Source: Alysiella filiformis
GTDB taxonomy: Bacteria; Pseudomonadota; Gammaproteobacteria; Burkholderiales; Neisseriaceae
Direction: 5' to 3'
DNA: 64,000 nt
NCBI RefSeq assembly: GCF_014054525.1
Contig: NZ_CP059564.1
Span: forward strand, 1,312,357-1,376,356
The position numbers and the translations under genes are program-made. This document shows positions 1 through 64,000 of the stretch, piece by piece. The notes under the pieces are model-generated. The model had not been told where the DNA came from. It saw only the letters and a program-made list of their open reading frames with translations, and did not search any database. How positions within the stretch are numbered: position 1 is the first letter of the stretch; the number at the start of each line of letters is the position of its first letter.

Positions 1-14
1 TCAGGCAGCCTGAA

Positions 15-2072
15 ATGCAAATTATCCAATACGAAAATTCCCCGTTCAAACTCCACCAACCTTTCCCCCCAGCAGGCGACCAACCCACCGCCATCGCTCA
101 ACTTTTGGACGGCTTATCAGACGGCTTGTCTTACCAAACCTTGCTTGGCGTAACGGGTTCGGGCAAAACCTACACCATGGCAAACGTCATCGCGCAAAGC
201 GGCAGACCTGCCATCATCATGGCGCACAACAAAACCCTAGCCGCCCAACTTTACGCAGAAATGCGCGAATTTTTCCCCGAAAATGCGGTGGAATATTTCG
301 TTTCTTATTACGATTATTATCAACCCGAAGCCTATGTACCAAGCCGTGATTTGTTCATAGAAAAAGACAGCGCAATCAACGAACACATAGAACAAATGCG
401 CCTTTCCGCCACCAAAAACCTGATGACGCGCAATGACGTGATTATCATCGCCACCGTGTCCGCCATTTACGGCATTGGCGACCCCACCGAATACCAACAA
501 ATGATTTTGTCCGTGAAAGAGGGCGACATCATGAGCCAGCGCGACATCATTTCCACGCTGGTTTCCATGCAATACGAACGTGGCGATGTGGATTTTCAAC
601 GCGCCAGCTTTCGCGTTCGCGGCGATGTGATAGACGTGTACCCAGCCGAAAGTTCCGAATTTGCCCTGCGGATTTCATTATTTGATGATGAAATTGAACG
701 CTTGGATTTGTTTGACCCACTTTCAGGCAGCCTGCACCAGCGCGTGGGACGCTACACCGTGTTTCCGTCCAGCCACTACGTTACCCCACGCGAAACCGTA
801 CTCCGCGCCTGCGAAGCGATTAAAGCCGAATTGCGTGAACGCATTGATTTTTATACCAAAGAAAACCGACCCGTAGAACAACAACGCATAGAACAACGCA
901 CCCGATTTGATTTGGAAATGCTGTATGAAATGGGTTTTTGCAAAGGCATTGAAAATTACAGCCGCCACTTTTCAGGCAAAAAAGAGGGCGAACCGCCCCC
1001 CACGCTGATGGATTATCTGCCCAAAAACGCCATCATGTTCATAGACGAAAGCCACGTTACCATAGGGCAAATTGGCGCGATGTACAAAGGCGATGCGTCT
1101 CGCAAACAAAATTTGGTGGATTACGGTTTCAGGCTGCCTTCCGCGCGGGATAATCGCCCCCTAAAATTCCATGAATTTGAACAAGTTATGCCGCAAACCA
1201 TTTTCGTATCCGCCACCCCAGCACAATACGAAGCCGACCACGCAGGGCAAATTGTGGAACAAGTCGTCCGCCCCACAGGATTGACAGACCCGCAAATTGA
1301 AATCCGTCCCGTTGCCACCCAAGTTGATGATTTATTGAGTGAAATCAATATCCGCAAACAAAAAGGCGAGCGCGTACTCGTAACCACCCTAACCAAACGC
1401 ATGGCGGAACAATTAACCGACTATTACAGCGAATTGGGCGTAAAAGTACGCTATTTGCACAGCGACATTGACACGGTGGAACGTGTTGAAATCATTCGGG
1501 ATTTGCGCTTGGGCTTGTTTGATGTATTGGTCGGCATCAACCTATTGCGCGAAGGTTTGGACATTCCCGAAGTGTCGCTGGTCGCCATTTTGGACGCGGA
1601 CAAAGAAGGCTTTTTGCGCTCACACCGCAGCCTAATCCAAACCATCGGACGCGCCGCGCGTAACGTGAACGGTGTGGCGATTTTGTATGCCGACAAAATC
1701 ACCGACAGCATGAAATCCGCCATAGACGAAACCGAACGCCGCCGCCAAAAGCAAATTCAGTTTAATTTGGACAACAACATTATTCCCCAACAAATCAATA
1801 AGAAAGTGAAAGATTTGATTGATGGCGTGTATGCGGAAAATGGTGGCGAACAAGTTTCAGGCAGCCTGAAAACGAGCGGAGCGGGTTTTGCTAAAAGCAA
1901 ATCCAAATCCAAGAAAACCGAAATCCACAGCGAAGAAGACGCGATTGCCGAAATCGCCCGTTTGGAAAAACAAATGCAGCAAGCGGCACGCGATTTGCAG
2001 TTTGAAGAGGCGGCGGTTTTGCGCGACCGCATTCGGTTGATTAAAGAGAATTTGTTGTTTGGGATAGAATGA
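15..2072 (+). CDS. uvrB: UvrABC excinuclease subunit B
   Basis: Helicase-like damage-verification subunit of nucleotide excision repair; it is loaded by UvrA and recruits UvrC. The protein is 685 aa, the usual length. Walker A GVTGSGKT lies at residues 45-52, the damage-probing beta-hairpin with [12 protein letters not shown] near 95-110, the DESH box near 344, helicase motifs in the C-terminal half, and a C-terminal UVR motif (about 640-680) for UvrC contact. The ATG directly follows a DUS, whose AGG sits 9 nt upstream and may serve as Shine-Dalgarno. Two in-frame DUS-like stretches encode SGSLH and SGSLK, the second in the low-complexity linker before the UVR motif. The stop overlaps the next gene by 4 nt. 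Confidence 0.97.
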
Positions 2073-2899
2073 TGATTGTGAGAACTTTTGTTATATTATT
2101 ACTTGGAATATCTGGACTATTTGTCCCTTTTATGATAATTTGTTTAATTTTAATATTTTTTGAAAGATATTTTATGGGAAATGATAATGTTAATAAAAAA
2201 GCAGTTAGTAATAATATGTCTATTATTATATCTATTGCAGGTCTGATTGTATCAGTATTCGCTGCTTATTTTACTTGGACACAAGCACACATTGCTAAAG
2301 AAGCTACTACACCTTATGTAACAGTACAATTCTTTAATGATGAAAGGCTGCATGGTATTTATATTAGTAATGCTGGAAAAGGACATGCAATTATAGACAA
2401 GATTAAGATTGATGATAAAGAATATGATATTTTAGATAGAGAAAAATGGGATAGCATTTTAAAAGAGAAGAAGTTTGAGGTAGGTGTTGAATGTTTTGCA
2501 TTTAGTTCTATTCAGAAAAATATTATTTTAAGTTCTAGTGATACTCAATTAATTATAGGAAGAAGAAAAGCACTTTGGGATGAACTAAAAGAACTTCAAA
2601 AGAATCAAATTGATTTAAATAATATGCTTACATTTACCATTTTAAATCAACTAATAATTAGTGAGATATCTCGTTCAGAGAATACAATAAATGGGAAAAT
2701 TATTATTGAAAAGTTTAATGAATTAATACCCAGTAATTTACGTAGTAATTTACGTAATAGCGAGAATGATACAATTTGTACAAATATAGATGATTCGAAG
2801 ATGAATGATTTAGTTAATAAATTAAAAGAACTTAAAGTAGTAGTTTATTACCACTCAATTATTGATGATGAATCTATTGAGTCAAAGGAATTAAAATAA
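2069..2899 (+). CDS. AT-rich hypothetical membrane protein
   Basis: Function unknown. The 276-residue product has two N-terminal hydrophobic segments (about residues 5-32 and 51-67, the second ending in [15 protein letters not shown]) followed by a soluble domain of about 200 residues starting [12 protein letters not shown] and containing [12 protein letters not shown]. The coding sequence is much richer in A+T than uvrB and uses ATA, AAT and TTA codons freely, which suggests acquisition by transfer. Its ATG overlaps the uvrB stop (ATGA), so translational coupling is possible; a second ATG follows immediately. It contains a perfect tandem 12-mer at 2732-2755 encoding SNLRSNLR. It has no DUS inside, unlike most neighbours. 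Confidence 0.75.
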
Positions 2900-2922
2900 A
2901 AAAGCCAGAGTAGCAAGCGTAG

Positions 2923-2942
2923 GGTGGGTGCTTGCACCCACC
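2923..2942. repeat. Short perfect palindrome GGTGGGTGC-TT-GCACCCACC
   Basis: Nine-bp arms around a TT, preceded by TAG. It matches in form two palindromes before gabD (12782-12798 and 12841-12858), which share the GGGTG...CACC ends but have different inner bases. It lies 23 nt after the stop of the AT-rich membrane protein gene. Confidence 0.7.
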
Positions 2943-3039
2943 ACAATCATCAAATAACCGTGTTCCTGATGAAAAAATATTTTCAGGCAGCCTGAAAACA
3001 CAATCCCCTTTCATCACAAATCAAGCGCGTGGACCTACA

Positions 3040-3075
3040 AAAATACCGTTCCCAATCCAATGGCAACGGTATTTT
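3040..3075. terminator. Hairpin AAAATACCGTT / AACGGTATTTT, copy 1
   Basis: Eleven-bp stem with A/T flanks that can end transcription in either direction. It is followed by a DUS at 3081-3095. The hairpin and DUS together form a module repeated about 155 bp downstream. Confidence 0.6.
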
Positions 3076-3099
3076 CCCTTTTCAGGCAGCCTGAAAATC

Positions 3100-3195
3100 C
3101 CAAACTTGCCCAATGATTTCAATCTTTTTATAATGCAGCCATTACCCATTAAAAAGCAAGTGATTTGGCTTTAAAACCCAACATCAATCCTTTTC
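3100..3195. other. Spacer between the two hairpin-DUS modules, no gene seen
   Basis: The 390-bp gap 2900-3289 holds three DUS copies, one short palindrome and two similar hairpins. I see no credible coding region, although a frame from 2932 stays open; it is made of repeats. Confidence 0.5.
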
Positions 3196-3233
3196 AAAAA
3201 TACCGTTCCCCATTCCCTGTAAACGGTATTTTT
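3196..3233. terminator. Hairpin AAAAATACCGTT / AACGGTATTTTT, copy 2
   Basis: Twelve-bp stem, T-rich tail, then a DUS at 3238-3252. Nearly the same as copy 1 at 3040-3075 with a different loop, so this is a duplicated terminator-DUS module upstream of ndh. Confidence 0.6.
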
Positions 3234-3289
3234 CTTTTTCAGGCTGCCTGAAAATCATTCACAAACATTTATTTTAAATAGGAAAAATC

Positions 3290-4579
3290 ATGCAACATTA
3301 CGATACCATCATCGTGGGTGGTGGCGCAGGCGGCTTGGAATTGGCGGCAAAATTGGGGCGCAAATACGGTCGCGGTGCAGGCAAAGACAAAATTTTGTTG
3401 ATAGACCGCGCCATTGTCCACATTTGGAAACCGACTTTGCACGAAGTGGCAGTTGGCACGCTCAATCCGCAACAGGAAGGGATTTTGTACACCACCGTGG
3501 CGCGGCGCAATCATTTTTCGTTTATGTTGGGCGAATTGGTCGCGTTCAATCCGCAGGAACGCACGCTCACGGTGGGCGAATTGCGCGATGAAGACGGCAG
3601 CATTCTGGTTCCCAAAAGCACCATCAGTTTCAATAAATGCGTGTTGGCGATTGGCAGTGGCTCCAATTCGTTTGGCACAAAAGGCTTTGAACACGCCTTT
3701 ACGCTGGAAAATGCCCAAGACGCGCAGCGTTTTCAAAAATATTTGTTTGGGCGATTTTTGCAAACTTCGCATTCCGACAAACGCTGCCTGAATGTGGCGA
3801 TTATTGGCGGTGGCGCAACGGGCGTGGAATTGGCGGCGGAAATGACCGAAGCCTATCATGAAATGCACCAAATCATTGGTTCGGCAAACCGTTTTCGGAT
3901 TGAAATCAATTTGATAGAAGCCACTTCGCGCATTTTGCCAGCCATGCCCGAGGAAGTATCGGCACAATCCATGCCGATTTTGGAGCGCAAACAGGTTAGC
4001 GTGCACACCAACACTAGGGTGCTGGAAATTACCGAACAATCGGTCATCACCGACAAGGGCGAAATTGCCGCCGACATCGTGATTTGGACGGCTGGCATTA
4101 AAGCTGCCGACCGCAACACGCAATTTCATTTGCAAACCAATGCGATTAACCAATTCATCATTAACGAAAAATTGGAAACTTCGGCAAAATTCGTTTACGC
4201 TTTGGGCGATTGTGCCAGTTTGACTTTGGCAGACGGCAGTCGCATTCCCGCTACGGCACAAGCGGCACACCAGCAAGCCAGCTATTTGGCAAAATTACTG
4301 TGGGCGGCTGCCAACGAACGCGCATTTGATGAAACTTTTGTGTATCAAGATAGCGGTGCGCTGGTGTCTTTGGGTTTTGACAAGGGCGTGGGGCGTGTGG
4401 CAGCCAATCCCAAAAAACAGGAAAATACCATATTTTTAAAAGGCTTATTGGCAAAATGGGCGCATATGTCGCTGCATTTGTTGCACCATTTTGAGGTGTT
4501 GGGTTTGCGTAAAACGACGGTTTTGGCATTGGCGCGTTTGGCGCAAAAACGGGTTTCAGGCAGGCTGAAATTGCATTAA
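3290..4579 (+). CDS. ndh: Type II NADH dehydrogenase (NDH-2)
   Basis: Membrane-associated flavoprotein that oxidises NADH and reduces ubiquinone without pumping protons. The FAD-binding motif IIVGGGAGG is at residues 7-15; a second Rossmann motif for NADH, AIIGGGATGVELAAEM, lies near 170; the FAD-contacting YALGDCAS is near 300. The length of 429 aa fits the family. AGGA sits a few nt before the ATG. The C-terminal residues are encoded by a degenerate DUS. The gene is monocistronic, closed by a strong hairpin at 4591-4635, and converges on the NRAMP-like gene. Confidence 0.95.
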   Translation: MQHYDTIIVGGGAGGLELAAKLGRKYGRGAGKDKILLIDRAIVHIWKPTLHEVAVGTLNPQQEGILYTTVARRNHFSFMLGELVAFNPQERTLTVGELRDEDGSILVPKSTISFNKCVLAIGSGSNSFGTKGFEHAFTLENAQDAQRFQKYLFGRFLQTSHSDKRCLNVAIIGGGATGVELAAEMTEAYHEMHQIIGSANRFRIEINLIEATSRILPAMPEEVSAQSMPILERKQVSVHTNTRVLEITEQSVITDKGEIAADIVIWTAGIKAADRNTQFHLQTNAINQFIINEKLETSAKFVYALGDCASLTLADGSRIPATAQAAHQQASYLAKLLWAAANERAFDETFVYQDSGALVSLGFDKGVGRVAANPKKQENTIFLKGLLAKWAHMSLHLLHHFEVLGLRKTTVLALARLAQKRVSGRLKLH

Positions 4580-4590
4580 AGCCATAAAAA

Positions 4591-4635
4591 ACAAAAATCC
4601 TTATGTCATTCAACAATGAACATAAGGATTTTTGT
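4591..4635. terminator. Bidirectional terminator between ndh and the NRAMP-like gene
   Basis: A 16-bp perfect stem (ACAAAAATCCTTATGT and its complement) with a 13-nt loop and A/T-rich flanks on both sides lies between two convergent genes. Confidence 0.85.
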
Positions 4636-4681
4636 GTTTCAGGCTGCCTGAAAATGCCCAATGCTTTCAGGCAGCCATTTT

Positions 4682-5869
4682 TTAGAATGAACTCAAATAT
4701 TTGATAAACGTTTGTACGCTCAATACCGCCATGGAAATCGCCACAATCGCCCCAAAAATCGTCAGCCAAACGGGGTGTTTGTAATCGCCCACAATTTTGC
4801 TTTTGTGTGCCGCCAGCAAAATCAAACCCAAAGCAATCGGCAAAATAAAGCCATTCAAAGTTCCCACCAAAACAAGAACTTGGGCTGGACGACCAATCGT
4901 TGCCAACACAGCCGTTGAAATCACAATAAATGCGATAATCCAAGCGTTTTTATTGCGTTCAATGCTGGGACTGAATCCCGAAATGAACGACACCGAAGTG
5001 TATGCCGCACCAATCACCGAAGTAATGGACGCTGCCCAAATCACCACGCCAAAAATCATCAAACCCCAAGTGCCAGCAATATGCTGAAACGGTGTGGCGG
5101 CAGGATTGGTTTTGTCCAAAGCCACACCTTGCGACACCACGCCCAACACCGCCAAAAACAGCACCACACGCATCACAGACGCAACCAAAATTGCCGTAAC
5201 CGAACTGCGGCTCACTTCGGGCAGTGCGTCTTTGCCCTTAATGCCTGCGTCCAACAAACGGTGTGCGCCCGCAAATGTGATGTAACCGCCCACCGTGCCG
5301 CCCACCAGCGTAACAATCGCCACCGCGTCCAACTGTTCAGGCACAAACGTCCGCGCCACTGCCTCGCCCACAGGTGGGCTGGCTTGAAAAGCCACATACA
5401 CCGTCAGCGCAATCATCACAAAACCCATGATTTGCGCGAATTTATCCATGACCTTGCCTGCCTCGCGGAACAAGAAAATGCCAATCGCAATCGCGCCCGA
5501 AATAATCGCGCCCGTTTCAGGCGTAATGCCCATCAGCAGATTCAAGCCCATGCCTGCACCGCCCACATTGCCGATGTTGAACGCCAAGCCGCCCATCACA
5601 ATCAGCAAAGCCAAAAAATAGCCAGCGTAGGGGAATACCTCATTGGCAATGTCTTGGGCGCGTTTTTCCGACACGGCGATAATGCGCCAAATGTTCAACT
5701 GTGCGCCAATATCCAGCAAAATGGACAGCAAAATCACAAAACCAAAACTTGCCGCCAATTTTTGCGTGAAAGTGGCGGTTTGGGTTAAAAAGCCTGGCCC
5801 GATGGCGGAAGTTGCCATCAAAAATGCCGCGCCCAACAGCGCGTTTCTGCGTGAGGATTGTTGGGGCAT
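4682..5869 (-). CDS. NRAMP-family membrane transporter, YcsG-like
   Basis: Integral membrane protein of 395 aa with about 11 hydrophobic segments and the overall NRAMP pattern. YcsG-type members are commonly linked to 5-oxoprolinase genes (in Bacillus, ycsF-ycsG-kipI-kipA), and pxpA, pxpC and pxpB lie upstream on the same strand. The canonical metal-binding DPGN of helix 1 is replaced by GPGFLTQT, and the helix 6 MPH segment by a Gly-rich GGTVGGYITFAGAH, so Mn2+/Fe2+ transport should not be assumed. Uptake of a substrate of the pathway or of a cofactor ion are both possible. A perfect AGGAGG precedes the ATG. Confidence 0.85.
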   Translation of the reverse strand: MPQQSSRRNALLGAAFLMATSAIGPGFLTQTATFTQKLAASFGFVILLSILLDIGAQLNIWRIIAVSEKRAQDIANEVFPYAGYFLALLIVMGGLAFNIGNVGGAGMGLNLLMGITPETGAIISGAIAIGIFLFREAGKVMDKFAQIMGFVMIALTVYVAFQASPPVGEAVARTFVPEQLDAVAIVTLVGGTVGGYITFAGAHRLLDAGIKGKDALPEVSRSSVTAILVASVMRVVLFLAVLGVVSQGVALDKTNPAATPFQHIAGTWGLMIFGVVIWAASITSVIGAAYTSVSFISGFSPSIERNKNAWIIAFIVISTAVLATIGRPAQVLVLVGTLNGFILPIALGLILLAAHKSKIVGDYKHPVWLTIFGAIVAISMAVLSVQTFIKYLSSF

Positions 5870-5997
5870 GATTTATCCTCCTGATAAGTGATTAAAAATA
5901 AAAAATCTTTTTGGCTGCGCCCATGTCGCTAACGCGCCATATTAAAACTTCGCTCGTTCTGTTTCTGCTTAAAAAATATTTTCAGGCTGCCTGAAAA

Positions 5998-6477
5998 TCA
6001 ATTTTCCATTTGTAAATACACTTGCAACAATGCCACGCCAATGATTAACAGCACCACCATAAAAATGGTTATCTTTGAAATGGCGGGCAATAATTGCACA
6101 TGGGGTTGAAATACAATGCGTTTTTTAGCTTGGTAACGCAAAAAACTGGGTAGCAATAACATGATGGCGGTATAGGTAATCAAAATTAATATATCAATTC
6201 TTTTGCTGATTTGTGCTTGATTTAGCCACATGACACACATCCAATAGCCGCTTATCCATGCCGCAATAAATGCCCAAATTCGGAAAACTTGTTGCCAGTT
6301 AATTGGTATTTTAACATATTGATAGCGAGTGCCTTCTTTGTGCAAAATGCGTGCGCTGTATAAAGGGATAACTGGGATAAATGCCAATATTATCCAATAA
6401 GTTGAGGTGTATGAACCATCACTTTGATAATCACATTCACCGTAAAATGTTGTACCAAAACCATTGATTGATGACAT
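5998..6477 (-). CDS. Hypothetical four-helix membrane protein
   Basis: Function unknown. The 159-residue product starts with a polar segment (GFGTTFYGECDYQSDGSY) and then has about four hydrophobic segments: near 27-42, 67-88, 97-113 and 134-155. A good ribosome binding site (AAGGAAAGGAAAAAC) precedes the ATG. It sits between pxpA and the NRAMP-like gene on the same strand with a DUS on each side. Position alone does not tie it to 5-oxoproline metabolism. Confidence 0.7.
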   Translation of the reverse strand: MSSINGFGTTFYGECDYQSDGSYTSTYWIILAFIPVIPLYSARILHKEGTRYQYVKIPINWQQVFRIWAFIAAWISGYWMCVMWLNQAQISKRIDILILITYTAIMLLLPSFLRYQAKKRIVFQPHVQLLPAISKITIFMVVLLIIGVALLQVYLQMEN

Positions 6478-6515
6478 GTTTTTCCTTTCCTTGATTAAAA
6501 TGTTTTCTGAATTTT

Positions 6516-7253
6516 TCAGGCTGCCTGAATGCTTATCCCATTCTCCGCCAAAGCCTTGCGAATTTTATCGGCAAATTCAAGCGCGTGCAATCCATCGCCA
6601 TGCAAACAAATGCTGTCCGCTTGCACCGCAACACGAGAACCGTCCACAGCCGTAACCGATTGTTCTTGCACCATTTGCAAAACCTGTGCCACCGCCTCAT
6701 CATCGCTGGCGACCGTAGCGTCAGGGCGCGAACGCGGCACCAGCGAGCCGTCTGGCAAATAACGTCTGTCGGCAAACACTTCCGAAATCACGCCCAAACC
6801 TGCGTTTTGCGCTGCCTGAATGTGCAGGCTGCCTGAAAGCCCCATCAATTTCAATTTGGGGTTAAATTGTTGGATTGTTTCACAAATTAAATTTGCCAAA
6901 TCAAGGTCTTGTGCCGATTGGTTGTACAACGCGCCATGCGGTTTCACATACGCCATTTCTACGCCAAAATGGTCGCACAAACTTTGCACCGCACCCAACT
7001 GATACAACAGCCAAGCGCGTAACTCGTGTGCTGGCAAATTCATGTTTTTTCTGCCGAAATTTTCACGGTCGGGAAAGCTGGGGTGTGCGCCCACGCGAAC
7101 GCCATTTTGTTTTGCCCATTCAAGGGCTTGGGCGATTTCTTTCGCGCCACCTGCGTGTATGCCGCAACAAATATTGGCGGACGTTACGCGCTGCAACAAG
7201 GCTTCGTCCACCGCGAAACCTTCGGCTAAATCGGCGTTTAAATCCACTTGCAT
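6516..7253 (-). CDS. pxpA: 5-oxoprolinase subunit A (LamB/YcsF family)
   Basis: One of three subunits that together hydrolyse 5-oxo-L-proline to glutamate with ATP in the cytoplasm. The N-terminus [11 protein letters not shown] and the segments [26 protein letters not shown] and [10 protein letters not shown] are hallmarks of the family; length 245 aa is typical. AAAAGGAAAAG precedes the ATG. The last three residues, QAA, and the TGA stop are supplied by a DUS. Its partners pxpB and pxpC lie 2-4 kb upstream on the same strand, separated from it by a toxin-antitoxin pair and two unknown genes. Confidence 0.95.
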
Positions 7254-7340
7254 TTTTCTTTTCCTTTTAATGAGTTAGGGGTTTCAGGCTGCCTTTCGTT
7301 ACCCTACAAAAATAAAATATTGCCCATAATCGTTGAAATA

Positions 7341-7389
7341 CTGCCATCTACTCCTTCTCCTTTGGGAGAGGGAACAGGTGAGTGGCAAG
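7341..7389. repeat. Short CTCTCC/GGGAGAGG foldback repeat
   Basis: Segment with CTCCTTCTCCTTTGGGAGAGG flanked by CTGCCAT and AGTGGCAAG, a partial copy of the larger element at 10312-10434. It lies in the 172-bp gap between pxpA and yoeB. Confidence 0.5.
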
Positions 7390-7425
7390 TAAAAATTTGT
7401 AGGGTAATGGAATGCTGCCTGAACA

Positions 7426-7686
7426 TCATTCGCCATAATGATAACGACAAGAGGCAATCAAAACACTTTCATTTTCAATGGCATAAATCAAACGATGTTC
7501 TTCATCAATCCGCCTAGACCAAAAGCCCGACAAATGAAAACGCAAAGGTTCGGGTTTGCCAATGCCGTCAAATGGTTCACGTTGAATGTCTTGGATTAAG
7601 AGATTGATACGTTTAAGGATTTTGCGGTCAGCAGTTTGCCAATAAACATAATCTTGCCATGCCGTTTCTGCGAAAATCAGTTTCAT
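7426..7686 (-). CDS. yoeB: YoeB-family toxin (RelE superfamily mRNA endonuclease)
   Basis: Ribosome-dependent mRNA interferase of a type II toxin-antitoxin pair. The 86-aa sequence matches the family along its full length: [18 protein letters not shown] at the N-terminus, [11 protein letters not shown] in the middle and the C-terminal SCRYHYGE with catalytic His/Tyr residues. Its start overlaps the end of yefM by 4 nt, so the two are coupled and the antitoxin is translated first. No sign of decay is seen. The pair sits inside the 5-oxoprolinase gene set. Confidence 0.93.
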
Positions 7687-7937
7687 TCGGACAATTCCCG
7701 TTCCATGCCATTGCCGTTTTTAAGCTGTTGAATGGCTTGATTTAAACGTTGGGCATTCACGGGAGAACGCAGCAAATATGCCGTTTCTTCCAAAGAACGG
7801 TAATGTGCCAGCGACATCAACACGCAATCTTCATTGTTTTTTGTTCGCGTGATTAAGACAGGTTCATGATTTTGAACCACTTCTTGCATGGTTTTGGCGA
7901 GATTTTGACGTGCTTCTGAATAAGAAAGTGTGTGCAT
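7683..7937 (-). CDS. yefM: YefM-family antitoxin
   Basis: Antitoxin of 84 aa that neutralises YoeB and represses its own promoter. The N-terminus [20 protein letters not shown] is the Phd/YefM DNA-binding fold, followed by [27 protein letters not shown]; the C-terminal part with LNQAIQQL is expected to wrap the toxin. Two TGTACA motifs just upstream match the known YefM operator core. Confidence 0.93.
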
Positions 7938-7978
7938 GATGATTCCTTAAATCAAAGTGGGGGCTTTTCAGATGTTTT

Positions 7979-8001
7979 ATTGTACAATATTTTGTACAAT
8001 T
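7979..8001 (-). promoter_or_regulatory. Likely YefM operator, two TTGTACAA boxes
   Basis: TTGTACAA occurs twice with 12 bp between the centres of the TGTACA cores (7981-7986 and 7993-7998), 42 bp upstream of the yefM start. TGTACA is the established core bound by the YefM-YoeB complex in Escherichia coli. The AT-rich segment probably also contains the promoter. Confidence 0.7.
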
Positions 8002-8017
8002 TTATCAAAAAATGGTT

Positions 8018-8557
8018 TCAGGCTGCCTGACTGGGTTCGCTGAAAAAATCTTCTTTTGTATAAAGCACATCGGGAAAATAATCCAACATGGTTTTTTCGC
8101 GTTTCAATATGGACAATGCCATTTCGTAAACCGTTTCAGGGGCAATCTCTTTGTTTGGAAAAGACATTTTGATGATTTTGCCTGAATAACTTTGTTTAAT
8201 CACACAACTGGGGCGCATGATTAAATTGTGTTTTTCGGGCATATCGTGCGTTAAAGCGAAAATTTTTTCGTCCCACGCGCGCCAATTTTCATCGTCCAAA
8301 TTCGGCTGACATTTGGGTGGTGGCGGACATTCTTTAATCGCCAAACGCTCGCATTCTTCCCAATAAGCCATTGATAAATCTTGCCAAAATAAACGATAGA
8401 CATGCGAACCATAGCGAAAACACAACACGTCTGGCATACCAATAAGCGAAGGCGTTAAAAATAAACGGTTTTTCGGAATGGGTAAGCTGCCATAAGTGGC
8501 GTGTTTGCTGAATATTTTGGAAGATTGAATTTGGTTTTCGTATTTTATGTTTTTCAT
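8018..8557 (-). CDS. Hypothetical protein
   Basis: Function not recognised. The product has 179 residues, no signal peptide and no membrane segment, and is rich in aromatic residues (GMPDVLCFRYGSHVYRLFWQDLSMAYWEECERL) with a proline cluster CPPPPKC. The C-terminal QAA and TGA are provided by a DUS. The 19-nt gap to the upstream gene is almost wholly a DUS, whose AGG may be the ribosome binding site. Likely co-transcribed with the membrane protein gene upstream. Confidence 0.65.
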   Translation of the reverse strand: MKNIKYENQIQSSKIFSKHATYGSLPIPKNRLFLTPSLIGMPDVLCFRYGSHVYRLFWQDLSMAYWEECERLAIKECPPPPKCQPNLDDENWRAWDEKIFALTHDMPEKHNLIMRPSCVIKQSYSGKIIKMSFPNKEIAPETVYEMALSILKREKTMLDYFPDVLYTKEDFFSEPSQAA

Positions 8558-8576
8558 TTTTCAGGCTGCCTGAAAT

Positions 8577-9302
8577 TCACACACGCACTTCATCAATCAA
8601 ATCACTGATTTCATTTTCAAATTTTGCCGTATCGCGTTGCGCGGTGGGCGCACAATATTTCGCAAAATCAATATCATTGCTCATTGCCCACGCAAACCCA
8701 AACACGCCACACATCACAAAAAATTTCACCACATAATAAATGATTTTTGTGAATGAGTCGGTGGGCAAAAACAGCCAATCTGCCCCAAACCAAACCACCG
8801 CCAAAATCGCCATCATCAAAAACAATCGTGCCAAAACAATCAAAAAACCTTCAAATGAACCGATAAAATTGGGGTAACTCAATTTGGCTGGTGCTTGATA
8901 ATTTTGATTAAGTGATTGATTTTCTAAATAAACAACTGAGTTTCGCCTTTCATCGTTCCACCAAACCACGATGATTTGATTATCAGGGCGACATGAAATT
9001 TGCCAATCGGTAAAATGAAATGAATGCTCTTGCCCAGTCGTTTCGTCCAATAAAAACAATTCTTCATGCACAAAAGTTTCGCTGCGAATGTGAACAGGGT
9101 CAATTTTGCCTTTCATCGTACCGCGCAGGCTGCCTGAACCGCCCAACAGCGACCCCGATGTTTTGCCTTTGATTTCGCCACCGCCACCGTAACCCGAAAC
9201 CACCGTTTCCAAATCGCGGTTATTTGCCAATAATTTGCCTTTTAAAGCGTGGAGTTGAATGTGTTTTTGATGTGTGAATGACAATGAACGTGTGGCATAC
9301 AT
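8577..9302 (-). CDS. Hypothetical membrane protein with Gly-rich N-terminal part
   Basis: Function unknown. The 241-residue protein has a soluble N-terminal half with a Gly/Ser stretch (GYGGGGEIKGKTSGSLLGGSG), a DUS-encoded GSGSLR inside it, and two hydrophobic helices near residues 153-175 and 187-208, ending with a charged tail KFENEISDLIDEVRV. A clear AAGGAAAAAC ribosome binding site precedes the ATG. It follows pxpC by 12 nt and is therefore probably in its transcript. Confidence 0.68.
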   Translation of the reverse strand: MYATRSLSFTHQKHIQLHALKGKLLANNRDLETVVSGYGGGGEIKGKTSGSLLGGSGSLRGTMKGKIDPVHIRSETFVHEELFLLDETTGQEHSFHFTDWQISCRPDNQIIVVWWNDERRNSVVYLENQSLNQNYQAPAKLSYPNFIGSFEGFLIVLARLFLMMAILAVVWFGADWLFLPTDSFTKIIYYVVKFFVMCGVFGFAWAMSNDIDFAKYCAPTAQRDTAKFENEISDLIDEVRV

Positions 9303-9314
9303 AGTTGTTTTTCC

Positions 9315-10244
9315 TTATGATTTCACTTCCGCAATTTGCCTGATTTGATTCAAATACGCCCGATTGCGTTTTTTCAATTTTTGCGCCTCTTGCGGTGTGG
9401 CAATTTTGAAAAACACCTTGCTGCCAAAGCGAATTTGTGCCAACCGCCCCAAATCGCCAGCCGCCACCGTGGCGATTTTCGGATAACCGCCTGTGGTTTG
9501 CGTGTCTGCCATCAAAATAATCGGCTGACCGCTTGGCGGCACTTGCACCGTGCCAAATTGCACCGCGTGCGACAACATTTCCACATTTTTGGCGCGTTCC
9601 AGCACGCCACCGCCAAAACGGTAGCCCATGCGGTTGCTGTCGCTTTGCAGCGTCCAGCCGTTTTGCCAAAAGCGGAAATGCGCGTTGCGGTTGAATTGCC
9701 CGTATTCCGATGAGGGCAAGGCGTGAATGCGGTTGGTCAAAGCAATGGGCGCGATGCCGACTTTTTTCAGGCTGCCTGTGTCGCCCAAAACGCCCAATTT
9801 GTCGCCTTTTTGCAAACTTCTACCGTGAAATCCGCCAAATTGCGCTTTTAAATCGGTGGCTTTTGCGCCCAATATTTCGGGTACGTCCACGCCACCGTCC
9901 ACGCACAAATAGCCGTACATGCCATGCACCGCGCGCACCAAACGCAAAGTTTGACCGCGTTTCGCGCTGTAACGCCAGTAGGAATGTACGGGTTCATCGT
10001 CCAAAAAGGCTTCGTAAATCGCGCCTGTGATGCAAAAGGGCATATCGCGGTCAAATTTCAGGCTCAATCCGCCCAAGGCGATTTCAATGGCGGCGGCATT
10101 TTCTTCGTTGTTTAACAAGATGTTGCCTGCTTTGAGTGCGAGTGTGTCCATTGCGCCTGCGTGCCCCACGCCATAACGCCGCCAACCGTATCGCCCCAAA
10201 TCTTGTATGCTTGCCAATGCGTTGCATGATGTGATTTCTAACAT
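9315..10244 (-). CDS. pxpC: 5-oxoprolinase subunit C (KipA family)
   Basis: Cytoplasmic subunit of the PxpABC 5-oxoprolinase, of the biotin-dependent carboxyltransferase-like (AHS2) fold. The start ASIQDLGRYGWRRYGVGHAG is characteristic, as are YLCVDGGVDVPEILG, DSNRMGYRFGG and PPSGQPIILMADTQTTGGYPKIATV. Length 309 aa is normal. AGGAT lies upstream of the ATG. It is 217 bp downstream of pxpB; that gap is filled by a foldback repeat and two DUS. Confidence 0.94.
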   Translation of the reverse strand: MLEITSCNALASIQDLGRYGWRRYGVGHAGAMDTLALKAGNILLNNEENAAAIEIALGGLSLKFDRDMPFCITGAIYEAFLDDEPVHSYWRYSAKRGQTLRLVRAVHGMYGYLCVDGGVDVPEILGAKATDLKAQFGGFHGRSLQKGDKLGVLGDTGSLKKVGIAPIALTNRIHALPSSEYGQFNRNAHFRFWQNGWTLQSDSNRMGYRFGGGVLERAKNVEMLSHAVQFGTVQVPPSGQPIILMADTQTTGGYPKIATVAAGDLGRLAQIRFGSKVFFKIATPQEAQKLKKRNRAYLNQIRQIAEVKS

Positions 10245-10311
10245 TTTTGCTTATCCTGTTATTTTTAAAATTGTTTTCAGGCTGCCTGAAAATATGCGAC
10301 CAATTTTAATC

Positions 10312-10434
10312 TTGCCACAAACCCACTCCCTCTCCTTTGGGAGAAGGCTGGGGAGCGGGAACAATCGTTGAACATCGCCAGTTTTCCCCTCTCCCTAACC
10401 CTCTCCCAAAGGAGAGGGGACAGGTTTGTGGTAA
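10312..10434. repeat. Foldback repeat with TTGCCACAAACC ends
   Basis: Terminal arms TTGCCACAAACC (10312-10323) and GGTTTGTGGTAA (10423-10434) are inverted with one mismatch and enclose two CTCTCCC...GGGAGAGG stems. The same inner sequence recurs at 7341, 16485, 30225, 31244 and 35266. It separates pxpB from pxpC. Confidence 0.65.
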
Positions 10435-10461
10435 TTTGACAGTTTCAGGCTGCCTGAAAAC

Positions 10462-11106
10462 TCATTTCTCAATTTTTTCTGCGACAAAACGCACGGTATC
10501 GCCTGCGCTCAACACGGTGGGTGGGGTGGCGTTGGCATCAAATAAGGGCAAATGGGTGCGTCCCAAAATCTGCCAACCTGCTGGCGAGGCAAAGGGATAA
10601 ACGCCCGTTTGCGCCCCACCTATGCCCACCGAGCCTGCTTCCACGCGCGTGCGCGGTGTGTCGTGGCGTGGGGTGTGCAAATGTTCAGGCAGCCCACCCA
10701 AATAGGGGAAACCTGCCTGAAAACCCATCATGAACACGGTGTAGGTGTATTTTGTGTGTTCTTCTACGATTTTTTCAATGGAAACATGGTGATATTGGGC
10801 AACGTCCGCCAAATCCATGCCAAATTCGCCACCGTAAATCACGGGAATGTCAACGTGTTTGCCTTGATAATGAGCGGCTTGGGTGTTGCCCCAAATGTGT
10901 TCCAGTTGATGAGAAAATTCAGTTAAATCAGCACCATAATCCATAAATACGGTAACGTTGTTCATGCCCACCACCACTTCGGCAACCGAGTTCAAATCTT
11001 GAATGTGGTCGGCAAAAGCCCAGAGTTTTTGCTGTTTTTCTAAATGCGCGGGCGGTTCTAGGGTGCAGACGAGCGCGTTTTCGCTGATTGGGTTAATTTT
11101 TATCAT
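10462..11106 (-). CDS. pxpB: 5-oxoprolinase subunit B (KipI family)
   Basis: Partner of PxpC, AHS1 fold; together with PxpA it cleaves 5-oxoproline. In Bacillus the homologue KipI was first described as a kinase inhibitor. Typical segments are MGFQAGFPYLGGLPEHLHTPR, TRVEAGSVGIGGAQTGVYP and ASPAGWQILGRT; length 214 aa. It is the first gene of the minus-strand run. Its ATG lacks a strong ribosome binding site. Confidence 0.94.
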   Translation of the reverse strand: MIKINPISENALVCTLEPPAHLEKQQKLWAFADHIQDLNSVAEVVVGMNNVTVFMDYGADLTEFSHQLEHIWGNTQAAHYQGKHVDIPVIYGGEFGMDLADVAQYHHVSIEKIVEEHTKYTYTVFMMGFQAGFPYLGGLPEHLHTPRHDTPRTRVEAGSVGIGGAQTGVYPFASPAGWQILGRTHLPLFDANATPPTVLSAGDTVRFVAEKIEK

Positions 11107-11199
11107 GATTTTGTGAGTTTGTGTTAATTGTTGATGTAGCGCAATGTAATGTTTTGTTCGGTGCTTGTCAATGCTTTTTCAGGCTGCCTGAATGCCATA

Positions 11200-11243
11200 A
11201 AAAAACGTGAAATACGCTTTTTAAAGCATATTTCACGTTTTTT
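11200..11243 (-). terminator. Terminator downstream of gabD
   Basis: Arms of 21 nt (11200-11220 and 11223-11243) with outer stem AAAAAACGTGAAATA and T-runs. It lies 37 nt after the gabD stop and in front of pxpB, so it isolates the two minus-strand units. Confidence 0.8.
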
Positions 11244-11279
11244 GCGCCATTTTGGGCTGAAAATGCCCATTTAGCCCAT

Positions 11280-12716
11280 TTAGCCCATTTCGCCAATCGC
11301 CAAATATTTCACTTCCAAATAATCGTCCATGCCATAAAAACTGCCTTCGCGCCCCAAACCCGATTGTTTCACACCGCCAAATGGCGCGGCGGCATTGGAA
11401 ATCAAGCCCGTGTTCACGCCCACCATGCCGTATTCCAAACGCTCCGACACGCGCACGGTACGCGCCAAATCGCGGCTGTACAGATAAGCCGCCAAACCCA
11501 CGTCCACCGCATTGGCGCGTTGTATCACTTCATCTTCATCATCAAAAATGAAAATGGGCGCAATGGGGGCGAAAATTTCTTCGGTGGTCAAACGCATTTC
11601 ATCATGGGCATGGGCAATGACGGTAGGCTGATAAAATGTGCCTTGATGTGTGCCGCCTGTTTTCAGGCTGCCGCCTTTTGCCAGCGCGTCTGCCAGCAAA
11701 TCGTTGGCGTGTTGCACCGCGTTTTCATTGACCAAGCAAGCCATTTGCGTTTGCTCGTCCAAAGGTTTGCCCACGCGCAAGTTTTGTGTGGCGGCAACAA
11801 ATTGCTGCACAAATTCATCGTAAATGCCACGCTGAACGTAAATGCGGTTGGCGCATACGCAAGTTTGCCCTGCGTTGCGGAATTTGGCGACCATTGCCCC
11901 CAACACGGCTGCCTGAATGTCCGCGTCATCAAACACGATAAAAGGCGCGTTGCCGCCCAATTCCAGCGACACTTTTTTGATGGTGGAGGCGCATTGTGCC
12001 ATCAGTTCGCGCCCCACTTCGGTTGAGCCTGTGAAACTGAATTTACGCACATCGGGGTGGGTGGTCAGCACTTTGCCTATGGCTTGGGCGTTGCCTGTGA
12101 TGATGTTGAACACGCCATTGGGCAAACCTGCTTGTTGCGCCAAATCCGCCAAAGCCAATGCGGAAAAAGGCGTTTGCGATGCAGGGCGCAACACAAAGGT
12201 GCAACCAGCCGCCAAAGCAGGCGCAACTTTGCGCGTAATCATGGCGTTGGGGAAATTCCAAGGGGTAATCGCGGCACACACGCCTATGGGCTGTTTGATG
12301 ACCACAATGCGTTGATTGGGGTTGAGGGCAGGAATGGTGTCGCCATAAACGCGCTTGGCTTCTTCGGCAAACCATTCTATGTAAGACGCGCCATAGTCAA
12401 TTTCGCCACGCGCTTCGGCAATCGGTTTGCCCAATTCCAGCGACAACAAGTGTGCCAAATCTTCGCGGTTTGCCACAATCAAATCAAACCATTTGCGCAG
12501 GATTTTGCTGCGTTCGTTGGCGGATTTGTCGCGCCAAGCAGGGAGTGCAGCTTGGGCGGCAGCGATGGCGTGTTCGGTTTCGGCTGCGCCCATATTGGGG
12601 ACGTGTCCCAAAGTTTCGCCTGTGGCTGGGTTGATAACGGCAATTTGGCTGCCTGAAAGGGCAGATTGCCATTGTCCGTTGATGTGGGCTTGGTGGTGGA
12701 TAAATGGATTGGGCAT
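11280..12716 (-). CDS. gabD: NAD(P)-dependent succinate-semialdehyde dehydrogenase
   Basis: Oxidises succinate semialdehyde to succinate; an aldehyde dehydrogenase of 478 aa. Family motifs are present: ITPWNFPNAM, FTGSTEVGREL, the catalytic Glu in LELGGNAPFIVFDDAD and the catalytic Cys in NAGQTCVCANR. The start MPNPFIHHQ follows AAGG at good spacing; a longer frame reaching 12866 is not credible because its extra 50 residues are encoded by a DUS and palindromes. No GABA aminotransferase gene is nearby, so substrate specificity within the GabD/Sad group is inferred from similarity. Confidence 0.9.
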   Translation of the reverse strand: MPNPFIHHQAHINGQWQSALSGSQIAVINPATGETLGHVPNMGAAETEHAIAAAQAALPAWRDKSANERSKILRKWFDLIVANREDLAHLLSLELGKPIAEARGEIDYGASYIEWFAEEAKRVYGDTIPALNPNQRIVVIKQPIGVCAAITPWNFPNAMITRKVAPALAAGCTFVLRPASQTPFSALALADLAQQAGLPNGVFNIITGNAQAIGKVLTTHPDVRKFSFTGSTEVGRELMAQCASTIKKVSLELGGNAPFIVFDDADIQAAVLGAMVAKFRNAGQTCVCANRIYVQRGIYDEFVQQFVAATQNLRVGKPLDEQTQMACLVNENAVQHANDLLADALAKGGSLKTGGTHQGTFYQPTVIAHAHDEMRLTTEEIFAPIAPIFIFDDEDEVIQRANAVDVGLAAYLYSRDLARTVRVSERLEYGMVGVNTGLISNAAAPFGGVKQSGLGREGSFYGMDDYLEVKYLAIGEMG

Positions 12717-12781
12717 GGTTTTTTCCTTGTTTTTTGTGGATAAGTTTTCAGGCAGCCTGAAAACGCATGGAAAAATGCTAG

Positions 12782-12798
12782 GGTGGACATTGTCCACC
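12782..12798. repeat. Palindrome GGTGGACA-T-TGTCCACC
   Basis: Eight-bp arms upstream of gabD, of the same form as 2923-2942 and 12841-12858. Confidence 0.6.
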
Positions 12799-12835
12799 AA
12801 AAAATACAGTGAACCAAATACAAAATGGGACGTTA

Positions 12836-12907
12836 TGTAGGGTGCAACTTGTTGCACCAAATTCATGTTTTATATCAGGAAAATGGTGCAACAAGTTGCA
12901 CTCTACA
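12836..12907. repeat. 24-bp inverted repeat whose arms are themselves palindromes
   Basis: The left arm at 12836-12859 (core GGTGCAAC-TT-GTTGCACC) and the right arm at 12884-12907 are reverse complements with a single mismatch, 24 bp apart. Each arm can also fold on itself. Located about 120-190 bp upstream of the gabD start, between panB and gabD. Confidence 0.75.
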
Positions 12908-12960
12908 TTTTAATCAAAAATTTCAGGCAGCCTGAAAACGCATTCAGGCTGCCTGAAAAA

Positions 12961-13749
12961 TCAATTAAATTGATGTTCCGCGCTCGGGAAACTTTTCGCT
13001 TTCACTTCGCGGACGTAGCTTTCTACGGCTGCCTGAATGCTGCTTTGCCCGTCCATGAAATTTTTGACGAATTTCGCCGTTTTGCCATTGAACACGCCCA
13101 ACATATCGTGCATGACCAGCACTTGACCGTCCGTATCCACGCCTGCGCCAATGCCTATGGTGGGACAAGCCACGCGCTGTGTGATTTCACGCGCCAATGC
13201 GCTGGGGACGCATTCCATCAAAATCATGGACGCGCCAGCTTGCTCATGCGCCAAAGCGTCTGCCAATACCGCCGCCGCCGCATCGCCACGCCCCTGAACT
13301 TTGTAGCCGCCAAACACATTCACATATTGCGGTGTCAAGCCGATGTGGGCGCAAACGGGAATGGCGCGTTCTTGTAAAAAACGGGTGGTTTCTGCCATGA
13401 TTGCGCCGCCTTCCAATTTGACCATGTGTGCGCCTGCTGCCATCAGTTTGGCTGATGATTCAAAGGCTTGCTCCTTGCTTTGCTGATACGCGCCAAAGGG
13501 CAAATCGGCAATAATCATCGCATTGGTGTTGCCACGCGCCACGGCTGCGGTGTGGTAACACATTTCGTCCAGCGTTACGGGCAGGGTGGACGATTTGCCC
13601 TGCACCGCCATACCCAGCGAATCGCCTACCAGCAGCATTTCCACGCCAGCACGGTTCATCAGCGCGGCAAAACTCGCGTCATAACAAGTGAGCATGGCAA
13701 TTTTGTCGCCATGCGATTTCATTTCGCGTAATTTGTTGATATTTATCAT
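12961..13749 (-). CDS. panB: 3-methyl-2-oxobutanoate hydroxymethyltransferase
   Basis: First step of pantothenate synthesis: transfers a hydroxymethyl group from methylene-tetrahydrofolate to ketoisovalerate. The 262-aa protein has the family signatures [27 protein letters not shown], Mg-binding [21 protein letters not shown] and [11 protein letters not shown]. Ketoisovalerate comes from the branch to which IlvC (23.8 kb) belongs. No panC is next to it. DUS copies flank both ends. Confidence 0.95.
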
Positions 13750-13869
13750 TATTTGTTATTGTGAAAAATGGAAACCGCCATTATAACGTGTTTCAGGCAG
13801 CCTGAAAAAAGAAACGCCATTTGCCGTATTTTTCAAATGCGGCATTTGTTTTTCAGGCAGCCTGAAAAT

Positions 13870-14661
13870 TCATTTTTCAAACAAAAACTGCTTACCATTG
13901 TGTGGATTTTTGGCTTTTGCATCGGCAAGCATTCGGAAAAAATCCAAATCATATTGATTGGACAATTTATCGGCACGTTTTTTCAATTTTTCCATGTTTA
14001 ATTCGGGCATGAAATTGAACGCCAACACCGCCACATTGCCATGCGTGGCAGCAGGAATTTCCAACACACGATTGTGGAAAATGCCACGCAATCGCTGTAA
14101 AAACAAAGCATAACGTTTGTCGCCGCTCCACCAATTTGTGGCGAAAATGCCATTTTCACGCAAAGCAATGCGGCAATCGTGAAAGAAATTTTCGCCCACC
14201 AAATCATCAATAATTTGCACACCGTCAAAGCCGTCTACCAAAATGATGTCGGTTTGTTGTTGCAAAATTTGAATGTATTCTGCGCCATCTGCTTCGATGA
14301 TTTGGAAATTTTGTCCTTCAAAATCAAGGCAAAATGAGGTACGCGCAATGTTAATCACTTGGGGATTGATTTCAATGGCGATTTGTTGGCTTTCAGGCAG
14401 CTTGGCGTGCAACCAACGTGCAAACGAACCGCCACCCAAGCCAATTTGTGTGATGTGGCGCGGCAGCTCTGGCGCAAACAGCAACCACGACATCATGGCG
14501 CGACTGTATGACAACACCAATTCGCTGGGGTTGTTGATGTTCATGGAACTTTGTATGGTGGGCGTGCCCAAATGCAGCGAGCGTATGTTGCCCAGTTCGG
14601 ACACATTTGCATCGGGCAGGGTGTGGCGGAAAAATCGGCTGCGGCGAAAGGGGTGGGTCAT
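13870..14661 (-). CDS. Spermidine-synthase-like methyltransferase-fold protein
   Basis: Rossmann-fold protein of about 263 aa resembling polyamine aminopropyltransferases: glycine motif QIGLGGGSFARWL, acidic strand end IAIEINP, EADGAEYI and IILVDGFDG. The N-terminal and substrate-binding parts are short compared with true SpeE, so the substrate is unknown; many such proteins make no spermidine. The frame is open to 14691, but the ATG at 14661 (MTHPFRRSRF) seems likelier. Divergent from serB with a shared 77-bp promoter region containing TATAAT at 14692-14697. Confidence 0.75.
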   Translation of the reverse strand: MTHPFRRSRFFRHTLPDANVSELGNIRSLHLGTPTIQSSMNINNPSELVLSYSRAMMSWLLFAPELPRHITQIGLGGGSFARWLHAKLPESQQIAIEINPQVINIARTSFCLDFEGQNFQIIEADGAEYIQILQQQTDIILVDGFDGVQIIDDLVGENFFHDCRIALRENGIFATNWWSGDKRYALFLQRLRGIFHNRVLEIPAATHGNVAVLAFNFMPELNMEKLKKRADKLSNQYDLDFFRMLADAKAKNPHNGKQFLFEK

Positions 14662-14738
14662 GGTCAAAATCGCAAAGAAACAAAGCGACATTATAATGGA
14701 TTTTGTTACAATGGCATTTTGTCTGCGCGAGAAAAATC

Positions 14739-15569
14739 ATGACCCACGTTTTTGTGATGCAACACGCCCATTTTGCCCAAGCCGATTTGCGTGCCACCAA
14801 ACAATTTTTCAGCCTGCCTGAAAATGGCGCGGGCGATGTGTGGCGCGTGCCTGTGCCGAGCGATTTCAGCCTGCCTGAAAATGTGGCGGCAGAATTGACC
14901 GCCGCACAATGCGATTTTGCCGTGTTGCCCGATTGGGCGTTTGGCGATGACGTGAAACTCATCGTCAGCGACATGGACAGCACGCTGATTACCATTGAAT
15001 GCATTGATGAAATTGCCGCCCAAGCAGGTTTGAAAAACCAAGTTGCCGAAATCACCGAACGCGCCATGCGTGGCGAATTGGATTTTGAACAATCGCTGCG
15101 AAATCGCGTGGCTTTGCTGGCGGGGCTGCCTGAAAGTGCCTTGCAGCAAGTGTATGATAATACATTGACATTATCCGATGGTGCAGCATATTTATTGCGC
15201 GAATGCCATGAAAAAGGTGTGGCATTTGTGCTGGTGTCGGGTGGATTTACTTTTTTCACAGAAAAATTGAAAACGCGATTGGGTTTTCAGGCAGCCTTTG
15301 CCAATGAATTGGAAATTGAGAACGGTGTTTTGACGGGGCGCGTATTGGGCGATGTGATAGACGCACAAGCCAAAGCACGGATTTTGCAACAATTTCACGC
15401 GAAAATTGGCGGAAAAGCGGTGGCGATTGGCGATGGTGCAAACGATATTCCGATGTTGCAAGCGGCGGATTTGGGCGTGGCGTTTCATGCCAAAGCCAAA
15501 ACACGCCAAGCGGCAGATGTGTGCATCAATTTTGGCGGTTTAGATGCGTTGAGAAAGTGGTTCAGATGA
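14739..15569 (+). CDS. serB: Phosphoserine phosphatase
   Basis: Last step of serine biosynthesis, a HAD-superfamily hydrolase. The nucleophile motif DMDST is at residues 78-82, LVSGGFTFF carries motif II and IGDGANDIPML motif III-IV. The N-terminal ~70 residues form the regulatory region seen in proteobacterial SerB, here with two near-identical FSLPEN segments encoded by degenerate DUS copies. The upstream in-frame start at 14703 is less likely because the ATG at 14739 begins the conserved part. Confidence 0.95.
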   Translation: MTHVFVMQHAHFAQADLRATKQFFSLPENGAGDVWRVPVPSDFSLPENVAAELTAAQCDFAVLPDWAFGDDVKLIVSDMDSTLITIECIDEIAAQAGLKNQVAEITERAMRGELDFEQSLRNRVALLAGLPESALQQVYDNTLTLSDGAAYLLRECHEKGVAFVLVSGGFTFFTEKLKTRLGFQAAFANELEIENGVLTGRVLGDVIDAQAKARILQQFHAKIGGKAVAIGDGANDIPMLQAADLGVAFHAKAKTRQAADVCINFGGLDALRKWFR

Positions 15570-15661
15570 TTCAGGCAGCCTGAAAATGATGCAGCAGTCC
15601 GTTGCATGATTTCCTTTTTTAGCCAATGCGCTTTACATCAATTTAATCAACAGGAAACAAA

Positions 15662-16468
15662 ATGTCCGTCCCCGAATATTTACAAAACATTCGCATTGTA
15701 TTGAGCCGCACCAGCCACCCTGCCAACATCGGCGCAGCAGCACGCGCCATGAAAACCATGGGGTTGAGCCAACTGGTTTTGGTTGCCCCCAATCTCATGC
15801 AAACGCCCATGACACCTGAACCACCTGAATTTTCAGCCGAAAATGCTGCCGATTTTAAGCTGCCCGAAGAAAGTTTCATACTCGCCTCGGGCGCGGTGGA
15901 CGTGTTGGAAAACGCCAAAATCCTTGCCACCTTGCCCGAAGCCTTGACGGGAACGGTGTTGAGTTGCGCCCTAACCAGCCGCCGCCGTGAACTCACCACG
16001 CCTTTGCAAACGCCACGCGAACTCACGCCCAGCTTGCTTGCCGCGGCGCAAAATGGACAGCAAGTTGCGCTGGTGTTTGGCAACGAAACCTTTGGTTTGA
16101 GCATAGACGAAGTGCAGCATTGCAATCGCCTGATGACGATTTCGGGCAACCCCAATTATTTTTCGCTGAATTTGGCGCAGGCGGTGCAAGTGGTGTGCTA
16201 CGAATTGTTCAGCCAAGTGAATGCGGATATGTCGCACCTGATTCCCGAGCGCAATCTTGCCACCGCCGACCAAGTGGCAGGCATGGTGCAACATCTTGAA
16301 CAAACAATGGAAAATTTGGATTTTTTCCACAAACGCAACCAAGAACGCATGGTACGCCGTTTGCATTCGCTGTTTAATCGGGCGGACACGACCACCGAAG
16401 ACATTGATATTTTGCGCGGATTTTTCAATAAAGTGCAGCAAAAAATGAATCAAAATCATGAAAAATGA
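15662..16468 (+). CDS. trmJ: tRNA (cytidine/uridine-32-2'-O)-methyltransferase TrmJ family
   Basis: SPOUT-class RNA 2'-O-methyltransferase. The N-terminus IRIVLSRTSHPANIGAAARAMKTMG is the SpoU motif 1; ALVFGNETFGLS and MTISGNPNYFSLNLAQAVQV form motifs 2 and 3 that make the knotted AdoMet site. The C-terminal ~80 residues are the dimer helices typical for TrmJ. Length 268 aa. AGGAAAC precedes the ATG. Confidence 0.9.
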   Translation: MSVPEYLQNIRIVLSRTSHPANIGAAARAMKTMGLSQLVLVAPNLMQTPMTPEPPEFSAENAADFKLPEESFILASGAVDVLENAKILATLPEALTGTVLSCALTSRRRELTTPLQTPRELTPSLLAAAQNGQQVALVFGNETFGLSIDEVQHCNRLMTISGNPNYFSLNLAQAVQVVCYELFSQVNADMSHLIPERNLATADQVAGMVQHLEQTMENLDFFHKRNQERMVRRLHSLFNRADTTTEDIDILRGFFNKVQQKMNQNHEK

Positions 16469-16484
16469 ATTTCAGGCATTCTTA

Positions 16485-16648
16485 CAGTACACGACATTTT
16501 TTGATATTGCCACAAACCTGCCCCCTCCCCCTATGTAAGGGGGAGGGCTGGGGTGGGGGTTAGAAACGCAACGAGCCACCCCCACCCTAACCCTCCCCCG
16601 CCAGCAGGGGAGGTTGCAGACAGCCTGAAAGATTTTTGTCGTGTACTG
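16485..16648. repeat. 164-bp foldback repeat with CAGTACACGACA ends
   Basis: Perfect 12-bp terminal inverted repeats CAGTACACGACA (16485-16496 and, inverted, 16637-16648) enclose two C-rich/G-rich stems (CCCCCTCCCCC with GGGGGAGGG; CCCACCCTAACCCTCCC). A degenerate shorter copy lies at 31244-31348. It fills the gap between trmJ and the DUF4349 gene and may end transcription of trmJ. Confidence 0.7.
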
Positions 16649-16686
16649 AAAGGTGGTATGAAAAAACAAACAGAAAGGAAGTTGCC

Positions 16687-17706
16687 ATGAAAAAACAAAT
16701 GATTACCATCTGGATTGCCAGCGCGTTTTTGGCAGCCTGTGGTGGACAGCACGAATCGCAGCCGATTGCCGTACAACAAACAGCAGCAGCCGAAACCAGC
16801 ATGAGTGCCGATGCCAACACGCCCGGCGCAAGTGCATCGGCTGTGGCAGCTTATGTGGCGAACACCGAGCAAGCAAGCCAGCAAAATCCGCAAGTCATTG
16901 AAAATAAATTGACCAATCCGCCAACCGAAGTTGCCACGCACACGTTGCCTTCACACCGCCCATTTGTGGTCAGCGCGGATTTGACGTTCCGCACCGATGA
17001 TGTTCGCAAAACTTCGGTGGCGATTGAACAGCTTGCCGTGCAGTATGGTGGATTTGTCGTTTCCAATCAAACGCATAGTACCATCATCGCCCATGATGCT
17101 TTCAAACAATCAGACGGTATGTTGTTGAATATTGAGCGTTATGTGAGTTCTGCCGATTTGATTGTGCGTGTGCCGCGTGATAAAGCGCAGGTGTTTTTGC
17201 ATGGTTTGCAGCCGCATATCACATTGTTGGAAAAGCAAAATTATGAGGCACAAGACATTTTCGTCAATATGCAGCGTGAAATTTTGACCGCCCAACGCGA
17301 GCAGCAAAAAGCCCAAGCCTTGCAGCAGTTGAATCAACAAGCCACGCCCAAAATCGCCGACCACAGCGACAAAGAACGCACCATTGAAAACCAATTTGCC
17401 GCGCGTGAACGTGAAGATGAGGCGAAAATGCAACAATTTGAATTGAAAGATAAAGTGGATTATGCCACCGTCAATTTGCATTTCAGCCAGCCTGAAAATG
17501 TGATGAAATCGGTGCTGACCGACAGCGAATCTTTGGCAAAACAATATCGCGAACCGATGTGGTTGAGCGTGAAACACGCGCTGATTGCCAGTGGGCATTT
17601 TTTGTTTGAATTGTTTTTGCTGTTTGTGAAAACGTGGTTTGTGTGGTTGGGCGCGTTGGCGGCGTGGTATTTGTGGCGCAAACGCGATTCATCGCCGAAA
17701 AAATAA
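16687..17706 (+). CDS. DUF4349 lipoprotein
   Basis: Envelope lipoprotein of unknown role. The signal peptide MKKQMITIWIASAFLAAC ends in a lipobox LAAC. A Ser/Ala-rich linker leads into a DUF4349 domain (SADLTFRTDDVRKTSVAIEQLAVQYGGFVVSN... LIVRVPRDKAQVFLHGL), then a coiled coil rich in Gln and Lys (about residues 190-265) and a C-terminal transmembrane helix ending WYLWRKR. The ATG with AAAGGAAG upstream is the natural start; an earlier in-frame ATG lies inside a repeat. Confidence 0.85.
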   Translation: MKKQMITIWIASAFLAACGGQHESQPIAVQQTAAAETSMSADANTPGASASAVAAYVANTEQASQQNPQVIENKLTNPPTEVATHTLPSHRPFVVSADLTFRTDDVRKTSVAIEQLAVQYGGFVVSNQTHSTIIAHDAFKQSDGMLLNIERYVSSADLIVRVPRDKAQVFLHGLQPHITLLEKQNYEAQDIFVNMQREILTAQREQQKAQALQQLNQQATPKIADHSDKERTIENQFAAREREDEAKMQQFELKDKVDYATVNLHFSQPENVMKSVLTDSESLAKQYREPMWLSVKHALIASGHFLFELFLLFVKTWFVWLGALAAWYLWRKRDSSPKK

Positions 17707-17716
17707 TCGTTTTGGC

Positions 17717-17766
17717 AAAAAATGCTGCCTGAAAAAACATTTTAAGGTTTTCAGGCAGCATTTTTT
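17717..17766. terminator. DUS-pair bidirectional terminator
   Basis: Arms AAAAAATGCTGCCTGAAA and its complement (17717-17734, 17749-17766) with T-runs on both strands, between the convergent DUF4349 and M61 genes. Confidence 0.85.
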
Positions 17767-17783
17767 TCATGATTTCAATTCAA

Positions 17784-19541
17784 TTATTGCGATTTTTGAT
17801 TGAATAACCATTGTTGCAACAAATCTTCGTCCACAATTTTCAAGTAGGCGGTATGCGGTTCGGCTGCCTGAACCGTCAATTCGGTGTGGCGCAACACGCC
17901 TTCGCGGAAAAAATGCAACACATGCACATCGCCCACCGCCGTTTGCGTTTGTGCGGCAAAGTCTGTACAAGCTAAACCATTGACGGCAATGATTTTGTCA
18001 TTGGGTTTGAGTGTGGCTTCTTCTGCGCTGCTGCCTGAAAAAACGTGGGAAATGACCGCGCCATCTTTGTTTTGCGTGTAGCGGCAGCCCAGTTCGGCTT
18101 GTGGTGCGAAATCGGGAAATTCGCTGACCAATTTGCCGTTGCCCGAGCTGCGGTTTTCAGGCAGCCAGCGCAATTCAATGCCTGCTTGACGCAAACACAT
18201 TGCCAAAGGCAAATCTTCGGTGCTGTATAAGCCGTAGTTGAAAAAATCGTTTAAAGTCAATCCTGTGTATTCGCTGGCAAGGGTTTGCCATTCGCCTTCT
18301 TGGGTGCCTGCGCCTGTGTCCAAAAAGCGTTGGTAGAGATTTTGCATCACAAAATCAAGGCTGTATTCGCTGTTCTCACGAATCACCAAATCCAAGCACA
18401 GGGCAAACAATGCGCCATGTTGGTAGTAGCTGGTGATGGCATTGGGCGAATTTTCGTCTTGTTTGTAATATTTGTGCCACGCGGCAAAGCTGGATTGTGC
18501 CAAACTTTGCCATTTGCGCCCTGCGTTGCGTTGAACGCGCGTCATGGTGTTTGCCAATAAATTCAAATAATTGCTGACTGAAATCACGCCACTGCGTACC
18601 AAAGTCAAATCGTCATAATATGATGTGATGCCTTCGTATGCCCACAGTTGTTCGGTGTAGGTTTCTTTTTCCAAATCATAGGGTTGGAATACGGTTGGTT
18701 TGAAGGATTTGACATTCCATGCGTGAAAATATTCGTGTGCGATTAAGCCCAGTAATTCGGTGTAGGCGGCGTTGGCTTCGCCCATGTTGTAGGCAGGCAG
18801 GGCTTTGCGGTCGGCGTGCAGGGCGGTGCTGCTGATGTGTTCCAAGCCACCGTAAATGCCATCGCCCAAATACAGTAAAAACAAATAGTGCGTGAATGGG
18901 GTAGGGCGCGGAAACAGGTCAATTTCGTATTCGCAAATGCGTTGGCAGTCGTCTATCAGGCGTTGGCGGTCAAAATCGCGGTAGTAGCCGCTCAATGCGA
19001 TGAAATGCGGTATGCTGTGTGCCTCAAAACGCAAAATTTCAATGTGTTCGCCCATTTCTATGGGGTGGTCGGTCAATTCGGCGTAGCTGGTTGCCTGAAA
19101 ATGCGTTTCGCTGATGCGTGGCAGGGTGCTGACGATTTGCCAATTTTCAGGCAGCCCCGCCAATTCCACTTCGTGTACTTCATTTTGGCGATGGGGTGCA
19201 TACAAAAACAAACACGCACCATCAATGAAACCACGCTGCGTGTCCAACAGGCTGGCGCGTACCGACAAATCGTTGGCATACACCGCATAATGCACCACAT
19301 AATGACCGTCTTGGTCGGGTAATTGCCAAGTGTTTTTGTCCAGTTGATACATTTCGCAGTCTTCGCCATTGCAGGCAGCCTGAAAGCCCAAAATGTGTCG
19401 CGAAAAATCCCGAATCATGTAGCTGCCCGCCACCCAGTTTGCCAATTTGAGCAAATTGGGGCTGCCAGCAATGTGGTCAAACGACAAAGTAATGTGCCAA
19501 ATGTGTTGTTGCGGTTGGGGGATAAGTGTGTAGTGGAACAT
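17784..19541 (-). CDS. M61 family glycyl aminopeptidase-like protease with PDZ domain
   Basis: Zinc metallopeptidase of 585 aa. The HEYFH zinc motif is at about residues 269-273 and a downstream Glu is in YEGITSYYDDL near 298. The N-terminal part is the beta-sandwich region of M61 proteins, and a C-terminal PDZ domain (about 485-560: GAVISHVFSGSSAEEATLKPNDKIIAVNG) probably binds C-termini of substrates. No signal peptide is visible, so a cytoplasmic site is inferred. The upstream region is shared with ccoN. Several in-frame DUS encode FQAA- or LPEN-type segments. Confidence 0.9.
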   Translation of the reverse strand: MFHYTLIPQPQQHIWHITLSFDHIAGSPNLLKLANWVAGSYMIRDFSRHILGFQAACNGEDCEMYQLDKNTWQLPDQDGHYVVHYAVYANDLSVRASLLDTQRGFIDGACLFLYAPHRQNEVHEVELAGLPENWQIVSTLPRISETHFQATSYAELTDHPIEMGEHIEILRFEAHSIPHFIALSGYYRDFDRQRLIDDCQRICEYEIDLFPRPTPFTHYLFLLYLGDGIYGGLEHISSTALHADRKALPAYNMGEANAAYTELLGLIAHEYFHAWNVKSFKPTVFQPYDLEKETYTEQLWAYEGITSYYDDLTLVRSGVISVSNYLNLLANTMTRVQRNAGRKWQSLAQSSFAAWHKYYKQDENSPNAITSYYQHGALFALCLDLVIRENSEYSLDFVMQNLYQRFLDTGAGTQEGEWQTLASEYTGLTLNDFFNYGLYSTEDLPLAMCLRQAGIELRWLPENRSSGNGKLVSEFPDFAPQAELGCRYTQNKDGAVISHVFSGSSAEEATLKPNDKIIAVNGLACTDFAAQTQTAVGDVHVLHFFREGVLRHTELTVQAAEPHTAYLKIVDEDLLQQWLFNQKSQ

Positions 19542-19913
19542 AAATCAATCCAATTAAAATAAAAAATGATGTGTGGGAAACAAACCGATTTTGCACCCAA
19601 AATTGTGTTAAAAAAACGTAAAAATCGCTTGATTTGATATTTATCAAGTGGTGCCAGCGCAAATTTGGCTAATCTTGCACAAAAAATGCCGTAAAGCCGT
19701 TTCAGGCAGCCTGAAAACGCTGTTTTACCATTATTTTACTTGGTAGGAAAGACCGTTTTGTTTTAAAATGCTAAATTAAGTTATCTGAATGGTGCATTAA
19801 GTTTACACAATTTGGATAAAAATGAAGAGAATTGGGTGATGCTTGGGTGCAATATTTTGATACACAAGCAGAAATCCATCAAACCAAACGCCATATAAAT
19901 GGAGACTTTTTTC
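19542..19913. other. Intergenic control region between the M61 gene and ccoN
   Basis: The 372-bp gap holds an FNR-type site and its -10 (see 19634-19675), one DUS near 19700-19716 and otherwise AT-rich sequence without a credible gene. Confidence 0.6.
19634..19675 (+). promoter_or_regulatory. FNR site and class II promoter for ccoNOQP
   Basis: TTGAT-ATTT-ATCAA at 19634-19647 is a perfect FNR consensus. With its centre at -41.5, the predicted -10 falls exactly on TAATCT at 19670-19675, the class II arrangement for activation under low oxygen. The transcript start would be near 19682, giving a leader of about 230 nt before ccoN. Confidence 0.85.
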
Positions 19914-21350
19914 ATGGAAACGCAAACTTACAACTACAAAGTGGTGCGCCAGTTCGCCATCATGACGGTAGTTTGGGGCATAGTCGGTATGTTGGTGGGC
20001 GTGATTGCCGCCGCACAGCTTTACTGGCCAGCCTTAAACTTGTCAGACGTTGCGCCTTGGTTCCACTTTGGACGCATTCGCCCACTGCATACCAATGCCG
20101 TGATTTTCGCCTTTGGCGGTTGTGGCTTATTTGCCACGTCTTATTATGTCGTGCAACGAACGTGTAATGTTCGTTTGTTTGGCGGCAATATTTTGCCAGC
20201 AATTACCTTTTGGGGCTGGCAACTCATCATTGTTCTGGCGGTGATTACCCTGCCTTTGGGCTACACATCGGGTAAAGAATACGCCGAATTGGAATGGCCA
20301 ATTGACATTTTGCTGACCATTATTTGGGTTGTTTATGCAGTGGTGTTTTTTGGTACGATTTCCAATCGCAAAATCAAACACATTTATGTGGCAAACTGGT
20401 TTTATGGCGCATTTATTTTAGCCGTTGCGTTGTTGCATATTGTGAACAGTATGGCGATTCCCGCAGGTTGGTTCAAATCCTACTCAGTGTACTATGGCGC
20501 GATTGATGCCATGGTGCAATGGTGGTACGGTCATAATGCCGTGGGTTTCTTCTTAACTGCCGCATTTTTGGGCATGATGTACTATTTCGTACCCAAACAA
20601 GCAGGTCGTCCCGTTTACTCCTACCGTTTGTCGGTGGTGCATTTTTGGGCATTGATTTTTACCTATATGTGGGCAGGTCCTCACCACTTGCACTACACCG
20701 CATTGCCTGATTGGACACAATCTTTGGGTATGGTATTGTCCATTATCCTGTTTGCCCCATCTTGGGGTGGCATGATTAACGGCATCATGACCCTGTCTGG
20801 CGCATGGCACAAATTGCGCACCGACCCCATTTTGAAATTCTTGGTGGTGTCTTTATCATTCTACGGTATGTCCACATTTGAAGGACCCATGATGTCCATC
20901 AAATCCGTGAACGCATTGAGCCACTACACCGACTGGACAGTGGGACACGTTCACTCTGGCGCATTGGGTTGGGTGGGCTTTGTTACCATCGGTTCCATCT
21001 ACTACCTCGTACCCCGTTTGTACGGTCAAAAAGAAATGTACAGCACCAAATTGATTGACGTGCATTTCTGGATTGCCACTTTGGGCGTGGTGTTGTACAT
21101 CACATCAATGTGGGTGTCGGGTGTAACACAAGGCATCATGTGGAGCCAATTGAACCCAGACGGCACATTAACCCACTCTTTTGTGGCATCAGTTAGCCGT
21201 TCTATGCCTTTCTATTTCATTCGTTTCTTGGGTGGCGCGTTCTATGTAAGCGGCATGGTTATCATGGCGTACAATGTGTATCGCACCATCACGCGGGGTA
21301 AACCTGTGGAAGCGGAAATCCCTGCTTTGACACAATCTCAACACCACTAA
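19914..21350 (+). CDS. ccoN: cbb3-type cytochrome c oxidase subunit I
   Basis: Catalytic inner-membrane subunit that reduces oxygen at a haem b3-CuB centre and pumps protons. About 12 transmembrane helices; conserved histidines in [10 protein letters not shown] (haem b ligand), AGPHHLHYT (CuB) and [14 protein letters not shown] (haem ligands), and Tyr in the helix VII region. The ATG at 19914 follows GGAG at 10 nt; an in-frame ATG at 19899 has no such site. First gene of ccoNOQP under an FNR promoter. Confidence 0.96.
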
Positions 21351-21371
21351 ACAGAAAGTAGGCGATTAAAA

Positions 21372-21983
21372 ATGAAATTACAACCATTAGTTGAAGAAAA
21401 AGTGGGTTTTTTGATTGTATTCACATTGATTGTGATTAGCTTTGGTTTGTTGGTGCAAATTGTTCCCCTGTTTGCCAGTAAGGAAGTGATTACCCCAACC
21501 GAAGGTGTCAAACCCTATAATGCTTTACAGGTAGCAGGACGCGACATTTATGTGCGTGAAGGCTGCTACAACTGCCATTCACAACAAGTTCGCCCTTTCC
21601 GTGCCGAAACCGAACGTTACGGACACTACTCTGTGGCAGGCGAATCGGTTTACGACCACCCATTCCAATGGGGTTCCAAACGCACAGGTCCTGACTTGGC
21701 GCGTGTGGGCGGTCGCTATTCCGATGAATGGCATCGCATTCACTTGCTCAATCCACGCGATGTTGTGCCAGAATCCAATATGCCAGCCTTCCCATGGTTG
21801 GCGCGCAATAAAGTGGACGCAGATGAAGTGGTTCGCCACATGAAAGCCTTGAATAAAGTGGGCGTACCCTACACCGAGGAAGATTATGCCAAAGCAGCCG
21901 ATGAGCTGAAAAACAAATCTGAATTGGACGCTGTGGTTGCCTATCTGCAAGGTTTGGGTTTGGCATTGAAAAATAAAAGGTAA
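21372..21983 (+). CDS. ccoO: cbb3-type cytochrome c oxidase subunit II
   Basis: Membrane-anchored monohaem cytochrome c subunit. One N-terminal transmembrane helix (about 12-34), then the haem-binding CYNCH at residues 65-69 and an axial Met in SNMPAFPWL. Length 203 aa fits the family. It passes electrons from CcoP to CcoN. Starts 21 nt after ccoN. Confidence 0.96.
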
Positions 21984-21989
21984 AACATC

Positions 21990-22172
21990 ATGGAATTGAT
22001 TTGGGCAAAGGTATTGTTTACCGTTATCGTATTTATGAGTTTTTTATTGGTGCTGTTGATTGTGTTCAACAAGCGCAATAAGGGCAACTACAATCATGCT
22101 GCACACAGCATCATTGACGACCCCGATACACCAGAACCTGCCCAAATCAAACCTGATAACGGAGCAAAATAA
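21990..22172 (+). CDS. ccoQ: cbb3-type oxidase small subunit CcoQ
   Basis: A 60-residue single-helix protein (ELIWAKVLFTVIVFMSFLLVLLIVF) with a charged tail, in the fixed position between ccoO and ccoP. CcoQ stabilises the complex in other bacteria. The stop overlaps the ccoP start by one base (TAATG). Confidence 0.9.
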   Translation: MELIWAKVLFTVIVFMSFLLVLLIVFNKRNKGNYNHAAHSIIDDPDTPEPAQIKPDNGAK

Positions 22173-23614
22173 TGGAATCACAATTCACTTCCCCCTTTTG
22201 GCACTATTATATTGTTGCCATTGTCGTAGGCAGTATCATCTGGATTGTTTGGCTTTTGCTGTCGCAAAACGTGGTCAAAGTGAAAAAAGGTGAAGATGTT
22301 AAAACCATGGGGCATTCGTGGGACGGTATTGAAGAATACAACAACCCCTTGCCACGTTGGTGGTTTTATATGTTCATCATGACCATCCTTTTTGGTATTG
22401 GCTACTTGGTTTTTTACCCTGGTTTGGGCGATTTCAAGGGCATTGGTTTCAATGGAAAAACTTGGAGCAGCGTGAGCCAATATCAAGATGAAATGAAAAA
22501 AGCCGAAGCGGAAACGGGCGCATTGTATGCCAAATATTCGGGCATGAGCGTTACCGAGGCTGCACAAAATGTTGAAGCCATGACCATGGGTAAAAACCTG
22601 TTTGATACTTATTGTATTCAATGCCATGGTTCGGACGCGCAAGGTTCACGCGGTTTCCCCAATTTGACCGATACAGACTGGCTTTATGGTGGTACGCCTG
22701 AACACATTCAGGAAACCATTACCAAAGGTCGTTTGGGTGTGATGGCAGCATGGGGACCTGTGTTGGGCGAAGAGCGTGTGCGTGATGCGGCGCATTTCGT
22801 GATGTCTTTGTCGGGTCGTGAGCATAATGAAGAGCGTGCCATTCGCGGTAAAGAGATTTTTGCTGCAAATTGTGCCGTGTGTCATGGTGCTGATGGCAGT
22901 GGCAATCAAGGCATGGCACCGAATTTGACCGATGATGTTTGGTTGTGGAATGGCAGCGAAAAAGGCATCATTGAAACCATTACAGGTGGTCGCCATAACC
23001 AAATGCCTGCTTGGGAAGGTTTCTTGACCAAAGAGAAAATCCACTTGCTGACTGCTTATGTTTGGGGTAAATCACACCCAGAAGGCAAAGCCTTGCCAAC
23101 CGATACCAAAAATGCGGTTCGTGGCGTGGCACCTGCTGAGGAACAAGCGGCAAAAGCAGAACCTGTTGCTGAGCCTGCTCCTGTTGCTGCAAGCCCTGCC
23201 GAGGCGGTTTCAGCCAGCCCTGCGGTGGAGGCGGCGGTTTCTGAACCTGCTGTGGAAGACAAAGCCCCTGTTGCGGCTGATAAAGCCAGCGTGGTAAACG
23301 AAAACGGTGTGGTGAAATTCTATTTCGCTACTGCCAAGAGCGATGTGGCTCCCGAAGCCGACAAAGTGGCAGCCGAAATCGTGAAAGCCGCCAAAGCAGG
23401 CAAAAAACTGGTCATCAGTGGTTTTACCGACAGCACAGGCAATGCGGAAAGCAATGCCAAATTGTCCAAAAAACGTGCCGAAGCGGTACAGGCTTTCTTG
23501 AAAAAGCAAGGCGTGAAAGCGGAAAGCATGGAATTGCGTAAACCTGAAAACAGCACAGGTGGCAAAGGCGATAATGCCGAAGGTCGCCGCGTTGAAGTGA
23601 AAATTGAAGGTTAA
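22172..23614 (+). CDS. ccoP: cbb3 oxidase dihaem subunit III fused to an OmpA-like domain
   Basis: Electron-entry subunit of the oxidase. An N-terminal part with two membrane segments (about 8-30 and 63-82) is followed by two cytochrome c domains with CIQCH (148-152) and CAVCH (234-238). Standard CcoP ends near residue 315. Here an Ala/Pro/Glu-rich linker (about 318-376) leads to a domain of about 100 residues with the OmpA/Pal/MotB pattern: FYFATAKSDVAPEA, SGFTDSTGNAESNAKLSKKRA with Asp420 and Arg435 at the expected diaminopimelate-binding positions, and GRRVEVKI at the end. Topology places this domain in the periplasm, so it could tether the oxidase to peptidoglycan. No third haem motif is present, unlike Neisseria gonorrhoeae CcoP. 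Confidence 0.95.
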   Translation: MESQFTSPFWHYYIVAIVVGSIIWIVWLLLSQNVVKVKKGEDVKTMGHSWDGIEEYNNPLPRWWFYMFIMTILFGIGYLVFYPGLGDFKGIGFNGKTWSSVSQYQDEMKKAEAETGALYAKYSGMSVTEAAQNVEAMTMGKNLFDTYCIQCHGSDAQGSRGFPNLTDTDWLYGGTPEHIQETITKGRLGVMAAWGPVLGEERVRDAAHFVMSLSGREHNEERAIRGKEIFAANCAVCHGADGSGNQGMAPNLTDDVWLWNGSEKGIIETITGGRHNQMPAWEGFLTKEKIHLLTAYVWGKSHPEGKALPTDTKNAVRGVAPAEEQAAKAEPVAEPAPVAASPAEAVSASPAVEAAVSEPAVEDKAPVAADKASVVNENGVVKFYFATAKSDVAPEADKVAAEIVKAAKAGKKLVISGFTDSTGNAESNAKLSKKRAEAVQAFLKKQGVKAESMELRKPENSTGGKGDNAEGRRVEVKIEG

Positions 23615-23635
23615 AACAATTCGTTTGAAAAAAGA

Positions 23636-23670
23636 AAAAAGCTGCCTGAAAACGTTTCAGGCAGCTTTTT
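23636..23670 (+). terminator. DUS-pair terminator of ccoNOQP
   Basis: Sixteen-bp arms AAAAAGCTGCCTGAAA and complement with a 3-nt loop and T-run, 22 nt after the ccoP stop. Confidence 0.88.
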
Positions 23671-23811
23671 CTGTGGGTAAAAATAGTGTAAAATTTGTCC
23701 GTTTAATTGTTTGGCTCAATTCAACGGCACAAGCGTTGTGTTAATCCGATAAAATGTTGTTTTTACACAAAACCGCATTTTCAGGCAGCCTGAAAACAGT
23801 TTTTCCGATAA

Positions 23812-24861
<1,050 letters not shown>

Positions 24862-24875
24862 TCGGATTGAAGCAG

Positions 24876-24914
24876 GCTGCCTGAAAAAGTGATTTGGTTT
24901 CAGGCAGCTTTTTT
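24876..24914 (+). terminator. DUS-pair terminator of ilvC
   Basis: GCTGCCTGAAA pairs with TTTCAGGCAGC followed by six T, 14 nt after the stop. Confidence 0.85.
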
Positions 24915-24943
24915 ACTTATTTAAATGAGAAATGTTATCAAAT

Positions 24944-24992
24944 CTTATTGCCAAGCAACTTTAATTTGCCAATGAGGTTGCTGGGCAATAAG
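24944..24992. promoter_or_regulatory. Large hairpin in front of the family 2 glycosyltransferase gene
   Basis: Arms of 16 nt (24944-24959 and 24977-24992; CTTATTGCC..AGCAAC and GTTGCT..GGCAATAAG) pair with one mismatch around a 17-nt loop. TATCAAA before and TTTGATA after extend the symmetry. There is no T-run, so it is more likely a leader structure or operator than a terminator; it ends 29 nt before the gene start. Confidence 0.55.
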
Positions 24993-25021
24993 TTAAGACT
25001 TTGATAGAAGAGAAAATTTAA

Positions 25022-25819
25022 ATGAAATTGGACATCATTATTCCATGTTATAACGCCGAATCAACCTTAAAACGCGCGGTATTGAGCTGCATCATGCAAC
25101 CTGAATTGAACCAACTGTGGCTGGTTGATGATGGTTCAACCGACAATACTTGGCGTTTGATTCAGCAACTGGCGGCGGAATATCCGCAAATTCGTGCTGA
25201 AAGGCTGCCTGAAAACGGTGGTGTGGCGCGGGCGCGAAATTGGGGGGCATTGCAAAGCGAGGCGGATTTAATCGCATTTTTGGATGCCGATGACGCTTAT
25301 GAAAATGGGGCGTTGGCGGCAGCGTATTTTTCTTTTCAACATTTTGATTATTTGGGATTGATTCGCTTGAAAGTCAAACCCGTTGGCTTGTCGGAACGCT
25401 ATGCCCAGCACGAAAAAATTGACCATGCGTGGCGCATTTTGGAAATGACGGTGGGCGGCAATATGGTGTTTCGCCGACATTTTTTCTTGGCATGTGGTGG
25501 CTTTCCGCGCAATGAATTGTTTAAGCAATTTGGTGGCGAAGACGGTGCTTTGGGTTTGGCAACCACCTACAACAGCGTGGTGGGGACTTTGTTTGGCGAA
25601 AATGAACCAGGGGTGTTGCACTATTGCCGCGATGGTATGCACGCTGAACGTTTGTTGGAGGCGTTTTTGTACGATTTGCACGACCCGCGCATCACGCAAA
25701 CCGATAAAGATGAGGCGGATTCGGTAACGCAAAACATTGGTACGCAGTTGCAGGGTTTGAAAACGATTTTGTCGGTGGCGCAATCTGGCATTATGCCTTT
25801 GCAAGTGAGCCGTGAATAA
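25022..25819 (+). CDS. Family 2 glycosyltransferase
   Basis: GT-A fold transferase of 265 aa that probably adds a sugar to a surface glycan. Motifs: IIIPCYNAESTL at the start, VDDGSTDNT near 35-43, NGGVARARNWG, the metal-binding DADD near 87-90 and GGNMVFRRHFFLACGGFP. A DUS lies within the codons for RLPENGG of a conserved motif. No transmembrane segment. The acceptor cannot be deduced; no other glycan gene adjoins it. Confidence 0.88.
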   Translation: MKLDIIIPCYNAESTLKRAVLSCIMQPELNQLWLVDDGSTDNTWRLIQQLAAEYPQIRAERLPENGGVARARNWGALQSEADLIAFLDADDAYENGALAAAYFSFQHFDYLGLIRLKVKPVGLSERYAQHEKIDHAWRILEMTVGGNMVFRRHFFLACGGFPRNELFKQFGGEDGALGLATTYNSVVGTLFGENEPGVLHYCRDGMHAERLLEAFLYDLHDPRITQTDKDEADSVTQNIGTQLQGLKTILSVAQSGIMPLQVSRE

Positions 25820-25822
25820 GTC

Positions 25823-25852
25823 AAGCTGCCTGAAAACATTTTCAGGCAGCTT
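25823..25852 (+). terminator. DUS-pair terminator of the glycosyltransferase gene
   Basis: AAGCTGCCTGAAA pairs with TTTCAGGCAGCTT, then a T-rich tail, directly after the stop. Confidence 0.8.
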
Positions 25853-25885
25853 TATTTTTAAATGAATGAACTGTATTTTAAACCA

Positions 25886-26464
25886 CTATTTGATTTGCAA
25901 AGTGTGGGTGCTGACCATTTGGCTCATTTCCCACGATTGCCAGCGCGACTCGTAGCGTGTACCGCCCGTTTGTAAATGGCGGCAGCCTATGGCTTCATTG
26001 GGGCGTACGGCAAGGTTAATCGGTTGAACAAAAAGGCAAATTTGATAAGTGTGTTGATGATGGGGCAGCAGCAGCACATCGCCCGATTTCAGCCTGCCTG
26101 ATGTGATGGCGATGGGACTGGGGTGCAACACAATCAGATTGGTGCTGGGGTCGGATTTGCCTGTGAGTTCAAAGGGGTGGGCTTTGGATACGAATAAATT
26201 TTTGATGTTGTTGCCCATTTCCACCAAAATTTTGGAAGTGTGCCACAATTTTTGTTTGGCAAGCGAAAAAATTTCAACGGCACGTTTTTGCACGCGCTTG
26301 GAAAGACGATTGCCCAGCCAGCTATTGCCGCTTTGCAAGTCTTTGATAGAAATCCAGCCTTCGGCGGTTTCCAATTCAATGCGGTCGTGGGGTGGGCGGG
26401 ACAAGGGTTTCTCCAAAAAATCACATTTTAAGCTGCTGTTACCGTGTAGCAAAATATGTGCCAA
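25886..26464 (-). CDS. Hypothetical protein
   Basis: Not recognised. About 192 residues, mixed alpha/beta composition, no signal peptide or membrane helix. Segments such as RIELETAEGWISIKDLQSGNSWLGNRLSKRVQKRAVEIF and the C-terminal GGTRYESRWQSWEMSQ suggest a compact soluble protein. The frame opens with TTG at 26464 and no ATG occurs until well inside the protein, so the start is uncertain. It follows amiC on the same strand after a DUS hairpin. Confidence 0.6.
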   Translation of the reverse strand: MAHILLHGNSSLKCDFLEKPLSRPPHDRIELETAEGWISIKDLQSGNSWLGNRLSKRVQKRAVEIFSLAKQKLWHTSKILVEMGNNIKNLFVSKAHPFELTGKSDPSTNLIVLHPSPIAITSGRLKSGDVLLLPHHQHTYQICLFVQPINLAVRPNEAIGCRHLQTGGTRYESRWQSWEMSQMVSTHTLQIK

Positions 26465-26470
26465 ATTTCA

Positions 26471-26502
26471 AAAAGGCTGCCTGAAAATGCGTTCAGGCAG
26501 CC
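26471..26502 (-). terminator. DUS-pair terminator of amiC
   Basis: GGCTGCCTGAA (26475-26485) pairs with TTCAGGCAGCC (26492-26502); the minus-strand transcript ends in a run of U from 26471-26474. Confidence 0.7.
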
Positions 26503-26533
26503 AAATTCTAACATATTGCGTTTTAAATTTGAA

Positions 26534-27805
26534 TTAACGTCTTGCCAATACAGCAATATTCAAATATTGCTTCACGCCTTCGGCAATGGCTTGTGCCACT
26601 TTTTGGCGAAAATCGGTGGAACGCAACAGGGCTTCATCTTCGGCATTGGACAAAAACGCCGTTTCCACCAAAATGGACGGAATTTCAGGCGTACGCAACA
26701 CCACAAAATTGGCTTGAATCACTTCGGTTTTGGCTTTGTTGAATTTGCCAAGTTGATTCAGCACCAAACGCCCCAAACGCAAACTGTCGTTAATCGTTTG
26801 ATTTTGCATCATGTCCACCAAAACGCTATTGACATCTTTGTTGTGGCTCATTTCAATGCCGCCGATGATGTCGGATTCGTTTTGGCTTTCAGCCAGCAGG
26901 CGTGCGGCTTCATCGGTTGCGCCTTTTGCGCTTAATGCGTAAACGCCTGTGCCACGCGCATTGGGGTTGTTTTTAACCGAATCGGCGTGTATGGAAATGA
27001 ACAAATCGGCTTGGGCTTTTTTTGCCATTTCGGTGCGTTTTTTGAGTGGAATGAACACGTCTTCATTGCGCGTCATTTTGACGATGTAGCCCAATTCTTC
27101 CAATTTGGTTTTGGCAAGGCGAGCGATTGCCAGCACCACATCTTTTTCTTTCAAACCATTGGGGCTGATGGCACCGGGGTCTTCGCCGCCGTGTCCTGCA
27201 TCAACCATGATGATGGGACGGCGTTTTTGGGGTTGAATGGCATCGGGTTCGCTGGCTTTTTTATCGTCTTTTTTGTCGTCTTTTTGGGCGATTTGGGGTG
27301 GGGCTTTTTTGTCGTTGGCTTTGGCTTGCTCCTGTTTTTTGCCGTTGAGCAATGCCAAAATGGGGTCATCGTCTGCGCCATAGGCGGGGTAGATGTCCAT
27401 GACCATGCGGTGCTTGAAATTGGCAACGGGATTGAGCAAAAACACCTGTGGCAATGTGGGGGCTTTCAAATCCACCACCACGCGCACGGTTTGGCTGTCT
27501 TTTTGTCCTACGCGAATGTTGCTGACGTAGGGGTCTGATTTTTGAACTTTTTTGCCCAAGTTGATTAAAATGTCGCTCATTGCCACGTTTTCAATGTCCA
27601 CCACCAAACGGTGGGGTTTTTCCAGTGTGAACGATTTGAATTTGACTTTATTGGGCGATTCCAAAGTAATGCGTGTGTAGGCTTGGGCGGGCCAAATTCG
27701 CGCGGCGATGAAGGTGTTGGGGGTGGTGTTGGCAAATGCAGGCAGGCTGAAAACCAAGCTGCCAGCAGATGCACCCAATAATTGACGGCGACTCAATTCT
27801 GCCAT
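26534..27805 (-). CDS. amiC: N-acetylmuramoyl-L-alanine amidase, Tat-exported
   Basis: Periplasmic zinc amidase that cleaves septal peptidoglycan during daughter cell separation. The N-terminus MAELSRRQLLGASAG is a twin-arginine signal ending near PAFANT. An AMIN domain (about 30-140) targets the septum; a Lys/Asp-rich linker follows; the Amidase_3 domain starts at PIIMVDAGHGGEDPGA and has SIHADS and VETAFLSNAEDE with the expected His and Glu residues. 423 aa. The start at 27805 overlaps the end of tsaE by 13 nt. Confidence 0.93.
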   Translation of the reverse strand: MAELSRRQLLGASAGSLVFSLPAFANTTPNTFIAARIWPAQAYTRITLESPNKVKFKSFTLEKPHRLVVDIENVAMSDILINLGKKVQKSDPYVSNIRVGQKDSQTVRVVVDLKAPTLPQVFLLNPVANFKHRMVMDIYPAYGADDDPILALLNGKKQEQAKANDKKAPPQIAQKDDKKDDKKASEPDAIQPQKRRPIIMVDAGHGGEDPGAISPNGLKEKDVVLAIARLAKTKLEELGYIVKMTRNEDVFIPLKKRTEMAKKAQADLFISIHADSVKNNPNARGTGVYALSAKGATDEAARLLAESQNESDIIGGIEMSHNKDVNSVLVDMMQNQTINDSLRLGRLVLNQLGKFNKAKTEVIQANFVVLRTPEIPSILVETAFLSNAEDEALLRSTDFRQKVAQAIAEGVKQYLNIAVLARR

Positions 27806-28251
27806 GATTGTAAACTCCAAATACCATGATTGCTGTGGGCAGACACGGTGCAAACTCGCCCCGAGCCTTGTGTGGAAAATGTGAAAATCAAATCGGCGGC
27901 AGGCACATATTCGCCGCCTTGTTGCGCCCATTCAATTAAAGCGATGTGGCTGCCTGAAAACAAATCGTCCAAACCCGCATCGTGCCATTCTTCGGGCGAA
28001 GTGAAACGATACAAATCAAAATGATGAATGGTTTTTTCAGGCAGGTTGTAACTTTCTACAATGGCGTAGGTGGGGCTTTTGACCGTACCTTGGTGTCCCA
28101 AGCCGCGCAATAAACCGCGTGTGAATGTGGTCTTGCCCGCCCCCAAATCGCCCGACAAATACACCACACACGGCGCACGCAAATGTTGCGCCCATGACGC
28201 GCCAAAATCCAAGGTGGCATTTTCGTCTGTTAAAAAAGTCTGTTGCGCCAT
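27793..28251 (-). CDS. tsaE: tRNA threonylcarbamoyladenosine biosynthesis ATPase
   Basis: ATPase partner of TsaB and TsaD in t6A37 synthesis of tRNA. P-loop GDLGAGKT at residues 34-41, then TTFTRGLLRGLGH, VKSPTYAIVESY, HFDLYR and LIEWAQQGGEYVP, all typical. 152 aa. The tsaE-amiC order is conserved in many proteobacteria. Confidence 0.95.
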   Translation of the reverse strand: MAQQTFLTDENATLDFGASWAQHLRAPCVVYLSGDLGAGKTTFTRGLLRGLGHQGTVKSPTYAIVESYNLPEKTIHHFDLYRFTSPEEWHDAGLDDLFSGSHIALIEWAQQGGEYVPAADLIFTFSTQGSGRVCTVSAHSNHGIWSLQSWQN

Positions 28252-28397
28252 TGCCTTATCTCAAAAAAACGAAAAATGCGTATTATATGCCTTTTTTGTG
28301 TCGGGGAATGCGAAAAATCGTTTGGCAATGTAAACATCGTTTCAGGCTGCCTGAAAGCGGCTACAATGCCCATTTTTTGACTTTGGGAAACATCATC

Positions 28398-28865
28398 ATG
28401 AAAAATGTGGCTTTGATTTTAACCGCCAGCGTGGTTTTGGCTGCCTGCACAGGCGTAAACGGCAACGGCATTTCATTGGGCGTGGGTTTGGGCGGTATGC
28501 TGGGCAACCACGTTGGCATTGGCACCAGCGTAAACATTCCACTTGGCAACAACACGCCAAGCACCGAAACAACCATGCCACAAGACAACATCATCACCCA
28601 TTTTGACGCAAATGGCGCACCCAGCGACAGTGGCGTGAAAAACGGTTTTTACCGCAAATTGCTTTCCAAACCCAGCGAAAGCGAATATTTGGTACAAGAT
28701 TTCTACGAAATGGGCGGCAGCAAACGCACCGACCCCATGATTTTGTCGCGCGAACAACTGCATACCTTTCGCGTTCAACCTGCCAATGGCACTTTGACGG
28801 TGTATGCCGTGAATGGCAACGTGATGCAAAGCCAAATTTTTAAAGACGGCAAATTGTTGAAATGA
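28398..28865 (+). CDS. Hypothetical lipoprotein
   Basis: Signal peptide MKNVALILTASVVLAAC with lipobox LAAC predicts lipidation and envelope location. A Gly-rich part (GNGISLGVGLGGMLGNHVGIG) lies at residues 20-45, and a C-terminal domain with YLVQDFYEMGGSKRTDPMILSREQL and NGTLTVYAVNG follows. Function unknown. The 155-residue reading begins at the ATG that opens the signal peptide. Downstream is nrdB. Confidence 0.8.
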   Translation: MKNVALILTASVVLAACTGVNGNGISLGVGLGGMLGNHVGIGTSVNIPLGNNTPSTETTMPQDNIITHFDANGAPSDSGVKNGFYRKLLSKPSESEYLVQDFYEMGGSKRTDPMILSREQLHTFRVQPANGTLTVYAVNGNVMQSQIFKDGKLLK

Positions 28866-29038
28866 TTTTTCAGGCAGCCTTGCGTTACGCTGCCAAACAT
28901 GGACTTTGCCTTGAAAAGCAACCCGAAAAACCCAGCGCGATAGCCAAAAACAAAATATCAAATTACAAAGATGTCATTTAGCCACGGGCGGAATTTGGTA
29001 AAATACAACTTTTCTCATTTGGATTTGGAAAGCAAAAA

Positions 29039-30193
29039 ATGTCTTGCGAACACATTGAAATGCAATACAGCACATTCAGCAAAACCGCCAACAACGCCTT
29101 GCTTGAACCCATGTTTTTCGGGCAATCGGTAAACGTGGCGCGTTACGACCAGCAAAAATACGAAATTTTTGAAAAGCTGATTGAAAAACAACTCTCCTTT
29201 TTTTGGCGACCCGAAGAAATCGACGTTTCCCGCGACCGCATTGATTATCAAAACCTGCCTGAACACGAAAAACACATTTTTATCAGCAATTTAAAATACC
29301 AAACTTTGCTGGATTCCATTCAAGGACGCAGCCCCAATGTGGCGTTGTTGCCGCTGGTTTCCATTCCCGAATTGGAAACGTGGATTGAAACATGGTCGTT
29401 TTCCGAAACCATTCACAGCCGCAGCTACACCCACATCATTCGCAATATCGTGAATGACCCTAGCTTGGTGTTTGACGACATCGTGCAAAACGAATACATC
29501 ATCGCCCGTGCCGAAGACATCGCCTGCTACTACGATGATTTGATTGAATATACCCAATATTACAATCTTTTGGGCGAAGGCAAACACACCGTTAATGGCA
29601 AATCCATCAGCATTTCATTGTATGAATTGAAGAAAAAACTCTATTTGTGTTTGATGTGCGTGAATGTGTTGGAGGCGATTCGTTTTTATGTGTCTTTTGC
29701 GTGCAGTTTCGCCTTTGCCGAGCGCGAACTGATGGAGGGCAATGCCAAGATTATCAAGCTGATTGCGCGTGATGAAGCCTTGCATTTGACCAGTACCCAG
29801 CATATGCTCAACCTGATGCGCGCGGGTGCGGACGACCCCGATATGGCAAAAATCGCCGCCGAATTGCAAGAAACCAGTTTCAATTTGTTCATTCAGGCAG
29901 CCGAGCAGGAAAAAGAGTGGGCGGCATACCTGTTTAAAGACGGCAGCATGATTGGTTTGAACAAAGACATTTTGTGTCAATACATTGAATACATTACCAA
30001 TTTGCGTATGAGCGCGGTGGGTTTGCCGCAAGCCTTCCCCAAAGCCACGCAAAATCCCATTCCTTGGATTAACGCATGGTTGTCATCGGATAATGTGCAA
30101 GTTGCGCCACAAGAGGTGGAAATTTCATCTTATTTAATCGGACAAATTGACGCGGAAGTGAAAACCGAAGATTTGGAAGATTTTGAATTGTAA
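29039..30193 (+). CDS. nrdB: Class Ia ribonucleotide reductase, beta subunit
   Basis: Carries the diferric-tyrosyl radical cofactor needed to make deoxyribonucleotides with NrdA. The radical Tyr lies in [15 protein letters not shown], and metal ligands are in [23 protein letters not shown] and [13 protein letters not shown]. The ATG at 29039 has GGAAAG upstream; an ATG at 29060 ([12 protein letters not shown]) matches the usual family start and would place the Tyr at 123, so the first seven residues may not be translated. nrdA is not in the window. Confidence 0.96.
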
Positions 30194-30224
30194 TTGATGT
30201 GAAATCGGTAGGGTAACTGCAAAT

Positions 30225-30330
30225 GTGCCAATAAACCAGCTCTCTCTTCCTATGGGAAAGCGTTGGAGAGAGGCTTTGTTGAGTAGCGCACCCTCTCCCC
30301 AGCCCTCTCCCAAAGTGAGAGGGAGAAAAG
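30225..30330. repeat. CTCTCC/GGAGAG foldback repeat
   Basis: Two stems (CTCTCTCTTCC with GGAGAGAGG; CCCTCTCCC with GTGAGAGGG) between nrdB and fpr, related to the elements at 10312 and 35266. A DUS and a DUS-like copy follow at about 30380-30417. Confidence 0.55.
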
Positions 30331-30421
30331 TGACTTAAATTTATCAATTACTTTTATCCCGAATTAGCGTTAATTAAAATTTCAGGCAGCCTGAAAATGA
30401 TGTTCAGGCTGCTTGAAATGT

Positions 30422-31201
30422 TTATTGCTCAACGAATGCGCGTTCAATCACATAATCGCCACGTTGTCCCACTTTGGGCGATGCCACCAAACCAAAACTG
30501 TCCAAAATCGCGGCGGTATCGCGGTTCATGGGCATGCTGCCGCAGAGCATGGCGCGGTCGTCTTGCGGATTGATGGGGGGCAAGCCGATGTCTTCAAAAA
30601 TTTTGCCGCTTTGCAGCAAATCGGTTAAACGCCCTTGGTGTTCAAACGGTTCGCGCGATACGACTGGGTAGTAAATCAATTTTTCGCGCACCATGTCGCC
30701 CAAAAATTCGTGTTCAGGCAGCCCTTTGGTAAAGTGGTCGTAATACGCCAAATCCGCTTTGTGGCGCACACCGTGTACCAAAATCACTTTTTCAAATTGT
30801 TCATAAATATCAGGGTCTTTGGTAACGCTCAAAAAGGGGGCAAGCCCTGTGCCTGTGGACAATAAATACAAATGCTTGGCATTGGGATTCAAATCGCTGG
30901 CAATGAGCGTGCCTGTGGGCTTTTTGCTGATGAGGATTTCATCGCCCACTTTTAGGTGTTGCAAGCGGCTGGTCAGAGGACCATCTTGAACTTTAATGCT
31001 AAAAAATTCAAGGTGTTCTTCCCAGTTTGCGCTGGCTACGCTGTATGCGCGCATGAGCGGTTTGCCGTCCACCATCAAGCCTATCATGACGAATTGTCCG
31101 TTTTCAAAGCGCAGACTTTCATCGCGGGTGCAAGTGAAACTGAAATATGCGTCTGTCCAGTGGTGTACGGACAAAACTTCTTGGGTGTTGAATGCTGCCA
31201 T
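30422..31201 (-). CDS. fpr: Ferredoxin/flavodoxin-NADP+ reductase
   Basis: FAD enzyme exchanging electrons between NADPH and ferredoxin or flavodoxin. RAYSVAS binds FAD, STGTGLAPFLS binds NADP, and MLCGSMPMNRDTAAIL and the C-terminal VIERAFVEQ are typical of the bacterial short-type Fpr. 259 aa. Confidence 0.95.
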   Translation of the reverse strand: MAAFNTQEVLSVHHWTDAYFSFTCTRDESLRFENGQFVMIGLMVDGKPLMRAYSVASANWEEHLEFFSIKVQDGPLTSRLQHLKVGDEILISKKPTGTLIASDLNPNAKHLYLLSTGTGLAPFLSVTKDPDIYEQFEKVILVHGVRHKADLAYYDHFTKGLPEHEFLGDMVREKLIYYPVVSREPFEHQGRLTDLLQSGKIFEDIGLPPINPQDDRAMLCGSMPMNRDTAAILDSFGLVASPKVGQRGDYVIERAFVEQ

Positions 31202-31243
31202 TGTGTTACTTTCTTGATAAAAATATTTTTTCAGGCTGCCTTA

Positions 31244-31348
31244 CACATACACACATCATTTTTGATGGTGCCACCAATCTACCCCTCCCCCTATGCAAGG
31301 GGGAGAGGACGAGTTTTAGGTAACCCAAAAATTTTTGTCGTGTACCGA
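31244..31348. repeat. Degenerate copy of the CAGTACACGACA foldback repeat
   Basis: TTTTTGATGGTGCCACCAATCTACCC and, further on, TTTTTGTCGTGTACCGAAA match the two ends of the element at 16485-16648; the inner G-rich part is shorter. Located between fpr and hslR. Confidence 0.55.
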
Positions 31349-31413
31349 AAAGGCTGCCTGCAAAAGTGTTTTAGAATAAGAACGCCGATTATATGCGAAT
31401 CAGTTTCAACTGG

Positions 31414-31827
31414 CTACCATTCGCCGCGTTTCATGCGGTCAAGCTGACGGCGGTCGCGTTTGGTGGGGCGACCGTCTGGGTAGGCGGCGGTGATTCGGCT
31501 GGCTTGGTCTAGGGCTTTTTGGGCTTCGCGTTGGGCGGCGGTTTGCGCGTCTTCTTCGTAAAGCAAACGGGCTTCGGGTGCGGGTCTGCGCTGATGATTG
31601 AGCGCAAGGATTTTCAATTTATAAGGCAATGAATTTAAAGTTAAATCCACCACATCACCCACCACAATGTATTTGCTGGTTTTGGTTTTCACACCATTGA
31701 CTGCCACGCGACCGAGTTCAATATGCTTGCTTGCCAAAGAGCGTGTTTTGAAAAAGCGTGCCGCCCACAGCCATTTGTCTAGGCGCATGGTGTCTTCGCG
31801 GTTGTCGTCATCGTGTTGTTTGCTCAT
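31414..31827 (-). CDS. hslR: S4-domain RNA-binding heat shock protein 15
   Basis: Binds free 50S subunits carrying nascent peptide after heat shock (established for Hsp15). The S4 domain spans MRLDKWLWAARFFKTRSLASKHIELGRVAVNG; the C-terminal tail is basic (RPTKRDRRQLDRMKRG). 137 aa, starting at an ATG preceded by AAGGAAAAACC. The Sel1-repeat gene upstream lies on the same strand 24 nt away. Confidence 0.92.
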   Translation of the reverse strand: MSKQHDDDNREDTMRLDKWLWAARFFKTRSLASKHIELGRVAVNGVKTKTSKYIVVGDVVDLTLNSLPYKLKILALNHQRRPAPEARLLYEEDAQTAAQREAQKALDQASRITAAYPDGRPTKRDRRQLDRMKRGEW

Positions 31828-31851
31828 GGTTTTTCCTTAATTTTTTGTATT

Positions 31852-33111
31852 TTATACTTTCTGAAAATTATTACGAAAAATTTTGTATTCATCATCAGGA
31901 ATTGAATAACGAGATACCATTCTCTCATTGAGTGTAATCGAATTTGTTCCTAGTAATTTCGCCTTTAAACCCCTTTTGAACCCATTTAATATAGTATAGG
32001 GTCTAATATCAAGGTCAAGATTTAAAAATAGTTCAAATCCTTCAATATCATCTTTGGCATCTGGATATCGTTTATCAAATACTCTTTTAACAGTTGCGTA
32101 ACACATATTTGCTGTATCTATATCTTGTTCCACACCCAACCCGTTTAAATACATGTATCCTAAACGTGCGAAGCAATGAGGTAAGTATTGAAATGATATA
32201 GAAAGTATATGGCTATAAATTTCTACAGCTTTTTCATAATCTTGTTCAACACCTTTACCAATGTAATAAGCATACGCAACAGATAATTGACCGATTTCAT
32301 TTCCTAAGTCTGCTGATTTTTTTGCATATTCAAAAAATAATTTATCATCTCGCTCTGTTCCATCACCATTACCATAACAACAGGCAATACGATTTAAAGC
32401 CATAGGAAAATCTTGGTCTGCCGAAAGTTTAAAATAACGAAATGCCAGTTGCATATTGGGCGAAAGACCAAAATCCTTGTCTTCTTGCATTAAACCCAAT
32501 TTCCATAATGCTCGTGGACAATGTTGATTTGCAGCATGCGAAAAATAATCAAACGCCAATGAAAAATTAGGAATATTTAAAGTTCCACCATTAAAGTAAA
32601 ACTCTCCAACAGCAGTTTGAGCTTGAATATGTCCGTTATTGGCTGCCTGAATAATGTTGTTTAAATTCTTTAAGAATCTTTCATTTGGCTGAACCACAAT
32701 ATGTTTATCCAATAACTGAAAATATTCTTCACACAAATCAAGAATATATTCTGCATTATCTCTATTTTCCCAGTCTTCAAAATCAGGTGGTAAATTTAAT
32801 TTTTTAACTTCGGGTAAACATAAAAGTACAGTAAATGCTTCTTTTAATCGCAAAATAGTTTTTTCACGAGTTACCCCTTTATTTTCTTTTGAGCGCTGCA
32901 TTGCTTTTAAGAAACTTTCCACATATTTCTTTTCAGCCTCACCCTCTTTATCATCATTAGGATTATTTTTTCGTAAAGAACTGTAAATTTTCTCTGCTAG
33001 CTGCTTTAATGGAATATCTAATTTATCTTTTATAAACAATATCCTATCAGCATATTCCATTTTTAAAAAGGAATTGTCCTTTGGAATGTCCATTTGTCCT
33101 GTATTTTCCAC
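31852..33111 (-). CDS. Sel1-like repeat protein, AT-rich
   Basis: The 419-aa protein has an N-terminal helical region (1-150), then several Sel1-type repeats (about 150-330), visible as A..G...A...LG..Y..G.G...D..KA..Y patterns such as GQLSVAYAYYIGKGVEQDYEKAVEIY and ARLGYMYLNGLGVEQDIDTA. Such solenoids mediate protein contacts. No signal peptide. Base composition is clearly more AT-rich than its neighbours, and only one DUS-like core occurs inside. GTG at 33111 with GGAG 6 nt before is the best start; an ATG at 33093 is an alternative. Divergent from the glycine-rich peptide gene. Confidence 0.85.
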   Translation of the reverse strand: MENTGQMDIPKDNSFLKMEYADRILFIKDKLDIPLKQLAEKIYSSLRKNNPNDDKEGEAEKKYVESFLKAMQRSKENKGVTREKTILRLKEAFTVLLCLPEVKKLNLPPDFEDWENRDNAEYILDLCEEYFQLLDKHIVVQPNERFLKNLNNIIQAANNGHIQAQTAVGEFYFNGGTLNIPNFSLAFDYFSHAANQHCPRALWKLGLMQEDKDFGLSPNMQLAFRYFKLSADQDFPMALNRIACCYGNGDGTERDDKLFFEYAKKSADLGNEIGQLSVAYAYYIGKGVEQDYEKAVEIYSHILSISFQYLPHCFARLGYMYLNGLGVEQDIDTANMCYATVKRVFDKRYPDAKDDIEGFELFLNLDLDIRPYTILNGFKRGLKAKLLGTNSITLNERMVSRYSIPDDEYKIFRNNFQKV

Positions 33112-33175
33112 TCTATACTCCGCACATCTGTTGAACGAAAGTTTTGATTAACTGCTTTCCAATTAAAACCAAGTT

Positions 33176-33204
33176 TTGACAGATACTTCATTTAACTTTA
33201 ATTT
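33176..33204 (+). promoter_or_regulatory. Possible promoter of the glycine-rich peptide gene
   Basis: TTGACA at 33176-33181 and, after 17 bp, a poor -10 TAATTT at 33199-33204. A perfect -35 with a weak -10 would put the transcript start almost at the ribosome binding site, so the true -10 may differ. Confidence 0.35.
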
Positions 33205-33219
33205 TTAGGAGCTTTAATT

Positions 33220-33357
33220 ATGGCAGTAAACAATACTGGTAACGCTAATCCCAATTTCCCAAGTCGCACTGGTAACCCCTCTGGTGGTAGACGTGGTAAC
33301 AATCCGCCTAGTGGTGGTGGACGTACTTCTGGCGGTGGTTCAGGCAAAGGGAAATAA
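33220..33357 (+). CDS. Small glycine-rich peptide
   Basis: A 45-codon gene: ATG with TTAGGAG 8 nt upstream, TAA, and an intrinsic terminator just downstream. The product is about one third glycine with many Asn, Ser, Pro, Arg and Thr residues: it starts MAVNNTGNANPNFPSRTGN and ends with TSGGGSGKGK. It has no hydrophobic segment, no cysteine and no signal peptide, and is predicted disordered and basic. Codon choice differs from the AT-rich Sel1 gene. Function unknown; the divergent Sel1-repeat gene is the nearest candidate partner. Confidence 0.7.
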   Translation: MAVNNTGNANPNFPSRTGNPSGGRRGNNPPSGGGRTSGGGSGKGK

Positions 33358-33385
33358 ACCGTTTATTCTCTAAACCATAATCATG

Positions 33386-33419
33386 CTGCTACTTAATCTG
33401 TTTTTTGATTAAGTAGCAG
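33386..33419 (+). terminator. Terminator of the glycine-rich peptide gene
   Basis: A 13-bp perfect stem (CTGCTACTTAATC and complement) with an 8-nt T-rich loop and a T-rich tail, 28 nt after the stop. It does not involve a DUS. Confidence 0.8.
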
Positions 33420-33431
33420 TTTCTTAATTTT

Positions 33432-34157
33432 TCAGGCAGCCTGAAACGCTTTTCCCTGCAAAACCGTCAATTCCGCAATCCCCTTTTGCCCCAGCGCAAT
33501 CAATTCCGCCAATTCCGCCATGCTGAACGCTGCGTCTTCCGCCGTGCCTTGAATTTCAATGATTTTTTCCGCATTGAGCATAACCAAATTCACATCGCTG
33601 TCGCAGCCTGAATCTTCGGGGTAATCCAAATCCAGTAAAGGCACACCGCCCACCACCCCCACCGACACCGCCGCCACGCTGCCTGTAAGCGGATTTTCAG
33701 CCAGCCTGCCGTCTGCCAACATTTTGTGTATGGCAATTTTCAATGCCACAAACGCGCCTGTAATGCTTGCCGTGCGCGTACCGCCATCGGCTTGAATCAC
33801 ATCGCAATCAATCAAAATTTGGCGTTCGCCCAATTTTTTCATGTCCACGCAAGCGCGTAAACTTCGCCCAATCAAACGCTGAATTTCTTGGGTGCGACCC
33901 GATTGTTTGCCAGCAGCCGCCTCACGTTTCATGCGCGATTGGGTGGACGCGGGCAACATACCGTATTCTGCCGTAACCCAACCTTCGCCTTTGCCACGCA
34001 AAAAGGGCGGCACGGCTTCATCAATCGTGGCGGTGCAGATGATTTTCGTGTTGCCACACGCAATCAGCACCGAGCCGTCAGCGTGGGGCAAAAAATTTGG
34101 CGTAATCTGAACATCGCGCAAAGCATGGGCAGCGCGGTTTTGGCGTGTGTAAGTCAT
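33432..34157 (-). CDS. rph: Ribonuclease PH
   Basis: Phosphorolytic 3' exoribonuclease that trims tRNA 3' ends. Hallmarks: [68 protein letters not shown] and [19 protein letters not shown]. 241 aa from the ATG at 34157; the longer frame begins in a DUS. C-terminal QAA and TGA come from a DUS. Confidence 0.96.
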
Positions 34158-34293
34158 GATGTTTTCCCAAAAAAACGCCATTATATTTTCAGGCAGCCTG
34201 AAAGGCAAAATTGCGGTTTATTAAACCGTTATTTTCTGTTAAGATTCAGTCGCTTTTCCCCAATTTATTTTTACAATAACAGCGAGAAACACC

Positions 34294-35166
34294 ATGACCA
34301 TCAAAAGCATGACAGGATTTGCCCACACCACAGGCGAATCAAGTAACACACGGATTGATTTGGAAATTCGTGCCGTCAATCACCGTTTTTTGGACGTACA
34401 GTTCAAAATGCCCGATGATTTGCGCTATTTAGAAAGTGCCATGCGCGAACAAATCGCCCAACACGTTACACGCGGCAAAATTGAATGCCGCATACAATTA
34501 AGCAACATCGGCAAACATTCAGGCAGCCTGCACATCAACGAAGAGCTGGTAGATGAACTGGCAGCACTCAACGCCAAATGGCGCGACAAACACGCCAGCT
34601 TGGGCAAATTGACCGTAGCCGAAATTTTGAAATTCCCCAACGTCATCGTGAGCGCAGAACGCGACACCGAATCATTGGGCGAACACGTTTTGCACCTGCT
34701 CAATCATGCCCTGTTGGATTTTGTTGCCACACGCCAACGCGAAGGCGTGAAATTGCAAGCCCATTTGCTGGAACGCTTGGAACTGATGGACGACCTGATT
34801 ACCGCCCTAGAAAGCCTGTTTCCCAGCATTTTGCAATCACATATTCAGCGCGCCAGAGCGCGTTTGGGCGAAGCCATTTTGAGCATAGACGATGACCGCT
34901 TAAAACAAGAATTTGCCCTGTTTATGCAAAAAGCCGATGTAGATGAAGAATTCAGCCGCTTGCGTACCCACATTGCCGAAGTGCGCCGCCTGATTACCGA
35001 ACACAAAGGCACCGTAGGCAAACGTTTGGATTTTCTCATGCAAGAACTCAATCGCGAAGCCAACACCTTGGGCAGCAAATCCATCGCCAGCGAATGCACC
35101 CAAGTTTCCGTAGAACTGAAAGTGCTGATTGAACAAATGCGCGAGCAAGTGCAAAATATTGAATAA
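34294..35166 (+). CDS. yicC: YicC family endoribonuclease
   Basis: Conserved protein of 290 aa; members cleave RNA and E. coli YicC acts on the sRNA RyhB. N-terminal YicC_N domain (SMTGFAHTTGESSNTRIDLEIRAVNHRFLDVQFKMP) and C-terminal DUF1732 (KRLDFLMQELNREANTLGSKSIASECTQVSVELKVLIEQMREQVQNIE) are complete. An in-frame DUS encodes HSGSLH. Divergent from rph. Confidence 0.93.
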   Translation: MTIKSMTGFAHTTGESSNTRIDLEIRAVNHRFLDVQFKMPDDLRYLESAMREQIAQHVTRGKIECRIQLSNIGKHSGSLHINEELVDELAALNAKWRDKHASLGKLTVAEILKFPNVIVSAERDTESLGEHVLHLLNHALLDFVATRQREGVKLQAHLLERLELMDDLITALESLFPSILQSHIQRARARLGEAILSIDDDRLKQEFALFMQKADVDEEFSRLRTHIAEVRRLITEHKGTVGKRLDFLMQELNREANTLGSKSIASECTQVSVELKVLIEQMREQVQNIE

Positions 35167-35265
35167 ACAAATGTTTCAGGCAGCCCAATTTGTTTTCAGG
35201 CTGCCTGAAAAAGCATTTTGGCAACAAGATAAATGATTTTCAGGCAGCAAACTTAAAACGTGCCA

Positions 35266-35378
35266 ACCCCCAATTCCCTCTCCCCTTGGGAGAGGGGTAG
35301 GGAGAGGGAAACCCCTCTGCGATAATCCCTCTCCCCAGCCCTCTCCCAAGGGGAGAGGGGTTCAAATTGCAGCACGAC
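35266..35378. repeat. CTCTCCCC/GGGGAGAGG foldback repeat
   Basis: Two stems, CCCTCTCCCCTTGGGAGAGG and CCCTCTCCC with GGGGAGAGGG, followed by GCACGACAAAATTT, which resembles the CACGACA end of the element at 16485. Together with three DUS it fills the gap between yicC and rlmE. Confidence 0.6.
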
Positions 35379-35421
35379 AAAATTTCAGGCAGCCTGAAAA
35401 CACAAAACAGAAAAGAAAATC

Positions 35422-36042
35422 ATGGTACAACGCTCCAAATCCTCCCCCGCGTGGCTGCACGAACACGTCAATGACCCCTACGTTCAGCGCGCCCAAAAAG
35501 ACGGCTACCGCGCCCGTGCCGCCTACAAATTATTGGAAATCAACGAAAAAGACAAACTCATCAAACAAGGCACCGTGCTTGCCGATTTGGGCAGCGCACC
35601 AGGAAGTTGGTCGCAAGTTGCCGCCAAATTGGTCGGCACAACAGGCAAAGTCTTCGCCCTAGACATTCTGCCCATGGACGCAATAGAAGGTGTGGATTTC
35701 ATACAAGGCGATTTTCGTGAAGAAAACATATTGGCACAATTTGAAAATCTGCTACAAAATCGTCCGCTTGACCTTGTAATTTGCGATATGGCACCCAATA
35801 TGTCAGGCAATGCGGTTACAGACCAAGCGCGAAGCTATTATTTGTGCGAATTGGCGTTGGATTTTGCCCAAAATCATTTAAAAACAGGCGGTTCATTTTT
35901 GGTAAAAGTGTTTCAAGGTTCAGGCTATCAAGAATACTTGAACGCCATGCGCCAAATTTTTGCCACCGTGCAAACGCGCAAACCCGATGCTTCACGCAAT
36001 CGTTCCAGCGAAATTTATCTATTGGGCAAAAATAAACGCTGA
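35422..36042 (+). CDS. rlmE: 23S rRNA (uridine-2552-2'-O)-methyltransferase
   Basis: Methylates U2552 in the A-loop during 50S maturation. The K-D-K-E tetrad is present: Lys36, Asp122 in ICDMAPNMSG, Lys162 in LVKVFQG and Glu197 in SSEIYLLG; the AdoMet site is LADLGSAPGSWSQVA. 206 aa. Placed 65 bp before ftsH, the standard rlmE-ftsH arrangement. Confidence 0.97.
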   Translation: MVQRSKSSPAWLHEHVNDPYVQRAQKDGYRARAAYKLLEINEKDKLIKQGTVLADLGSAPGSWSQVAAKLVGTTGKVFALDILPMDAIEGVDFIQGDFREENILAQFENLLQNRPLDLVICDMAPNMSGNAVTDQARSYYLCELALDFAQNHLKTGGSFLVKVFQGSGYQEYLNAMRQIFATVQTRKPDASRNRSSEIYLLGKNKR

Positions 36043-36107
36043 CAAGTGCTTAATCGTGTTTTAAAATCCAACCACTTTAAATCATCATTCAACAGGAGCG
36101 TGTTTCT

Positions 36108-38066
36108 GTGGGGAACATCAAAAATATTCTCGTTTGGGGTGCATTGTTTCTTGCCATTGCAGCAGGCATCAATGCCATGCAAGAGAAAAAAGCCGATTCA
36201 AAACAAATTGAATATTCACAATTTTTACAACAAGTTAAAGCCAAAGAAATCAATAATGTGAACTTGGAAGGTTCGCCAGCAGGCTACACCATTAAAGGCG
36301 AACGCAATGACGCGGAAAAATCCACGTTCGTAACCAATGCCCCTTTGGACGACAAATTGATTCAAACGCTGACTGAAAACAACGTCCGCGTAAAAGTAAC
36401 GCCCGAAGAAAAACCCAGCGTTTTGGGCAGCCTGTTTATGAGTTTGCTGCCTGTATTGTTGCTGATTGCCGTGTGGATTTACTTCATGCGCGCGCAAACG
36501 GGCGGTGGCAAAGGTGGCGCGTTTTCATTTGGCAAAAGCCGTGCGCGTTTGTTGGACAAAGATGCCAACACCGTGAAATTTTCAGACGTGGCAGGCTGCG
36601 ATGAAGCCAAAGAAGAAGTCCAAGAAATCGTGGATTATTTGAAAGCCCCCAATCGCTATCAATCTTTGGGCGGACGTGTGCCACGCGGTATTTTGTTGGC
36701 AGGCAGCCCTGGTACGGGTAAAACCCTGTTGGCAAAAGCGATTGCAGGCGAAGCGGGCGTGCCATTTTTCAGCATTTCGGGTTCGGATTTTGTGGAAATG
36801 TTTGTGGGCGTGGGCGCAAGCCGCGTGCGCGATATGTTTGAACAAGCCAAGAAAAACGCGCCTTGTATCATTTTTATTGACGAGATTGACGCGGTGGGTC
36901 GCCAACGCGGTGCAGGTTTGGGCGGTGGCAATGACGAACGCGAACAAACCCTGAACCAACTTTTGGTGGAAATGGACGGCTTTGAAAGCAATCAAACCGT
37001 GATTGTGATTGCCGCCACCAACCGCCCAGACGTGCTTGACCCAGCTTTGCAACGTCCGGGACGTTTTGACCGTCAAGTGGTTGTGCCATTGCCCGATATT
37101 CGCGGTCGTGAACAAATTTTGAAAGTGCATGCCAAAAAAGTGCCTTTGGACGAAAGCGTGGATTTGGTAACGTTGGCGCGTGGTACACCGGGGTTTTCGG
37201 GTGCGGATTTGGCGAATTTGGTCAATGAAGCCGCCTTGTTTGCAGGTCGCCGCAACAAGAAAAAGGTTGACCAAAGCGATTTTGAAGATGCCAAAGACAA
37301 AATCTACATGGGACCAGAACGCCGCAGCATGGTGATGCATGAAGACGAAAAACGCGCCACCGCCTACCACGAAGCAGGTCATGCGATTGTGGCGGAAAGT
37401 TTGCCGTTTACCGACCCTGTTCACAAGGTTACGATTATGCCGCGTGGACGTGCGTTGGGCTTGACGTGGCAGCTGCCTGAACGCGACCGCATTTCCATGT
37501 ACAAAGACCAAATGTTGAGCCAACTGTCCATTTTGTTTGGCGGACGCATTGCGGAAGATTTGTATGTGGGGCGCATTTCCACAGGCGCGTCCAACGACTT
37601 TGAACGTGCCACCGCTTTGGCGCGTGAAATGGTAACGCGCTTTGGCATGAGCGAAAAAATGGGTGTGATGGTGTATGCGGAAAATGAGGGCGAAGTGTTT
37701 TTGGGTCGCAGCGTAACGCGTTCACAACACATTTCTGAAAAAACCCAGCAGGAAGTGGACGCGGAAATCCGCCGCATTTTGGACGAACAATATGCCGTTG
37801 CCTACAAAATTTTGAGCGAAAACCGCGACAAAATGGAGACCATGTGCAAAGCCTTGATGGACTGGGAAACCATTGACCGCGACCAAGTGCTGGAAATCAT
37901 GGCGGGCAAACAGCCTTCTCCGCCCAAAGATTACAGCCACAATGTGAAATCGGAAGCGGAACAAGCCCAAGCCGATAACAGCGAATTTGCCGAATTGCCG
38001 CAAATGGACAAAGCGGAAAATGAGCCAGAAACGGTGGTAAAATCCGATACGGAAAATAAAGCGTAA
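36108..38066 (+). CDS. ftsH: ATP-dependent zinc metalloprotease FtsH
   Basis: Membrane-bound hexameric AAA+ protease for misfolded membrane proteins and regulatory proteins. Two transmembrane segments (about 5-23 and 105-126) flank a periplasmic loop; Walker A GSPGTGKT is at 199-206, Walker [10 protein letters not shown] follows, then the second region of homology and the zinc site HEAGH. Start is GTG with ACAGGAG upstream. 652 aa. Confidence 0.97.
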
Positions 38067-38078
38067 TTTTTGATTCAG

Positions 38079-38117
38079 GCAGCCTGAAAACTGGGGAATG
38101 GTTTTCAGGCTGCTTTT
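38079..38117 (+). terminator. DUS-pair terminator of ftsH
   Basis: GCAGCCTGAAAAC pairs with GTTTTCAGGCTGC, then TTTT. Confidence 0.8.
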
Positions 38118-38142
38118 ATTTCAAAGTTTAAAGGTAATTTAC

Positions 38143-39066
38143 ATGACGACATCACAAAAATTTATAGGAAAAATTCAATCGTGGCAGCCTGAACGCGCTT
38201 TTGGTTTTATTTTGGCAGATGATTGTAAAACAAAAATTTTCTTTCATATCAAATCATTGCATTCACCGCAAATTGAACCCAAAGTCGGTGAAACCGTCCA
38301 AGTGATTGCTGAACCTGATACAAAAGGTTGGAAAGCAACGGTTGTCAGTTCCCCACAACGCCGCGCCCAAGTGAATCATCAGCAAGTCAATCCCAAAGTT
38401 CAAGCTGCCCCAAAACCATCTACACCACCTCAATCACAACCCAATTTTCAAAATCAAACTTTGGGGAAAATTGTGGAATGGAATGATGAGCGTGGTTTTG
38501 GTTTTATTCAAACCGATAATTTTAAAGAAAAAATTTTCTTTCATGTTAATGATTTACCGCTTAATCAAGGAAAATTTCGTCCACAGGAAGGTGAAGCGGT
38601 TTTGTTTACCGCAAAAAAATCAGATGGCAAACGTTGGGCGGCAACTTCGGTTACTTCCGCACAACGCCAACGTATTCAACGTGTACAACAACGCCGCCAA
38701 GCAGAACGTGAAGCGAATTTGAATGCAAAAGCGATAATGGCTTTATTGGTTATGGTGATTTGGTTGGGCTTGTGTGCATGGCGTTTACCTAAATTAGCGA
38801 TGATTTATGGTATTTTATCTTTGATTTTATTTGGTTTTTATTGGAAAGATAAAAAAGCGGCAAATGATGGCGAATGGCGTGTGCCAGAAGCCAATTTACA
38901 TACTTGGGCTTTGTTAGGTGGTTGGTGCGGTGGTTTGTTGGCGCGATATTTATTCAATCACAAAACGACAAAACAAGAATTTGTTATCGTATTTTGGGTA
39001 ACGGTGGTGGCGAATGTGGGGGCAACGATTTATCTGTTACCCAAATTGGCTGAATGGTTAAGATAA
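38143..39066 (+). CDS. Double cold-shock domain and DUF1294 membrane protein
   Basis: A 307-residue fusion. Two cold-shock domains, residues about 4-70 ([25 protein letters not shown]) and about 108-172 ([25 protein letters not shown]), are separated by a Pro/Gln linker. Both keep the aromatic RNP1-like GFGFI or FGFI motif. A basic stretch follows, then a DUF1294 domain with three to four transmembrane helices and its conserved [23 protein letters not shown]. Single CSD-DUF1294 proteins are common; this has two. It should bind nucleic acid at the inner membrane. AAAGGT precedes the ATG; folP begins 18 nt after. Confidence 0.88.
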
Positions 39067-39083
39067 AAAATAAGGAAAATCAA

Positions 39084-39926
39084 ATGCTTTGGCAAACACA
39101 ACGTTTTCAAATTGATTTAAGCTCGCCCAAAATCATGGGCATTGTGAATGTTACGCCCGATTCATTTTCGGATGGCGGGCAATATTCAGGCAGCCTGAAA
39201 ACCGCGCTCGCCCATGCTGAAAAATTGCTTTTGGACGGTGCAGACATTTTGGACATCGGTGGCGAATCCACGCGCCCCAATGCTTTGCCTGTTTCGCCTG
39301 ATGAAGAGTGGTCGCGTGTTGCCCCCATTTTGGACGAATTGTCCAAATGGCAAGTACCAATCAGTTTGGATACGCGCCGCACGGTCATCATACAACGCGC
39401 TTTGGACAAAAATGCGCTGGATATTGTGAATGATGTGCAGGCTTTGGAAGATGTGGGCGCAGTGGATTTGGTGGCACAATCGGGCGTGGGCGTGTGCCTG
39501 ATGCACATGAAAGGCTTGCCTGAAAATATGCAAAATAATCCAAATTATCAAGATGTTGTGCGAGAAGTGGCGGATTATTTGGGGGCGCGTGTTGGCATTT
39601 GCGTTCAGGCTGGCATGGCTTTGAATCGGATTGTGTTGGACGTGGGTTTGGGTTTTGGCAAAAATTTGGCGCACAATATCGCATTGTTGCAAAATTTGGA
39701 CAAATTGTCCACGCAATACAATTTGCCGCATTTGGTGGGCGTGTCGCGCAAACGCATGATAGGCGAAATCACAGGGCGTGAAATGCCCTGCGAGCGCGTT
39801 TCAGGCAGCGTGGCGGCGGCTTTGTTTGCGGTGGAACGTGGTGCGAAAATCGTTCGGGTTCACGATGTGCGTGAAACGGCAGATGCTTTGAAAGTATGGC
39901 AAAAATTGCATGAAAGGATTGTTTGA
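39084..39926 (+). CDS. folP: Dihydropteroate synthase
   Basis: Joins p-aminobenzoate with dihydropterin pyrophosphate in folate synthesis; target of sulfonamides. [45 protein letters not shown] and [14 protein letters not shown] mark the TIM barrel enzyme. 280 aa from the ATG after TAAGGAAAA. An in-frame DUS encodes YSGSLK inside the loop after SDGG. Confidence 0.96.
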
Positions 39927-39927
39927 A

Positions 39928-40194
39928 ATGAATATTGTTCATCAAAACCAGCGTTTTGAATACCATGAAAATGGCAATGTGGCTTATTTGAGCTATGTTT
40001 TGGACGGCGAAATTCGCGTTTTTAATCATACGATTGTGCCGCCTGAATTGGGTGGGCGTGGCATTGGCACGGCTTTGGTGCGTCATGCTTTGGATTGGGC
40101 GCGTTTGGAAAATTGGCAAATTCGTGCCACTTGTGGTTTTGTGGTGGCGTTTGTGGCGAAAAATCCTGAATATCGGGATTTATTCGTGGAATAG
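39928..40194 (+). CDS. Small GNAT-family N-acetyltransferase (YjdJ type)
   Basis: An 88-residue single-domain acetyltransferase-like protein: VAYLSYVLDGEIRVFNHTIVPPELGGRGIGTALVRHALDWAR has the acetyl-CoA motif GGRGIGTAL, and CGFVVAFVAKNPEYRDLF ends the domain. Start follows AAGGA encoded in the end of folP, 1 nt after its stop, so it is in the folP operon. Substrate unknown. Confidence 0.88.
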   Translation: MNIVHQNQRFEYHENGNVAYLSYVLDGEIRVFNHTIVPPELGGRGIGTALVRHALDWARLENWQIRATCGFVVAFVAKNPEYRDLFVE

Positions 40195-40214
40195 GTTTCA
40201 GGCTGCCTGAACGT

Positions 40215-40475
40215 TCATTTTTCGCGTAATTGGCAAGCAATTTCAATGTCTTGCTCCACAATGCAGCAGCAGGGCAAAATTTCATCTGCTGCCACAAATG
40301 CCATTGGCAAACTGGCGTAGCGCACGCTGCCTGAACGCAATTTCACGCGGCATGAACCGCAATAACCGCTTCGGCATTGGTATTCTATGGCGTGTCCTGT
40401 TTGTTCAAGGGCTTGCAGCAGGTTTGCGCCGTGGCTTAATTCAAATTCGCGGTGGTCGGTTTTGATTTTGGGCAT
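40215..40475 (-). CDS. YfaE-like [2Fe-2S] ferredoxin
   Basis: 86-residue plant-type ferredoxin with ligands CRSGYCGSC and a later Cys in LPCCCIVE. In E. coli YfaE next to nrdB maintains the NrdB cofactor; the same job is inferred here although nrdB lies about 10 kb away. The three consecutive Cys near the fourth ligand are unusual to look at but occur in the family. 34 bp downstream of kpsC on the same strand. Confidence 0.85.
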   Translation of the reverse strand: MPKIKTDHREFELSHGANLLQALEQTGHAIEYQCRSGYCGSCRVKLRSGSVRYASLPMAFVAADEILPCCCIVEQDIEIACQLREK

Positions 40476-40509
40476 GATGTGTGGTTGTTTGGGTGTGAAA
40501 AATGAACAT

Positions 40510-42549
40510 TTATCCGCGCAAGCTGCGCCACAGTTGTTTGATTTTTTCGTGCTGCTTGCTGTGCCACGAACGGTGAATGTGGTGCTGGGCGTGGCGTTTT
40601 TGTTCGCGCAAAATTTCTATTGCGCCCAATACGTCAATGCGCTGATGGCTGTGTGGGTGTATGTATTGCGGATAATGCACCAGCGTGCCGCAAACCAATT
40701 CAGGCAGCGTGAGCTGGCGCGTGCGGCGTGGCGTGGCGATTTCATCGTGGGTCAAACCCCAACCCGCGTAAAACGGCAAACCGTAGCAAAACACCTTTTT
40801 GCCGCGCAACAGTGCCTCAAATCCTGTGAGCGATGTGAGCGTATGCACTTCATCTGCGGCATTCAGGCAGCTTAAAATATCGGTTTCGGTTTCAATTTGG
40901 TTGGCGTATTGTTGGGCGATGTCGTTGGGGATTTGCCCTACGCGGTTGCCGCTTACCACATCGGGGTGGGGTTTGTAGATGATGTGGGCGTGGGGATTGC
41001 GTTCGCGTACCAATTTCAACAAAGCCAAATTATCGCGGATTTGTGGCGAACCGAATTGTATGGACGCATCGTCTTCCACTTGTCCTGTTACCAATAAAAT
41101 GGGCTGGGTGGTTTCAGGCTGCCTGAAAGCGGTGTTACCCACATTGTATTTGGAAATGTTTGCCGCCAACAATTTTTGCTGGATTTCGGTTGCCAAAGTC
41201 AATTCAGGCTGGCTGAAAACGTGGTTTTGCAAAATCCATTCCAAACGAGAAGGCGCGGTTGCATCAAAATAAATCCCCACATCATCAATCACCAACGACA
41301 AAGGCGGCGTGAGATTGGAACCCAATCCCACCGACCTGATGAAACCATCTTCCATGTGCAAAATGGGCAGCGCGTGGCGTTGGGCAAAATCCAGTTGTGC
41401 CGTTTTGCCGCGCCCCCATACCAGTAAGCGGCTGTTTTCAGGCAGCTTTTCGGTGGGGATTTTGTCCAAGCGCGACACAAAACGCAAATCACAAGCAGGC
41501 AACCTGAAAAACGGCTTCATCACCGCCTGTTTCCACAGCGACACGCCCACGCAATAAATCGTGCCGCGCAAACGTTCATTGTCGTCCATCGCCTTTTGCA
41601 AATAATGCAACAAATCCAATAAATTGCCCAATTTCCCCGTGTGAGGGTTGATGTAGCGCGTGTATTGACAATACGCCGCCGCAAACAGTTGCAACAAACT
41701 GCGTGGCGCACGCCTGTTTTCATGTTGTAATTGCTTGATTTGTTGATGATAATCTTGCGTCAAGCCCCAACCCGCATACCAAGCCGCACCAAAAACATGA
41801 ACTTCCTTGCCACACATCAAGGCTTCAAAGCCCATTTGTGAAGTAACGCAATAAACTTTATCCACTTGTTTTAATAGGGAAATGGGATTGCAATCTTGCG
41901 CCCAAATCCGAACATTAGCCCCTTGGCTTTGGGCGAAATAGCCGCGTTTTTTGCCACTCAACACATCGGGGTGGGTTTTGATGACGATGTCGGCATTGGG
42001 GTTGTCGCGCACCGCCTGCGCCAACATTTGCGCGAAAGTCTGTTCATCTGCGCCGCCATATTGCACCGCCATGTCGCCAAAAGTTTGGTCTATCAACAAG
42101 ATAAGTGGGCGATTGTCGCGTTTCAGGCTGCCTGAAAACGGTGGCGCGTGGTTGTATTTGCTGATTTGAGCCGCCAGCATGGTTTGTAAAGCGCGTTGGG
42201 CTTGCGATAAAATTTCATCTGATAAATCATGGCTTTGTAAAATCAGCTTTTCCAAACGATTGGGTTGGCTGGTGTGGTAATACATGCCCACATCATCGTA
42301 AATCAATGAAAATGTGGGATAATTGTCCACACCCAAACCGAGTGAGCGCACAAAGCCATCTTCCAAAGCCACATAGGGCAGGGCGTGTTGTTGGGCGTAT
42401 TGACGGGCGCGGTTGGCGGTGGGGCGATAACCCCAGCCAAACACGCAATCACATGATTTTTGCGGTGCGCTGATGTGCGTATTGGGAAAAAATTCAGATA
42501 AGTAAGGCAGATGGCGCAATTTGCGCGAAAAAACGGCGGCGTGGTTCAT
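40510..42549 (-). CDS. kpsC: Capsule polysaccharide Kdo-linker transferase KpsC/LipA
   Basis: Builds the beta-Kdo linker between phospholipid and group 2-type capsules. The 679-residue protein has two tandem homologous transferase domains: GWGYRPTANRARQYA..VALEDGFVRSLGLG..SLIYDDVGMYY in the first (about 30-330) and VWGRGKTAQLDFA..HMEDGFIRSVGLG..SLVIDDVGIYF in the second (about 375-650). Each half repeats KPHPDV or KTHPDV and VHTLTSLTGFEALLRGK or VYCVTSQMGFEALMCGK. The ATG at 42549 is preferred to a TTG at 42597. Its partner kpsS is at 48.7 kb. Confidence 0.92.
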   Translation of the reverse strand: MNHAAVFSRKLRHLPYLSEFFPNTHISAPQKSCDCVFGWGYRPTANRARQYAQQHALPYVALEDGFVRSLGLGVDNYPTFSLIYDDVGMYYHTSQPNRLEKLILQSHDLSDEILSQAQRALQTMLAAQISKYNHAPPFSGSLKRDNRPLILLIDQTFGDMAVQYGGADEQTFAQMLAQAVRDNPNADIVIKTHPDVLSGKKRGYFAQSQGANVRIWAQDCNPISLLKQVDKVYCVTSQMGFEALMCGKEVHVFGAAWYAGWGLTQDYHQQIKQLQHENRRAPRSLLQLFAAAYCQYTRYINPHTGKLGNLLDLLHYLQKAMDDNERLRGTIYCVGVSLWKQAVMKPFFRLPACDLRFVSRLDKIPTEKLPENSRLLVWGRGKTAQLDFAQRHALPILHMEDGFIRSVGLGSNLTPPLSLVIDDVGIYFDATAPSRLEWILQNHVFSQPELTLATEIQQKLLAANISKYNVGNTAFRQPETTQPILLVTGQVEDDASIQFGSPQIRDNLALLKLVRERNPHAHIIYKPHPDVVSGNRVGQIPNDIAQQYANQIETETDILSCLNAADEVHTLTSLTGFEALLRGKKVFCYGLPFYAGWGLTHDEIATPRRTRQLTLPELVCGTLVHYPQYIHPHSHQRIDVLGAIEILREQKRHAQHHIHRSWHSKQHEKIKQLWRSLRG

Positions 42550-42666
42550 GGCGACTTGGGTTTGATTTGAGAAGATACGGTTTTCAGGCAGCCACAATCA
42601 CAAAAGCTGCCTGAAAACGAAATTGTACCGTAAAATGTGTTTCCCACCAAAAAGAAAGGCAAAACA

Positions 42667-43422
42667 ATGAATATTCTGATTTCCAACGATGACGGCTATT
42701 TGTCGCAAGGCATTGCGCTGCTGGCGCGTGTGGCGAGCGAATTTGCCAATGTGCGCGTGGTTGCCCCCGAACGCGACCGCAGTGGCGTGAGCAATTCGCT
42801 GACCCTAGACCGCCCCCTGCGCATCAGGCAGGCTGAAAACGGCTTTTATTTTGTGAGCGGCACCCCCACCGATTGCATTCATTTGGGTTTGCACGCGCTG
42901 ACCGATTTTCAACCCGATTTGGTCATTTCAGGCGTGAACCACGGCGCAAACATGGGCGATGACACGCTCTATTCAGGCACGGTTGCCGCTGCCACCGAAG
43001 CCTATTTAATGGGCATCCCTGCCATTGCCTTTTCGCTCAACTCATCGCGTTTTGCCAGCTATGCCGACACGGTGGAACGTGCCGTGTGGACGGTGTTGTC
43101 GCACGTTTTGGCAACGCCGCCGAGCTTGCCCATTTTGTGGAATGTGAACATTCCAGCCGTGGCAGTGCATGAATTGCAAGGCTTTGAAATCACACGATTG
43201 GGGCGGCGACACCACACACAAAGCATCATTCCCGCCACCAACCCGCGCGGCGAAGACATTTACTGGATAGGCACAGTTGGCGAAGTGGCAGACAATGAAA
43301 GTGGTACCGATTTCGCCGCTTGCGAAGCAGGCAAAATCAGCATCACGCCCCTGCAAGTGGATTTGACCGCCCACAGCCAACGCGATGCGCTGAAAACCTT
43401 TTTTCAAAACATGAAGATGTGA
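42667..43422 (+). CDS. surE: 5'/3'-nucleotidase SurE
   Basis: Stationary-phase survival nucleotidase, metal-dependent. [16 protein letters not shown] carries the Asp-Asp metal site; [32 protein letters not shown] and [27 protein letters not shown] are all signature blocks. 251 aa. AAAGAAAGGC upstream of the ATG. Divergent from kpsC. Confidence 0.96.
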
Positions 43423-43485
43423 TTTTGGCTACGCAGAACCCCGTTTCAGGCAGCCTGAAAACCCATTTTTTAAGGATAAATACAA

Positions 43486-43611
43486 ATGAAACAAACTTTA
43501 ATTTTGGCAAGCATTCTGTTGGCATTAAACGGTTGCGCCTACACCCACACCAGCGTGCAAGCCAATAACAATGGCGTGTTTGGCGCGATTGGTTCAACCT
43601 ATCGTTGGTAA
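43486..43611 (+). CDS. Tiny 41-residue lipoprotein
   Basis: ATG preceded by TAAGGATAAATACAA; the product is a signal peptide MKQTLILASILLALNGC with lipobox LNGC followed by only 24 residues (AYTHTSVQANNNGVFGAIGSTYRW). Mature protein would be about 25 residues on the membrane. Function unknown. A DUS pair downstream (43619-43668) may terminate it. Confidence 0.7.
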   Translation: MKQTLILASILLALNGCAYTHTSVQANNNGVFGAIGSTYRW

Positions 43612-43618
43612 TGACACA

Positions 43619-43668
43619 TTTTCAGGCAGCCTTGCGCTTTTGCTCCACTTTGGCAGGCTGCCTGAAAT
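43619..43668 (+). terminator. DUS-pair hairpin after the tiny lipoprotein gene
   Basis: TTTCAGGCAGCC and GGCTGCCTGAAA pair around a 26-nt loop, followed by TTTTTATTT. Confidence 0.6.
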
Positions 43669-43720
43669 TTTTATTTCAATAGATGAAATTTATGCGCTAA
43701 AAAAACGGCAAAATAAGGCG

Positions 43721-43726
43721 TATAAT
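43721..43726 (+). promoter_or_regulatory. -10 element TATAAT upstream of ccoG
   Basis: A consensus -10 lies 47 bp before the ccoG start with no good -35 at 16-18 bp spacing; an activator may be needed. No FNR palindrome was found near it. Confidence 0.4.
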
Positions 43727-43772
43727 GCCAAGTTATCCCACATATTCAAAAAAAATATAAAGGAACACAGCC

Positions 43773-45206
43773 ATGTCTGAACCAGAAAACAAGCCCAAAC
43801 CCGAAGTGAAAGAACAGGTGGTGCAACTTTACAAAAAAACCGAGCGCATTCACCCCAAAAAAGCCGATGGTAAATACGCCAATATCCGCATTTTCATGAT
43901 AATTGCCACCCAGTTGTTTTTTTACGGTGTGCCGTGGTTGATGTGGAACGGTCGCCAAGCCGTGTGGTTTGACATTTTGGGGCGACATTTTTACATTTTC
44001 GGTATGGTGTTTGAGCCAGCCGATTTGCTCTATTTAACAGGATTGCTGATTGTGTCTGCCTTTGGTTTATTTTGGTGGACAACGGTGGCGGGGCGTTTGT
44101 GGTGCGGCTATTCCTGCCCACAAACCGTGTACACCGAAATCATGTTGTGGATAGACCACTTGGTAGAAGGCGACCGCAACAAACGCCTGAAATTGGACAA
44201 AGAACCTTGGCATTTCCGCAAAATCCGCATCAAATTAACCAAATATTTGCTGATTTTTGCCGTTGCCGCGTGGACAGGCATCACATTTGCAGGCTGGTTT
44301 ACGCCAATTCGTGAATTTGTGCCAGCCATTTTCAACGGCACGGCAGGCAATGTGGCTTTGGGTACGGCGGCGGTGTATGGTCTCATCACATGGTTGTTTG
44401 GGCATATCATGCGTGAACAGGTTTGTTTGCACATGTGTCCTTATGCCCGTTTTCAAAGCGCGATGTTTGACCACGACACTTTGGTCATTTCCTACGACAC
44501 GGCGCGTGGCGAACCACGCGGTGCGCGCAAGAAAAACGCCAAACCCGAGGACAAACCTTTGGGCGATTGCATTAACTGTATGGCGTGTGTGCAAGTGTGT
44601 CCTGTGGGCATAGACATTCGTGATGGCTTGCAATATCAATGTATTGGCTGCGCTGCCTGTATTGATGCGTGCAATGAAATCATGGATAAAATGAATTACC
44701 CACGCGGCTTAATCCGCTACACCACCGAAGCGGTGTTGCAACGCGAATACACCGATGCCGACATCAAAAAACGCCTGCTGCGTCCCAAAGTGGTGGGTTA
44801 TGGTTTGGCGTTGGCATTGGCGGTGGTGGGTTTGATTGCAGGCGTGGCAACCCGTCAAACCATGCAAATTGACATCATCAAAGACCGTGGCGTGATGGTG
44901 CGTACCAACAAACAAGGTCTGCTGGAAAATGCTTACACCTTACACATCAGCAATGCCAGCGATGATGTGCAAATTGTTACCGCCAAAGTACAAGGTTTTG
45001 AAGACATTTACTTAACAGGGCTGCCTGAAAATGGCATTGCTGTGCCACCGCGTCAAATCATCAATGTGCCTGTGCAGGTTGCCACCCAGCCTGAATATGC
45101 GCGTAAAGGCAGCCACCCCATTGAGTTTACCTTCCAATATCGTTTGGAGCAGGGCGAGCAAGCCATACGCGAAATCCGAGAAAAAACCACCTTTATGGGA
45201 GAATAA
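43773..45206 (+). CDS. ccoG: Cytochrome c oxidase accessory protein CcoG (FixG/RdxA)
   Basis: Membrane iron-sulfur protein that reduces copper for insertion into cbb3 oxidase. About five transmembrane helices; CGYSCPQ and CLHMCPY carry the conserved Cys pairs; two ferredoxin clusters are in CINCMACVQVCPVGIDIRDG and CIGCAACIDACNEIM; a C-terminal Ig-like periplasmic domain (about 370-470) contains a DUS-encoded LPENG. 477 aa. Followed after 3 nt by ccoH. Confidence 0.95.
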   Translation: MSEPENKPKPEVKEQVVQLYKKTERIHPKKADGKYANIRIFMIIATQLFFYGVPWLMWNGRQAVWFDILGRHFYIFGMVFEPADLLYLTGLLIVSAFGLFWWTTVAGRLWCGYSCPQTVYTEIMLWIDHLVEGDRNKRLKLDKEPWHFRKIRIKLTKYLLIFAVAAWTGITFAGWFTPIREFVPAIFNGTAGNVALGTAAVYGLITWLFGHIMREQVCLHMCPYARFQSAMFDHDTLVISYDTARGEPRGARKKNAKPEDKPLGDCINCMACVQVCPVGIDIRDGLQYQCIGCAACIDACNEIMDKMNYPRGLIRYTTEAVLQREYTDADIKKRLLRPKVVGYGLALALAVVGLIAGVATRQTMQIDIIKDRGVMVRTNKQGLLENAYTLHISNASDDVQIVTAKVQGFEDIYLTGLPENGIAVPPRQIINVPVQVATQPEYARKGSHPIEFTFQYRLEQGEQAIREIREKTTFMGE

Positions 45207-45209
45207 AGC

Positions 45210-45782
45210 ATGGCAAAAGAAACCGACCCTTTTTATAAACAGCCTGTATTTTGGATTTTGATGTCTGGACCCATTATTGTCATCATTGCGGCGTTTTTCA
45301 CGTTTGGTTTGGCGCAAAGCAATGCCGCCGATTTGGTAACAGACGACTATTACAAAGACGGCAAACACATCAATTTGCACATTGAACGCGATGTGCAAGC
45401 GGTCAAACGCCAAATTGAAGCACAAGTGCTGATTAACCCCGAAGCCACATCAGCAAAAGTGTTTGTAAGTGGCGATTACGACCGCAAAGCCCCTTTGAAA
45501 TTGCTGTTTATGCACCCCGCCAAAAAAAGCCTAGACCAAACCTTAACGTTAAAAGCCGATTCAGGCAGCGTGTCGGGCGACAAAACCGAATATGCGGTGC
45601 AATTTAATGCTTTGCCCAAAACCGTGCATTGGTATGTGCGTTTGGAAGATGAAGCTGGCGTGTGGAAGGTGGAAGAAAAATGGTTGCCCAGCCAAGGCTA
45701 TGCCATCAATTTGAAACCGAATGTCAATGCGGTTAAAGTGTTGTCGCATGAAAAGGTGTCGGCGGCATCTGCGGTGCAGTAA
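45210..45782 (+). CDS. ccoH: FixH/CcoH family cbb3 oxidase assembly protein
   Basis: 190-residue protein with one N-terminal helix (WILMSGPIIVIIAAFFTFGLA) and a periplasmic beta-rich domain, the FixH pattern with DLVTDDYYKDGKHIN. CcoH helps stabilise cbb3. Genes ccoI and ccoS are not seen in the window. Confidence 0.9.
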   Translation: MAKETDPFYKQPVFWILMSGPIIVIIAAFFTFGLAQSNAADLVTDDYYKDGKHINLHIERDVQAVKRQIEAQVLINPEATSAKVFVSGDYDRKAPLKLLFMHPAKKSLDQTLTLKADSGSVSGDKTEYAVQFNALPKTVHWYVRLEDEAGVWKVEEKWLPSQGYAINLKPNVNAVKVLSHEKVSAASAVQ

Positions 45783-45785
45783 AAT

Positions 45786-45819
45786 GAAAGCTGCCTGAAC
45801 GGGGATTCAGGCAGCTTTA
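45786..45819 (+). terminator. DUS-pair terminator of ccoGH
   Basis: AAAGCTGCCTGAA pairs with TTCAGGCAGCTTT around a short loop immediately after ccoH. Confidence 0.8.
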
Positions 45820-46010
45820 AATATTGGTATCGCCATGGCAAATTGGCACTTTTTGTTTTACGGCAATCGGTTAAATTGAATTGCCTCATCAGTTTTTGTG
45901 ATGATGAAAGCCATTTTTTCTTGGCTCACGGTCTTTCAGGCAGCCTGTAATAAGAGTACAATCGTTTTGATTTTCCCCTTTTGATTTTTTCACACAGAAA
46001 GACCCGAATT

Positions 46011-48293
46011 ATGGACGAACATTTAAGAGAAGCAGCACTGAATTTCCACGAATTTCCCGTACCTGGCAAAATTCAAGTTGCGCCCACCAAGCCTTTGGCA
46101 ACACAATATGATTTGTCTTTGGCGTATTCGCCAGGGGTTGCTGTGCCTTGCATGGAAATTCATGCCGACACCAGCAAGTCATATCGCTACACCGCGCGTG
46201 GCAATTTGGTGGCGGTGATTTCCAATGGTACAGCCGTATTGGGTTTGGGCAACATCGGGCCCGAAGCCAGCAAACCCGTTATGGAAGGCAAAGGCGTATT
46301 GTTCAAAAAATTCGCCAATATTGACGTGTTTGACATTGAAATCAACGAAACCGACCCCGACAAATTGGTGGAAATCATCGCCTCATTAGAACCCACCTTT
46401 GGCGGCATCAATTTGGAAGACATCAAAGCCCCAGAGTGTTTCTACATTGAAAAAAAATTGCGCGAACGTTGCAATATTCCCATTTTCCACGATGACCAAC
46501 ACGGCACAGCCATCATTACCGCCGCCGCCGTTTTGAACGCCTTGCGTTTTGTGGGCAAAAAAATTGAAGATGTTTCGCTGGTGTGTTCAGGTGCAGGTGC
46601 GGCAGCGATTGCGTGTTTGGATTTGCTCGTGGCTTTGGGCATGAAACGCGAAAACATGACCGTGTGCGATTCCAAAGGCGTGATTTACCAAACCCGCGAA
46701 GACCGCGAACGCATGGACGAAAGCAAAATTCGCTATGCCATTGCCGACAATGGTCAGCGCGTGTTGGGCGATGCGGTGGTGGGCAAAGACATTTTCTTGG
46801 GCTTGTCCAGCGCAAACGTGTTGCTGCCTGAAATGCTGAAAACCATGAATGCACAACCCATTGTGTTTGCCATGGCAAACCCCAATCCCGAAATTTGGCC
46901 GCCTGTTGCCAAAGAAGCGCGTCCCGATGTGATTATCGGCACGGGTCGCTCCGATTTCCCCAATCAAGTGAACAATGTGCTGTGTTTCCCTTTCATTTTC
47001 CGTGGCGCGTTGGACGTGGGCGCAAGCACCATCAACGAAGAAATGAAATTGGCAACCGTTCGTGCCATTGCCGATTTGGCGATGGAAGAATCCAACGATG
47101 TGGTGGCAGGCGCGTATGGCGATGCCAGCCTGAAATTCGGTGCAGAATATTTGATTCCCAAACCGTTTGACCCACGTTTGATTTCACGCATTGCCCCTGC
47201 TGTGGCGCAGGCAGCCATGGATTCTGGCGTGGCAACGCGCCCCATTAGCGATATGGGTGCCTACATTGACAAGCTCAATCAACAAATTGACAAAACCAGC
47301 CTGATTATGCGCCCCGTGTTTGCCCAAGCGCGTACCGACATCAAACGCATTGTGTTGGCAGAAGGCGAAGACGACCGCGTATTGCACGCCGCGCAGCAAC
47401 TGGTAACACAAAAATGCGCTTACCCCATTTTGGTGGGTCGCAAAGACATCATTGAATCACGCATTGTCGCACAGGGTTTGACCATTCAGGCAGGCAAAGA
47501 TTTTGATTTGGTGGATTTGGTGGACAATCCCCACTACGAAGAAAGCTGGAAACTTTACTACGAATTGCAACAACGCAAAGGCGTTACCCCAGAAATGGCG
47601 CGTAAACGTTTGATGGCAAACCACACGCTGATTGGTGCGATGATGGTGCGTTTGGGTCATGCCGATGGCATGGTGTGCGGCACAGTAGGGCGTTACCGCG
47701 ACCATTTCAAAGTGTTGGAAGATGTGTTGGAATACGACAACGCACAAAACAACGCCTTTGCGATGAATGCCGTGATTACCAACAAAGGCAATTTCTTCAT
47801 CACCGACACCTATGTTACCGACAACCCCACCGCCGAGCAGTTGGCGCATTGTGCTTACATGAGTGCCAATAAAATGAAATTGTTTGGCATTCAACCCAAA
47901 GTGGCGTTGATTTCCAATTCCAACTATGGCTCATTGCAAAATGCCGAATCGCGCAAAATGAGCGAGGCTTTGGCATTGTTGCGCTACATTGACCCCACTT
48001 TGGAAGTGGACGGCGAAATGCAAGCCGATTTGGCGTTTGACGAAAAAATGCGCAAACAGGTTTTCCCCGAAACCACGCTTTCAGGCAGCGCAAATCTGTT
48101 GGTGATGCCCAGTGTGGAAGCCGCCAACATCAGCTACAACATGATGTTGGCAAGCGCAACCAATGGCATTACCATTGGACCAATCCTGATGGGCTTAAAC
48201 AAACCTGTACACATTGTTACGCCCATTTCCAATACACGCCGCATTGTGAACATGGCGGTGTTGGCGGCGGTTGATGCACAACGTGCCAAATAA
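46011..48293 (+). CDS. maeB: NADP-dependent malic enzyme with phosphotransacetylase-like domain
   Basis: Decarboxylates malate to pyruvate with NADP+. The malic enzyme part (1-420) has [16 protein letters not shown], the metal site [10 protein letters not shown] and the nucleotide motif [15 protein letters not shown]. The C-terminal part (about 430-755) is a phosphotransacetylase-type domain without proven activity in MaeB, thought to sense acetyl-CoA. 760 aa from the ATG at 46011. Confidence 0.95.
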
Positions 48294-48313
48294 TTTGCTT
48301 TTTGTTTGACGCA

Positions 48314-48346
48314 AAGCTGCCTGACAGCCATTTTCAGGCAGCTTTT
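48314..48346 (+). terminator. DUS-pair terminator of maeB
   Basis: AAGCTGCCTGA pairs with TCAGGCAGCTT, then TTATCC. Confidence 0.75.
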
Positions 48347-48350
48347 ATCC

Positions 48351-48514
48351 TAGGGGCTAATGACAATTCGTTTCGCGATTGTTTTTTCATCAAAATCGCC
48401 AACTTCTGCGTCAAAAATACGCGCCAATGGGTGGCATTGACTCGCATTTTTTCCTTGAATTTGGCAATTTTGCCTGAAAAACCAACTTCGCGCCCAAATT
48501 GTCATTAGCCCCTA
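48351..48514. mobile_element. 164-bp foldback (MITE-like) element with TA ends
   Basis: Perfect 18-bp terminal inverted repeats TAGGGGCTAATGACAATT (48351-48368) and its complement (48497-48514). The symmetry continues imperfectly to the centre near AATGGGTGGCATT at about 48425-48438, so the whole element can fold on itself. Both ends are TA, the target used by many small Neisseria repeats and IS630-type elements. No transposase is inside. It lies in the 442-bp gap between maeB and kpsS. Confidence 0.75.
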
Positions 48515-48537
48515 TTTTTTAATGGATTATTCATGAT

Positions 48538-48591
48538 ATTGGGTCGGGGTGTAACCTCGTCCCAATCAGGGTAATGGCATGGGGCGATGCC
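48538..48591. ncRNA. Structured intergenic segment, possible leader or small RNA
   Basis: ATTGGGTCGGGGT (48538-48550) pairs with ACCTCGTCCCAAT (48554-48566) over 13 bp with one mismatch and one G-U around a 3-nt loop; a second small stem GGCAT/ATGCC lies at 48576-48591. The rest of the gap to 48683 shows nothing clear. No known RNA family was recognised. Confidence 0.3.
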
Positions 48592-48683
48592 TTATGTGTT
48601 GTCCTGTGTGTTGAAATGTTGCCCACAAAACGGTTTTACCCAGCTTTAACACAAGACAAATTCGGCTAATGGGCAAGTGTGTG

Positions 48684-48689
48684 TATAAT
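48684..48689 (+). promoter_or_regulatory. -10 element TATAAT for kpsS
   Basis: Consensus -10 about 47 bp before the kpsS start; a -35 is poor (TTCGGC at 17 bp). Confidence 0.4.
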
Positions 48690-48735
48690 TCGCAATCTAT
48701 TTTTATTAAATTTTTAAATAAGAATCGTTTTTGTT

Positions 48736-49962
48736 ATGTCCAGCGCAACCCTTTTGCCCAATTTATTCAGGCTGGCTGCCAATCGCCGCATTTTGTTGCT
48801 GCAAGGTCCCATTGGTGGTTTTTTTCGGCAGTTGGCGGATTGGCTCACGCAACGCCATTGTGAAGTGTTCAAAATCAACCTAAATTGTGGCGATGAGTTG
48901 TTTTATCCTGCCCACAGTCCACGCACCTTTGCTTATAAAGACAATTTGTCGGATTTTCACATTTATTTGCGTGATTTTATTCAGAAAAATCAAATTGATG
49001 CGGTGGTGTGTTTTGGCGACAATCGGGCTTATCACAACATTGCCAAGCAAATTTGCCAAACGCTGCCTGAAACCCAATTTTGGGTGTTTGAAGAAGGCTA
49101 TTTTCGCCCATTTTGGGTTACTTTGGAGCAAACGGGCGTGAATGCCCATTCGCCTTTGCCACGCGATGCCGATTTTTTTGTGGCGCAGTTGCCACATTTG
49201 CCCAAACAAGCCGATTTGAATCCACCGCCTGTGCGTGGGGGATTTTTGCCTGTGGCGCAACTGGCAATGCGTTATTATGGCGCGATGTATTTTGGGCGGC
49301 GCGATTTTCCGAGCTATCGCCATCATCGTTTTCATGAAATTCCGCATTATGTGAAGTTGTGGCTGATTTCAGGCTGCAAACGCGCCTATTATGCCGTGAG
49401 CGAACGTTGGTTTGTGAACAAAATCAAACAGGGGCGATTTGGGCGATTTTTCGTTTTGCCCTTGCAGGTGTTCAACGACAGCCAAGTTCGCATACACAGC
49501 GATTTTGGCAGTGTGCGTGAATTTTTGTTGTATGTGTTGCAATCGTTTGCCCAGCATGCGCCCGACCACACCCAGTTGCTGATTAAACACCACCCCATGG
49601 ACAGGGGGTTCATTGATTATGCCGATGACATTCGCCAATTTATCGCGCAACAGCCGCATTTAATTGGGCGCGTGCATTATGTGCATGATGTGCCTTTGCC
49701 CGTGTTTTTGCGCTACGGTGTGGGTATGGTAACGTTGAACAGCACCAGTGGCTTGTCTGCCCTGATTCACAATATGCCTGTGAAAGTGCTGGGGCGCGCC
49801 CATTACGATATGGCAGGTTTGACCGACCAACAAGATTTAGCCGATTTTTGGCACAAACCGCAAGCACCCAATGCCAAATTGTTTGAAGCCTACCGCGCTT
49901 ATCATTTGAATATGACGCAAATTCACGGCAGTTTTTACAGTAAAGTGAACTTGCCAACATAA
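48736..49962 (+). CDS. kpsS: Capsule polysaccharide Kdo transferase KpsS/LipB
   Basis: Adds the first Kdo to lyso-phosphatidylglycerol, which KpsC then extends. Family blocks: LLLQGPIGGFFRQLADWL at the N-terminus, VVCFGDNRAYHN, FWVFEEGYFRPFWVTLE, LIKHHPMDRGFIDY and GMVTLNSTSGLSALIHNMPVKVLG. 408 aa. It stands alone, not in a capsule operon; kpsC is 6 kb away on the other strand. Confidence 0.92.
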   Translation: MSSATLLPNLFRLAANRRILLLQGPIGGFFRQLADWLTQRHCEVFKINLNCGDELFYPAHSPRTFAYKDNLSDFHIYLRDFIQKNQIDAVVCFGDNRAYHNIAKQICQTLPETQFWVFEEGYFRPFWVTLEQTGVNAHSPLPRDADFFVAQLPHLPKQADLNPPPVRGGFLPVAQLAMRYYGAMYFGRRDFPSYRHHRFHEIPHYVKLWLISGCKRAYYAVSERWFVNKIKQGRFGRFFVLPLQVFNDSQVRIHSDFGSVREFLLYVLQSFAQHAPDHTQLLIKHHPMDRGFIDYADDIRQFIAQQPHLIGRVHYVHDVPLPVFLRYGVGMVTLNSTSGLSALIHNMPVKVLGRAHYDMAGLTDQQDLADFWHKPQAPNAKLFEAYRAYHLNMTQIHGSFYSKVNLPT

Positions 49963-50013
49963 ATCAAAGCTGCCTGAAACGCCAAAATGGGGCATTTCAG
50001 GCAGCTTTGATTT
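49961..50013. terminator. 19-bp DUS-pair bidirectional terminator
   Basis: AAATCAAAGCTGCCTGAAA (49961-49979) and its exact complement at 49995-50013, with symmetrical A/T flanks. It ends kpsS and could also stop readthrough from yebC. Confidence 0.85.
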
Positions 50014-50144
50014 ACGCTACAAAAATTCAGCATTAAGGTATTTGACTTACTTTTTTAAAAAGTCAGTCGCCAAAGGCAAAACTTTAATTTTGTAGCGCGG
50101 TAAAAAGGCAGCCTGAAAAGCCATTTCAGGCTGCACCGTTTGCC

Positions 50145-50873
50145 TTATTCATCAAAATGCAAAACCGCAGACGTGTACACATTTTGCACATCGTCCAAAC
50201 TTTCCAAAGCGTCCAGCAATTTTTGCATTTTTGCTGCGTCATCGCCTGTCAAAACGGTTTCATTTTGCGCGCGCATGGTAACATCGCCATCAACCGAAGT
50301 GAAACCTGCCTGTTCCAAAGCCGCCTTAATGCCAGCCCAATCATTCGGGGCGGTAATCACTTCAATCACGCCTTCATCGTCCACAATCACATCTTCCGCG
50401 CCGGCTTCCAAAGCCGCTTCCATCAGCGCATCTTCATCGGCATCGGTAAACACCAAATAACCCTGATGCACGAAATTGAATGCCACGCAGCCGTCTGTGC
50501 CCAAATTGCCGCCATGTTTGGTAAAAGCATGGCGCACATCGGCAACCGTGCGCGTTTTGTTGTCGGTCATGCAATCCACCATTAAGGCAGCCCCGCCAAT
50601 GCCATAGCCCTCATAGCGCAATTCAATGTAATCCACGCCTTCCAAATTGCCCGTGCCTTTGTCAATGGCGCGTTGCACATTGTCTTTGGGCATATTCGCG
50701 TCCCAAGCCTTGTCCATAGCCAAGCGCAAGCGAGGATTGGCAGCAGGGTCGCCACCGCCTTGCTTGGCAGCAACCGTGATTTCCTTGATTAATTTGGTAA
50801 AAATTTTGCCACGTTGTGCATCAACACGGGCTTTTTTGTGCTGAATGTTAGCCCATTTACTGTGTCCAGCCAT
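50145..50873 (-). CDS. yebC: YebC/PmpR family regulatory protein
   Basis: Members act as DNA-binding regulators or, as shown more recently, help ribosomes through proline stretches. [32 protein letters not shown] and [14 protein letters not shown] are the signature N-terminus; the acidic segment [20 protein letters not shown] is conserved. 242 aa starting at the ATG of MAGHSK. Monocistronic. Confidence 0.95.
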
Positions 50874-51191
50874 AATCAAAATCCTTTGAATTAAGTCAAA
50901 TAAAAGCATGATTTTAACATAATCGCCCCATAAGTTTCAGGCAGCCCTAACACAAAAACCACACCAATTAACACCAAATAACAGCAATTAAAAGATTTCA
51001 AACGAAAAAAATAAATAGAAATCCCAGATTAAGTCATGTAAAATGAAAGCCTTTGTAATTGATGAACTTAATTGCCCATGCTGTAAACAGCAAGCAAATA
51101 AGCATTGACGAAAATTAACATTTCTCTTGACGAAAACTCATGTTTTCTTTAATATTTGCATCATTTGAACAGCAGCGAAAAGTCAAATTTT
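50874..51191. other. Intergenic region between yebC and atpI
   Basis: 318 bp with a truncated DUS near 50935-50946, AT-rich sequence, and the atp promoter at its right end. TTGACGAAAA occurs twice (from 51104 and from 51127). No gene or RNA seen. Confidence 0.5.
51127..51155 (+). promoter_or_regulatory. Promoter of the ATP synthase operon
   Basis: TTGACG at 51127-51132, 17-bp spacer, TAATAT at 51150-51155, which is 37 bp upstream of atpI. Confidence 0.6.
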
Positions 51192-52398
<1,207 letters not shown>

Positions 52399-52444
52399 AC
52401 CAACTTTTTCCTTTCTTTTTCAACCTTTCCTTTGAGGAGTTTAA

Positions 52445-52681
<237 letters not shown>

Positions 52682-52683
52682 TT

Positions 52684-52706
52684 CCGTGTGCATATGTTAT
52701 GCACGG
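52684..52706 (+). promoter_or_regulatory. Hairpin after atpE
   Basis: TGCATA-TGT-TATGCA with CCG/CGG outside a 2-nt bulge, 2 nt after the atpE stop. There is no T-run, so it more likely protects or tunes atpE mRNA than terminates. Confidence 0.45.
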
Positions 52707-52739
52707 ATTTGATTAACCCTGATACGAAGGTTAAATAAA

Positions 52740-53210
52740 GTGAATTTAAATGTAACTTTAATTGCGCAATTGATTGTTTTTGCTATTTTGGTTAGTTTTA
52801 CAATTAAATATGTATGGCCACCAATCGCAAAAGCACTTGATGAGCGCGCCGATAAAATCGCAGAAGGCTTGGCTGCAGCCGAGCGCGGTAAAAGTGATTT
52901 TGAGCAGGCTGAAAAGAAAGTTGCAGAACTCTTGGCAGAAGGTCGCGCACAGGTTGCCGAAATGGTAGGTAATGCTGAAAAACGAGCAAATCAACTGGTT
53001 GAAGAGGCAAAAAGCCAAGCTGAAACAGAAGCTGCTCGTATTACAGCACAAGCAAAAGCGGATGTGGAGCAAGAAATCAACCGCGCCCGCGAAACCTTGC
53101 GCGAGCAAGTTGCAACATTGGCAGTAAAAGGTGCAGAAGCTATTTTACGTCGTGAAGTAGATGAAGCACAACATGCCAAAATGTTGAGTGCCTTAAAACA
53201 GGAGCTTTAA
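52740..53210 (+). CDS. atpF: ATP synthase F0 subunit b
   Basis: Peripheral stalk. One N-terminal helix ([23 protein letters not shown]) and a long charged coiled coil. 156 aa. Start is GTG, with GAAGG upstream; no ATG is available near it. Confidence 0.95.
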
Positions 53211-53214
53211 GCTT

Positions 53215-53763
53215 ATGATTGAGTTCGCAACTGTTGCTCGCCCTTATGCAAAAGCCTTATTTCAACTTGCTACCGAAACAGAGCAAGTTGAAAACTGGCT
53301 GGGCAGTCTTGCAGAACTGGCTTGGCTGATGCAACAATCCACAGTGGTTGATGCACTCAGCCAAGTTGATAAAAACAGTACAGAACAAGCAAGCGAATTA
53401 TTGGCTTTATTGAGTAACACCAAAATTGCCAAAAATAAAGAGTTTAAAAGTTTTGTACAAGTGGTTGCGCAAGAAAAAAGATTGGCTGTTCTGCCTGAAA
53501 TTTATGCTCAATACAAAAGTTTATCATTGGCTGGTAATCACACAAAAGAAGCGATTGTTTACACAGCTTACGAAATTGCCAGCGAAGGTCAAAGAGCAAA
53601 AATCATCAGCGATTTGGAACAACATTTTAATACACGTTTGCAAGCTACCTTTAAATTGGCACCCGAATTGATTGGGGGCATTAAAGTAGAAGTGGACGAC
53701 CAAGTATTGGATTTGTCGGTACAAGCCAAATTACAGGCTTTATATACGACTTTGACAAATTAG
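53215..53763 (+). CDS. atpH: ATP synthase F1 subunit delta
   Basis: Links F1 to the stalk. N-terminal helical part with [15 protein letters not shown] and C-terminal [17 protein letters not shown] are typical. The 182-aa frame begins 4 nt after atpF. Confidence 0.94.
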
Positions 53764-53773
53764 GAGAGTTTTC

Positions 53774-55324
53774 ATGCAGCTTAATCCTGCTGAAATCAGT
53801 GATTTGCTGAAAGCCAAAATTGAAAACTTGAATAATACCAAACAAGAAGTTCGTACTCGTGGTACGGTTATCTCTGTAACAGATGGTATTGTTCGGGTGC
53901 ATGGCTTGTCAGATGTAATGCAAGGCGAAATGCTGGAATTTCCAGATAATACTTTCGGCTTAGCGATGAATTTGGAACGTGATTCAGTTGGCGCAGTGGT
54001 ACTGGGTGAATATGAACACATCAAAGAAGGCGATGAAGTGAAATGCACAGGTCGCATCTTGGAAGTGCCGATTGGTCGCGAGTTGGTAGGTCGTGTTGTG
54101 AATGCTTTGGGTCAGCCCATTGATGGTAAAGGTCCAATCAATACCAGCAAAACAGCACCTATTGAAAAAATTGCGCCGGGCGTGATTGCGCGTCAATCCG
54201 TTGACCAGCCTATGCAAACTGGCATTAAAGCAATTGATTCAATGGTTCCAGTTGGACGCGGTCAGCGTGAATTGATTATTGGCGACCGTCAAACTGGTAA
54301 AACGGCGGTTGCTTTGGACGCGATTGTCAATCAAAAAGGCACAGGCGTTGTTTGTATTTATGTGGCTGTGGGTCAAAAAGCCTCTTCCATTGCCAACGTG
54401 GTTCGCAAATTGGAAGAACACGGTGCAATGGCGCACACCATCGTGGTGGCAGCAACTGCATCTGAAGCAGCAGCATTGCAATTTATTGCACCTTATGCAG
54501 GCTGCACCATGGGCGAATACTTCCGCGATATTGGCGAAGATGCACTGATTGTTTACGATGATTTGTCCAAACAAGCAGTGGCTTATCGTCAAATTTCTTT
54601 GCTGTTGCGTCGCCCACCAGGTCGTGAAGCTTACCCTGGCGATGTATTCTACTTGCACTCTCGCTTGTTGGAACGCGCTGCGCGTATCAATGCCGATGAA
54701 GTGGAAAAATTGACCAATGGTGAAGTAAAAGGCAAAACAGGTTCTTTGACTGCCTTGCCTATTATTGAAACACAAGCTGGCGACGTATCTGCATTCGTAC
54801 CCACCAACGTGATTTCCATTACTGACGGTCAAATTTTCTTGGAAACCGATTTGTTCAATTCAGGTATTCGTCCCGCAATCAATGCAGGTATTTCGGTATC
54901 TCGCGTGGGTGGTGCAGCTCAAACCAAAGTCATCAAAAAATTGGGTGGCGGCATTCGTTTGGCATTGGCACAATACCGTGAATTGGCAGCGTTCTCGCAA
55001 TTTGCTTCCGATTTGGACGATGCAACACGCAAACAATTGCAGCACGGCGAAGTGGTTACTGAATTGATGAAACAAAAACAATTCAATACCTTAAATACGG
55101 CTGAAATGGCATTGACTTTATGGGCAATCAATAACGGTTCATATTCTGATGTGCCTGTATCAAAAGCTTTGGCTTTTGAGGCTGATTTCTTGGCGTATGT
55201 GCGTTCGCAACACAGTGATTTGCTTGATGCAGTAAATGCAGCAGGTGCATTGTCTGATGAACAAGAGAAAACACTGACAGAAGCCATGAAAGTGTTTAAG
55301 ACTTCTAACAAATACGCGGCTTAA
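53774..55324 (+). CDS. atpA: ATP synthase F1 subunit alpha
   Basis: Non-catalytic nucleotide-binding subunit. P-loop GDRQTGKT at 170-177, [24 protein letters not shown] and [29 protein letters not shown] are signatures. 516 aa. Confidence 0.98.
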
Positions 55325-55358
55325 TCCCCGAGTGATTTTTACAGAAGGAGTCTGAAAC

Positions 55359-56237
55359 ATGGCAGTTGGAAAAGAGATTCTTACCAAGATTCGCAGCGTA
55401 CAAAATACGCAAAAAATCACCAAAGCGATGCAAATGGTATCAACCTCTAAAATGCGCAAGACTCAAGAACGCATGCGTTTGGCAAGACCTTATGCCGAAA
55501 AAGTCAGATTGGTGATGAACCAACTTGCCCAAACCAATGAATACCATGGTTTGAAAATGTTGGAAAGCCGCAGCGAAATCAAGCGTGTGGGTTTCGTTCT
55601 GATTACCACCGACAAAGGTTTATGTGGCGGCTTGAATGCCAATCTGTTGAAAAAATTCTTTGCCCAAGTACAAGATTACCAACAGCAAGGAATTGAAACA
55701 GAAGTGGTGTGTTTGGGCAGCAAAGGCTTGGCAGCTTGCCAACGCGTGGGTTTGAATGTGGTAGCAAGTTCAACCAACTTGGGCGATACCCCAAAAATGG
55801 AAGTTTTGCTTGGCCCTTTGAACGAGTTTTTTAAGCGTTATGAAAATGGCGAATTGGATACCATTCATTTAATCTACTCTGGTTTCATCAATACCATGAA
55901 ACAGGAAACACGTTCTGAAGTGTTGTTGCCGATTGGTCAGCACATTTTGAATGAAAAAGTGGAATCAGACAGTAAGTTTAATTGGGACTATCGTTACGAG
56001 CCAAGCCCACAAGTGGTATTGGAATATTTGGTTCGCCGTTATTTGGAATCTGTGGTTTATCAAGCATTGTGCGACAATATGGCATCAGAACAGGCTGCGC
56101 GTATGGTTGCAATGAAAGCAGCAACCGATAATGCGGGTAATGCCATTAAAGAATTGCGTTTGGTGTACAACAAATCACGTCAAGCAGCAATTACCACAGA
56201 ATTGTCAGAAATTGTGGCAGGGGCAGCAGCCGTTTAA
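55359..56237 (+). CDS. atpG: ATP synthase F1 subunit gamma
   Basis: Central rotor shaft. N- and C-terminal helices form the coiled coil: KEILTKIRSVQNTQKITKAMQMVSTSKMRK and EQAARMVAMKAATDNAGNAIKELRLVYNKSRQAAITTELSEIVAGA. 292 aa, with AAGGAG upstream. Confidence 0.97.
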   Translation: MAVGKEILTKIRSVQNTQKITKAMQMVSTSKMRKTQERMRLARPYAEKVRLVMNQLAQTNEYHGLKMLESRSEIKRVGFVLITTDKGLCGGLNANLLKKFFAQVQDYQQQGIETEVVCLGSKGLAACQRVGLNVVASSTNLGDTPKMEVLLGPLNEFFKRYENGELDTIHLIYSGFINTMKQETRSEVLLPIGQHILNEKVESDSKFNWDYRYEPSPQVVLEYLVRRYLESVVYQALCDNMASEQAARMVAMKAATDNAGNAIKELRLVYNKSRQAAITTELSEIVAGAAAV

Positions 56238-56268
56238 GGCAGCCTGAAACTGTCTGAATAAAGATTAG

Positions 56269-57675
<1,407 letters not shown>

Positions 57676-57685
57676 GGAGGCGAGC

Positions 57686-58108
57686 ATGAGCATCATGCAA
57701 GTTGAAGTGGTAAGTAACCAAGAAACCATTTATTCAGGTGAAGCCAGCTTTATTGTGGTGCCAACTGTGAATGGTGAGTTGGGCATTTACCCAAGACATG
57801 AGCCGATTATGAGCTTGGTTCGCCCTGGTTCTTTGCGTTTAACTGTTCCCAATGTTTCGCAAGAAGTGTTGGTGGCGGTGGCAGGTGGGGTGCTGGAAGT
57901 GAATCCACATAAAATCACGGTGTTGGCAGATGTTGCCATTCGCAGTGAGGAAATGGACGCTGAACGTGCCGAAGCTGCCAAAAAAGCAGCAGAATCAAGC
58001 ATTAAGCAAGCGCAAGATGACGAGTCTTTGGCAAAAGCACAGGCTGCATTGGCAGCAGCAATTGCCGAATTGAAAACTTTGGATTATTTGCGTCAGCAAA
58101 AACGTTAA
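57686..58108 (+). CDS. atpC: ATP synthase F1 subunit epsilon
   Basis: Regulatory subunit: beta-sandwich (VEVVSNQETIYSGEASFIVVPTVNGELGIYPRHEP) and a C-terminal helical hairpin rich in Ala and Glu. 140 aa, AAGGAGG upstream. Last gene of the operon, followed by a strong terminator. Confidence 0.96.
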   Translation: MSIMQVEVVSNQETIYSGEASFIVVPTVNGELGIYPRHEPIMSLVRPGSLRLTVPNVSQEVLVAVAGGVLEVNPHKITVLADVAIRSEEMDAERAEAAKKAAESSIKQAQDDESLAKAQAALAAAIAELKTLDYLRQQKR

Positions 58109-58117
58109 TGCAATATC

Positions 58118-58155
58118 AAAAAGCCACTTCTGTTTTCGGGCAGAAGTGGCTTTTT
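58118..58155 (+). terminator. Terminator of the atp operon
   Basis: 15-bp stem AAAAAGCCACTTCTG with complement and T-run, 10 nt after atpC. Unlike most here it does not contain a DUS. Confidence 0.9.
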
Positions 58156-58172
58156 GTTTGATAAGGATAAAT

Positions 58173-59252
58173 ATGTATCAACAGCAATTAAATGACAAAA
58201 TTCAGTATTTACAATCGTTATTGCAAGATTTTGCGATTGAAAATTGGCATATTGTGCCTTCGTTGTCTGAACATTATCGCATGCGGGCGGAATTTCGCAT
58301 TTGGCATGAGGGCGAACGCATCAGCTATGCCATGTTTCAGGCAGGGCAAAAAGCTGGGCGGCATTCTTTGATTGAATTGACGCAATTTCCTGTCGCAGCA
58401 AAAAGCATCAATGATTTGATGCCCATATTGTTGGCGGAAATTTCAGGCAGCCCGATTTTGCGTGAGCGTTGGTATCAATGCGAATTTTTGGCAACTTTGA
58501 GTGGCGAAATGCTGCTGACTTTGATTTACCACAAAAAATTGGGCGAAGAGTGGGAAGTGGCGGCGCGTGAATTGCAAGAAAAATTGTCGGTCAAAATCAT
58601 TGGGCGCAGTCGTGGACAAAAAATTGTTTTGAAAGAGGATTTTGTTACCGAGAAATTGAATGTGGCTGGGCAGGATTTTGTTTATCGCCAAATTGAAGGT
58701 GGTTTCAGCCAGCCAAATGCGAAAATTTGTGAACAAATGTTGGCGTGGGCGCAAGATTGTGCGGCAGATTTGGGTGGCGATTTGCTGGAATTGTATTGTG
58801 GCAATGGCAATTTCACTTTGCCGCTTTCCACGCAATTCAATCGGGTCTTGGCTACGGAAGTTTCCAAAACTTCGGTGGCGGCGGCTTTGTGGAACATTCA
58901 GGCAAATGGGCGCGACAACATTCGCATTGCGCGTTTGTCGGCAGAGGAATTGACAGCAGTGTTTTCAGGCAGCCGCGAATTTCAGCGTTTGAAAGAGCAG
59001 GGCATTGATTTGCAATCTTATGATTTTTCAACCATTTTTATTGACCCGCCTCGCGCAGGTGTGGACGCGGAAACGTTGAAATTGGTCGCGCAATTTGATA
59101 ATGTGATTTATGTTTCGTGCAACCCATTGACTTTGCGAGAAAATTTGGATATTTTGAGTGAAACGCATACGGTGGAACGTGCTGCCTTGTTTGACCAATT
59201 TCCGTTTACGCACCACATTGAGAGTGGGGTTTTGTTGAAAAAACGGGCATAA
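58173..59252 (+). CDS. trmA: tRNA (uracil-54-C5)-methyltransferase
   Basis: Makes ribothymidine in the T-loop. AdoMet motif LELYCGNGNFTLPL, DPPRAGVD, catalytic Cys in YVSCNPLTL and the C-terminal HHIESGVLLKK are present. 359 aa; the ATG after ATAAGGATAA is chosen over an upstream in-frame codon within the atp terminator. Confidence 0.95.
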   Translation: MYQQQLNDKIQYLQSLLQDFAIENWHIVPSLSEHYRMRAEFRIWHEGERISYAMFQAGQKAGRHSLIELTQFPVAAKSINDLMPILLAEISGSPILRERWYQCEFLATLSGEMLLTLIYHKKLGEEWEVAARELQEKLSVKIIGRSRGQKIVLKEDFVTEKLNVAGQDFVYRQIEGGFSQPNAKICEQMLAWAQDCAADLGGDLLELYCGNGNFTLPLSTQFNRVLATEVSKTSVAAALWNIQANGRDNIRIARLSAEELTAVFSGSREFQRLKEQGIDLQSYDFSTIFIDPPRAGVDAETLKLVAQFDNVIYVSCNPLTLRENLDILSETHTVERAALFDQFPFTHHIESGVLLKKRA

Positions 59253-59262
59253 ATTCAACAAA

Positions 59263-59294
59263 AAGCTGCCTGAAAAACGATTCAGGCAGCTTTG
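59263..59294. terminator. DUS-pair terminator between trmA and tatD
   Basis: AAAGCTGCCTGAA pairs with TTCAGGCAGCTTT, between convergent genes. Confidence 0.8.
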
Positions 59295-59298
59295 CTTT

Positions 59299-60075
59299 TC
59301 AGGCAGCAAGCCGTGTGGCTTTGGGAAACAGGCGATAGAAATTTTCGCAGGTGGCGTGAGCGATGTTTTCCAAGCTGTCGCCGCGCAAATTTGCCAAAAA
59401 TTCTGCTGTGTGCAAAACATAAGCAGGCTCATTTTGCTTGCCGCGATGGGGCGTGGGCGCGAGAAAAGGCGCGTCCGTTTCCACCAAAATGCGGTCTAGC
59501 GGGCAATATTGTGCGGCTGCCTGAACGTCTTTGGCATTTTTGAAGGTAACAATGCCTGAAAAGGAAATGTAGTAACCCAAATCCAAAGCGATTTTGGCGA
59601 TGCGCGTGTCTTCGGCAAAACAGTGCATAACGGCTTGTTCTGCTTGGTGTTCTTGCATGACGCGCAGGGTGTCATCGGCGGATTTGCGTGTGTGTATCAC
59701 CAAAGGCATTTTGGCGTGTTTGGCTGCCTGAATGTGGGTGATGAAACGCTCGTGTTGCCATGTTAAATCGCCGCTACACCAATGGTAATCCAAGCCCGTT
59801 TCGCCAATGGCGATGACTTTGGGGTGTTGGGCGTGTTGCACCAACTCGTCAAAGGTAAATTCGGCGGCGTTGGGGTTGTCGGGGTGTATGCCTACGCTGG
59901 CGAAAATGTGGTCGTGGCGTTCGGCAATGTCGCGCACTTCGGCAAAGGTTTCGCGGCTCACGCTGATGGCAAGGGCTTGTTTGACTTGATTTTTTGTCAT
60001 ATTCTCAAACAATTCAGGCAGCCTGTTGCCCAGTCCTTCAAAATTGATGTGGCAATGTGAATCAATTAAATACAT
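59299..60075 (-). CDS. TatD family metal-dependent DNase
   Basis: TIM-barrel hydrolase of 258 aa with metal ligands in DSHCHIN, GETGLDYHW, VIHTRKS, MHCFAEDT and LVETDAPFLAP. TatD-type proteins act in DNA degradation and peroxide repair; the exact substrate is unknown. The N-terminus MYLIDSHCHI marks the start. C-terminus LAA is written by a partial DUS. Last gene of a minus-strand run with the PilZ gene and holB. Confidence 0.92.
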   Translation of the reverse strand: MYLIDSHCHINFEGLGNRLPELFENMTKNQVKQALAISVSRETFAEVRDIAERHDHIFASVGIHPDNPNAAEFTFDELVQHAQHPKVIAIGETGLDYHWCSGDLTWQHERFITHIQAAKHAKMPLVIHTRKSADDTLRVMQEHQAEQAVMHCFAEDTRIAKIALDLGYYISFSGIVTFKNAKDVQAAAQYCPLDRILVETDAPFLAPTPHRGKQNEPAYVLHTAEFLANLRGDSLENIAHATCENFYRLFPKATRLAA

Positions 60076-60133
60076 GATTTTTCTAACAATAAAAAAGCTG
60101 CGGTCAAACACAATCCGCCGCAGCTTGGGTTAA

Positions 60134-60526
60134 TCACAGGGTGTAGGTTGAACGTTCGTTGCTCAACAAGCCTGTTAAAATGGCTTCAATAATGGCTTTG
60201 GTTTTAACGCCTGCTTCGTCTTTGGTGAATGCCAAGCCAATCCCTTTGGGGCGACCGCCTGCACTGGGGTTGCTGTTAATCCAGCAAACATTGGTTTTTA
60301 AAAGCATTTTTTCGGTTTGGGAAGGTCCAACCAATTCCAACATCAGCATGACTTCGCTGCCCATGTCAAATTTTTCTTCGGTTGGCACAAACACGCCACC
60401 AAATTCGGTAAATGACATGTAGCTGGCGTAAATAATCGGCTTACTTTCCAAGCGCAAACTGAGCATTTTGGCTGGCGCGGCTTTGGGCGCGGCGGCTGGG
60501 GGTGGGGTTTGTGGTGCTGCACTCAT
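60134..60526 (-). CDS. pilZ: PilZ-domain type IV pilus protein
   Basis: 130-residue protein: an Ala/Pro-rich N-terminal stretch, then a PilZ fold (LSLRLESKPIIYASYMSFTEFGGVFVPT..YDMGSEVMLMLELVG-like segment). The c-di-GMP-binding RxxxR and D/NxSxxG motifs are not evident, as in the PilZ of type IV pilus assembly, which binds PilB and FimX instead. The holB-pilZ-tatD order is common in beta- and gammaproteobacteria. Confidence 0.9.
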   Translation of the reverse strand: MSAAPQTPPPAAAPKAAPAKMLSLRLESKPIIYASYMSFTEFGGVFVPTEEKFDMGSEVMLMLELVGPSQTEKMLLKTNVCWINSNPSAGGRPKGIGLAFTKDEAGVKTKAIIEAILTGLLSNERSTYTL

Positions 60527-60544
60527 GTTTTTTCCTTTAAAAAT

Positions 60545-61519
60545 CTATTTGTTTTGTGTGAAAGCCAAATAGCCACACAACAAGTCTTCCACTTGCATTT
60601 TAACATTTAAACTGTGGTGTCCGTAAGGGGCGAGCGCGTTTAAGGCTGCCTGAAAGCGGAAAAGTGCCGCAGCGTGGGTTTTTTGTGCCAATTTGTTGAG
60701 GTTGGCGGCGCGTTGTGGATAATACAGGGCGGCAATGTGCTGTTGCGCCAATCCCAAATCAATCAACCATTTACTCAACCAATCCAACAGCGTGGCAAGT
60801 GGCAATTTGGCTTTATCAAATTCGGCAGCATAATCCAAAATGCCCAATAAACGCGGCTGGCTCAACAAATCCAATAATTGATTGCGTAATTGTGTTTGTT
60901 CGGCTTGATGTTGGAAAAGCGGTGCGTGGCTGTGAAATGCCAATAAATTTTCCGCATCGGGCAAATTTTGCTGCTGAACAAAATTTAAGGCAGCCTGAAC
61001 GCTGGGCGCAGGCAAAATCAGTTGCCGACAACGGCTTTTGATGGTGGGCAAAACGCGGTCGCGGTTGTGTGCCACCAGCAGAAAAATAACCGATTCGGGT
61101 GGCTCTTCCAGCATTTTGAGCAAGGCATTGGCGGCTTGCGTGTTCAAGCCTTCGGCAGGGTTAATCAGCACCACGCGCCGACCGCCACGCACCGATGTTT
61201 GGTGCAAAGGTTCTAGGATTTGGCGCACGGTATCAATTTTGATTTGTAACAGTTTTTTGCTGTTGCCATCGTCATTGTCTTCGGGTGTGAGGCGGTAAAA
61301 ATCGGGGTGTGCCTGCTGTTCAAACAAATGGCAAGACGGACACACGCCACAAGGCTCATGCCCATTTTGGGGCGTTTCACACAATAGGGCTTGCACGAAA
61401 TGTTGGGCAAAGGCGGTTTTGCCTGTGTTTTGTTTGCCCACGAGCAACCACGCATTGGGTTGATTGTCCCAATGTGCCGTTAATTTGTGCCAGATGGGTT
61501 GGTGCCATTCGTAAATCAT
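60545..61519 (-). CDS. holB: DNA polymerase III subunit delta'
   Basis: Clamp loader subunit. P-loop GKQNTGKT at 28-35, zinc Cys in CGVCPSCHLF, KIDTVRQILEPLHQTSVRGGRRVVLINPAE and ANALLKMLEEPPESVIFLLV are typical. 324 aa. Confidence 0.95.
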   Translation of the reverse strand: MIYEWHQPIWHKLTAHWDNQPNAWLLVGKQNTGKTAFAQHFVQALLCETPQNGHEPCGVCPSCHLFEQQAHPDFYRLTPEDNDDGNSKKLLQIKIDTVRQILEPLHQTSVRGGRRVVLINPAEGLNTQAANALLKMLEEPPESVIFLLVAHNRDRVLPTIKSRCRQLILPAPSVQAALNFVQQQNLPDAENLLAFHSHAPLFQHQAEQTQLRNQLLDLLSQPRLLGILDYAAEFDKAKLPLATLLDWLSKWLIDLGLAQQHIAALYYPQRAANLNKLAQKTHAAALFRFQAALNALAPYGHHSLNVKMQVEDLLCGYLAFTQNK

Positions 61520-61547
61520 GAATTGGTGCTTTCAGGCTGTCTGAACA

Positions 61548-62027
61548 TCATTTGTCCGATGTTTTTAAATAATGTTCCAAAATTGCCAAAGCGTATTGTA
61601 CGGCTTGTTGGCGGATTTGGTTGCGGTCGCCTTGAAAGTGGTATTTTTTTGCCCAAATGCGCTGCTTGGTGGCAAAGCCAAACCACACCGTGCCAACGGG
61701 ATTTTTTTCTGTGCCACCATCGGGGCCTGCCACGCCTGTGATGCTCAAAGCATAATCGTTGCGCGTGGCAAGCAATGCGCCCAAAGCCATTTCACGCGCC
61801 GTTTCTTCGCTCACCGCGCCATAAGCGCGAAGGGTAGAGGGCAACACGTTCAACATTTGCGTTTTGGATTGGTTGGAATAGGTTACAAAGCCGCGTTGAA
61901 AATAGGCAGAGCTGCCTGAAAGTGAAGTCAGCGCAGCAGAAAGCAAACCGCCAGTACACGACTCGGCGGTGGTAACGGTTTTTTTGCGGGCGGTTAATTC
62001 TTGTGCGATGTATTCAAGTCGGGTCAT
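61548..62027 (-). CDS. pncC: Nicotinamide-nucleotide amidase (CinA C-terminal domain)
   Basis: Deamidates NMN to nicotinic acid mononucleotide. TTAESCTGGLLSAALTSLSGSSAYFQRGFVTYSN and ALSITGVAGPDGGTEKNPVGTVWFG are signatures. Stand-alone domain of 159 aa, like E. coli PncC. A DUS core is in the codons for SGSS. Confidence 0.94.
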   Translation of the reverse strand: MTRLEYIAQELTARKKTVTTAESCTGGLLSAALTSLSGSSAYFQRGFVTYSNQSKTQMLNVLPSTLRAYGAVSEETAREMALGALLATRNDYALSITGVAGPDGGTEKNPVGTVWFGFATKQRIWAKKYHFQGDRNQIRQQAVQYALAILEHYLKTSDK

Positions 62028-62071
62028 GGTTTATTTTGCCACAATGTTTCAGCCAGCCTGAATTATAGCAA

Positions 62072-62104
62072 AAAGCTGCCTGAAAACTTTTCAGACAGCT
62101 TAAA
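62072..62104 (-). terminator. DUS-like pair terminator of the PhnD-like gene
   Basis: AGCTGCCTGAAAA and TTTTCAGACAGCT pair with one G-U position; one arm is a decayed DUS. It separates the sensory cassette from pncC. Confidence 0.7.
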
Positions 62105-62107
62105 ATT

Positions 62108-62851
62108 TTATTTGAGCGTATCAATCAAATCAATCATGAATTCCACATCTTCTTCGGTTAAAACGCGGAAACCTTTTTCCAAGCCCAAATCTTCCAAAGC
62201 CATTTTGTCGGCAGGGTGGTTAATCATGTCGGCAAAAGCCTGTTGCAACAAGGCTTGCGAATCGGCTTGGCTGGGGTGCAACAACACCACATGGCTCAAT
62301 TCTTTCAGGCTGCTTTCCATCAAAACGCGCAGTTGGCTGTGGGTCATGTTGTTGAAACTGTGGTATGCCGATGCCAAGAAAAATGCCGCATCGCCTTGTT
62401 GGTCAATCAAATTGCGCGCTGCCACAGGGAAAGTGGACGCAGGCACCCAGTTGATGTCCTGTTCGTGTACACCAGCCGATTCGAGCAAACGCAAGCCAAT
62501 CAAGCGCACGTCAAAATTGTCGGTGGCGATGATTTTGCAGCCAGCTTTCAATTCATCAGAATGCTGATATGGGCTGTTTAAATGCGTGGCAATGACCACT
62601 TCATCAAACTTATCCACAGGTATTGCCACAGGCAAATAGCCTTTTTCGCGCACCAATTTGGTGGCATCAAAAGGGTTGGCATAAATCAAATCAACGGTTT
62701 TGCTGTCCAGCCATTCCATTTGTTCCAAATGGTCGGTGGGCGTGAGCAAATGAACAGGCTGGCTGGTACGGCGTTGCAGGCAGGTGTTGAACATGTGCCA
62801 GCCAATGAAATTTTTGGGTGGAAAATCGGGGGCAATTAAGAAATTAAGCAT
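62108..62851 (-). CDS. PhnD-like substrate-binding protein without a signal peptide
   Basis: 247 aa resembling the PhnD/SsuA type II periplasmic binding fold: WLDSKTVDLIYANPFDATKLVREKGYLPVA, then ELKAGCKIIATDNFDVRLIGLRLLESAGVHEQDINWV and GDAAFFLASAYHSFNN. Real ABC binding proteins carry an export signal; this begins MLNFLIAPDFPP directly with the first beta strand and has none. No permease or ATPase is next to it. It is third in a run after the Roadblock and PAS genes (39-bp gap), so a cytoplasmic sensor of a small ligand is inferred. Confidence 0.8.
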   Translation of the reverse strand: MLNFLIAPDFPPKNFIGWHMFNTCLQRRTSQPVHLLTPTDHLEQMEWLDSKTVDLIYANPFDATKLVREKGYLPVAIPVDKFDEVVIATHLNSPYQHSDELKAGCKIIATDNFDVRLIGLRLLESAGVHEQDINWVPASTFPVAARNLIDQQGDAAFFLASAYHSFNNMTHSQLRVLMESSLKELSHVVLLHPSQADSQALLQQAFADMINHPADKMALEDLGLEKGFRVLTEEDVEFMIDLIDTLK

Positions 62852-62890
62852 AATTGAAATATTCTTTCTTGAACTGTCTTGCTGTTTATT

Positions 62891-63364
62891 TTATTCGTTT
62901 TGCAGCATTTCTTGGTAAATTTTTTGCATTTCATCAATTTTGGCGCGAGCGGGTTTGCGGCGCACCGATGTAAAGCCCACGGTTTGACCATTGCGAATAT
63001 TGGGGATAACGGTGGCGTAAACCCAATAAAATCCGCCATCTTTGCGTAAATTTTTCACATAGCCATTCCATTTTTCGCCGCGTTGCACGGTTGCCCACAG
63101 GTCGGCAAAGGCGGCTTTGGGCATATCGGGGTGGCGCAACATGTGGTGGGGCTGACCGATGATTTCATCGCGTTCCCAGCCGCTCATGGTGATGAAGGCT
63201 TCGTTGGCGTGGGTGATGATGCCATTTAAATCGGTGCGAGAGGTAATCAGGCAGCCATCGGGAAAAGACGTTTCCACATCGGTGGTGTAAACGGTGCGTG
63301 TGGTGCTATCGTGGTTGTTTAATGTGTGCGTATCAAATGATTGTTGAGGTTGAGGCATTTGCAT
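62891..63364 (-). CDS. Stand-alone PAS-domain protein, Aer-like
   Basis: 157 aa with one PAS domain: DLNGIITHANEAFITMSGWERDEIIGQPHHMLRHPDMPKAAFADLW and NLRKDGGFYWVYATVIPN, the form found at the N-terminus of aerotaxis receptors that bind FAD. There is no chemoreceptor, kinase or cyclase domain after it, only a basic C-terminal helix KPARAKIDEMQKIYQEM. AGGAATC lies upstream of the ATG. It follows the Roadblock gene by 24 bp. Confidence 0.88.
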   Translation of the reverse strand: MQMPQPQQSFDTHTLNNHDSTTRTVYTTDVETSFPDGCLITSRTDLNGIITHANEAFITMSGWERDEIIGQPHHMLRHPDMPKAAFADLWATVQRGEKWNGYVKNLRKDGGFYWVYATVIPNIRNGQTVGFTSVRRKPARAKIDEMQKIYQEMLQNE

Positions 63365-63388
63365 ATTGTGTGATTCCTAAAAACAATT

Positions 63389-63751
63389 TTAATTCCATAA
63401 GTTTTTGATTGCGCTGCGTGCTTGAAACAAAATCAAGCCCAATTTGGCATCTTCTTTGGCGGTAACCACCAAAACCATTTCTTCGTTGGCTTCCAGCAGC
63501 AGCAAGTAGCCTTCATCGCCACGCACAATAACCTGATTCATGTTGCCGCAACGCAATTCTTTGGTAACGCGCGTTCCCAACGACAGCAGGGCGGCAGTCA
63601 TACCGCCAACGCGGTCGCCATCTACATCGGCAGACAGTGCCGTAACCACAGGTAAGCCGTCATTGGAAATCAGTGCGGAAGCCAAAATATCTTCTGATGA
63701 GGCGTTCAACTCATTGAGTGTGAGTTGAATCATTTGTGCATTCATAAACAT
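63389..63751 (-). CDS. Roadblock/LC7-domain protein
   Basis: 120 aa, a single Roadblock/LC7 fold: QLTLNELNASSEDILASALISNDGLPVVTALSADVDGDRVGGMTAALLSLGTRVTKEL and IVRGDEGYLLLLEANEEMVLVVTA. MglB, of this family, is the GTPase-activating partner of MglA in polarity and gliding; others bind Ras-like GTPases. No GTPase gene is in the window. The ATG at 63751 has AAGG 9 nt upstream; a longer frame is open to 63802. Confidence 0.88.
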   Translation of the reverse strand: MFMNAQMIQLTLNELNASSEDILASALISNDGLPVVTALSADVDGDRVGGMTAALLSLGTRVTKELRCGNMNQVIVRGDEGYLLLLEANEEMVLVVTAKEDAKLGLILFQARSAIKNLWN

Positions 63752-63802
63752 AATCTTGAACCTTATGAGACGCATTTTTGATTTCAGGCTGCCTGAAATC
63801 AA

Positions 63803-64000
63803 TTTAGAGCGTTAATATTTATTTAAAACTTTAAAAACTTTTTTGGGTAGCGCAATGTACAAGCATTTTGTGTGCAATGCAAATGTTTTTCTTTAAATTA
63901 AGTGCTTTGTTTTTTTAAATCATGCTTTGTTTTGATATAGGTCAAATCATTCTTATTTGAATAATGATGTTTTAGCCAAAATCAATTTGTTTGATTGCCA
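63803..64000. other. AT-rich end of window with an FNR-like site
   Basis: Upstream region of the Roadblock gene. TTGAT-ATAG-GTCAA at 63932-63945 differs from the FNR consensus at one base. The gene it serves could be the Roadblock cassette or one beyond the window. No coding region seen. Confidence 0.45.

Follow-up and report, generated by a model that had tools for sequence, protein, structure and literature searches.

A cbb3 oxidase subunit CcoP with a C-terminal OmpA-like domain: a predicted peptidoglycan tether shared with other energy enzymes

The window analysed here, a stretch of 64,000 nucleotides from the genome of Alysiella filiformis, carries a ccoNOQP operon for a cbb3 oxidase on its forward (+) strand. 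The genes ccoN, encoding the catalytic subunit I (19917..21350; PF00115, 386.5 bits), and ccoO, encoding the mono-haem subunit II (21372..21983; PF02433, 279.3 bits), both score above their Pfam cut-offs. They are followed by ccoQ, encoding 60 amino acids (21990..22172), whose FixQ match (PF05545, 24.7 bits, E 2.2e-5) stays below the cut-off of 29 but is positioned as expected. The final gene of the operon, ccoP (22172..23614), is one uninterrupted reading frame of 480 codons and a stop, and its start overlaps the ccoQ stop by one base (TAATG). The product is assigned to CcoP based on a score of 314.8 bits with the ccoP equivalog model TIGR00782 (cut-off 179.95), on two CxxCH motifs and a FixP_N region, and on the ccoN, ccoO and ccoQ genes alongside.

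Besides FixP_N, the protein has matches to the Cytochrome_CBB3 and OmpA families. The FixP_N region (residues 43-88, 22298..22435; PF14715, 85.1 bits) holds the second hydrophobic helix. The two haem c sites are CIQCH at residues 148-152 (22613..22627) and CAVCH at residues 234-238 (22871..22885), and C148, C151 and H152 as well as C234, C237 and H238 are invariant in 20 of 20 aligned CcoPs. A linker of 69 amino acids rich in Ala, Val, Pro and Glu (residues 306-374, 23087..23293) leads into an OmpA-like (PF00691) domain of the peptidoglycan-binding type (residues 375-480, 23294..23611). Since no third CxxCH domain was found past the linker in the window CcoP, it is not the tri-haem form. The first-pass annotation, made from the sequence alone, had described such a CcoP-OmpA fusion with two normal haem c domains at 22172-23614, and its open reading frame, coordinates and length are all correct.

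HMMER finds a significant PF00691 match, as that annotation had anticipated, at residues 384-455 (49.7 bits against a gathering threshold of 27.2, E 4.8e-13). The alignment spans profile positions 1-76 of 98 and ends there, the last loop being shortened relative to Pal/OmpA. This compact loop ends with EGRRVEV, and in the alignment the asparagine of the N-R-R-V motif is absent from the window domain; the N-R-R-V loop is typical of Pal/OmpA and was not treated as defining PF00691. The predicted diaminopimelate ligands Asp420 (codon 23429..23431) and Arg435 (codon 23474..23476) stand at the positions first reported, 15 residues apart, and are kept in 38 of 38 OmpA-tailed CcoPs. We take the diaminopimelate-holding residues of A. 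baumannii OmpA to be D271 and R286, also with a spacing of 15.

Behind ccoP, at 23640-23666, a pair of near-palindromic repeats forms what, judged by eye, is a terminator-like hairpin. The repeats, AGGCTGCCTGAA (46 copies) and AGGCAGCCTGAA (42 copies), occur across the whole window (1-64000) and belong to the type called DNA uptake sequences in Neisseriaceae.

An AlphaFold model of the OmpA-like domain, built from a 3-row alignment (mean pLDDT 69.8, pTM 0.71), is predicted to adopt the C-terminal fold of Pal/OmpA. It matches Pal (2hqs_G) with a Z of 14.3, the A. baumannii OmpA-like domain with a diaminopimelate-containing peptide (3td5_A) with 14.1 and diaminopimelate-bound OmpA (3td4_B) with 13.8. 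In the model of full-length CcoP (mean pLDDT 67.7, pTM 0.42) the OmpA-like domain is folded, helices span residues 8-34 and 62-81, and residues 312-375, which take in most of the linker, have a pLDDT below 50. The sequence contains no hydrophobic stretch between the haem domains and the OmpA-like domain, and the model places no transmembrane helix at 312-375. From sequence and model we infer, in agreement with the initial proposal, that the domain would be periplasmic, on the same side of the membrane as the haem domains.

With the window CcoP as query, 83 Neisseriaceae genomes from 12 genera yielded CcoP cores in 66 genomes of 10 genera. Initially 37 of these had an OmpA tail, 18 a third haem and 11 neither. 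Two of the latter were reassigned: G001 is an OmpA-tailed CcoP interrupted by a contig end, and in G028 a haem tail is broken, as a stop interrupts the third-haem stretch and the frame is also disrupted further up. The stop resembles that published for meningococcus in the available text of Aspholm et al. (2010, PMC2924362). Thus counted, OmpA-tailed CcoPs amount to 38 of 66 (37 in one frame, and G001 split) in 8 of the 10 CcoP-bearing genera, and 9 of 66 are bare or truncated. One of the genomes, G010, retains a decayed OmpA remnant downstream of the ccoP stop while its near-identical neighbour G036 is intact. The OmpA-like tail is dispensable in evolution, given these bare or truncated proteins. 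Genus set g5, inferred to hold Neisseria, includes 46 CcoPs, of which 24 are OmpA-tailed, 18 haem-tailed and 4 neither. Lack of the domain in close relatives, named by the first-pass annotation as a refutation, is not what the survey shows: relatives share the tail, G066 of the same genus among them, though a near genus (G082, g12) is without it. Outside Neisseriaceae no OmpA-tailed CcoP was found among the best 80 named CcoP loci, where the two tailed ones are both Neisseria, or in a 250-genome sample of the order at E 1e-12. Among the matches listed, only two CcoP frames outside the family exceed 400 amino acids (G084, 451 aa; G146, 411 aa), and neither matches the tail profile at E 1e-12 in the order sample.

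The tail is constrained in sequence. Pooled over 14 pairs of related species, which have species in common and are not independent, pN/pS is 0.064 for the CcoP core, 0.11 for the OmpA-like domain and 0.34 for the linker. The domain is under purifying selection and is therefore held much more strictly than the adjoining linker.

To reconstruct the history of the two tails we used a tree of ccoN, ccoO and the ccoP core with 73 rows, including 7 tail-less outgroups (SH-aLRT support only; G043 and G062 without ccoN or ccoO). The tail-less genus g4 branches first, ahead of the other 63 rows, which carry an OmpA or a haem tail or are bare. On this tree three changes are required for the haem-tailed rows, which occur in two places, each within OmpA-tailed lineages: one comprises G012, G021 and G040, the other the remaining 15 and the broken G028. 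The basal fork of the larger group with the OmpA-tailed G016 is unresolved in the core tree; in another tree the group forms one clade (100/96). On the rooted tree, the OmpA-tailed CcoP predates the tri-haem form. The first-pass annotation was right that the CcoP C-terminus is a site of module exchange between lineages, while its statement that Neisseria carries an extra haem is better read, based on the trees, in the reverse direction, with the haem form replacing the OmpA form.

A second tree was calculated for the haem domains of 18 CcoP third haems, cytochrome c5 from 26 genomes and a CccA-like protein of ~180 amino acids from 7; other matches were left unused. Here three CcoP third haems, those of G012, G021 and G040, each have the c5 from the same genome as their partner, the two being identical in G012; the remaining 15 group with the c5/CccA stock of their lineage. 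A single clade of CcoP haem tails is rejected (AU p 2e-7). In G012, ccoP (L027:2512-3168) and the c5 gene (L234) share 678 aligned bases at 90% identity, of which ~276 lie past the ccoP stop, and a recent ccoP/c5 exchange took the 3' flank along. Shared DNA also extends ~50 bases beyond the stop in G021 (with c5) and in G027 (with the CccA-like gene). Separately, the cytochrome c5 encoded at locus L239 of G036 (415 aa) has not two but three haem c domains, and G010 has a similar frame of 402 aa. Taken together, the data suggest that the OmpA module held the CcoP C-terminal position first, behind a similar linker, and that a haem domain has replaced it at least twice. The accessible text of Aspholm et al. 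(PMC2924362) describes a single origin, in which c5 was fused to a primordial di-haem ccoP and contributed the linker, and a tri-haem CcoP in all Neisseria species with data at that time.

The domain at the CcoP tail also ends two other kinds of protein in Neisseriaceae genomes, a DUF937-TM-OmpA protein of ~400 amino acids and a short TM-linker-OmpA protein of ~220, whose transmembrane stretches were judged by eye. The ~400-residue class was at first taken for nitrite reductase or cytochrome c peroxidase, until its sequence proved to be DUF937-TM-OmpA. In a domain tree of 62 rows (only 107 columns; two ordinary OmpA rows removed beforehand) the CcoP tails of g1, g2, g3, g5 and g8 (29 rows) group with DUF937-OmpA, and 8 further rows, from g6, g9 and g11, join short TM-OmpA. 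The branch separating the two has a support of 100/100, and a single clade of all CcoP OmpA tails is rejected (AU p 0.00097). Either CcoP acquired the OmpA domain twice or the tail of one lineage was overwritten. A wider tree of 78 rows keeps the first group, i.e. CcoP type A with DUF937 (100/99), and puts the g6/g9/g11 tails outside it in two places, one adjoining the short TM-OmpA of another family, so no one donor is fixed for them.

DNA comparisons within genomes were made for both paralogues. Of 11 genomes compared for DUF937-OmpA, 9 show an identity of the CcoP tail to their own gene that is 1.8 to 7.2 points above the other-genome mean, and the remaining 2 lie at or below it; for short TM-OmpA, identity exceeds the mean in 10 of 15, mostly slightly. 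These values give only a weak hint that the CcoP OmpA tail and its paralogues recently converted one another. The only other match to the compact tail profile at E 1e-12 in the window genome is a short TM-OmpA protein (L054:2771-3517; G000:C1:2412270-2413016), in which the diaminopimelate Asp is lost by deletion.

We then compared CcoP tails with nitrite reductase, which the first-pass annotation had named as a possible partner of a fixed oxidase. This idea is inapplicable to the window genome, where nothing matches TIGR02376, the family of Cu nitrite reductases. Across Neisseriaceae the model scores above cut-off in 46 of 83 genomes, in short (~400-430 aa) and long (~490-530 aa) forms. Among 20 AniA loci fetched, all 17 long forms read carry one CxxCH in the added C-terminal stretch; the short forms read (G026, G038) have none, and the G040 locus runs into unread bases. 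The 18 haem-tailed genomes include 17 with a short-form reductase and the unread G040, while the 38 OmpA-tailed genomes divide into 17 with the long form, 7 with a short or broken one and 14 with none; of these 17 long forms 15 were read, whereas G019, G043 and most short forms were classed by length, and the counts are clustered on the tree and not independent. Haem-tailed CcoP goes with the AniA form that lacks a C-terminal haem, as would be expected if the CcoP haem tail serves a reductase that has no haem of its own.

Using the CcoP-tail profile we searched 250 genomes of the window's GTDB order (E 1e-12 or better, up to 18 candidates per genome scored) and obtained 52 matches in 37 genomes. 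Most of the frames were identified by reading, some HppA by sequence motif and tails, and two short ones by script. They comprise the membrane pyrophosphatase HppA (14), oxidase subunit II with haem c (7), PufC (3) and CcoP (2). Further frames are short TM-OmpA (11, one with unclear start), BON-type proteins (4), DUF937-OmpA (3) and RND adaptors (2), and the remainder consists of a c-type cytochrome, a 149-aa frame and 4 ordinary OmpA lipoproteins or porins. The tailed HppA are L293, L295, L304, L307-L315, L319 and L360 (the last one an end only, at a contig edge); as 160 of the 250 genomes have an HppA, the tailed protein is a minority form. In 7 genomes an aa3-type oxidase subunit II carries a haem c domain and then the OmpA-like domain (L296, L297, L299, L300, L302, L316, L317). 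The photosynthetic reaction-centre cytochrome PufC is OmpA-tailed in 3 genomes with one genus label, g24 (L301, L306, L318). Pfam confirms host and OmpA in 5 of 5 proteins tested (H_PPase 2, COX2 2, CytoC_RC 1). The two RND-type efflux adaptors (HlyD/CusB-like) with a C-terminal OmpA-like domain are L305 and L322, with Pfam run on L305.

The ligand pair is largely retained in these tails, with Asp in 12 of 13 aligned HppA (lost in L315), 7 of 7 CoxB and 3 of 3 PufC, and Arg in 23 of 23. In the weakly resolved 78-row tree, every CoxB and PufC tail and the majority of the HppA tails are placed away from those of CcoP, which points to fusions made independently. All energy-enzyme hosts should have a periplasmic C-terminus; for HppA we assume this from solved relatives.

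Across 369 genomes sampled from the class, 38 of the 44 matches listed lie outside the order, and no energy-enzyme tail was found among the 27 of these 38 that were read; up to 13 candidates per genome were scored, so rare cases can be missed. The 27 are OmpA-family proteins, at least two of them (L330, L331) TM-OmpA with a compact loop. A plasmid search with the OmpA-like domain gave 7 weak matches. Among the titles and abstracts listed from the openly accessible literature, none concerns an OmpA-tailed CcoP, oxidase subunit II or pyrophosphatase.

Based on these data we consider it likely that the di-haem CcoP with its OmpA-like tail is a non-covalent tether of the oxidase to peptidoglycan. 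Its compact tail is shared with other energy enzymes. The flexible linker of ~70 residues would span the distance from the oxidase head to the wall, where the OmpA-like domain would bind the diaminopimelate of peptidoglycan stems non-covalently via Asp420 and Arg435. With the domain bound, the whole inner-membrane oxidase would be tethered and its lateral movement limited, and the complex would add a link between inner membrane and wall. In two Neisseria lineages the OmpA tail would then have been lost, with a haem domain of c5/CccA stock in its place. As the compact subfamily is also fused to other periplasm-facing energy enzymes, its distribution suggests a common task, namely holding energy-converting complexes in place at the wall, instead of a function peculiar to cbb3 chemistry. 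Energy enzymes account for 27 of the 52 frames, a recurrence which suggests that selection acted either on their being held in place or on their value as abundant anchors of the wall.

A tail of this kind could have other explanations. The OmpA-like domain might dock the oxidase to another envelope protein or aid its assembly without holding peptidoglycan. Pal, for comparison, has TolB as a partner in addition to the wall, the compact loop departs from the Pal/OmpA form, and the loss of Asp in the short TM-OmpA L054 and in one HppA tail implies that the fold can persist without the full ligand pair. We regard docking as unlikely, given that both Asp and Arg are present in 38 of 38 CcoP, 7 of 7 CoxB and 3 of 3 PufC tails and that no partner common to CcoP, CoxB, HppA, PufC and the RND adaptor is known, their one shared feature being a C-terminus expected to be periplasmic. 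The purifying selection on the domain, compared to the adjoining linker, makes it very improbable that the tail is a passenger, one of several modules shuffled through Ala/Pro/Ser-rich linkers by recombination and drift without benefit, even though tails were repeatedly lost and replaced and, in G012, module and 3' flank were exchanged at the DNA level. We rejected a frameshift, assembly or annotation artefact joining two genes, which the first-pass annotation had listed as a danger to its proposal, as practically inconceivable: no point in its support was found, and tail and core form one open frame in 37 of the 66 Neisseriaceae CcoPs, from 8 genera, including single-contig genomes (e.g. G000 and G014) and two Neisseria records (L096, L097).

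As to the history, OmpA tail and third haem may each have been gained once, with conversion between paralogues mimicking several gains in the domain trees. Conversion would account for the CcoP haem domains that pair with the c5 of their own genome (G012, G021, G040) and for the CcoP and DUF937 tails that pair within G066; the 78-row tree gives no one donor for the g6/g9/g11 tails. Gene conversion after one gain is possible for the domain trees and less so for the core tree, which is separate and also puts the haem-tailed rows in two places. A single clade is, moreover, rejected for OmpA tails and haem tails alike, and we hold the single-gain course to be conceivable but improbable. Our broader proposal combines two parts: tethering of energy complexes to peptidoglycan would be recurrent in this order (CcoP, aa3 subunit II, HppA, PufC), with the module attached more than once, and Neisseria would have traded the anchor at least twice for a haem domain wiring the oxidase to denitrification. 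The chances that this combined proposal is right appear to us evenly balanced.

Respiratory complexes are usually pictured as free in the membrane, or as held only by lipids and each other. If the tether holds true, some bacteria would either pin their energy complexes to the wall or exploit these proteins, which are abundant, to anchor the wall at the inner membrane. CcoP evolution in Neisseria would also have to be reread, in that the tri-haem subunit would replace a wall anchor twice and not extend a plain di-haem protein once.

Several known systems resemble the CcoP fusion. MotB and TssL/TagL are likewise inner-membrane proteins with a periplasmic stretch and a C-terminal OmpA-like domain, and the CcoP domain model matches 5m38 (TagL) and 3s02 and 5y40 (MotB). 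In CcoP, in contrast, the host is a respiratory oxidase subunit and not a motor stator or secretion machine, and the last loop is compact. A C-terminal extension of photosystem I PsaB from Gloeobacter violaceus has been described in older literature. By sequence, its C-terminus is OmpA-like (chain 7f4v_aB, residues 754-864), with E 1.9e-6 for the window domain and E 3e-10 for the tail profile. It thus shares with CcoP that an energy-converting membrane protein has a C-terminal part matching the CcoP-tail domain, but enzyme and phylum are different and the match is by sequence only. According to the available text of the structure paper (PMC9000952) the PsaB model stops at residue 727, and the main text of the paper mentions neither peptidoglycan nor OmpA. 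OmpA-tailed HppA, CoxB and PufC have the same compact OmpA-like subfamily as CcoP, mostly behind Ala/Pro-rich linkers and with Asp in 22 and Arg in 23 of 23 aligned tails, while in the weakly resolved domain tree they mostly stand elsewhere than the CcoP tails. A further likeness is to the tri-haem CcoP of Neisseria (PMC2924362, available text), which is the same subunit with an Ala-rich linker before a module added in the same C-terminal position. The added Neisseria module, a third haem c, can relay electrons towards nitrite reductase, whereas the window module is OmpA-like and haem-free; and while that account has one origin from a di-haem ancestor, here the haem form stands in two places amid OmpA-tailed lineages.
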